From contig JASFXZ010000001.1 in NCBI GenBank assembly GCA_032209605.1, forward strand, positions 9,363,703-9,427,702: a stretch of 64,000 nucleotides of DNA, given 5' to 3'. Position numbers and translations under genes: made by a program. Each line of letters opens with the position of its first letter. Within the stretch, counting starts at the first letter, position 1. The DNA comes from Mactromeris polynyma. Taxonomy: Eukaryota > Mollusca > Bivalvia > Venerida > Mactridae. Below the pieces are notes generated by a model, which ran no database searches, was not told the origin of the DNA, and was given only the letters and a program-made list of their open reading frames with translations. Positions 1-64,000 of the stretch are shown in pieces.

Positions 1-1132
1 TCGCATAAGTGGTCTACACACAAAACAATGTAATTTCTATACACATATAAAATATATGAGTTTTTATAGAATGGTACTTCTCTTAATTTTTAATTGGGGA
101 TTCTTTATTGATACACAAATAAAATTTGTTTTGTTTTGTTTAAATCATTTAAGTTAAATGAGTTGCGCATCATATTATCAATCTTAAGACCACTTTGTTG
201 TATACACTTGCATCGACTTGTTTCGCTATTTTTTTACTTCTGTTTCAGGATCACTGATTTAAATGCAGCTTTTGCGACATATGGAATGACAGCACAGAGA
301 GGTAAGTAAGGTATTGTATACGTTATCATAAACATGAAAAAGTGTCATGTCTGCAGTTTTTAATATGTGATGGCAAAGTGAAGTTTAAATCACGTTCTTT
401 TACGTGTTTGGTAGAATGTGATCATAACAATGTGTTTCTCAATAAACATACTGGTAAGCTAATTATTCCAATAGGTAAGGTGTGTTGCTCAGGTCTGGCT
501 TGCATCTCTGTCGATTCCACGACCACAATATTACTTAGTTCCAGCGTATTAACGAAAACAGATTCTCCATCATCATAGGAAACTCACATGGTCGTCGTTT
601 AGTATCTGTAACACCTTTGTTTAGAAACGATGACATAATATTTGATTTCGTTTAGTAATGGTGACATTTGTTGAGGCATCGATAACATCATTTAACACCA
701 AATCAAAGCTTTATTTTACATCGAAAATAGATCAAGTGCACATGATTTTATATAACATGAGTATACAATTCATTAAAATTCTTGTTGTGCATTATTCCAT
801 GGCCGTTTACAGTATATTTACTGAAATAAATGATATTTAATAATATTTCTTAAACCTCAGTTGTACAATTGTGCCAATAATTGTGTTTATCCGTATAATT
901 TCCGAAAACATAACATTGAAAACATAAGCTGGGATTACATACTGTCAAAAGTTAAATTACCCAGCCAAGAAAAATCCCGATCGTCTCTGGAACTTAATTA
1001 TTTTATACTTCCATACAGCGAAATAGTCTGCATGTCCTCGTTAGTGGAGAGAAACGATGACATTTTTCGTTGCGAATCGATGACGCGTCGTCGTTTAGAA
1101 CTGCATCACGCATTGACATAGTTGCATACCAG
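1..1132. repeat. Left copy of a ~1.1 kb duplicated block
   Basis: This block matches 2480-3541 in the same orientation with a few percent divergence. The offset is 2476 bases at the left end and 2404 after about base 200, so the right copy lacks about 72 bases. It may continue left of the window. It contains a possible 51-base exon (250-300) between a ttcag acceptor and a gtaagt donor, open in one frame. No homology was recognised. The short open frames in the block are mostly shared by both copies. Confidence 0.85.
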
Positions 1133-1283
1133 TGATTTTGCCTACATGCGTGATTTATCGATAGTTTTACATAATCTCACTGGTATGCAACCATGTCAAT
1201 CGTGATGCAGTTCTAAACGACGACGCGTCATCGATTCGCAACGAAAAATGTCATCGTTTCTCTCCTGTTATGAGGACACATCT
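1031..1283. repeat. Inverted repeat, ~105 bp arms, ~45 bp loop
   Basis: The segment 1031-1136 is repeated as its reverse complement at about 1178-1283, nearly identical over 100 bases. The arm is the 3' end of the duplicated block. The second block copy has this arm only once (3437-3541), so the inverted extra arm is specific to the left copy. Confidence 0.85.
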
Positions 1284-1930
1284 CGGTAAGTATGTATCTT
1301 ATATTGTTTTTAAAACAGAGCAAATGTTTCTTCTTCGTTTTTCAGCCAGGGTATGAACCACGGTGCATGTCTATGTCCTTCAGTATTTATTTCGGCTACA
1401 CTAGTACGAGTGAAATTGGTATTTTGTCATATTATCGTTTAGAATCGTTTACTTTGGAGTGTATTTTATCATTGCAGTTCAATGGCTTAAAAACATACAT
1501 TTTAATCACAACTTTGATTTTCTCAGTATAACATTGTCCATATAATGCCAAAACAACTAATTTCACACAAAAAAACGCCTGGTAACTGTATATTTTACGA
1601 TTAAGTTTTCTTCGAATGTCATGGTTTCTCGCAGAGTGTGTCATGGTGTCTCAACGAAATCAGATTTTATGTAATGATCTCTAAACGAAAGCATTAATGC
1701 AAATGGAATAGTTTCTAAGCGTTTTTAATTTCGTTTCAGGTTAACAAGCGATCAATAACGAATCTCTGTTAGTAAAATGGTAAGAGCGTACACATATTCT
1801 TGAATTGAATATGTTTCTTTTTATATAAATTTTAAGAACGAATTGCTTATTTTATCATATTTGCTGCAAATCTTCTGTCTACAATCTACGATCAGAATTA
1901 TATTCCCTAAACTAGAGTAAGAAGTCGGAG

Positions 1931-2180
1931 TTACCTCGCACTGACATGAATACTCCTTTTACCACAGTTATCGAAATTGTTCCAGCCCAGTCCAGTGTGC
2001 ACAATGACCACCATGGATGCATTTGTATACGTTGCACTTGCATGCATCATTTCGGCATCAAACGCCATGAAATTGTTAACCGCCGGACTACTAACGTTTG
2101 CTTGCACCCTTACTGAACAAATCGTACGAGATGGTTTTGATAATTTAAATGTCATATACAGACGTTGTCAGTCTATATAG
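1931..2180. other. Coding-like fragment, unclassified
   Basis: Both strands stay open over about 200 bases in a region less AT-rich than its surroundings. The plus frame from 2004 reads MTTMDAFVYVALACII and continues to a stop near 2178. On the minus strand a frame of about 74 residues is open. Reading the plus strand upstream suggests a frame change near 1990. It could be a decayed exon, a fragment of a mobile element, or chance. No family is assigned. Confidence 0.2.
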
Positions 2181-2479
2181 GATATACCTGGGATCAAATA
2201 CAATTGTATTTCTCACAACTAGCGCATTTCTCGGTTCCGCTGCAAGCGACTGACAGTGTTCCCATTTTAAAGGTGATTGGAGGCGAATTACTTCTCAGTG
2301 ACCGTACCAGCTGACCCCGATTTCAATTCTGGTAGTCAAGCGTTTAAAAAACTTCGCTGACCGGCCCGGTCAGGATTTCTATACGAATAGTGATTCAAAC
2401 ACGTAAAAGAATATAAGTGGAAATTGATTGACCGGAGAACGTATCGATTGTTATACATGTATAAGTATAGCTTATTTCA

Positions 2480-3541
2480 CATAAGTGGTCTACACACAAA
2501 ACAATGTGATTTCTGTACGCATATACAATATATATGTTTTTATAGAAAGGTACTTCTATTAATTTTTAATTGGGGATTCTTAAGCCACTTTGTTTTATAC
2601 ACTTGCATCGATCTGCTTCGCTATTCTTTTACTTCTGTTTCAGGATGACCGGTTTTAATGTAGCTTTTGCGACTTATGGAATGACAGTGCTGAGACGGCA
2701 GTAAGGCATTGTATACGATATCATAAACATGAAAAAGTGTCATGTCTGCAGTTTTTAATATGTGATGGCAAATTGAAGTTTAAATCACGCTCTTTTACTG
2801 TGTTTGGTAGGGATATAGAATGTGATCCTAACAATGTGTTTCTCAATAAATAGACTGGTAAACTAATTATTCCAATAGGTAAGGTGTGTTGCTCAGGTCT
2901 GGCTTGCATCTCTGTCAATCCCACGACCACAATATTACTTAGTTCCAGCGTATTAACGAAAACAGATTCTCCATCATCGTAAGAAACTTCCATGGTCGTC
3001 GTTTAGTATCTGTAACACCTTTGTTTAGAAACGATGACATAATATTTGATTTCGTTTAGTAATGGTGACATTTGTTGAGGCACCGATAACATCATTCAAC
3101 ACCAAATCAAAGCTTTATTTTACATCGAAAATAAATCAAGTGCACATGATTTTATATAACATGAGTATAAAATTCATTAAAACTCTTGTTGTGCATTATT
3201 CCATTGCCGTTTACAGTATATTTACTAAAATAAATGATATTTAATAATATTTCTTAAACCTCAGTTGTACAATTGTGCCAATAATTTGGTTTATCCGTAT
3301 AATTTCCGAAAACATAACATTGACTACATAAGCTTGGATTACATACTGTCAAAAGTTAAATTACGCAGCCAAGAAAAATCACGATCGTCTCTGGAATCTA
3401 ATTATTTTAGACTTACCATACAGCGAAATGGTCTGCATGTCCTCATTAGCGGAGAGAAGCGATTACATTTTTCGTTGCGAATCGATGACGTGTCGTCGTT
3501 TAGAACTGCATCACGCATTGACATGGTTGCATACCAGTGAA
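2480..3541. repeat. Right copy of the ~1.1 kb duplicated block
   Basis: This is the direct duplicate of 1-1132. The possible exon seen at 250-300 is here about 2643-2690, with an altered 3' border (gcagtaagg). Short open frames match between copies (for example 658-840 and 3062-3244), but many differences are amino-acid changing and no domain is visible. A duplicated non-coding or decayed segment is the simplest reading. Confidence 0.85.
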
Positions 3542-4327
3542 TCTGACGTCTCAAAATGCTATGTATCCACACTTATGGTATAAACTAAACCTACAGTGTT
3601 GGAAATAATCACGGATGTAAATCTGTGCATAAGAGAGTCTGTACAATGATTTATGTCTTAAATCATGGGGTGATACTTCGTTATATTACTGATACAAGTT
3701 ATATATGATAGTTGATATTGATCACAGTGATCAGAGCGAGGTAAACGATTATAAACATCGATATCTTTTCTTGATATTGAACATCGATAATCTATTCATA
3801 CAATTGTTCACAATCATTACTGCTCCCCGCATTTTGAGGATTCCAGTCGATTTCTGATTCATACTGCCATCTGAATTTGTTTCAACATCATATTTTCTCG
3901 TACAGCAATGGCCCACAATTGATTGAACGTAGACTAATAAATGTCCACATGTGTGTTGACCTAAATGTCATAATTCTGCATAACAATCAGGACCCCATTG
4001 GAAATAAGCTTCAGTGCTTAAGTGGGCCATCCTAGGTTGAATACATACTAAAATGTTAGCTAATTGCTCATTTCAAGCTTCTGCATGTAATATTTTACTA
4101 TTGTTTCTATGATTTAAGTTTATGAACAATTACCAATAACTCCTCATTATGTTTATATTAACTGTTGTAATATAAAAAAGTCACCATGAATAGTAATTAT
4201 TATTTGTACTGAATCTGTGATATCATGTAAATTATTTGCTCAATAGATCTATAACAACTGACTTAAATATATGTTAATGTAAACCCACTGTGATGGTTAT
4301 GTAAAAGTCTGTATTATAATTGTATAT
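3542..4327. other. AT-rich intergenic DNA, nothing recognised
   Basis: There are no open frames of note, no splice-bounded exon and no clear repeat. A short stretch near 3955-3990 (gttgacc...tctgcataac) recurs at about 15234-15265, perhaps as a diverged dispersed repeat. Confidence 0.5.
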
Positions 4328-4520
4328 ACAGTCAAACCTGTCTGTAAAGACCACCCATGGGAACAGCAAACTGTGGTCTTTGTTTACAGGTGGTCTCTAT
4401 TAACAGATTAAATATCATTGAAAATGGTCTGATGGGAGATAAAATTGGTGGTCTTTGCAGACAGGTTTTGCAATAGTGGTCTTTGTTTTCGCAGGTGGTC
4501 TTTAACACATGTTTGACTGT
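4328..4520. mobile_element. Mariner-like MITE, CAGTCAAACCTGT termini
   Basis: A 193-base element with terminal inverted repeats (CAGTCAAACCTGT / its complement) flanked by TA, as expected for Tc1/mariner-type insertions. The interior repeats 'gtggtctttg' motifs. A second copy lies in inverse orientation at 8836-9026. It has no coding capacity. Confidence 0.85.
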
Positions 4521-5306
4521 ATGTGTTTTTACCTGAAATAAAATCAAGCAATCAATCTGTTCTATAAAAAAGCTTTACTCGCGTTTCCGGGTGAGCATTG
4601 CTTTCTTTAGCACCGATTTCATGTAACCTCGATACAGTTTGTAAATTGTTTTCTCAGATGCCGTATCGATATTAACAGACGTATACCACTTTCACATATG
4701 TAAGAGAGGAATACGCACGCTATGCATTCCACGTATTATATTTTAAATATGCTGGCTGTTATAAATGAATGTGCAGCCATAAGTTCATTCCAGGTTATGT
4801 GATAGATTAACCGGATATCGATGTGAGCTTTCTATGCGATCCATGGTGCGCACCACTGAATGAATTATTTTACTCTAAAATATTTATGACACAGGGAAAA
4901 AAATGTATCAGTTTCACATCCCTTAATGCAAAAAGCTTTAAATCCATAGCAGCGTTAGCTTGCAATAAATAATATGAATCATATTGGATCGCAAATCCCC
5001 TTTACAGTTCAACCACTCCAGAACGACCCACACCTGAACAACAACAACCTCTCTTCAACAACAGTCTCAATTTCCCTAGCAAATACAGTACTACCTAAAT
5101 AACCTCTCTATACCAACAACCTCTCAACAACAGCCGAACTTTGCTTCTGCTATAGTCCAGCCACGGACGTCACATCTCTATACTGTCGCTGTTACGAACG
5201 ACGCGTGTAAAAGTCGGAGTACAGAGACATGTATGCGGGGCTACTTCTGCTATAGGGTGTTACTCTGCCCAGGTTGCGCTGTACATGTGTTTGATCATAC
5301 GTTATA
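4521..5306. other. Intergenic DNA, no gene seen
   Basis: From about 5030 to 5140 the sequence is loosely repetitive, with recurrent 'aacaacctctc'. The 12-base motif ttctgctatag occurs at about 5144 and 5246. Nothing else was recognised. Confidence 0.45.
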
Positions 5307-5483
5307 CAGTAGGACCTCGTTTATTTGACAACATTCTATCCGAATACTTGGTATCATCCGAAATAGATATCAGGTCCTGATGTATCTTCATAGACACGTC
5401 GAATTGAATGGGTTATTCGAAACCATGAATTATTCGAAATAAAATTTCGGACCCGAGGAATTAGAATTTACGAGGTCTGACTG
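5307..5483. mobile_element. MITE with CAGTagGACCTCGT termini
   Basis: A 177-base element with CAG...CTG ends flanked by TA. The terminal repeats are roughly CAGTAGGACCTCGT versus CAGTCAGACCTCGT, and the interior is rich in attcgaaat. It is probably a Tc1/mariner-derived non-autonomous element. Confidence 0.65.
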
Positions 5484-6739
5484 TATATATATTCCAAGAG
5501 CTTGTAAACGAGGCTTTTATTTTCGTATAAAAGCGATTGCTGCGATAACATCCCATCTGTGACACAGGACTACATATATACAACATGGTGATGTGAAACA
5601 GGCTTCCCAATAATCAATGCATGGTAAAGTATATCCCGTGTATAGATGACACTTATATTCGTCCCATGATAGCAAAAACCTAGAACTGAAAACGAGATTA
5701 ATGGTTGGAAATTCTATATAAGGCATTTTCTAATTAGTGGTTACGTGTAACAGCGATTTGAGGACTCGATATTACGCTATAGAACGTAGATTACAACGCA
5801 CGCCCGAGATATTTAACAATACGCGAGAGAACGGCTTAAATTGAGACGTGCTATTAGATAATTTTAATGGATATTTGTCTGTGATTTTAAATTTGTGAGA
5901 TGGATGTAGCGAAATGTAGATGGTGACTAATGTTCGCATGATTGACACGCAGGTATTATTTTGTGTATTGTATTCGACGATGAATTTCATAGCTAATAAA
6001 ATTTCTAACTAATCATTGGTAGACATTTTACGTATTATACAGCATTGTGTTGATATTAAGAATTGTTTTGGCTTAAACTGAAGTAAAGATTTATGCAACA
6101 CGACACTTGGTACATCGTTTGAAAATGTAAGTGCATAAACATGTATATATTGTTGTACTAAAAATGTGATTGTAATAATATAAGAATGCGTTATAATGAT
6201 GATAGCAATTAATGGATGAGCACGAATTAAGTCTATACCTACTATATTCCATATTAGGGTTTTATGACCAAACAGTACTGAGGGTCTATACTTTGGTCGA
6301 TAATTGTGGATAAGAAACTGCGAAAATTGTCAACAAATTTACGAAATCTAGAGTAAATAAATAAGATTATTGCAGATAGGCAAACATTATAAAATACAGG
6401 GCTTCTTTCCCCTGACGTGATGTACCAGTAAACATACATGTTACTTTTTCAGCATACGCGTTATTTTCTCACTAGGCAATATCAAATATTAATAACAACA
6501 TTACTTATGAGTTATCGGTATGTCATGATTCAATTAACGGCAGAAACCTGATAAGAAATATCCGTCACACGCTTTAACAGTCGCAACAAATCGCAAACCT
6601 GACGGTGTCTTGTTTTTCATGTTTTAATTATTACAATTATTATACTCGTATGTATAATTTATCATATTGTGAGAACTTAAATCGCTTGCTCCTCATCCCT
6701 GTGGGTTCAAATACCACCCGAGTGATTTTATATTGTTTT
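5484..6739. other. AT-rich intergenic DNA, no gene seen
   Basis: There are only short open frames (under 75 codons) without motifs or plausible splice borders. No repeat was recognised. Confidence 0.45.
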
Positions 6740-7015
6740 ATATTTATAATAGTGTCACCCCTATTTAAGGACCAGTCATTGCTGACAAATGAGACACCTA
6801 CCTTTTGAGCACATTACTTCACGACTTCTATGCTTTAATGACAAACATCAGAGAGGTAGGCACACGGTAATCATTATTGAACTAGCTGGCGGCTCACCAA
6901 CCGGCCATATCAGAGGGACCCCTTTCGGGATTCGAACCTTTGACCTCCCGCTCCCAAGGCGTTTTGAAGCTTTCCTAGTAGCTGGCTTATGGTAGGGGTA
7001 TCCGCCTAGTGTCTT
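6740..7015 (-). mobile_element. tRNA-derived SINE
   Basis: On the minus strand, a tRNA-like head (about 7015-6890) carries a B-box match GGTTCGAATCCC near 6935. It is followed by a tail (6890-6740) that is homologous to 43340-43475. The head does not fold as a complete tRNA and is read as a SINE promoter. Confidence 0.65.
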
Positions 7016-8616
7016 CCTCCTATATATGGCTTGGAAAGATCAATACATAACCCTAGCTGTTTATGAGACTTAAAGCCCCTTTACAAAAAGTAAGAGAACT
7101 ATGCTGTGTTCAAGATGGGGCGTCCCCTAATAGGAATGTAGAATGTTAAATGTTATATAGATGTAGACAAACAAGTGACAGTATCACCATGTTGCAAATG
7201 GAGATGTTTCAGTTGTCTACATACATGTAGATAATATTGAGATTAATTAGACATTTCAATGATGTGACTGTCGTTCTTATCGTGTCTACATCTAATTCAT
7301 GTGGATGAATCAAAAGTAAATAAGTATCCACTTTTGCTCTTACTAACATACTGGTATATCCTTCGGTAGAATGAAAAAGTCTTCTACGAGTCTTAATAAT
7401 AATGTACAGCCCTTTTTATGGCAAATTTGGGGCCGATATAGGGCCTCATTCCCCAAGGAAATTTGTGTCCCCCTACTTAGAAAGAAAATTCCTCTTCAGT
7501 AAAATTATTAAAAAAAATAGCGATATAAAAACCCAAATTTGGTGATTCGTGATTCAAATTTCCCCGATCAAAAGTACCCGTCATACTTCACCAAGAACTT
7601 AAAAAAGGGGCTGATGTAACTCCCTTTCTTTAAAAAAAATGTATAATTAAAATGGCCAATATTATTCCGTAGGAAAACAACTGAAGTGAAACAAAAGCAT
7701 GGCACTATTACTGTGACAGTTTAACTGTTCAATATTGGCGATCATGTGATGGTCTTGTATGACCCTTGCTTGGTCCTTCTCAATACAAGTTCTTTCCCTT
7801 TGCGCCATACTGACAGCTTTTATGTTGTTAATAACGTGTTGTTGAAAACAAGGTATATATCTGTGACTTAATCTTGAAATGTTTAAGTACTTCATTAAGC
7901 CTTTTTAATTGATCGGAGTAAAACAGTTAATTGGTGTTAACTAGATGTGTTTTATCAAACCTATCTTCATTCAGCCGATCCGTGATACAGATAACTAGAA
8001 CTGTGTATAATATCCGACCGACAGAGGTTTTTTAGACCAGCCCTCTTGCAATAAAAAGAAAGTTATATGCTGACACACAGGAATTTTCTGCATTAACCTT
8101 ACACTTGTTTTCCAAACTATATCCATTTGTTTGTAAGCACTTGTCATTAAGTCTAAACATATACAACCATATAAACGACATTGGTTTTACAAACGGACCA
8201 TAATCTTTTTTATATTAAGTTAACCAGAAGTCGGCCGTTGATAGCCTGGTTTCTATTGGACTATCAGTGTTGTATGTTTCTGTGGTGACACATATGCTCG
8301 GTGGGGATTTGCTGTCGTTTCTTTACTGTGAGTAATACAGTGTTGTTGAATTCCTCAAACACAGCTTGATGTTATCAACATGTACGTTCATGTTACCATC
8401 GATCGAATACAGCGGAAACAACATTGAGTAAACTGTAAATGTTCAATATATAATTGTCAAACGAGCTACCTTGACGGTCTTTTAATAGCCATACTCTTTG
8501 TAAAATACAGAATATTTCTATAACTGTGAAATAGTGAGCTATGACATTCAAAATTTAATGGTATGCTATAATTTACGAGATATTTATGTAGTTAGTTCTT
8601 CTGTTTAAATATATAC
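7016..8616. other. AT-rich intergenic DNA, no gene seen
   Basis: No exon-like segment, tRNA or tandem repeat was identified. Open frames are short and compositionally AT-driven. Confidence 0.45.
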
Positions 8617-8825
8617 ATTGAAACCTCAATAATAAGACCATCATTGGGACCCTCACAAACTGGTCTTAATATTGAGATGGACTTTTAGTGAGGTTTTACT
8701 GTACAGTATAGTCTTATTATCTACTTAAAATATGGATGAATGATTAAACTCTGGTCCATGAAAATACGGTCATATTAAACATGTGTTCTTAATTTTGAGG
8801 TGGTCTTCAAGTGATGTTTAACTGT
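8617..8825. mobile_element. MITE(s), 'cctcaataataagacca' family
   Basis: 8617-8708 begins with gaaacctcaataataagacc and ends with aggttttactgta, which are complementary termini. A second, more decayed pair (about 8700-8825) follows. Related copies lie at 9840-10020, 10185-10260, 23140-23316, 23820-24246 and 42722-42805. Confidence 0.65.
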
Positions 8826-8835
8826 ATAACAGTAT

Positions 8836-9026
8836 ACAGTCAAACCTGTGTTAAAGACCACCTGCTAACAAAGACCACTATTGCAAAACCTGTCTGCAAA
8901 GACCACCAATTTTATCTCCCATCAGACCATTTTGAATGATATTTAATCTGTTAATAGAGACCACCTGTAAACAAAGACCACATTTTGCTGTTCCCATGGG
9001 TGGTCTTTACAGACAGGTTTGACTGT
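8836..9026. mobile_element. Mariner-like MITE, inverse copy of 4328-4520
   Basis: This is the reverse complement of the element at 4328-4520, highly similar over its length, with the same CAGTCAAACCTGT termini and TA flanks. It abuts the preceding MITE cluster. Confidence 0.85.
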
Positions 9027-9839
9027 ATATTGTTTTGATAGTTTGTAAGTGGGTTCATGTAATTAAATTTATTGTTTGCATAATTCAGTATGTATACGTG
9101 TACGCTCGGTTGGTCATCTATATTTCATAAATAATTCACAACCAATGTATTTATACTTTTATAGACCTCTATATGGAATAGTATCCGTGTCACGGTGTTG
9201 ACGGTTCTTGCTATAAGTGGACAGAATTGAATTCGATTCTTCGCAAAGAAGAGAGGTATTCAATTACGTAAATGCATAATTATGTCCGTCCTTTACGTTG
9301 TTATAATATTTTCTGATGAATGCTTAGATAGCCGAAATATTGAAACGAGAACACGATAAATTATATTATAAAACATGCATATTTATTTACGTGATAGCTT
9401 TAAACCGACACTGGCTTCTTGTTAGAGGAATCAATGTCTTACTTTATGACTCGATGCAATTGAACAAAGTCGAGAAATCGACGAGTGAAAGTTGTTATCT
9501 ATAGAAGATACGACATTTCGCTCGCCTGATGAACTTGATTGTTGGTTTCAAGAATGTTATCAACATAATTACCGGGCCTGTTTAATCAAATAGCAATATA
9601 AAGCAATCTCATACAAAGTTAAATGTCAAGTACATACTGCGTCTTCCCAGCATTTATGTTAGATGTTCAACCAACAGCTAACTGTAATGGACATAGCGGT
9701 CAATATATAGGTGATGTGATTCTGCATTTAATGCAATTGTTATAAATGTTATTGTACCCGGCTTCCGGGAACTGGGACAACCAAACATCGACATTAGTCA
9801 ACACATTATTTGGATGCTGGTACCCTTTTATTGATTTTT

Positions 9840-10265
9840 TTAAGAAATTAAAACCTCGATTATAGGACAACGATTGGTTCCGAAGAATGCCGATCTTAGT
9901 TTTTTAGTGGTCTGATTATTGATTATCGAGATGAAATAAGGGAAAAAAAATTAAAAACGGGTCCATAAATATACGGTCTTATTAATGAAGTGGTCTTAAT
10001 TTCGAGGGGGTCTTAGTATTATATAATAATTAAATATTACTGAATATGGTGTTTTGTGAGTGGAATTACAGAACATTGTATGTATGTCATTTGGTCTACT
10101 ACAAAATTAGTGTATGCTGATATCATAACATGTTACAAACTTTAAAACTAAGATTTGAGTCATCAATTCTTTGATGTATAGAGACACCACAATAATAAGA
10201 CCAAGAAGAGAGTTGGTCTTAATGGTGAGATTGTCGTAATTTCAAGGCGGTCTAAATATGAACAT
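9840..10265. mobile_element. Decayed 'cctcaataataagacca' MITEs
   Basis: Two diverged copies, about 9840-10020 and 10180-10265, are recognised by paired aaacctcgattataggac / ggtcttaatttcgaggggg and accacaataataagacc / tttcaaggcggtct segments. Confidence 0.45.
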
Positions 10266-11223
10266 TTACAGTAACAGTTACCTACATAGTCATTTAAGAA
10301 ACGCTTGTTTTTCGGCGCAGCCGTACTAACATGGTTTTGCTAATTGCATATTCAGTGTTTTGTAAACCAATCATATCTTACGTTAACCACCAAGGCAATT
10401 TCGCGCCATTTCTCTTCAATTTAAAAATACGTGTAACCTTGAAGCAGATTGGTTAACATTTTCTATAGTGTATTTCAAGATTTATCCAGTAAGTAGTGTT
10501 GTTATTCATCAGCACGGGGAATTGTCCGGTGTTGGAATTAAGAAGACTTTCTTGTTTTATGTACCAGTCGCGAACATTTATATTCTTTTAATCAGATAAA
10601 TCGCTATGTAACAAGTTTATCAACATGGATGTGTGAGTTCACGACTTATGCTATAAGTAATGTTGAACTAGATCTATATTGAAACACACTATACTGTATC
10701 TTTGACTTATCACACTACGGAGTTATTTATTATGCCGTCTCATTCGGAACACCTCGGCATTATTTGATCTGTCGAATACCACCGAGAAGTTGCGATTGAT
10801 GCAGTCTCAAACGCAGTGATCTCCCCTTACAGGTCTCGGACATTCTGTATTATATAGCGTAATTGAATGGCATTTAGGCATCTTTTATGTTGTACAACAA
10901 ATTTTAACCTATAGATTGCAACAAATTTGCAAACTTCAAGTTGCGCCGACCATCTTTTTCAAAGATATTTCTTGTTAAAATACATTTTGTTTCTGTTGAG
11001 TATGGTTTCATAACTTTGTGTTCATGTTAGCTTAGATGATACCGGAATGTGATTATTTAGACTAATTTGATACTCCTTAACGTAAATTATAATCAATATA
11101 CATAGCTATTAAATATCTCGATTAACATTGGTTCGTTTAACAACTACACTACCTAGCTTCGAGTGGTCATGCTTTCAACAAAGTGGTAAACTCTCTCGTA
11201 TTGCTTCCACAGACATACAGACA
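10266..11223. other. Intergenic DNA, no gene seen
   Basis: Nothing coding or repetitive was recognised. A segment near 10320-10400 (cggcgcagccgtactaacatgg) recurs in inverse orientation near 44870-44925, which suggests another dispersed repeat. Confidence 0.4.
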
Positions 11224-11325
11224 GACGAGGGACATGAATATATCATAATGTATACACATATTGTATGAATCAAGACGAGGGACATGAATATATCATAATG
11301 TATACACATATTGTATGAAACAATG
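11224..11325. repeat. 51 bp direct duplication
   Basis: The unit beginning agacgagggacatgaatat occurs twice in tandem (about 11224-11274 and 11275-11325), nearly without change, so the duplication is recent. Confidence 0.85.
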
Positions 11326-11350
11326 TCTATTAATGTTGCATGCCCGTCGG

Positions 11351-11945
11351 GTTTGGGCAGTCGGTAGAGCACTCGCCTGGAGGTCGAGACCCGGGTGAGG
11401 CGTATACGTTCACCGTGATAATGTGATTAACGTAGTTTGGACAGTCGGTAGAGCACTCGCCTGGAGGTCGTACCCCGGACGAGGAGTATACGTTCACCGT
11501 GACAGTGTGAGTGTTCGTAGTTTGGACAGTCGGTAGAGCACTCGCCTGGAGGTCGTACCCCGGACGAGGAGTATACGTTCACCGTGACAGTGTGAGCATA
11601 CGTAGTTTGGACAGTTGGTAGAGCACTCGCCTGGAGGTCGTACCCCGGACGAGGAGTATACGTTCACCGTGACAATGTGAGTGTACGTAGTTTGGTCAGT
11701 CGGTAGAGCACTCGCTTGGAGGTCGAACCCCGAATAAGGAATATACGTTCACCGTGACAATGTGAGTGTACGTAGTTTAGTCAGTCGGTAGAGCACTCGC
11801 TTCGAGGTCGAACCCCGGATAAGGAATATACGTTCTCCGTGACAATGTGATTGTACGTAGTTTAGTCAGTCAGTAGAGCACTCGCCTGGCGTTCGTAGCC
11901 CGGATAAGGAATATACGTTCACCGTGACAATGTGATTGTACGTTG
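11351..11945 (+). repeat. Seven tandem 85 bp tRNA-like units
   Basis: Units start at about 11351, 11435, 11520, 11605, 11690, 11775 and 11860. Each carries an A-box-like stretch (GTCGGTAGAGC) followed only about 12 bases later by a B-box-like stretch (GGTCGAACCCC and variants). It then has a shared spacer (tatacgttcaccgtgac). The missing anticodon region means these are not functional tRNA genes. They look like an amplified fragment of a SINE head. Confidence 0.85.
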
Positions 11946-12146
11946 TACGAATTGAGCACTTGTCATTCACCTCTGATTCACGAGGGGAAGTTGTCAGACG
12001 CTTGCGGAAGCACATATTGGTGATCCGGGAATGCTGATAAGATCAACTGACTGACGTAAATAAGTGGCATACAGTTAAAATCCGGCGTGAAACTCCAACA
12101 TTACTAACACGCTAATAAGAAAATAATGCATGTCTCTTCTATTCAG

Positions 12147-12230
12147 GTTGAGTCGATAGTGTGACTGGTTGAAAAATACAATGGTTGGTATCCTTGGAAA
12201 CCGATGGCTGTAAAGAGAAAAGATCTGAAG
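12147..12230 (+). other. Possible 5' leader exon of the 506-residue gene
   Basis: An ~84-base segment lies between a ttctattcag acceptor and a gtaatg donor. It contains a short ATG-initiated frame that stops after ten codons. It could splice to the acceptor directly before the ATG at 13392. This is inferred from splice signals only. Confidence 0.3.
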
Positions 12231-13391
12231 GTAATGATGGAAGCACTTGTTCCTTTCTATGTCCGCATTTTTTAAAGATAAGGGACATTGTGGACATATT
12301 TGTTTAATCAGTTTCTAATACATGTATACCTCTAACAGCCAGTTATGATTAAATATGAACCAGTTTTGACTTAGTAAAGTCTCAATTGCTAGTTGGTAGT
12401 TCGAAAATGGCATATTTCTTTTGCAATATGCCTTTGAAGGTGTATGCACATGTTATGTACTGTTGTACATATAGGGAATACCGATACATTGTACATGGGT
12501 GCTATTATGTCTCCCCCCACACATACCGGGAGATACATTTTTTTGCGCTGGATGTCTGTCCGTAAGTCCGTGCGTATGTCTGTCCGTATGGCCGGATTGA
12601 ATCGTTTCCACACTTGAACTCTTCAGCCCCTAGGTATACCCGGCCAAAACATTCACCACATTATGATGCTTTGAGGAGTGCATGGGGAAGTGACCTTCAC
12701 TCAAGCTCAAGCTCACACCATGGGTTTAAAAGTCACATTGCTGATGTTCGTGTCCACTCTGTATCACACCAGCCCCTCAATGGATTTCGACATTGCCTGG
12801 CACAAATGTTCACCACATTAAGACGATGTGCCGATCCTCAATGGCTTTCGATGGGGGGGGGGGGGGAGCAAACAACCCATCTAGTTGTATCTTTTACTAT
12901 AAGTATTAATGGTATTGTAGTATTACTTAATTCATTAGTATTATTAAGGTTATGTGAATGCAAATGTCTTATTACCAATCATCGGCATAATTCTACAAAC
13001 CCATTGCTATTTTTTTTCCGATATATTGGTACCATGTGTTTCGTCCCGATGAGCTCTGTACACTCAATAAAATCACTTGCTTGTATATAACTAAGTAAAA
13101 GACGGTAACTCCTAGTCCTACAAATTCGAAACTTGTCAAACGTTACTGTTCTTCAAAACTTCAAATGTGATTTTCTCAAAATGGCAAAAATGATAAACAC
13201 GTTTGTAGAATTAAGACGACGAAACAGGACGCATTTCCTAATACCATAGCAACAATCAACAACTTACCGTTAAAATATGAGTGACAAAGTCCATGTAATT
13301 ACACACGTATACATATTGTTTTACACGTTTTTCTTATCAATACATGTGTAAAGTATCCCTATCGCACCAGAAAATCGAGTTTTATTTTTAG
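12231..13391. repeat. Dispersed repeat remnants and poly-G tract
   Basis: 12540-12610 has the 'gtctgtccgt' tetramer-rich stretch often found in mollusc dispersed repeats. 12850-12868 is nearly pure G. A 158-codon frame across 12614-13090 has no motif and runs through the poly-G tract, so it is not treated as a gene. The last ~300 bases are AT-rich. Confidence 0.4.
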
Positions 13392-14912
13392 ATGAAGACA
13401 ATAGACGAGGAGATGGATTCGAGTATCCGACTTCACACCAACAGCTGTGACAAGCTTTATCGTTGGTCGATGTGGAGAATGTATCTCAACGAAGAATTGT
13501 CACGTGTTATTTCATCCAGATATGATTTCGCAGACCAATCGAAATCAGTAAACAAAGTGACGTCACCATATCTTAGGCATCGTGATGGTATGAAATATGG
13601 TCGGCATATGAAAAAACTGTTCCAAAAAAACTTGACCAATCCCCGTTCCCTCGATATCTTACCAGACAATGTGTATCTAGTGTATGGGCTACCGAGAGTG
13701 TCCATACATAACGTGCCAGAAGAAGTGAAAAAGCTACACGAATCAGTGAAACATTGTCAAACATATAGCGAACAAAAAGACACGGCGTCGTCCGAGTGCA
13801 TAGACGCGGGGGAACAAATTACTAAAATGTTTGAGTTTGTTACGTCAGACTTCACTAAAGGTGACGTCAGTCAACTGACGTTTAGAAGACTCGGTGGTAA
13901 TAGACCTCGAACAGCCAATGGTCAAAATGGAAACGCTCAATCACATGATCAAGAACATAAGAGGACTTTTAGAAGAAAGATTGCTTTGCCCGGCGATGAT
14001 GCAGCTGAAAGAAAATGTGATACTGAGCGGGATATGAGCGAAATAGATGTTCCTCTTGTAAGCAAAAGTCGGCTATTCTGGGAAAGACTAGCAAGTAACA
14101 AAACAGACATCATTGAAATGAAAAACAGAAATGGACATGTAAATGATGCCAACATTCATGCACCACAGTACGTGGTACCTCCACCACCAGTAAGGTCAGA
14201 TATCAAACAAACACAACAGTACGTAGTACCGCAAGCGCCAGTTTACTCAGAGATAAAACAAACACAACAGTACGTAGTACCGTTAGCGCCAGTTTACTCA
14301 GAGATAAAACAAACACAACAGTGCGTAGTACCGTTAGCGCCAGTTAAGTCAGAGAACAAACAAACACAACAGAACGTAGTACCGCCAGCGCCGGTTAAGT
14401 CAGAGATTAAAGAAACGGCACATTACACGACACTGCCGGCAGCCGTAGAGCCAGAGACTAAAGAAGTAGTTGGGATATCCAGCGAAATACTTCAGAAACA
14501 ACAAAAACTGTTGAAAAAGACAATTCCTAAAAGGACCAGTAAAGATCTGTGGCGAACAATTCGTGATAGGAAAACAGAAATTTTGCAACTTAGAGAGATG
14601 AATGAAAACTATGAGCAAGTTAGTTCAAATCAAGGAAAGAAGCCTGAGAGAAAAACCAGCCAGCTGTGGAGTTTCTTATTCACCAAGAAGAGGGAGTTAG
14701 TACAGATGAAACAAGGGTCCAAAGGGAATCACGAAGCTACGAAAGGACATCAACAGCAAGAACGCGGAAAGAAACATCACAATGTAAGCAATGGCAATGC
14801 ACAGTCCAACATGATTCCAAGTAATTTTGAAGACAATTTTCAAAAGGAATTAGCAGAGAAACTACGAAAACGACGAGAAAAATCTGTTGTAATAGAATCA
14901 TCTAACCTGTGA
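13392..14912 (+). CDS. 506-residue repeat-containing protein, unknown function
   Basis: The frame is uninterrupted for 506 codons, far longer than chance in this AT-rich DNA, so it is probably real. The ATG sits one base after a tttttag acceptor, which suggests a spliced leader exon upstream. The N-terminal 160 residues are mixed and hydrophilic. Residues ~259-357 hold about six 17-residue repeats around the core QYVVPxAPVYSEIKQTQ. Three copies of a Trp motif lie at about 226-244 (SRLFWERLASNKTDIIEMK), 383-401 (SKDLWRTIRDRKTEILQLR) and 423-440 (SQLWSFLFTKKRELVQMK). The C terminus is basic and probably helical (FQKELAEKLRKRR at 483-495). No signal peptide or membrane segment is seen. It is rich in K, Q, E and S, so it is probably largely disordered and intracellular. 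No family was recognised. It could be a scaffold or cytoskeletal protein, but that is a guess. Confidence 0.75.
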   Translation: MKTIDEEMDSSIRLHTNSCDKLYRWSMWRMYLNEELSRVISSRYDFADQSKSVNKVTSPYLRHRDGMKYGRHMKKLFQKNLTNPRSLDILPDNVYLVYGLPRVSIHNVPEEVKKLHESVKHCQTYSEQKDTASSECIDAGEQITKMFEFVTSDFTKGDVSQLTFRRLGGNRPRTANGQNGNAQSHDQEHKRTFRRKIALPGDDAAERKCDTERDMSEIDVPLVSKSRLFWERLASNKTDIIEMKNRNGHVNDANIHAPQYVVPPPPVRSDIKQTQQYVVPQAPVYSEIKQTQQYVVPLAPVYSEIKQTQQCVVPLAPVKSENKQTQQNVVPPAPVKSEIKETAHYTTLPAAVEPETKEVVGISSEILQKQQKLLKKTIPKRTSKDLWRTIRDRKTEILQLREMNENYEQVSSNQGKKPERKTSQLWSFLFTKKRELVQMKQGSKGNHEATKGHQQQERGKKHHNVSNGNAQSNMIPSNFEDNFQKELAEKLRKRREKSVVIESSNL

Positions 14913-17849
14913 TCCTTTGATAGTTTCAGGTCGTTACAAAATATCTTAAACAGTAATAATATTATTGTCAAAAAGATAGCAATACATAAGTGTTTATACA
15001 AACTGATTTTGTTATTACATGAACGAATACATGTATATACACGATTAATTCCCGGAGTAAAATTATTCACAGAGATGTTTCAGATTTCTTAATATTGGAA
15101 TGAATTCTCTCTTAAACTAATAGTGTTTTTATATACATATTATTTACAAATACATGTATGTACGTAAATGAATATTCAAACATATACAGTGGCGGAAAAG
15201 ACACAATTAATTTACATTAAATTGAACATGTGAGTTGACCAACATGTCATTATTCTGCATAACGATGTATATATTACATTGATTATGCAAATGATTATTA
15301 TGTTAACAATTATTAAATTTTAAATACTACATGATGTAATTATACACTGGATATGTTCATGTACATGTATTATAGTCCTACTTCACACACATAGGTTGAT
15401 TCCAAGCAATTTGCAGCTATATACAACATTTTTTATAGAAACATCAACTGTTTACGAAAGTAACACTAATATAGATTAGAAACAAAACAAACATAAGCTT
15501 GTTTACTGTCGATACGAATTACATGTCTAAATACATGTATCATAAAGATTGGCAAAAACAGAAGGTACAGTACATAGCGCACAAATTGTGAATAATGGCA
15601 TATTTTGATAATCAAGGGACACATAAACTTAGACCAAAGACTAGTTCGTCCACGATCGCCTTGCACACATTCTTGAAATCGTACATGTACATTTGGAATA
15701 AACTTAGCGATGATAATGATTGTGAAGAAATGCAGGACCAGAGTGAAAACGTTATGAATATGTCATTTCTTTTATAAATGTGTCATAACTCGAGACGTAC
15801 GCGTTAGATTTGGCAAACTAAATTATTGGCATACATAATATGTCCAAATATGAATAAGATCGGTGAAGACATTATTTTTATGGAGAAGATATTGTTAAAT
15901 ATGGCATGTTCTTAAATGAAGTGCAATAACTGTTGACGTCATAGTCTGCTTTAATTGGCTCATAAGTGAACTCGGCTGAAATCGTATAGTTATATTGGGA
16001 TACATTTTGGCGATGTTTGTTTTTCTCGATTGTACTACAGAGTAAACAATCCATACTTGTTAAAAGTTTTAATTCCTCGGATGCTCTTCTGGGTAAACAT
16101 TTGGTTTAATGGGAGATTAAGTTGTATGTACAAGTTATTTGTATGTTTGTGTAAATATGACAGTTATATGTATAAATACAATAAAATACAAATGTATGAT
16201 TAAACTATTAAGTTGTTACATGGAACGCCACATATATAAGACAATGCCTCCCCACGCATACCCCCGGGAAAACAACAGTCTACAAAACATTAGGTACTGA
16301 GAATATGCAAGGGTAAACATATGTGGGAATATGGGTGGAAGGAATGCTCTGGCCGACCATAAAACTACTGAGGAAAATTTAGCTGGACAAGGGGGGAGAT
16401 TTCATTCCCGATTCCTTCTCGATACAGTGTAATAAATAATATTCCTTTCCGATACATGCAGGTGTTTAAGCTGTCTAGAAGTCACAGTGATTTTTATAAT
16501 ACCAGTTTTCAAACAATGGAGTCGGTAAATAAGTAATGTGCTCATTTTTCAGACAACATCATTCGTCTCATAATTACAGTACTAATGGAATTCTTATTTG
16601 TTTATGTAGAGGCTACGTTAAACTGAAACAAATCCATTCGCTTAGATTTAATAAAAACAAAATGGCGGAAATATATATGTTTGCAATTTTAAGTCCAAGT
16701 CTGAGTTTATAACGTGTTTGTGAATAATGCCCCTGATGTATTATATTCATTTAAACTGTTATATAGAACACACGCCTTATCTTGGTTCAAACCAGTGATT
16801 AGATTGGCAAGTCAACTGACAACAACTGAGCCTTAACGTAACATTTGTATCAGCGCATAGTGGGCGGAGCTACTAAGTGTTCTCCGAAAAAGTCGAATAT
16901 ACGCCGTATGTTAAACAGGACCTTACACGTTGGAAATGAACAATAATCGAACATTGAATTGGTTCTCACTCGTTGGACAAGAACACTTTTGGTCTCCGAA
17001 AAAATCGAATACATGCCGCATGATAAACATTAAACAGAACCTCACTTATTGAGAGCGGATACTAGTACTTGTGTTAATCAAACCTTGATAATGCTCATTG
17101 CACTATACACATGTTTGCTGCTTGGAAACATACTGTACTACAGCAAATTATCCTGAAATATCTGAACTCTATTAAAGGTCATATTTGTCCATCACATTTT
17201 CACAGTCTTGTATAAAAGAAGACAACAACCTGTTAGTCCAGTAGAGGAACATTGAATATCATTATAAGAGACCTGTCTTACTCACTATATGGTGTCAGAT
17301 TTCCACTAGAGTATTTAAGACATTGCTTTGAATCTTCGAGTACATGTTAACTGGTGAACCTTTGCTGTAGACAAGGATACTGAACTATATTTTGATTTAT
17401 GGCACCTTTTTGACTTATAATGCGTTGAATTTTAGTTTCATTTTATACCATTTGAGTTTACTGCTTTATAAGCTTAATGGTTTTCTTGTACAGAGCAACT
17501 TTAGATAAATATTGTATCCATTCCTACATTAGGAAAACAATTTTGAATGAAACATTTTTTTCAGATTTTCACACGTGTGTGAAATCATGTGAAGCATCTG
17601 ACAATACTTAAAAAAATGGCAATCCTTTTTGTGACTGCCAGGTTAGAAAATAAAAGCAAATATCTCATTATTGAGTTGCATTTTTTATTTATGTTTAATA
17701 TCATATTTTTAAATTTTTTTTTTAAACCAAACAGTTCTCTAGTTATTGATCGGCCACCACTTCACTCATTATTTAGTCCCTGTGGCCTTGTCTCGATCTT
17801 TTGACCTGAATAACAAAAGGGGTCATCAACATGTCAAGAACAACATACC
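14913..17849. other. AT-rich intergenic DNA and possible 3' UTR
   Basis: The gene's 3' UTR probably lies at the start, with AATAAA at about 15697 or 16181 as possible poly(A) signals. A ~37-base motif (ctccgaaaaagtcgaata...) occurs twice, at about 16879 and 16993. No other gene or clear element was recognised. Confidence 0.4.
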
Positions 17850-17989
17850 CATAAACTAGAAATGTGTCCATTGGATACAAATGCCCCCACTTGCAGCCTT
17901 TGTCACAAAAGCAAATGCTATTATTCTGGTCATAGTTTGTGAATGGGTATCAAAGTTACCAAGTGAACAACTGTACTGATTATGGTGAT

Positions 17990-18475
17990 AAGTCAAGGGC
18001 CATAACTTTTGACTTACTGGGCTTAACCATACATGAAAGCCCAGGTGCACAACTATACAGGTTGGTAAACATTCCTGTAAAGTCTTATGACTCTGGCTCA
18101 TATACTTTTGGAGATATAAGTGACACAAGATTGCATACTCTGTAGGCTATGTTTTAACTAAGTCAAGGGCCATAACTTTGCACTTACTAGGCACAACCAA
18201 ACATGAAACCCCAGGTGCACAGCTACACATGCTGGTGAACATTCATGTAAAGTTTTATGACTCTGGCTCTTATACTTTTGGAGATATGAGTAACACAATA
18301 TTGCGTACTCTGTAGGCTATATTTTCACTAAGTCAAGGTCCATAACTCTGCACTTACTGGACACAGCCAAACATGTAACCCCAGGTGCAAAACTACATAG
18401 GCTGGTGAACATTCCTGTAAAGTTTCATGACTCTGGCTCATATTCTTTTGGAGATATGAGTGACACAATATTTTG
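17990..18475. repeat. Three tandem 170 bp units ('gggccataact' repeat)
   Basis: Units begin at about 17990, 18160 and 18330, each with 'aagtcaagggccataact' and then 'caggtgca' and 'tatgactctggctc' blocks. Flanks at 17850-17990 and 18476-18600 look like the ends of the same dispersed element. Similar arrays lie at 49940-50560 and 27124-27370. Confidence 0.85.
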
Positions 18476-18600
18476 TGACAGACAGTCAACTACATTCATT
18501 GAAGGGGGCTTTCACAAGGGGCCTAAATTAAAGGGTCTTCACTTTTTTCAAGTTTTTTGTTCCACCTATTCATATAAGGGGGCATATTAACAAAGGGCCT

Positions 18601-20052
18601 AATTGAAGACGGACACATGTTTTTAAACTGTTATGATGACACTCAACCACAGGAGATTGTCACGAATTATCTCCCTTTATCCTTTCTAGATTTCTCTCCC
18701 TCTATTTCTTCTATAGTATAAGGGAGAAAACTTTCATCACAATTTCCTGTGCACTCAACTGTGTTTCACTGTATTGTCGACTAGAGTATTCATAATACTG
18801 TGCTGATTATGGGGCTTTTTGTGCTCTTGAGCAGAACAGTATGTTTAAGCAGTATCCAAAACAAGACAAAACAAAGGCTGTGAATTTTATTCAATATGAA
18901 AGTGAGTAATAAAAAGTAATACACCATGTTGAGGGTTCAGCGCAAGACTATACTAATTCCTATGTATTTATATAGGAGTAAGTATAGTCTTGCACTGAAC
19001 ACTCGAATTGTGATAGAATGGTATCACAGCAAAACACATGGCATTAACAAGAAAACAACAAAATTATAAAAAAGTAAGGATATAATTTGTACATTTAAAG
19101 TGAATAATGAACACATATACTATTTCATACAGAAATATCGATGAATTGATACTATTAACAAGTTGTGGAAATGATAGTAATGATATAAATGTATAAAACA
19201 CATTATCTGAACATGCTGCCAGCTATTGTCAGTAAATAAATTACTAAACTATTGTAACAAAATTATTAATATAAATAATGTCAGAAGGAATACTTATTCG
19301 TCTAAATCTGACATAAAACAACAAACATAAACAGGGGACAAACTTTTGCAGTTGTACAAATCTGAACTTAACACCATCAAATACGTAAAATAACTAAAAG
19401 ATTCTGATTTTTTTTTAATTCCTTTGCTTTCAGTAGCAAAAATGTTTTAATTTATGTTGTACATGACAAAGTCTTGTAGAAATATAATTTCACCAACTTA
19501 TACTCCCAAAAGAAGCAATGTTTGAAACTTTTTAATGGTGTTAGACATTAGATATCATCTGGATAAAAGAATAAAAGAAAAAACAATGACTATCGACTAA
19601 TCAATATAAACTGAATTATTCTGGATAGAATAAGTGCACATAAATATATAACATCATAAACAAAACTATTTGTTAAAAAAGCAACTATAAATAACTGAAA
19701 ACACAGAAATCAAATAAAAGTGAAGCTGCTCCCGAATCATTATGGCAAACTTGCTGGATAAATTTAAAACAATTAGGTGTCAGCACTAAGCTATCATAAC
19801 TAGGGGAGTCCCCAAAAGTTCTTCCAAAAACCCATAATGATTCCAATGACCAATTTTTTGTTATTCTGCGAACAACTGTTTTAATTGATAGGCAACCATA
19901 ATGACTAACACGCGCATGGATGAGCATTGCACAGGAAGTCAATGATGACAACAGAGAATATGTCTGATCCCCACCAATGTAATAAGAAGTCCAATTTTTT
20001 TCTGGGTCACCCCTCATAAATAAAGCATAGACTTCTAGAAGATTTCTTGAAT
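18601..20052. other. Intergenic DNA downstream of PNKP
   Basis: Mostly AT-rich. It contains the palindromic element at 18931-19004. A minus-strand frame at 19685-20017 has no recognisable domain and lies past the predicted poly(A) signal of PNKP, so it is not called as a gene. Confidence 0.45.
18931..19004. repeat. 74 bp near-perfect palindrome (hairpin element, copy A)
   Basis: Base i pairs with base 75-i over almost the whole 74 bases, leaving only a tiny loop in the centre of tatgtatttata. Exceptions are c/a at 11/64, a/a at 25/50 and a T-G wobble at 27/48. It aligns without gaps to 45414-45487. The ends and centre are conserved, while the arms differ but still pair. Confidence 0.9.
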
Positions 20053-20058
20053 TTTATT
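20053..20058 (-). other. Probable PNKP poly(A) signal
   Basis: AATAAA on the minus strand, about 140 bases past the PNKP stop codon. Other AATAAA matches occur in this AT-rich DNA, so the choice rests on proximity. Confidence 0.4.
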
Positions 20059-20196
20059 GAAATTTCAAAATCCGTATCAATATTGGATCAACTCGTTTGA
20101 ATTGATAACACCCCTAAAATAACTGAGCACTACTAACTGCATTAGCGAATAGCACAGGCTTTAAAATATGCTGCCGACACACGATTGTCATCTCAT

Positions 20197-23100
20197 CTAC
20201 GTCCACTGTTTAAAAAGTGCTTCATCGTTTTTATTGTCAAACTTAGGAACGAAGGGAACTTGTATAATTTCTGAGAAACCTTCAGCTTTTGTGGGTGCTT
20301 CAAAATTCTTCTTGTACACGTGATAGCCAACATCGGGTATCCGACGTACGGCCCCTTTACTCTGTGTTTGACGGAAATAGTTCAAATGATGAGCAAGTTC
20401 TAGAGGCGTGTCCATGATGAAACACCGGCAAGGTACACCTTAGGAAAGAGAACAATATTCAGTAGAACATTTCTTAAAAGATATTAGACTGGCATCTCAA
20501 CTATATCAGAGGATACTTTTGTTTAACTGTAAGTTTAGAATATATTCTTTAAGTAAATACCATGTAAGGAAAAAACTCAGAATAACTTTTCTCAAAATAT
20601 GCATGGGTTGTCAATATTGAACTAATTCATTGTCCGTTCTTTATTTATATGGTACAAGTACTGGTAAAATACCCATGATGCAGTCATCAAGAGTGATTAG
20701 TATAATGGATCATAAGTTAGGCAACCAATCTTATGATCTTCCATATGCATGCATATCTTTGGTAGGCAGTTAATAGTTGAATGCTTAGTAAATAAGTACC
20801 AGTTTTCTTTGCACAGTTTATGAAATCTTTCCTTGCTGCAGCATTTGGATGTGTGTTATCTGCTACCACACTCTTCTTTTCCTTTAATGCTTCAGTGGCA
20901 GCCTATAGAAAATATTGAATAAATAGATGTATAAATATACTGGTCAAAAAAGCTAACTTGCAAATCATATTTATATTTCAATTAGTCTTTACAAAGCAAC
21001 TGGATATATTTTATGTTGATTCTGATTACAGAAAACTGTAACATTTATGATAAAATTGGATACAATTTTAAAAACAGTTGACGTAATCTGGTCAAAATCA
21101 TGTTCACTTTCTCACTATGTAGCGAAGATTCAAAGTACAAAATAATGGGCAAGTTTTTTTGACCAGTATACCAATTAATCATATTCTACTTTTTTCACAG
21201 ATTTAAGATTAAAGAAAAGCTTATGAGGAAGTAGATGGTTTAACACTTAAATGTACAATTATTAATGTTGTATTTCAGCAGCACAAATATATCTGATAGT
21301 CAGTTTGACATCACCCACTTTTGATGAAAGTCTTCTTTAACAACAATTATAATAACAAGATAATAATAGTCAGACATAGAAGACATATTGCTTTATAACT
21401 TACATTCATCCGATTTCCAGAAATGCAAGGCATGAATGTTTCTTTAGTGGAAAACACACACATACGCACCATATAGTGTAGGATGAATATCAGATATTGA
21501 AAGTAAGTTATACCTTGACACATTTCTGCTTTGTTCCCATCGTGTCCCGATTTACGACAACATAACCATGCCGTTCAAAGTAGTGTTTCCTGAATGTACT
21601 TTTCCCTGTTGCAGGGGCACCAACCATCATCACCATCTCAGGGGTCTGTCAATGTAAATAGAACTCCACAATAAACTAGATGCTTCCATAGGAAACAGAT
21701 GCCCCGCTATGGGCTCTTCAGCAGAATACAAATACTTAGTTTGTAAAGGCCAAATAATTTTGAAGCAATATCAATTGAAAATCAATTTATGAAGTACAAA
21801 AAGGGCCATAACTCCTCCAAAAATAGGCAGATTGTAACTAAAATCACACTTGGTCTGTATTTTATTATCCTTTATGTATTTGCCCAATATAAATTGAACC
21901 CACCCAGTTATTGATCGGAAACCAATGTTTGCACGGAGGGACGGAAAGACGCTCACATGGATGGACAGAGGTAACACTTTATGCCTCTTCACCATTCTTT
22001 GAATGGCAGGGCATAATAATTTAAAGCCACAATAATGTGCTGGTCATCGTAAGTGCTTATAAATATGACTTACATTAAACTTTTTTTGTTCATACAATCA
22101 TCATAAGCTGGATTTCTTTTTATAAGCACCAGAATTAAAATCAAATGTTATCTCACAAACTCTTAAAACGTGATCACAAAGCTAAATAAGAGATTCCAGG
22201 GAAACTGCATATTATAGCTCATTTAAATAACTTCCTGAGATTAGTATGTAATTGATCAATTGGTATTAGATACATGCTTCTTATATTTCCTATAGTAGGT
22301 CTCTTACACATTTCCAAACTTTGAATTATGTACTGTACCAGCATAATATTCAAGATAGGAAGTACAGACTGAAGAGAATCTGATCATTGACAGAGTTATT
22401 TACCTTACTATGGTACTCTTTCTTGTCGAGGGGTGATTTAGCCTTGTCCAGGATGGCAGCTGGGTCGATACTTTGCCAAGTAAATGGTGCAGGTTTTACA
22501 CCAAGGAAAAACTCGTCCGGAGTATGAAATTCTGCAAAAGAATGAATCAGTATTAATCAGTAATAAATGCTTTCCTAAATAAATCGAAACATGTATAACC
22601 TATAGCAATTTAATTACCAAAAACATCGATAAAAAACAAAATCAAAGTACTAATGAGTAGAATTTAAATTAGGATAGCATATTAACAATGAAGGTGTGCA
22701 TGACATTCAATTACGTACCAACTCCTACGTTGTATGCAAATTTTCGATCACCACATGAGAAATCTTTTGGTTTTCCAGGTTCCCATCCCTTTGCCCTTCC
22801 TGCTGCATCTCCCACATATATACATTTTGATCTGTCAACCTAAAAATTTAAATAAATATAGAAAATTTCACCAGTGTTCATATAATATAGATTTTATTAA
22901 ATAAGATTTCTGGAAGCAATACAATATTTACCTTTTGGCAAGTTTTATCGTTTTCTAAAAATGAGTTTATTAAATTTAATCATGAAGATGAATGTAACAT
23001 TTATAACTTGCCAAAAAAAAACAGCCACCACTGCAAGACAATTTCGATGTCATGCCATTTGTTATCTCGCCAGTGTATTATCAAATATTATAGCAAGGTG

Positions 23101-25549
23101 CCATTTTGGTTTTGAAAGATCATTTATGACATAAAGTAAAACCAGACTTAAAGACTACCTGAATAATAAGACCACCTCAATATTAAGAACACAAGTTTAA
23201 AGTCCATTTTCACTGTTTTGCTCTTTATTGAGTCTCAATATTAAGACCACCTCATTATAAAGACCGGTTTCAAAGAGTCCAAATGGTGGTCTTATTATCG
23301 AGGTTTTACCGTAAATAAAAACATTAGCTATCAAGAAGTAAATTTAGTAAAGCTTGCCAACGAACAATGTACAAGTTGCTGAATATAAATACATGTACAT
23401 GTATAAGGAAAATGCTTCGCAACCTTATATTTTCATGTGATGATTAGATGCAATATTTTGCGAATGGACACTGTTATGCTGATGACTTGCATAAAACGAT
23501 GTAACCAAACGTTAAGTTGAAATAATTATTTTAAGCATTGTTATAAATCAACCAAAATTAGAACAGATCTCATATTCTCAACTTTAAAGAGGCAAAGTCA
23601 TTGCATAGAAGTGAATAAATTGGCCAATTTTAGTTTTCAGCCAAGAAGTATCTGAAAGAGGACATGTGAGCAAAGCCATCATGAAACCTACGATGAAGCT
23701 TTAAATGTATTACCTTGACTCCTTTGTTCCAATTTGTTTCCCAATATTCCCACATTAAAGTATTTGGTTTTCTGTATTGGTTTTCTCCGGTACTGACAAA
23801 TGCCTGAAATAAATTATTATTAAATCTCACTAAAAGACCACCTTGGAAATAAGACCCCATCATCAATAAGTGTATTTAATATTGACCAGTGTTTAATTTA
23901 TCTTCTGTATTTTAACTCAATACTCATAAGGCCAAAACAAAAACAAAGTGTGGTTCCACTTTCCTGACCGACCCTAACTTTTTATATTCAATACTAAAAA
24001 AAAAAAATATCGTAAAAGTGGGTCCCATATGAAACTCTGTTTGCGTGCGACGACAACGACACTAAATTGAAGTCGTCAAAAACCAAAAAAAAACCAAAAA
24101 AAAAACCCTACCTACCTACCCTATTTTTTTCAGGCATGTAACTGGAACCACACTTATTTTTTTTGGCCTTATTATCAGCATAAAATTAACACCAATTTTC
24201 TTCGGAATCAATGGTGGTCTTATTACATGTATTGAGGTTTCACTGGATTTGTTGCAATTATCAACTTACTGGGTCATACAAATGTAATGATAATATTATT
24301 GTGTTATCATTCTTTTAAGAAGACTTCATGGAATCCCAGCAGTGCTATTTTTATAGATGACAGTGACATGTTGTTTCTTCAGGGTCCGATTGTCAAGGAC
24401 AGATCTGTTAGGTTAGATTTTCATTCGATTTTTAATTGTTTTTGAAAAAAAAACAATAAAAAAAAAATAAATAAAAAAAAAACTTTGTCCCTACCCTACC
24501 TAGCATTTTTGAGACCGTTACCCTAAACACAGATATTATTTTTTTTGGCCTTATGCATGCATTTACTCAGACATTCGAGAATCTGATAAATAACTTGTAT
24601 GGGAGATTTTTGCAACCTAGCAACAGTAAAAAAAACACGAACCAAAACTGGGATGTCCAATTCTTTTATCATTGCCTCGATTTTCTTCTGTAATTCTTCT
24701 GGTTTAACTTTGAGTTTTTCTATACCAGCTTGATTTGTGAAGAATATCACACGGTACCCTTCTTTGTTAAGATCTTGCAATTTCTTTGGCACACATTCAT
24801 CCCACCATTCCCAGTCAGTTGCACCTGGTCATTAGCAAAATACAACAAAAAATCATTACAATTTTAGGATATAAAAAATTAATTGAAGCTTGAAATTGAA
24901 GCATCCCTGAAATTGTAAAGGACAAATAAAAAAATCCCTACATCTGAATATGTAATGCTTTATGTACGGTTACTACCGAATTTGAGTGTTATTTGCAGAA
25001 AAAAATGTATTATTCGGCAGTTATTTCGAATTATTCGGTATAATCCGTTATTATTCGGTATTATTCGGTATTAAGAGTATGTAAAAATACCATGGAATGA
25101 AACCGAAACTAGTCTATCTTATCTACAATGATTTAATAAAATATATCTATAATATAAATCTAAATGATAAAAATATCTCACCAGTCGCAAATCTACGTCC
25201 ACTTGCAGTTTTTATGTAAATACCATGGAATGAAACCGAAACTAGTCTATCTCATCTATAATGATTTAATAAAATAGAATTTAAATGATAAAAATATCTC
25301 ACCAGTCGGAAATCTACGTCCACTTGCAGTTTTTATCAAAGTGAAATCGATATCAAATCCTGCGGCTTTCTTACAACCAGGGAGGGTGGATGAAATCAGT
25401 GTCAACAAGGGACACACGTTCTTGACAATGTCCCCGTGATATTCCCATCTTAAATCATTTCCTAAATCAGTTTCACCTTTCGCGCGTTTCGCTTTGACAA
25501 CAGCTTCGTCCGCTGCTTTTCGTTTAAGATGTTGTCGTCTTGAACTCAT
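20197..25549 (-). CDS. PNKP: Polynucleotide 5'-kinase/3'-phosphatase (PNKP), 8 exons, complete
   Basis: PNKP restores 3'-OH and 5'-phosphate ends during DNA strand-break repair. Exons, all with GT/AG borders and consistent phase: 25549-25303, 24824-24643, 23803-23714, 22839-22719, 22531-22404, 21645-21514, 20902-20800, 20438-20197. They give 414 residues. A basic, NLS-like N terminus ([21 protein letters not shown], residues ~4-24) replaces the FHA domain of vertebrate PNKP (human ~521 residues). Phosphatase motifs are D66-I-D68-F-T70 (motif I), FFTNQ (111-114), YRKP (153-156) and VGDAAGR (182-188). Kinase motifs are Walker [10 protein letters not shown] (265-273), VNRD (287-290), VADNTHP (313-319) and a C terminus matching 'FEAPTxAEGFSxI'. 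The usual Gly of the DxDGT motif is Phe here, while both Asp and the Thr are kept. The start is the ATG giving MSSRR. A longer in-frame start exists about 50 codons upstream but lacks similarity. Confidence 0.95.
20936..21170. mobile_element. MITE with TATACTGGTCAAAAAA termini in PNKP intron 6
   Basis: The two ends are inverted copies (tatactggtcaaaaaa / ttttttgaccagtata), 235 bases apart, within an AT-rich interior without coding capacity. The TA-rich ends suggest a TA target. Confidence 0.75.
21660..22020. repeat. Dispersed 'gggccataactcc' repeat in PNKP intron 5
   Basis: The segment has a gccataactcc core, a 'ggacggaaagacg / ggacaga' stretch and an end 'ggcagggcataat'. This arrangement is characteristic of abundant mollusc repeats, from general knowledge. 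No coding content. Confidence 0.5.
23140..23316. mobile_element. 'cctcaataataagacca' MITE in PNKP intron 3
   Basis: The ends are agtaaaaccagacttaaag and tattatcgaggttttaccgt, roughly complementary. Internal 'aagaccacctcaatattaag' motifs are repeated. Confidence 0.65.
23820..24246. mobile_element. MITE containing a second nested MITE (PNKP intron 2)
   Basis: The outer element has ends taaatctcac...aagaccacc and ggtggtcttatt...gaggtttcactgg. Inside, 23928-24170 is a distinct element with ~29-base inverted termini (AAGGCCAAAA...TGTGGTTCCA). The inner element inserted into the outer one, with TA at the junctions. The outer left end reaches to about 17 bases from the exon 3 acceptor. Confidence 0.75.
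24363..24552. mobile_element. Partial relative of the nested element
   Basis: The right end (ctaccctacctagc ... tattttttttggcctta) resembles the right end of 23928-24170. The left end is not complementary to it, so the copy is probably truncated or diverged. It lies about 90 bases from PNKP exon 2. Confidence 0.45.
24990..25082. repeat. Short 'ttattcggta' repeats
   Basis: Five or so imperfect copies of ttattcggta occur between about 25012 and 25072, in PNKP intron 1. Confidence 0.6.
25083..25338 (-). repeat. 133 bp tandem duplication spanning the PNKP exon 1 donor
   Basis: 25083-25215 and 25216-25338 are near-identical. Each contains the end of exon 1 ([10 protein letters not shown] in the genic copy, [10 protein letters not shown] in the extra one) followed by the same gtgagat donor. 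The genic donor is 25303/25302. The extra copy lies inside intron 1 as a decoy. Confidence 0.9.
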
Positions 25550-25799
25550 GTTTGCAAAATAACAAGGTAAGTCAATGGTTTTGTATTTATATCTGTATAT
25601 TGTTCTATTTTTATATCCGGCAGTTGTAATGCTACAAACGAAATCACTCCTTACCGTTCGTTGATTATCTCCCTTAGCAGGATGTGAATCTACACTGTAA
25701 AGGAAGACCACTGCGTAGGAATTGATAGTAATCGTTGCTGTAGTTATTTCCCTTTTATGCTAATGACGGTATAACTTAAACCCCGATTGCCTTATAAAA

Positions 25800-26535
25800 T
25801 CCAGAGGATGGCAGGCCCGGCTCCAGAAATTCCAGACTGGGGGGGGGGCAAATATGAGGACAAATTACCCCTTCTTTTAGGGGGGGGGGGGGGGGTCCGG
25901 GGGATCTCACCCTGAAAATGTGTACAATATAGGCATAAAATAATAATAAACTTTATTTATTGAAGGTAACTCCTTAAGCTATACACATAACAACATACAT
26001 ACATAAACTTATCTAACAGGAGGCCTTCATACATACATAAATTATTACAATATAAAGAGAACACAAAGAATATAAGCATTTTTATAATGCTAAACAAATA
26101 AATCATAACTCATTTTCAAATGAGTGGCTTCTGGTGCATTTCGAGGTCTAAAATTTGAGGACTCATTTCACTAGTATTATTTTTTTTAAAAATTCAGAAC
26201 GACCAATTCATACATTTACCAACATTTTAAAATATGTCCAGGGGACACCACTTCCTGTACCAACCTCCAGTCAGATCTCCCCCGGAAAATGTTTACACTA
26301 TAGTTATGAAATGGTGGCTTCTTCAACAAGTAGGTTGGGTCCTGACAGATTTTTTTTTTTTAATATGAAACGGTGCATTTTCTTACTGAGGTCAAAACAT
26401 AGATCTACCAAAAATCATTACACGGTGCAAAACAGACACTTCAGACTGGTTGACTTAACTATTAAATCCCTGGTTGACTTACCCTGCATGTGTCTTTCCA
26501 GGGACCGTATAGTTAAAGTGTGTTCCAGGGTACCG
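25800..26535. repeat. Decayed dispersed repeat, poly-G tracts, inserted 3' end of an element
   Basis: 25840-25900 has two G runs. The segment 25900-25930 continues in similarity after 26110, and both parts resemble 26265-26345. The intervening 25935-26110 (beginning aataataaactttatttatt) therefore looks like an insertion, perhaps the 3' end of a retroelement. Confidence 0.4.
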
Positions 26536-26549
26536 TTTTACTAACATAC

Positions 26550-26913
26550 TTACGCTTGCGTAAGTCAAAGATTTTTGTAAGTTTTTGCGTACATAAAAAA
26601 TTTCTACGTAAATGCGTTTCAATAATATTTGCGTACGTAGGTATTTGTGTAAGTTCGAGCGTAAAGTTACATTAGAAATCACCGACCGTAAATCTCTACG
26701 TTTTGCGTAAAAATGGCCGACCGTTTGAACGCTCGAAGAGCAACTAACATCACAACAGTAGGGTTTATCAAACAGAGTACCGTTTTGCAGAATAGTTATT
26801 TATTTTCAGAATGCAAAGCCTCCAAGAGAATGACGTTATTTTCTATTTTCAAACTGACATGGCATATGTTGATTGACAATTTTTTCCAGACAAGGTGGAC
26901 CAATATGTCATGA
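26550..26913 (+). other. gcgta-rich stretch before a short open frame
   Basis: From 26550 to 26711 the motif gcgta or its complement recurs about eight times, including an 8-base-arm palindrome acttacgc-tt-gcgtaagt. An ATG at 26713 (MADRLNARRATNITTVGF...) follows, open for 66 codons. It could be a promoter with a first exon, or a decayed element. No downstream exon was identified. Confidence 0.2.
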
Positions 26914-27059
26914 ATGCAATACATCTCATGTTCTATAATGTACTACTTATATTCTACACCATGGATTCTATTCCAGATAGAGCACGTTTTAAGCAGAACA
27001 AAATATCCCATCACCTAGGTTTTCTTTTAGTAAAAGCTGTGATAAAATGATTGTGAAGG

Positions 27060-27440
27060 GCAATGATCAACCACACTATCCAGTAAGAAGAACTTAGGGT
27101 CAAACATTCTTTATGTACTGAACGAACCCAAATGCAATTCAAAGCGACCTCTCCACATGTTCTTACTATACACCAAGTTTGATGTCAATATGATCAACGA
27201 AACTAGATATTCGCCAGAAACCAATTTTTTTAATTAAATTTTTCAGTAACGGTGAACTTGACCTTGGACGGAACGAACCAACAAGCAATCCCAAGCGAGC
27301 TCTCCACATGTTCTTTCTATACACCAAGTTTGGTTATAATATGATCAAGGGAACTCAATTTATTTGCCGGAAACCCCCAGTCTGACGCCAGCCCGCCCAA
27401 CGACACACACCATTCTAATAACCTGGTTTTCTTTGTAAAC
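27060..27440. repeat. Two-unit ~159 bp dispersed repeat
   Basis: Blocks at about 27124 and 27283 share 'ctctccacatgttctt' and 'atacaccaagtttg' with a 159-base spacing. The end has 'cgacacacaccattctaataacc', typical of a dispersed mollusc repeat. Confidence 0.65.
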
Positions 27441-27444
27441 CTGG

Positions 27445-29285
27445 TTAAGATATAACAAATAATTTCTTCAGTGTAATGTGTATATTCATATGTCTATAAA
27501 AATGATAAATGTACAAGGGAATGTGGTCCATATAATGTAATATATATTTTTCATAACTGTACAAAAATAATGATATATAAACTATTATACTGAACATCAC
27601 ACTTATAGATATGTTTGTGAATTTAAAAAGGCACATATAACAATTACAATAACTGACAGAATGGTCAGTGAAACAAAAAATCAGTATAGAATGGACAATA
27701 AAATATTAGAAACAAGATTAAAGCAATAGAGCAATAAAATGTCACAACTTCTAATTAAAATCCCTTCAGAACAAATAACATAAGCACACAAAAAAATCTT
27801 TGAGTAAGGGAGTTAATTGCTAGAACATATCAATTATCTACAGCATGAGCTCTCTAGAACGACATCCCATAGAAGATGCATTTTTTCCACAGAGTGATAA
27901 CTATTTTTTACTATGGAAAAATTGATAATGTTGTTGCTCACAAGAGTCGCTCTGGAGAGATTATACTGCACATGTATAATGTATTTACACCAAGTGAATA
28001 AATACAAGAATTCAGTCATACAACAAAATTAATCCAGGAACCCCAACATTAGGGATCATTGTTTTCAGAACAGCTAATTTCATATGCCCTTTATTAAACA
28101 GTTAACAGAGTAAATATAAAATACAATGTCTTTAGTATAGGAGATAATTTGGACTTTACCCTCAGTTTCAACAATACAAGAATTTATTTAAAATTCATAC
28201 AAGTCTACATATTGTTCCTAGGGGATGGTATTAAAAAAAACAGTCAACATTACATAACATAAGTCCTATAATGAAGCCAGCTAAATTAACACAACATTTA
28301 CAATAAATCAGTAAAATTCGTGTTTTTTTAATGTTTCAAAGCAAAAGAAAAAGAAAAAAAAAGTAAACGATAATCATGTCCATGTTCACAGATAAATGAA
28401 TTTTTCTGTAATATTATACACATTATCATAGGAATGTTTCTAAATATATCACAAAATATAGAAAATACCCATAGTTCGTTATGAATATGTTTACTTCATT
28501 AAAATCTTAAGAACCTTAGTGAAGTCTAATACACTCACTACAATGTTACACATATATGAATATTTTCAAATGGTTGCTTAATTATGAAGTCAATGATGTT
28601 AACTGAATACAAGCCAAGTTAATGTTCAGTAAGTCTACACAGTACGTAATACAGTTCTTAAGTAATTAACTTCAACAATGCACCCTGATTATAAAATTAT
28701 GATAATAACTAGTGAGAGATAGAATTAATATTTCAAACCGAACAATAAGACAAATTAAACTCATTTATATCATTTCATGATGCAGAAAAATACACAATTC
28801 AGTATTTTGAAAAAATTCAAATATTTTGCATAATCATAAACCATCTTTCAAAAAAAACAAAACAAGTGAGTTTCGAGCAGTATGGAATTAATTGCAAAAT
28901 ATTCCCTATGCATAGAATATAACATTTATGATGAAATTGCATTTGAAAAAAAATATGCTTGAAAATAAACCCGAGGATATTCACTACATGACCATTTATG
29001 GTAAAATCTGTTAAATTTTCAAAATTGATGAACAATAACAAAAAAACGTAACATTGACCGACTGTGAAAAAACACATAAAAATGAAGGACAGTATTAATG
29101 TTACTAATCAACCGAAACATACAGATTTTAACATGACAGATAGTCACCATCTAAAATATAAACCCATTATTTGAATGCTACATGTGTATCATGCTTAGTT
29201 TTCAGTCAGCTGATTTATTCTACATCGATAGTGAAATAAGTTCTAACAACTTGAACTGATCAAAGTCTATCACTGCTTCCTGGGT
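27445..29285. other. AT-rich intergenic DNA, no gene seen
   Basis: Only short AT-driven open frames. No splice-bounded exon, tRNA or tandem repeat was recognised. Confidence 0.45.
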
Positions 29286-29402
29286 TATTAACTAGCGCTC
29301 GCAAAAAGTTCGAGATAAAATCCCGTTCAATGTGGGCCTCCAACTCACGACCCTTGAATCAGAAGTCGGGCTCTTTACCCTTTGACCACTGTGCCTCAGG
29401 CG
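29286..29402 (-). mobile_element. tRNA-derived SINE head
   Basis: On the minus strand, GCCTGAGGCACAGTGGTCAA resembles an A-box region and GGTCGTGAGTTGGAGGCCC resembles a B-box region with the central GTTCGA altered. The acceptor stem does not close, so a decayed SINE is more likely than a tRNA gene. Confidence 0.55.
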
Positions 29403-32168
29403 AATTCAATACCATGAAAATACACAGGGGAAGTCAGCATGCACCATGAAGTGATACTACAAAGAATTGTTTCATTCACTTCCTTGTTGTCTTAAAATTC
29501 ATACTTTAGCTACTAACTCCATATTTCAAGTCACTACAATCCCAACTATATAACTACCCACATAATAAACACCCTTCAAATCTGGAATGTGTTAATGATT
29601 GGCTACTTTGGAATGTACTTTTATAATATGCTCAAGTATATTTTGAGATAAAAACTGATGACAAAGATAGCCTAACAGTGTGAAAGACGCACTACACACT
29701 CCTGTATGACAAATAGTTACCCATTAGTAATTCATTAACAACAAATTTTCATCATCATTGACTGTCATCAGTAAAAAAATATAACAGATTTTATCACACA
29801 TATAACATTGATAATGGTAGACAAAGTGATAGTGTAGGGCGTTTGTGAAACATGGAAATATTTAGGCCATTATGTCAAATTCTCACATCTTTTATCTAAG
29901 TATAAGAATATAATATACAAAACCTGATAGGCCAATAATTTAACCTTACTTTGACAAAAAAACTTAATTGTTCATGTTAGATTAGATGGTAGAAAAAGCT
30001 ATGTAAGCCTGGTAAGATTTTGATTTTATCCGTTTTGTTTATGTGTCGGTTGCAACACAAAATGGACTTAGACACCTCACTATAAAAATATCAACAGTGT
30101 ATGGTGAACAGATGAAGTTAACATTGAACACTCCTTCCAAGACAGGACCGTTTCAAAAAGGATATTAAGTGTATTTGTGATAACAATGTGGTTAAAAAAA
30201 CCGACCCTTTCTTGTTCGTCAAAAGCCTAAACAAATTTATAATCCAAAATAATAGACTTCAAAGCATGAACATTGTATTTTTACACAATATTATGTTAAG
30301 CAAACTCGACACTAGGCTGAGGTAAGACAATGAACAACTTGTACGGCCGATCATTGCGTTAAAGTGCAAAACACAGACAATAAAAAACAGGAATTCAACA
30401 TGTATTTAACTTATCAAAATGATCCTTGCATTGAAAGCAGTATACATGTAAACATTTGGTCCGCTTAACAAGTGTTAAAATGAATTACCTGCTTATATAT
30501 TCTATTTATAACCACAAATCAGTAAAACTTCATTTTAAACAGTCCAAGAGATGTTAATTTTATGGTGTTTAACATTCAACATCAATGATAAATATACTCC
30601 AAAAATTAAAATTAAATTGTTTTTATTAGCTTCAGATTGTTTTCAAATTACTATGCAAGATTTTGTATCATATTTGAAGTCTATTATATATCAGATCTGT
30701 CGAAGAAAATGTGGAACTTATAAAGGCATTTGAAGCACATGGAATTTACATTCAAACTCATACATTTAGTTGTAATAAGTAACTCCGATACCACACTAAA
30801 ATAAGAAATCATCAACACATTAATATATATATATGATCTAAAACACAAAAATGACAATCCAGAATGTTTCTGATTATGAACAGAATAACAACTTCAAAAA
30901 GATCAAATGTATTACAATTTTCTGTTTTTCTATATATATAAGCACAAACAAAACAATCTTAATTCTGTTGAAAATTCTCAAACTACGACAAACTGACATT
31001 GACATAGAGAACTCAAAATTAAGATTTAAAGAAACAATGCACAGCTAAAACGCCAACAAATTCTGACACTTAAGTCAAGAATATAAGAGAAAAGTAATTA
31101 TTGGCTGTCTGAAACTAAAACAAATAAAATTCAATATTATATATCAAGTTTTTTACTAGTAAAATTAAAGTTCATAATTTTTTTTCAAAGATGAAATGCA
31201 TCAAAGCCATCACTTTCACCAAAACTTTCAAGATTTTCATTAACAGTTAATAACTTAATCTTAATAAATTCCATTACTTTAAGACTCAAAAGTGACCAGC
31301 AACTGCATTATCAGCCATGTTAATTCTTCTACAACATAAGATATATTTTGATTCCAGCACATTCATTCAAGGGGGGTGATTATTGCACAATATGCAAGCT
31401 TTATTTAAAACATCTGACATATTATGCCAATATGCACAGTTGATACAAAATGGAATGTACTGAACTCTATTAGCATTGCACACAAATTATGTTGGTCTTC
31501 ATCAAAACAAACTGAAGAGTTGCAAACACACACTAAGTACAACCCACAGCACTATATAGTGAGATCAAAGAATCTAGCAGTGTGAAGATCGAGAGTAGCC
31601 CAAAATACCACAGACAGAAAAATAAATTGTGTTTGAATAAATAGATCGACAATAGAATGTCACTGACTATAAAATTCTAAAAAAATGTATCTTTGATCTG
31701 TTACAAAAGCTACAATAAACAAGTAGCACAAAAATTCTCAGTTTACCTACAAAAGTATAAATGACAAATTTGTAATTTGGCAATTATAATTCCATTATCT
31801 CATCATAATTAGAAATATTCTTAAGGCCATAAATTCATAACAAAAATAAAGGAATATCCAAATACAAGTTCAGACAAATGATTTCATAAAATTACCAAAA
31901 AGAATTGCAAGAAATCCCAGGTTCTGTTCAGTTTTTGAACAATACTGTTCAACATGCCAACAGATGACAGTTCATACGAAATGTTTTGATGCATAAACAC
32001 ATGTTAGTTACTAAAAACTCGATTAGTTTCATGTTTCAGAACATATGAATCAAGACAGTGCATCAACAATACAAGTAACAATGTTATGAAATCCACAATG
32101 GAAGATCATCATAACCATTTTATGATCTAACGACTCAACAACTCCAAATCTGCGTATATATATATATA
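29403..32168. other. AT-rich DNA downstream of the Src-family gene
   Basis: This probably includes the kinase 3' UTR at its right end. A short (TA)n tract lies at about 30822-30834 and another at 32157-32168. No coding exon was recognised. The open frames at 30551 and 30851 are AT-driven. Confidence 0.4.
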
Positions 32169-32342
32169 CAGGCATGAGAATGAAAAATTTCAAAATCAGC
32201 TGAAAATTCGGCAAATGGTCCAAGTGGCCACTGCAGTTCCTGGCTTTTAAGCATCTAAAATGGCTTAAATTGTCTCAAAAACGGCCCTTGCGAATGTCAA
32301 ATCCACGGATTTCCGCAAATCCGCAGAAAATTCTCATGTCTG
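32169..32342. mobile_element. MITE with CAGGCATGAGAAT termini in Src-family 3' UTR
   Basis: The termini are CAGGCATGAGAAT and ATTCTCATGTCTG. The element is homologous over its whole length to 49159-49310. Its right end is 12 bases from the kinase stop codon, so the transcript must carry it unless an extra splice removes it. Confidence 0.8.
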
Positions 32343-32354
32343 TATATATGTCAA

Positions 32355-48509
<16,155 letters not shown>

Positions 48510-48654
48510 CTTGGAGGGTTCATGCTATACCTGGAAACAGAACAAAAAAAACACATAATGCTATCACTCTATTGAGAATTTATATACCTATTTTGGTTAC
48601 AGGTTAATGTCAGTGACTATGACATCGTCCAGAGATTCCACCATCAGGCAGTAA

Positions 48655-49091
48655 TACCCCAGTCACAATTAGCTTGCGATGGGTTTGCGAGTAGTTTGTA
48701 GGTATTTCTAGCCAAGGGCCTCACGGGACTCCTCGCGGCTGCCGGGTCATTTTTGGGAATCGGGCGGGCATCGAGTTACTTTAATCTCGGATTCAAAACC
48801 TGGTGCGGCGTTTCGCATCGCAAACTGATCGCAAATAAATCGGTTGATACCTGGCTGATGTCCAGCAGGGCATCGCACACATCGGGCGCACCTAATGCCA
48901 AATTTTGGAAAACCCAGACAATCCATATATCGGTCAGACGCCGCCCTGACCCCCCGTTCCCGTCATGGCAGCGTGGGGGTACTTTTAAATGTTACTGTGA
49001 CCACCCTATGATATCGCGCGATTTTTCTCCGACCGATGCATAGAAATCGCACACACCCTGCCCGGCTGCCGCTTTAATTGTGACTTAGGTA
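48655..49091. mobile_element. GC-rich inverted-terminal-repeat element, copy 1
   Basis: The ends tacccc-agtcacaatta and taattgtgact-taggta are inverted. The interior is much more GC-rich than the surroundings. It is homologous over most of its length to 53266-53584 (shared 'attagcttgcgatg', 'tttcgcatcgcaaactgat', 'gcgcgatttttc'). Confidence 0.75.
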
Positions 49092-49158
49092 TAAGAGACA
49101 TGTTAAATGCAACAATAGTTGATAAATATACATTGTGTGAATTTAAGTAAATATAATC

Positions 49159-49310
49159 AGGCATGAGAATGCGAAATTTCAAAATCAGTTGAAAATTCTG
49201 CTTGGGGTCCAGGGGGTTGCTGAAGCTCCCGACTTTTAAGTATCTAAGATGACTCAAATTGTCTAGAAAAACTGCCCTTGCGAGCATCAAATCTCTCATT
49301 CTCATACCTG
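49159..49310. mobile_element. MITE with CAGGCATGAGAAT termini, copy 2
   Basis: Homologous to 32169-32342, with termini CAGGCATGAGAAT and ATTCTCATACCTG. Confidence 0.8.
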
Positions 49311-49894
49311 TATAATCTACTGATAAATCATGAAATAAAAAAATTAATTTCAATAAATGAATTATCAAATCTTGTTGAAATATCCCAGAAAGGGGATCAT
49401 TGTTCATAACATTTGGAGTAAAAATCCACTCGAGCTCAATATTTCGGCCAACTTGGACCGAAATTTTGAAATGTGGATTATTACACCAAACAAATTATCA
49501 AATACCAGTTAATGTAGTAAATCAACATTATAAAGTTACAGCGTTAGAGCAGTGAAGCTACGATCATTTTCAAAAGCAGTAATTAATATTTTGCATAGTG
49601 ATCGAGTCAATAACAACAACATCATTTGGACCTAATTCAAGTAACAAATTTTACTGCATACATGATTATGATACAAATGTTTTTAAAAATAAGAGCGCAT
49701 ACCATCGCAAAATACTAGATTTTAAAATGAAGCAGTGTAAAAAAAATGACTCATCTCCTATGACTCCACCTTTAGTGACCTAGGTTTGAACCTGAATTGA
49801 TCCATTTGCATAAAATCAACCTAAGTTCCACTGGGAAAAATATTCTAACAATTGTTTTTGAAATTTATGCCATGTATTTAATAAAAATTGCTCT

Positions 49895-50640
49895 CTGACT
49901 CTAAAGTTATTGATCAGACTAGATCAATTTTATGTGATTTCTATAATTAAAGGGCAATAACTCTGGAGTGACAAGTGCGATATGGCTGGTTATCGAACTT
50001 GTCCAAGATATTATGCCAACAAATATTCTGACCAAGTCTGGTGAAGATTGGACAAAGAATTCTAAAGTTATTGATGGGACAAGACCAATTTTAGATAATT
50101 TCTCTAATTAAACTTTTAAAGGGCAATAACTCTACAGTGACAAGTTCAATAAGGATGGTTATAGATCTTGTCCAAGATATTATGCTGATACACATTCTGA
50201 CCAAGTCTGGTGAAGACTGGACATAGAATTCTTAAGTTATTGATCAGACAAGACCAATTTTAGGTAATTTCTGTTATTCAAGGACAATAACTCTGGAGTG
50301 ACAAGTGCGATATGGCTGATTATCGAACTTGTCCAAGATACTATGCCGAAACACATTCTGACCAAGTCTGGTGAAGAGTGGACAAAGAATTCTTAAGTAA
50401 TTGATTGGACAAGACCAACTTTAGGTAATTTCTGTGATTCAAGGACAATAACTCTGGAGTGACAAGTGCGATATGGCTGATTATCAAACTTGTCCAAGAT
50501 ATTATGCCGATACACATTCTGACCAAGTCTGGTGAAGATTGGACAAAGTATACTCAAGTAAGTGATCGGACAACATGCTTGACATCTCCTGCATGCCGCA
50601 GGTGAAACTACAATACGTCCCTTTCCCGTTCTTCGAACGG
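49895..50640. repeat. Four-unit ~160-173 bp tandem repeat
   Basis: Units contain 'ggacaataactctggagtgac', 'cttgtccaagatattatgcc' and 'attctgaccaagtctggtga'. The core begins near 49951, 50122, 50285 and 50445. A unique end (catgccgcaggtgaaac) resembles the terminus of a dispersed element. It lies in the presumed 5' intron of the Src-family gene. The unit length recalls bivalve ~160 bp satellites, but this was not compared. Confidence 0.85.
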
Positions 50641-51171
50641 GCATATAAAAAGGATAAAATATCTTCAGAGAGCTTGTACGAGCTAGTTATAAAGTAGTAT
50701 TTTTATAAGGGTAGTCAATCTTTTTGAAATATTCAAACCTATCCATTTAAAATCTCTTCATAGTACTTTTGTTCATGATTGAGGAAGAGATATTCTCTTT
50801 CACACTGACATGTAAACATTTTTTGAGGTTTTCACATGAATTCACAACTTTTACTAGCATCCCCAGCTGATTTCTACATTTACTTATAATCATATTTTAA
50901 TCATTTAATCTTGAAGAACTCACTTAGAGCTTTTCAGAAGTGTGTTTCTTTTTAGTTTATCTTGAAAAATAAAAAAGTTATGCCAATATGTAGGCGTGAG
51001 TTTTGTCTTAAAAATCAGAAATTTTGACTGCGATATTTACAGTATTTCGCGCTGCATCGATGGCACCGAAATATAAAGTCAAATGGATAAAAATTTAGTT
51101 AAATTGTCATAACTTTTTGGTTTTTCAAGATTTCTTGTTGAAATTTGGAATACTTTTACATCTTTCTGTTT

Positions 51172-51252
51172 CTTTTATAATATATATGGTTAAAAACAAT
51201 TCTGTGTAAAAGTTTTACACAGAATTGTTTTTAACCATATATATTATAAAAG
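51172..51252. repeat. 81 bp perfect palindrome, 1-base centre
   Basis: The 40-base left arm (cttttataatatatatggtt...ctgtgtaaaa) is followed by a single g and then its exact reverse complement. No related copy was seen in the window. Confidence 0.95.
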
Positions 51253-51373
51253 TTATATGTATAAGTTGTGCAAAGTGGCTCCTTTTTTAAGCCAGTGACT
51301 GGGCCCTGCTAGAGCATTAAAAAAAATCTGAACTATAAAATAAAACTAGATACATTTCAAAGTTGCCCTGCAC

Positions 51374-51444
51374 ATACAAATGCGTATATAACGGTAACCA
51401 TTCAATACATTATTGAATGGTTACCGTTATATACGCATTTGTAT
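51374..51444. repeat. 71 bp perfect palindrome, 3-base loop
   Basis: Arms of 34 bases (atacaaatgcgtatataacg...) flank the loop cat. Complementarity is exact. It is only 121 bases from the preceding palindrome and unrelated to it in sequence. Confidence 0.95.
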
Positions 51445-53265
51445 AATCAATTATTAGATAATCAATGTAAATAGAGAATGCATGATATACATGTAGCTGA
51501 TTACACTTGATCTTACTGATAAGAAACATTAAGATACATACATTACATTCATGCATGTAACATGATACTAAAACATCAACAATTTTAACTTCCTGGACAT
51601 GAATAAAATACATTTCAAGTAGAATGTCGTGTTTTGTTAAATATTGAAGGGCTTTTTGTCACATTCCCAATCCAAAAATTCCAATTGATTTGAAGGGAAT
51701 GAATAAACCGACAAATTGGCGACAATTACCACAAGAGTACAGATCTTGTAACCGTGTACAACTGATTTACCATTTCAACAATTATCTGCAAAACTAGAAA
51801 TATGAAGTTGTAACTCATTAATGACAAGTAAATGGTTAACTTTAAACATACTGTATCAACTTAATACACTTTCCTATTTTGACAATTACCGTGAAAAAAA
51901 GATCAAAAACAAATTGCCTACACATTTTTAGCAGGGTTTCAGTCTGAGTGAACTCCTCTAAGAACCATTTGGCAGGTTGGAAATGAAATTCACATTAATT
52001 GGAAAATATGCACTGGGATGTCATGGACATAGACTTAAAATACATTGGATGTGTGGTGTGACAAACTATTTGTAACAAAAGATAAAGACAGACTGCTTTT
52101 TCTGAATCTTGATACATAAACAAATCAAGGATGTGATTGCACTCTTGCACGCAACTAAATGTTTAAAATTCTGGATTTGAGCCAAAAATATTTCTGAAAT
52201 TGTGCAATACAATTTACACCTATAAAAATTGCTGAAATGTTAAAGCTCGACTTTGCTGTTATTTCCTGTGAGTGACCTTACCTTTGATATCATGGTTTCC
52301 ATTTAAATGATATAATCATGAGTGACGGATAAGTTACGTACATCATTTCATAATGTTCAACAGCTGGGACCTTTTAATATCCAAAATAACCATGCATAAT
52401 GATTCATACAGATAACAAACAAGACTATTGGTGGCATTTATAACCAGTAACTGATTACTAAAATTTCTAGCGATCTTAGGAATGCCCGATTAATGAAGAT
52501 ACAAAAATATTCAAGGGTGTACTTTAATATGTGCAATCATAATGCATAGAACAGTGTGTGCCAACAAATTGGCAAATAACAAAACTGGCTGTAAATTACA
52601 GTGTAATTTACCAAATTTTGTCATATTAAATTCAATGACAATTGCTGTGGCACTCACATTTGAAACATATACTTATTAGTTAACCCTTTACTCCACTATA
52701 GAGCCTCTACTCTTAAATGCAATAGTGTTCAGGACAAGAACATAATTTTGTTTAAACATCCAATTGTGAAATATGTATGAAATTATTCATGTTTTTCAAT
52801 GTTAATGTTAATCAGATCTCGCCTTATACAACAGTGGTAGGCAGGCTTAACTGTTCACAGTCAAATACATCGGGCTGTTTATCGATTACTAATGTTTAAA
52901 AGTGTGGGGAAAACCCGATAATAGGTATGTTTCTACAACAAATGTGCTGTGGATGTCACACTTGATTAAACGAAGGCTCATATTGTTTAATGACATGCCC
53001 CAGAAATTTACGGCAGATTTTTTTTCGCCCAACTTTTGAAAAATTGTCAAATAAAGGAACACATGTCTATAAGCTTGTTTCCTGCTCTGATATTACTTAG
53101 TTTGAAATTATGCATGTAAAAATCTATTGAAGCTAAAGCCGCCAGATTTGGGACTTATGCAGAATATGTAAATAAACTTAAACTCTTGGTCATGACAGGC
53201 ATATGATAGTAGGCATTTGTTGGTAACCAGTAAACAATACTTTTTAGCTCTCTCAAAGGGACCTG
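51445..53265. other. AT-rich DNA, presumed intron, nothing recognised
   Basis: No coding exon, tRNA or clear repeat was seen. The region lies between the first coding exon of the Src-family gene and its likely leader exon. Confidence 0.4.
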
Positions 53266-53584
53266 CCACCAGTCTAAATTAGCTTGCGATGAATTTTTGG
53301 GAATCGGCGGACATCGAGTTACTTTAAACTCGGACTTAAAACCTGGTGTGGCGTTTCGCATCGCAAACTGATCACCAATAAATCAGTCGATGCGTCTGGC
53401 CGACAACCCACTGGGACTCGCAGGGTATAAATGGCGACTCATCGCATCATATTATCCACTTGCATTCCATCATGGCAGCATGCAGGGCGCTTTTAAATGT
53501 GACTATGACCGCCCTATTGCGCGATTTTTCGCCGACCTCAACACACCGAACGATGCCTACAAATCGTACAGTGTGACTTAGGTA
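53266..53584. mobile_element. GC-rich inverted-terminal-repeat element, copy 2
   Basis: Same orientation and family as 48655-49091, with the left end shortened. A 63-codon frame inside it has no motif. Confidence 0.7.
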
Positions 53585-54036
53585 TTAGTGAAATAAACAC
53601 TGTTAACCCACTTTGGAGGAACAGTATATATTAAGCCAAAGTACTGCGATAAATTCTCTTGACTAAATTCAATCCTATGCCCATTATTGATCATAGATGG
53701 GATGGTTGTATTATGGTCTGATCACAGCAGACACCATGATCCACAATCTTGTTGAGTTGATCACTCTCTAAGACGACTCTAACTTTCAAAACTCATGTAA
53801 AATCTTCACAGAACTTAGCCACAATATTTACTGGCTAATATCTCAGCCCAATTGTTTACCTGCAAGATCTCAGGTTATACAATTGAGTTGCAACACTTTT
53901 AATGGTTGCAAAAATAACACAGTCCAATCTGTTTCTTAGAAAGGCATGAATTCTCCAAACTTAGTGACAATGTTTGTTGTATAATTTTTCTCTCATAGTC
54001 ATATTCTCTATGAAAACTGGTGATGAGGAGCTATCA

Positions 54037-54684
54037 GTGAGACCGGTAACTGGTCAACTTGTACCTCAGTTAACTCGTACCTTGCTCAACACGTACCTGT
54101 TTTGGTCAACTTGTACCTTATCTTTGGTAAACACGTACCAACTCAAGTTAACACGTACCTGTTTTGGTCAACTCATACCTCTAAATTTTTATTACTTTTT
54201 TATTACTTTAAGCTGAATACTAATGCATATAGTGTGTTATAGTTTTTTCAGATAGCATTTACTATTTAGGATTGACATCAGTTATTGTGAAAATTTTGCA
54301 ATAAGCTTAATTCAATATTTTGTGCATTTCGTATGATTAGAATCCGACTCGAATTACGAAGGTACGAGTTGACCAACAGGCGTTATCTGCCGTCTATTAA
54401 GTAATGATAAACGTTACAGTAACTTATACTGAAAGTTTGACATGTTTATCATAATTGAGCCACACAGTATATAGGAAAAGCTTAATAATAAGTACTGACA
54501 AACATTAACAGTATAGTTATACTGTTCAAAATTGTTCAAAGAATACAGGAAAATACAGTAAAACTTAATTTTAAAAAGAACGACTCTTAATCGTAATACT
54601 AATGGTTTAAAAAATGTAGGTACAAGTTAACTAAGGTATGTGTTGACCAAACTCGGTACGAGTTGACTAGAAACCGTGAGACCG
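54037..54684. mobile_element. Mutator-like non-autonomous element with 9 bp target duplication
   Basis: Exact 9-base direct repeats GTGAGACCG (54037-54045 and 54676-54684) flank a 630-base element. Its ends are inverted (GTAACTGGTCAACTTGTACC versus GGTTTCTAGTCAACTCGTAC). Seven ~20-base copies of a GTCAACTCGTACCTGTTTTG-like motif run from the left end, and four inverted copies lie near 54359, 54618, 54636 and 54655. A 9 bp duplication fits the Mutator superfamily. No transposase is encoded. Confidence 0.8.
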
Positions 54685-54999
54685 TTGCTGGGTACACACC
54701 CATAACCTGCAGCCTGAACCGATACCTTAAGTCAAGGGATACCTTAAGTCAAGGTGTCAGTGTAAAAGCTTAACACAACCACTCCCCTTAAAAACAATAA
54801 TTTTTTTACTATTGAAACCGATATTATTAAAAGTAAACGCATCAAACTTCCAGAAACAATACACTCATGTAAGTAACTGTCAAATGAATTATCTCAACCA
54901 AATATTTGACAAGAACTCAACCAGGTGTGACTTTACCTGTTGAACTTGAAGCCGTCAGACCAACACATTAATTGTCTGTATTACACACATAATTCAAAA

Positions 55000-56550
55000 T
55001 TAACTTACATGAGATAAACTTCCATTAATACGAAAAATCCCTAAGTAATTACTTACTTTCGTGTAATATAATTTCCTGATTTCAACTTTTTATTTTTTCA
55101 CGGGTGAGTGATTTTGTCAACGGGGGTGATACAGGAAGATAATGTAGTCTTACTTTTTTAGATTAACAACAAATATTTCTCTCATTAATTAGCCAAGATA
55201 AACATCTTACCAAATATTAAAAGACAGTATTCATCAAGACATTCCAGTTTAGGAGAATATAACACTTCTTCACGACGATGCAAATATTTTGAGAGCAGGA
55301 AGTAGCTTATGTGAAATCTCGAATTTTGCGATATATGCAGCGAGAGATAGTAATAAAACCCATGCAGTACCGTACTTATCCGGGATTTTCCGTGACCTCG
55401 TCTCGACAAGGTGTTTTTTGTTTCCATAAACATCATACGACTAATATATTATTCGTATTTCATGAAGTGCATAAACAAGATTATGAAAACAAACTAATAA
55501 TAATAGACATATGACATTCTTTCTTTAATTTAGTCTGGGTACATAGTACGTTGCTCAACTAAGCCTTCACAGTTATAGTTTTTCCACTTTTCATAATTCA
55601 GCGTTATAATACACCGTTTCAATATGACATATTATTTAATCCACTCGATCGTGCAATTGTACAATTGTTCATGGAGAACCATGATGGAGGACACATATTT
55701 ATGAATGCATTATGACACATCTTGCGTTAAATTGCGTCTGTCATGTATGTCTATATATATGATGTTTATTTATTAGGAAAAACACATTAATATGTATTTT
55801 TACACACCTGCTTTTTTATTACAACATACTAAATACAAGCTGTATCATGACACAATATTACAGCACATGTATACAATAATTCAAAATATTTGAAGTGCAG
55901 ATTTATCATAAGGTTTTTACTTCGTTGCAGGTACAACTTTCATTTCGGTTGACAAGGGAGACAACTTGATCAATTAAAACTTATAGTTGTCCGCCCTGAC
56001 CAAAATGTACAGTCTTATCAGGATAACGTTCGCCGTTACAGAACGCACTACTGTTTAACAACTGATTAAACTGATATGAGATAGACCCTATGCTGGGAGA
56101 TACCATACAATATATCTATACAGTCCTGTGATTCAGAAGTGTGGGTGATAAATCCGGATGCAGAGATTATACAAGCTGTTTAACATCGAGTGCGCTTATA
56201 CAGAGAAGAAATTGGGGAAATATGACTTTTTATAGAATAGCATTGCGATAAAATATTGGTGTAGTTAATTATAATTATAAAATGACAATATATCAACTTT
56301 TTAATCTGTAAATGCGTGAAATTTAACATAGCAAAACTTGATTGTAATAAATAAAAAAATTGCGATGACATTGTTTGACTTTATACTTAAAAGTCACTTA
56401 GTGAACATAATTATATTAATGCTATTGATATTGTAATACAGGTGTTGCAATTGTGTAATATATACACCAATATGCTATATTGTTAACGTTCCAACAAGCC
56501 AATGACCCACACAACTCCGACTACCTGTCTGTATTTCGATATATAAGCTG
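55000..56550. other. AT-rich DNA, nothing recognised
   Basis: No exon-like or repetitive segment was identified. This is probably intron or upstream sequence of the Src-family gene. Confidence 0.35.
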
Positions 56551-56610
56551 CCTTTTTAATTAATTAATAAAACCAAATAGCCAACTGACCTTTTTAAACA
56601 CAATTCTTAC

Positions 56611-56760
56611 CTGTTTCGCACAAGTCTTGTCATATGTTAAATGCGGTGCGTTATCAGTTCTTAACCTCTTGTTGACCGAAAAATATCTTGCATACACGCT
56701 TTTCCAGAATTTTCTGTCTGCATCGGCTGCGAACTGCGTCAACTCAACAAATACAGGAAC
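56611..56760 (-). other. Possible non-coding first exon of the Src-family gene
   Basis: On the minus strand a strong donor (GAAACAG|gtaagaat) lies at 56611/56610. The preceding ~150 bases are richer in CG than the surroundings. Splicing to the acceptor at 48531 would place 20 more leader bases before the ATG. The upstream limit is unknown. Confidence 0.3.
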
Positions 56761-57169
56761 ACATATGATAAAATATCGGTAACAACATAGATATCCATCG
56801 AGTTGTATATCCTGTCAATGGAATCTATCACGTACATCTAAACTATTTTATATGTCCGTGAATCTATAACCCGTTGGAAACCAGGTACACATCCGAAGCA
56901 CCATGAAAAGATGCGAACATTTGGAGACTATTTTACTTGCGTCGTTTCATCATTAATTATCAACCATGGAACAGAGAGACATAAGAGAGTCCCTATCCCT
57001 ATACTGTGTTCTCACACAATCCAGATATAGGTTAGTAATCATTGAAACTCACAGCTAAACCTGGTGTTGAATGAAAATGGGAAATGTCCATCATGTCGGG
57101 TCTGCGAGGACGGCATTTCGCACGCATGAGTTAAAACATCAATCAAGGGGAGTAATAAACGTCAAGTTT

Positions 57170-57480
57170 AATACATTTATGTAATCTAGTTACTTCCCTT
57201 TTCACACCAAAGTCACGTATCCGGTCGTTCCGGACACAAGCAGAGGCCTGTTGGTCTCTAGCGGGCAATGACCAAATATGGTATTATCTCACGGAAATAT
57301 ACGGAAAGTGGCGGCCACAGTCGGAGTCTAGTGGCGGGAAATACTCGAATCGTGGATACTCTTTCTTTCGGAGGTTTATACCGTTGATGAAAGACACGTT
57401 ACACTTTGCTTATTGCAATTTTCACGACTCAAAGCGATATCGAGACGTATATAGTTGCTTAAAGTGTACTGTGTGTGAGA
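57170..57480. promoter_or_regulatory. Possible divergent promoter region
   Basis: This relatively CG-rich stretch (for example gtggcggccacagtcgg, tctagcgggcaatg) lies between the minus-strand kinase leader and the plus-strand SGNH gene. It is inferred from position and composition. No TATA box or start site is proven. Confidence 0.3.
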
Positions 57481-57712
57481 TCTGCCCTCATTTCTTCCTG
57501 GCATTAGTCTGTTTGAGCACATAGTTTCTCTTACTTAGAAGATTTGGTTTTGCGGAATATTTGTATTGTATTTTCGCGATCCTTTCTTTTTGTGCTCAAA
57601 AAATCGTTCTGTAGATTATATTGCTCTGAATAAGGCCTCTGCCTTATACCGGACGTCCGAATCTGTGATTGGGATCATTTCGTTTGTTGTTAGATTAGTG
57701 TAAAAGCTCTGG

Positions 57713-58030
57713 AATAGGTGACTACCTACTTTTGGGGTAAGAACTTTTTGTTTTGACAAATTATTGTTGATTTTGTTTTCTTTAGACTATTGTTGATTCT
57801 GTTTGCTTTACAATAGGTACCTACCTACTTTGGGGCGTGAGAATCAGTTACTAATCATTAAGATCAGTTTGTTTTGTGATTAAGATTAGTTAATCGTTTT
57901 GGACTAGGCTGCTACCTACTTCCAGACGTGAGAATAGTTTGTTTTGTTTTTGATATTGTATTGATATTTAATTATTAAAGATTCTGACTTCTCAGTAGTA
58001 GGCTGCTACCTACTTTCTGGTGTGAGAATT
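57713..58030 (+). repeat. Four spaced copies of a 'gctacctacttt' motif
   Basis: Copies at about 57713, 57812, 57904 and 57998 share a ~32-base block (core taggctgctacctactt, then ggngtgagaat) with 92-99 base spacing. T-rich filler separates them. They occupy the leader or first intron of the SGNH gene and end about 60 bases before its ATG. Confidence 0.8.
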
Positions 58031-58088
58031 GATATAAGCTTTGAATTTCTGATCTTTTACTGGCTTTCTATAGTAGATTTGATACAGT

Positions 58089-61000
58089 ATGGATTATGTT
58101 GATCGGTTGGAGGAAGTTTTAGTTTCAGGTTTTCCGTTAGCATTGGTTGCTGGTGATTCCAATGTTCATCGAATCAACAATGTTGTGGATGAAGATGCAA
58201 CAATAGAGTGTCTACCCGTCTCTGGTGAGTCTGTTTAATCTTTTTGAATCTATTGCAAATGGTTTTTACTTAACCACCACCAACACCACCAATTGCGTTA
58301 AGAGGGGGCATATATAGATTTGTCATCTGTCAAATTGTTTGTCTCCAATTTGTTGCATTTAACTTTAGTAGTGTTTGAGCTACCATTACACTGTTCATTC
58401 ATCAAACTAAACAGGAATATTAGTCTGCATCTGTAGTTACTAGGGGTGCAACGATACAGCCAACCCGTATTGCGATATGTATCGCAATACATTACACACT
58501 TTTATGTAAAGAAAAACACAATGAAACTGAACCCATAGATTTATTTCCTTGTAGCTATAGCATCAAAATCAAACAGGAATCAAAGGGAAACACTGAAGGC
58601 GGCATTGCCTTATACATCGGTTGGCTGTGGTGGCAACTTTTTGATGTCTCTACAAACGGCGACCCATTTGATCTAAGATACTAGACATTCTAAAAGATGT
58701 AGCGGTCTTCAATAGTTTTAAAAGTCGGCTACATTGTTTGCAATATGTGCTGAAATATTAGATAAAATATCGCAATACAGGGAAGTCGTACCACAATACG
58801 TATTGGCCAGACGCTGTATTGCAATATACCGGTACCGGTATATTGTTGCACCACTAGTAGTTACCCAGCGTCTGCTTCGAGAGTGAAAGGTCCTCTGTCA
58901 AATCTCAGGTCGCAACAATACCACACAGTTATTTAAAATGGCACTGCAGGTAACTGGTAAATATTCCGTGTTTAATACTCATCATAGGTTAGTTCAAGGT
59001 AAATGCTCGTTCAACAGATTTGTAAAGATACCATTTTTGAAAACTGCTCTTGTTCATTGTATAATTATTGCTTAATTTCATAATTTGTAGGAGCTAGATA
59101 CATTGATGATAAGAAAATGTTCAGGAATCAGCTGAGTGTGTGTTTGAAGAAGGTCAGCTACAAACAACTGTACTTGTTCCTGGGATCCAATGATGTGCTG
59201 AACAATGATATTTTGTTCTACAGGTTGGTTATATAAGCACTACTTTGCTGATGTTTGATTGCCTTTTTTGCATTGAACTGTTATTTCTCAATCAACCAGA
59301 TTTTGTTTTGATCTTCATGAACAGCTGATCTTAATATTTCTCTATTTATGATTTCTAAGAAGAAATTTGAAATTAGGTAACCTCATGATTTCAATTACCA
59401 AGCAGAGACTGAAACATGAATGAGTCCTGTTAATCATTAATGCTGTATTATTGTATCACCCTTATTTCATGACTGACTGACTGACTGACTGACTGACTGA
59501 CTGACTGACTGACTGACTGACTGACTGACTGACTGACTGACTGACTGACTGACTGACTGACTGACTGACTGACTGACTGACTGACTGACTGACTGACTGA
59601 CTGACTGACTGACTGACTGACTGACTGACTGACTGACTGACTGACTGACTGACTGACTGACTGACTGACTGACTGACTGACTGACTGACTGACTGACTGA
59701 CTGACTGACTGACTGACTGACTGACTGACTGACTGACTGACTGACTGACTGACTGACTGACTGACTGACTGACTGACTGACTGACTGACTGACTGACTGA
59801 CTGACTGACTGACTGACTGACTGACTGACTGACTGACTGACTGACTGACTGACTGACTGACTGACTGACTGACTGACTGACTGACTGACTGACTGACTGA
59901 CTGACTGACTGACTGACTGACTGACTGACTGACTGACTGACTGACTGACTGACTGACTGACTGACTGACTGACTGACTGACTGACTGACTGACTGACTGA
60001 CTGACTGACTGACTGACTGACTGACTGACTGACTGACTGACTGACTGACTGACTGACTGACTGACTGACTGACTGACTGACTGACTGACTGACTGACTGA
60101 CTGACTGACTGACTGACTGACTGACTGACTGACTGACTGACTGACTGACTGACTGACTGACTGACTGACTGACTGACTGACTGACTGACTGACTGACTGA
60201 CTGACTGACTGACTGACTGACTGACTGACTGACTGACTGACTGACTGACTGACTGACTGACTGACTGACTGACTGACTGACTGACTGACTGACTGACTGA
60301 CTGACTGACTGACTGACTGACTGACTGACTGACTGACTGACTGACTGACTGACTGACTGACTGACTGACTGACTGACTGACTGACTGACTGACTGACTGA
60401 CTGACTGACTGACTGACTGACTGACTGACTGACTGACTGACTGACTGACTGACTGACTGACTGACTGACTGACTGACTGACTGACTGACTGACTGACTGA
60501 CTGACTGACTGACTGACTGACTGACTGACTGACTGACTGACTGACTGACTGACTGACTGACTGACTGACTGACTGACTGACTGACTGACTGACTGACTGA
60601 CTGACTGACTGACTGACTGACTGACTGACTGACTGACTGACTGACTGACTGACTGACTGACTGACTGACTGACTGACTGACTGACTGACTGACTGACTGA
60701 CTGACTGACTGACTGACTGACTGACTGACTGACTGACTGACTGACTGACTGACTGACTGACTGACTGACTGACTGACTGACTGACTGACTGACTGACTGA
60801 CTGACTGACTGACTGACTGACTGACTGACTGACTGACTGACTGACTGACTGACTGACTGACTGACTGACTGACTGACTGACTGACTGACTGACTGACTGA
60901 CTGACTGACTGACTGACTGACTGACTGACTGACTGACTGACTGACTGACTGACTGACTGACTGACTGACTGACTGACTGACTGACTGACTGACTGACTGA

Positions 61001-63329
61001 CTGACTGACTGACTGACTGCTTTCACTATTAATTATTTCCTCATATATTTTTTATGGTAACTAATGAAGGAAATATTGTGCAAATTTAGGAATGTGACTG
61101 AGGTGTGTGACCTAGTTCATGAAACTAGTCCAAGCACTGAAGTTATACTGTGTGAGATACCACAACGGGGACCCAGCCTGAGGAAGAACGTACCAATAAC
61201 AACACTGAAGGCAATGCGGAAGTGGATTGTGTGTGCTAACATCACATTGAAGGAAATAAGTGCATGTACACCTTATGTTCGATTCCTCGCATGTGGTAGA
61301 TTTCTGGTAAACAATTCTTTTATGAATTATGTCTTGACATTGAGTAGGAAAAATGAGTTCTTTTCTGTTAAGTAAATAGTATATATTGAAGATTAAATTA
61401 CACCAGCTTTGATAACTCGGCTCAGTAGAGCTTCTGAGTGTGGGAGATTAGATGTTTGCTCCATAGTCCATAGCAAAGTCATACAAAAAAACATAATCTT
61501 AGTACACATGTTTTCCATTGCTCAGCATGAAGATGGAAAACATGACTTCTTTTCTAGCATACTGTTGTGGTGATATTATGTTCCATCACAAATGAGGTGT
61601 CGAGAGTGATATGAAATTGAAATATCTCACATTCAATGTCTTAAAATAAATTGTGAAAATAGTCTTTTAAAAATCTGGTATACTTAGTGGCAGAGGACTG
61701 GTATATTGTTTTGCACGTCTGTCGGTAGACCAAAACCTTTTTAATTATTAAAGAAAACTTATACTAAGTACTCACAGTTGAACATATTACATGTTATGAT
61801 TTGTTATAAAAGCCATATTGTTAAATAATTTTTTGATATCATTAGGTTGCTCAACATTTGGGCTCTGATGGCCTTCACTTGAGTGTGGAAGGGGCAGAGT
61901 TGTGCCACAGGGCCATTGTAACCAACATTAGTGTAGAGGAGGAGCCCTTTTCTGTTAGCTCCCCATCCTTCATTGTTGAAGAATGGCCTGTTCTTGGAGA
62001 CGTCCACACTGACAAGGACTTGGAGTCTAGAGCTGAGAACTACATTTACCACACTCCATATGCTGATATTGCTCGAGCTGAGGTAATTCCATATATTATG
62101 TCTGTATTTTGGGATATATCAATTCATTCATGGAAAAAGAAATTTTTAAAGGGTAGTTAATACTGATAATAGTACAGTCCATGAAAACATTGTCAGGAAA
62201 ACCCACAACCGTATATAACTGAAATACTGCTGAAAAACGTCAGGAAACCTAATAGAACAAGTATATTGTATGATGATTGACATGTTCTTACTCTTTTTCT
62301 TTGTTTTAGTTTGTTTCAGGAGATATGGAAACTATGGAGCAAGTTGAAAAATGTAGGAAACCCAGAAATAAGAAGGTAATCATTTATACATTAACTTTGT
62401 TTATTGACAGGATTGTATATAAGTTTTCTGCATTTTAAGATAAGAAAAATCTTATTTATTTGTAATACAGTCAGGACTCGATATAACAACACTGTTTGTT
62501 ACTGAGAAAAATAGTGATAAATCGAAAATGTTGGTATACTGAATTTCAGTAGAAAAATGTAGAATATTGAATGGGAGTATATATTGACATTTCGTGAGCT
62601 GAGGGTTCATGTACATATTTCCAAGTATAGTTACAAACTAAAATCATCCTACTGAAAATTTCATTTACATTGCAATTTTGGTTTCCGACTTTTTTGTCGG
62701 TATACAAATATTCTGTTAAAACCAATCCAAGTTATGTTGTAAAAGATTGATCCCCATCAAATTGATATTGTTATGTGAATTTGTCAGTATGACAGGTGTC
62801 ATTGTAATAAGATTTGACTGTACCATAATCTTGTATATGTTATGTGGCATATAGAAAATTATAAATATAAAGCATTCGTTTTGTCTCAGGTTGTGAGTAG
62901 GAAGCGCAAACATCACAGAACAGGACAAAGTGAGAAGCGCATATTTAAACAAGGTCGCAAACGATGGCTGAAAAAGAAGGTAATGAATTGAATTTTCTAT
63001 TTTCTTGGACTTGTTACCTATATTTTATTGTTATAAGTGCCCTGTAGTAAGCCTCTGTCTGTTGGTCCACATTTTTCATTCATGAGATTTCTTTATAACT
63101 TTCTAACCATTTAATGTATCATCTTTAAACATAAGGTAACAGAAGTACACTATTTATGACAAGTTATGCTTCAACTTCAAAACTGTTCCTACATGTATAC
63201 TCCTGTTAATGTCATAATTATGTATAATATTCATAATACAATTTTCAGTTTGCAAGGAAATGTGACATGATGTATAAATTTAAAGAAGTTGTTATTATTG
63301 AAGTTAAATTTAGCTCACCTGTCTCATAG
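58089..63329 (+). CDS. SGNH-hydrolase-fold protein, 7 predicted exons
   Basis: Predicted exons: 58089-58224, 59091-59223, 61090-61306, 61846-62082, 62310-62375, 62890-62979, 63249-63329. All have GT/AG borders and consistent phase, giving 319 residues. SGNH blocks are visible: block I AGDSN with nucleophile Ser24, block III LGSND (76-80) with oxyanion Asn79, and block V SDGLHLS with Asp170 and His173. The catalytic triad is therefore complete. No signal peptide is seen. The C terminus (about residues 255-293) is strongly basic, with RKPRNKK, SRKRKHH and GRKRWLKKK, and looks like a nuclear-localisation or nucleic-acid-binding tail. An in-frame stop directly precedes the ATG. The last exon is the least certain, because its stop lies inside a dispersed repeat and the true gene may continue past the window. 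The substrate is unknown. Other SGNH proteins act on esters of lipids, carbohydrates or peptides. Confidence 0.8.
59471..61019. repeat. Perfect (GACT)n tetranucleotide tract, ~1.55 kb
   Basis: About 387 uninterrupted copies of GACT (CTGA) lie in intron 2 of the SGNH gene. No interruption is seen on reading the rows. Any long frame across it (Ser-Val-Ser-Gln on the minus strand) is a by-product of the repeat. Confidence 0.99.
62195..62255. mobile_element. SINE tail fragment
   Basis: The stretch ccgtatataactgaaatactg resembles the body of the SINE at 33905-34175. Only a fragment is present, in SGNH intron 4. Confidence 0.4.
62468..62820. mobile_element. MITE with CAGTCAGGACTCGATAT terminus
   Basis: CAG...CTG ends are flanked by TA (CAGTCAGGACTCG versus CAGTCAAATCTTA). 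The 353-base interior is AT-rich with 'ataacaacac' and 'gtataca' segments. It lies in SGNH intron 5. Confidence 0.55.
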
Positions 63330-63690
63330 TGACAAATGTGTGTTTTGTGATCACTCATTGTCTGTACAAGTGTCAACACTTGATCTGCAGGATAGAAGTG
63401 CTGATGACATTTGATTTAAGACTTAAGCATATGACCCCAATTTATTCAAATGACTACCATTCCACTATTGTTTCTAGAGTAACAGCCCCTGCAAAGACCA
63501 GACATTAAGTTTTGTCTGCTCAAAAGAAGAATGAGGCTATACTTATAACAAAACCATAAGATCTAAAGGTTCTAGAATAACAGCCCCTATAAGTGCCTGA
63601 AATTTGATATTTTGATCTATGGGCCATATTTTTGTTTAATCTTCATGAGTCTTAGAGATGAGCGGCTCTGAGGTCCTCTTGTTTGTTTAA
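63312..63690. repeat. Dispersed repeat 'agctcacctg ... ggtcctcttgttt'
   Basis: It starts with agctcacctgtctcatagtg, contains two 'taacagcccctrya' blocks about 110 bases apart, and ends 'gagcggctctgaggtcctcttg'. This start and end arrangement is familiar from mollusc genomes. It supplies the predicted stop codon of the SGNH gene. Confidence 0.6.
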
Positions 63691-64000
63691 TTGTTAGTTT
63701 GATTCAAGTTTTGTTACTTTGGAATGTTTAATCCAGTTTGATTCAAGTTTTGTTACTTTGGAATGTTAAATCCATTTTTGAATGTTATATATCCGTTAAA
63801 TCATGCCGACTGACTCGTCTTACCAGTATAATTAGACTGTATTGTAACAAGTACCACCTTTGCAATAAGCAAGCAAGTTATGATGAGTCTTTCAATAACT
63901 ACCCTTATTGTGTTGGCCTTTGTTNNNNNNNNNNNNNNNNNNNNNNNNNNNNNNNNNNNNNNNNNNNNNNNNNNNNNNNNNNNNNNNNNNNNNNNNNNNN
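63691..64000. other. Short direct repeat, then assembly gap
   Basis: A 40-base stretch containing gtttgattcaagttttgtta is duplicated at about 63698 and 63737. From 63925 the sequence is N. Confidence 0.9.

Follow-up and report, generated by a model that had tools for sequence, protein, structure and literature searches.

A short hairpin in the stretch of Mactromeris polynyma DNA analysed here (64,000 nucleotides, henceforth the window) raises the question of how the two arms of a palindrome can change in sequence and stay complementary. The window holds a second copy of this hairpin, and a sequence-only reading had noticed that the two differ at several facing positions that are paired in both. 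It had proposed that the structure is maintained, either in an RNA or as a transposition substrate, or else that one arm is repeatedly copied from the other. We addressed the question in the window and in the 793-Mb assembly (299 contigs) that contains it.

Two hairpins in the window differ by paired changes

The two copies and their parts lie at the following positions of the window:

18930..19005, + strand: MITE copy 1, subfamily A; 76 bp, palindromic; its first base is T, against C in most copies
18958..18977, + strand: centre of copy 1, TCCTATGTATTTATATAGGA, including the hairpin tip; identical in copies 1 and 2
18926..18929: left target duplication of copy 1, ATGT
19006..19011: right target duplication of copy 1, AATTGT, which equals ATGT with a 2-bp AT insertion at the junction
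45413..45488, + strand: MITE copy 2, subfamily B; 76 bp; flanked by AAAT and ATTA, with no exact target duplication
45441..45460, + strand: centre of copy 2

Both hairpins are real, but the element with its ends measures 76 bp and not the 74 first assigned to it. On the 74-base numbering the gap-free alignment is exact (57/74 positions identical), and so are the five double changes that had been named (pairs 10/65, 16/59, 20/55, 22/53 and 23/52): all five are Watson-Crick in both copies, and three are double transversions. One-sided differences are about as many, as had been judged, and affect 7 pairs, of which 5 lose pairing and 2 keep a G-U. When the 17 substitutions were placed randomly, five or more Watson-Crick double changes arose in a fraction of 4.5e-5 of 200,000 simulations, which bears out the view that independent mutation would rarely produce the pattern; with substitutions restricted to pairs 6-27 the frequency was ~1.4e-4. 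Folded on the + strand with a few flanking bases, the copies form near-perfect hairpins with folding z scores of -12.0 (copy 1) and -16.2 (copy 2).

The flanks of the two copies showed no significant similarity to each other (best E 0.11). Shared sequence beyond the palindrome, suggested by a match of TTGTGAT, was rejected because in copy 1 this match belongs to the target duplication with its AT insertion. A covariance model built from both copies recovered the two, on both strands; its one other match, a weak one (E 0.14), fell within a different palindrome in the window. Two other perfect palindromes, unlike the MITE in sequence, lie 121 bp apart at 51172-51252 and 51374-51444; their arms of 40 and 34 bp are 100% complementary and are separated by spacers of 1 and 3 nt.

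The remainder of the window holds further repeats and putative genes. Positions 1-3545 contain a ~2.4-kb direct duplication with pieces 90-96% identical, positions 36786-39286 a 52-bp tandem unit in 48 copies with 95% matches, and positions 59470-61019 the tetranucleotide TGAC in 387.5 perfect copies. The word AAGACCACCT marks a dispersed family of repeats, which occurs in both orientations at 4324-4522, 8834-9030, 23149-23313 and 42680-42803. On the minus strand, exons at 20197-25711, recognised by eye, resemble polynucleotide kinase 3'-phosphatase (PNKP), and exons at 32355-35285, likewise judged by eye, resemble a Src-type tyrosine kinase. Copy 1 lies ~1.2 kb beyond the last PNKP-like exon. 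Two ORFs, one of them a PNKP-like exon, gave no match in Pfam. For a 506-aa ORF at 13392-14912 the best named relative is from Mactra antiquata (57%), an unnamed protein being closer (61%), and further named relatives are found in Mercenaria, Ruditapes and Mya.

The hairpin element is a palindromic MITE

An 18-base core of the element has 1,316 exact occurrences in the host genome (643 + 673; reversed control 0), and a subfamily B arm word has 1,194 (582 + 612; an intact copy is counted twice; reversed control 0 + 1). Copy numbers are minimum estimates, and our samples come mainly from two contigs and mostly by way of the exact core. The main set of 83 copies comprises 100 listed core-exact places (98 plus the two window copies) less 2 flank duplicates and 15 gapped or truncated copies. 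Relatives of copy 1 were taken from the closest 40 of 1,004 candidates, each scored at 96% or more, and the close-copy set holds 28 A copies, copy 1 included. All ungapped copies measure 76 bp. The element runs from CGAGGG to CCCTCG, lies in differing flanks and has no coding capacity; its arms are terminal inverted repeats of 38 bp. In a search for an autonomous partner, no second end within 6 mismatches was present in ~3 kb beside two truncated copies.

Outside the host, a core 20-mer had 0 matches in viral contigs, a 21-mer had 0 in prokaryote genomes, core 16-mers had 0 in the literature text searched, and phage sequences gave short matches only, at E 0.4 or worse among the best 20 of 59 records. 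On one contig (G000 C113), copies L022 and L023, at ~4.04 and 3.91 Mb, have flanks in common, which indicates a segmental duplication; that contig has more places with the element, at a spacing of ~17.8 kb.

In 37 of 69 copies the same 4-bp word stands on either side of the element; when the flanks were shuffled 1,000 times, this averaged 10.4 copies and never exceeded 19. At other lengths, the same 69 copies match 0 times over 5, 6 or 8 bp, twice over 3 bp and 20 times over 2 bp. Most of the 37 exact duplications have the form AWWT (ATAT 16, AAAT 10, ATTT 4, AATT 1), and six do not (GTAT 2, AATC, AATA, ATAC, AGCT). Among the 83 copies, 45 have an exact 4-bp duplication, 9 more have a variant with inserted AT and 29 are unexplained. 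A wider set of 145, which takes in close copies, flank duplicates and truncated copies, has exact duplications in 70 (shuffled mean 20). Since a 76-bp unit with fixed ends thus lies in differing flanks, often between identical 4-bp words, we conclude that the hairpin element is a palindromic MITE, that is, a non-autonomous cut-and-paste DNA transposon.

In 14 of the 145 copies a single junction has an extra AT. In eight it stands on the left (L020, L071, L083, L087, L095, L135, L151 and L152; shuffled mean 3.9) and in six on the right (copy 1, at 19006-19011, with L017, L018, L051, L058 and L129; shuffled mean 1.6). The insertion adjoins the element-side base of the target duplication, is mirror-imaged on both sides and may be the trace of an integration or repair step.

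Judged by its target duplications, the transposase that moves the MITE is possibly Sola2-like. As far as described in the source used here, Sola2 elements have AT-rich 4-bp AWWT duplications (ATAT, AAAT, ATTT) and inverted repeats (PMC3627910), both of which they have in common with the MITE, and a curated bivalve repeat library contains 14 Sola2 elements (PMC10294476). The inverted repeats differ in length, 12-21 bp in the Sola2 elements described against 38 bp here.

Subfamilies differ at facing positions

The copies sort into three groups: subfamily A, with copy 1; subfamily B, with copy 2; and C, which is small. In the 76-base numbering, which named pairs follow from here on, copy 1 belongs to A by G-C at 11/66, G-C at 17/60, A-T at 21/56, A-T at 23/54 and C-G at 24/53, and it has in addition a one-sided C.A at 12/65. 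Subfamilies A and B differ on both sides at 7/70, 11/66, 17/60, 21/56, 23/54 and 24/53. The five double changes noticed in the window are therefore subfamily differences, and the sixth, at 7/70, is hidden in copy 2, which reads C.A. The two subfamilies differ at 12/65 as well, where A is variously C.A, T-A or C-G, and within A pair 23/54 is mixed (A-T, C.T, C-G).

At seven pairs, at least 10% of the 83 copies share a second Watson-Crick type. Of the 58 sites outside the core, 15 vary in at least 12% of the copies and 14 of them face one another in 7 pairs, an arrangement given by 0 of 200,000 random placements; variation at positions 30-47 cannot show in sets defined by the exact core. In a phylogeny-aware test 7 pairs were seen, against a mean of 0.35 and a maximum of 3 in 400 simulations with independent sites and matching rates on a maximum-likelihood tree, itself built from the same sites of the 83 copies that were tested. 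Outside the core 29 pairs were examined, and the seven double ones are all confined to the range 7-24 (P 0.020). The consensus of the three groups has 34, 34 and 36 of 38 pairs Watson-Crick. Ends and centre that stay constant, and between them a paired arm middle specific to the subfamily, agree with inverted repeats that are read by a protein.

The idea that A and B arms shuffle freely was rejected, pair 17/60 showing neither G.G nor C.C in 69 copies. Hidden subfamilies with another centre were likewise rejected, none being found among 20 further B copies selected by their arm and by having no listed exact core. Thirteen of these 20 are ungapped and have 18 one-sided and 0 two-sided changes at positions 29-48, four of the 18 occurring in two B copies each; the other 7 are gapped or truncated, two of which, L175 and L184, have one extra T at the tip.

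Inserted copies decay irrespective of pairing

If pairing were maintained in each copy, or if one arm were copied from the other in place, inserted copies should have an excess of two-sided changes. At 22 non-diagnostic pairs outside the core, the 83 copies have 205 one-sided changes, of which 158 break pairing and 47 keep a G-U, and 8 two-sided changes, where 7.9 are expected with independent arms. Watson-Crick two-sided changes number 6 against 4.0 expected (P 0.22), or 3 against 2.5 when CpG pairs 1 and 2 are excluded, and the 28 close A copies have 43 one-sided and 0 two-sided changes. Pairing maintenance and arm copying are both invisible after insertion, and each inserted copy seems to decay like ordinary DNA.

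The interpretation first proposed thus holds in part: common origin, a transposable substrate and arms that are not independent are borne out, but the structure is not kept in the copies. The sequence-only reading had held that single-arm changes as frequent as double ones would speak against it; such changes prevail among copies, but not among subfamilies, which have two-sided changes at 7 pairs. As inserted copies show no matching, the process that matches the arms is tied to mobile lineages. We conclude that the likeness of the arms is maintained in source lineages and not in inserted copies.

Mismatched forms are abundant

A 34-base word spanning pair 23/54 gave, in the first 100 listed of 264 places, A-T 43, C.T 45, C-G 8 and A.G 4, and the corresponding word for pair 24/53, in the first 100 listed of 254 places, G-C 88, C-G 8, G.G 3 and C.C 1. 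Both tallies were made by hand, that for 23/54 was recounted, and possible segmental duplicates among neighbouring places were kept. Copy ages gave no age order for the states at 23/54.

Pair 12/65 is C.A in 45 of 76 non-B copies. Considered together in the same 76, the adjacent pairs 11 and 12 are both matched in 23 copies (17 with G-C and T-A, 6 with G-C and C-G), singly matched in 37 (34 with G-C and C.A, 3 with A.C and T-A), both mismatched in 7 (A.C and C.A) and in other states in 9; 20 copies (18 ungapped) were picked by their state at 23/54, so that this sample is non-random at that pair. These counts suggest that matching came in single steps, although pair 12 lies in a CpG and deamination alone may change it. 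Mismatched forms have spread as well as matched ones.

Discussion

What keeps the arms alike in the lineages that move? We give a probability of about one half to the reading that this palindromic MITE is moved in trans, with its arms held alike in moving lineages by a single transposase that makes 4-bp AWWT duplications and is possibly Sola2-like. The element would consist of two 38-bp terminal inverted repeats joined at a short asymmetric tip, and the transposase, supplied in trans, would make the target duplications. In lineages that still move, both arms would be held to one sequence, since a single transposase has to read the two of them. A change in one arm could then spread as a tolerated mismatch, and the facing arm would later acquire the matching change, an order of steps that the abundance of one-arm states would fit. 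The outcome would be subfamilies that differ by apparently compensatory base-pair changes. Abundant mismatched forms argue against strong selection on pairing or symmetry. Four points count against the shared-transposase reading: no autonomous partner or transposase emerged, the stretches searched for a second end being those beside the two truncated copies; copying would yield the same subfamily pattern; the G-C to C-G flips at 17/60 and 24/53, with few intermediates, are less easily explained by single-arm steps; and 38 of the 83 copies are without an exact 4-bp duplication (9 of them with the AT-insertion variant).

The main rival, though unlikely, is arm-to-arm copying, in which one arm is the template for the other during replication or transposition, through a quasipalindrome template switch or foldback repair. 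Homogenisation of inverted-repeat arms by template switching has been described (PMC8604942) and would leave matched arms like those of the MITE subfamilies. Copying makes transversions as easily as transitions, and three of the five double changes are double transversions. It would also account for the G-C to C-G flips, for which 17/60 has no intermediates in 69 copies and 24/53 has the four noted above in the first 100 listed. Three copies, L081, L129 and L130, each have a matched pair of their own away from the CpG ends, although chance predicts 2.5 such cases. Against copying, template switching as so described acts in place in chromosomes, but the inserted MITE copies have no two-sided excess (8 against 7.9; Watson-Crick 6 against 4.0); as matching is not in excess there, copying would need a tie to movement. 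Copying of tracts fits poorly with adjacent pairs 11 and 12, so often singly matched (37 against 23 both matched, n=76), although CpG deamination may contribute, and the asymmetric tip has not been turned round with respect to the arms (G-C with C.A 34, G-C with T.G 1). The earlier proposal that one arm is repeatedly copied is likewise conceivable, but neighbouring pairs that are often matched singly speak against it.

Such a tie is the substance of a further, doubtful possibility, that movement itself re-matches the arms: a foldback at excision or integration would be repaired from one arm, so that a one-arm mutation could become a base-pair change within a round of transposition. Inserted copies would not fold and so would decay freely. 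If true, re-matching would amount to arm proofreading built into a eukaryotic cut-and-paste element.

Slightly less probable still is that the folded hairpin or a cruciform is the transposition substrate, so that pairing itself is selected in moving copies, as suggested for REPINs. The very stable folds of the two window copies agree with this, as does the nearly complete Watson-Crick pairing of the group consensus sequences (34, 34 and 36 of 38 pairs). However, mismatched forms spread, since pair 12/65 is C.A in 45 of the 76 non-B copies and C.T makes up 45 of the first 100 places listed for 23/54, and a fixed 4-bp duplication marks staggered double-strand integration, not single-strand hairpin transposition.

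We regard a conserved functional RNA hairpin, such as a miRNA or siRNA precursor, as highly improbable. In miRNA precursors it is usually the arm that is constant and the centre that varies; here the opposite holds, with variable arms and a loop-adjacent part that is constant between subfamilies. Copies decay regardless of pairing, and the mismatched form is as common as the paired one, so that the RNA role first offered found no support. Size and stability would suit such a precursor, and Made1 MITEs are given as a source of hsa-mir-548 (PMC1784062). Weak matches to Rfam miRNA families reached 31.6 and 31.3 bits (gathering scores 130 and 100), but the window has no Rfam match at gathering score. 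Chance, with the paired differences as random mutations, had in its favour that the first test used two copies only, and is extremely improbable, since the two-copy simulation, the facing-pair placement test and the tree-based null all stand against it.

Comparison with known systems

The inverted ends of transposons are assumed to stay alike, and the steps by which they do so are rarely visible. Insertions of the human palindromic MITE Made1 have TA duplications. They differ in this from the MITE here, with its 4-bp AWWT duplications and other ends, and Made1 is related to Hsmar1. It is otherwise alike in being a near-perfect palindrome of similar build, 80 bp long with a 6-bp middle between two 37-bp inverted repeats; the word 'compensatory' had no match in the portion of its description that was searched (PMC1784062). 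Compensatory hairpin changes are known from bacterial REPINs; these differ in being bacterial and linked to RAYT tyrosine transposases, and in conserving their two REP ends more than the spacer, whereas in the MITE the middles of the arms vary and the ends and centre are constant. This family also illustrates that a functional RNA need not lie behind strong covariation among repeats. The kind of element is thus already known from Made1; what is unusual is the large number of one-arm states within one genome, and because matched and one-arm states occur there together in such numbers, selection by a transposase and copying between arms become distinguishable.
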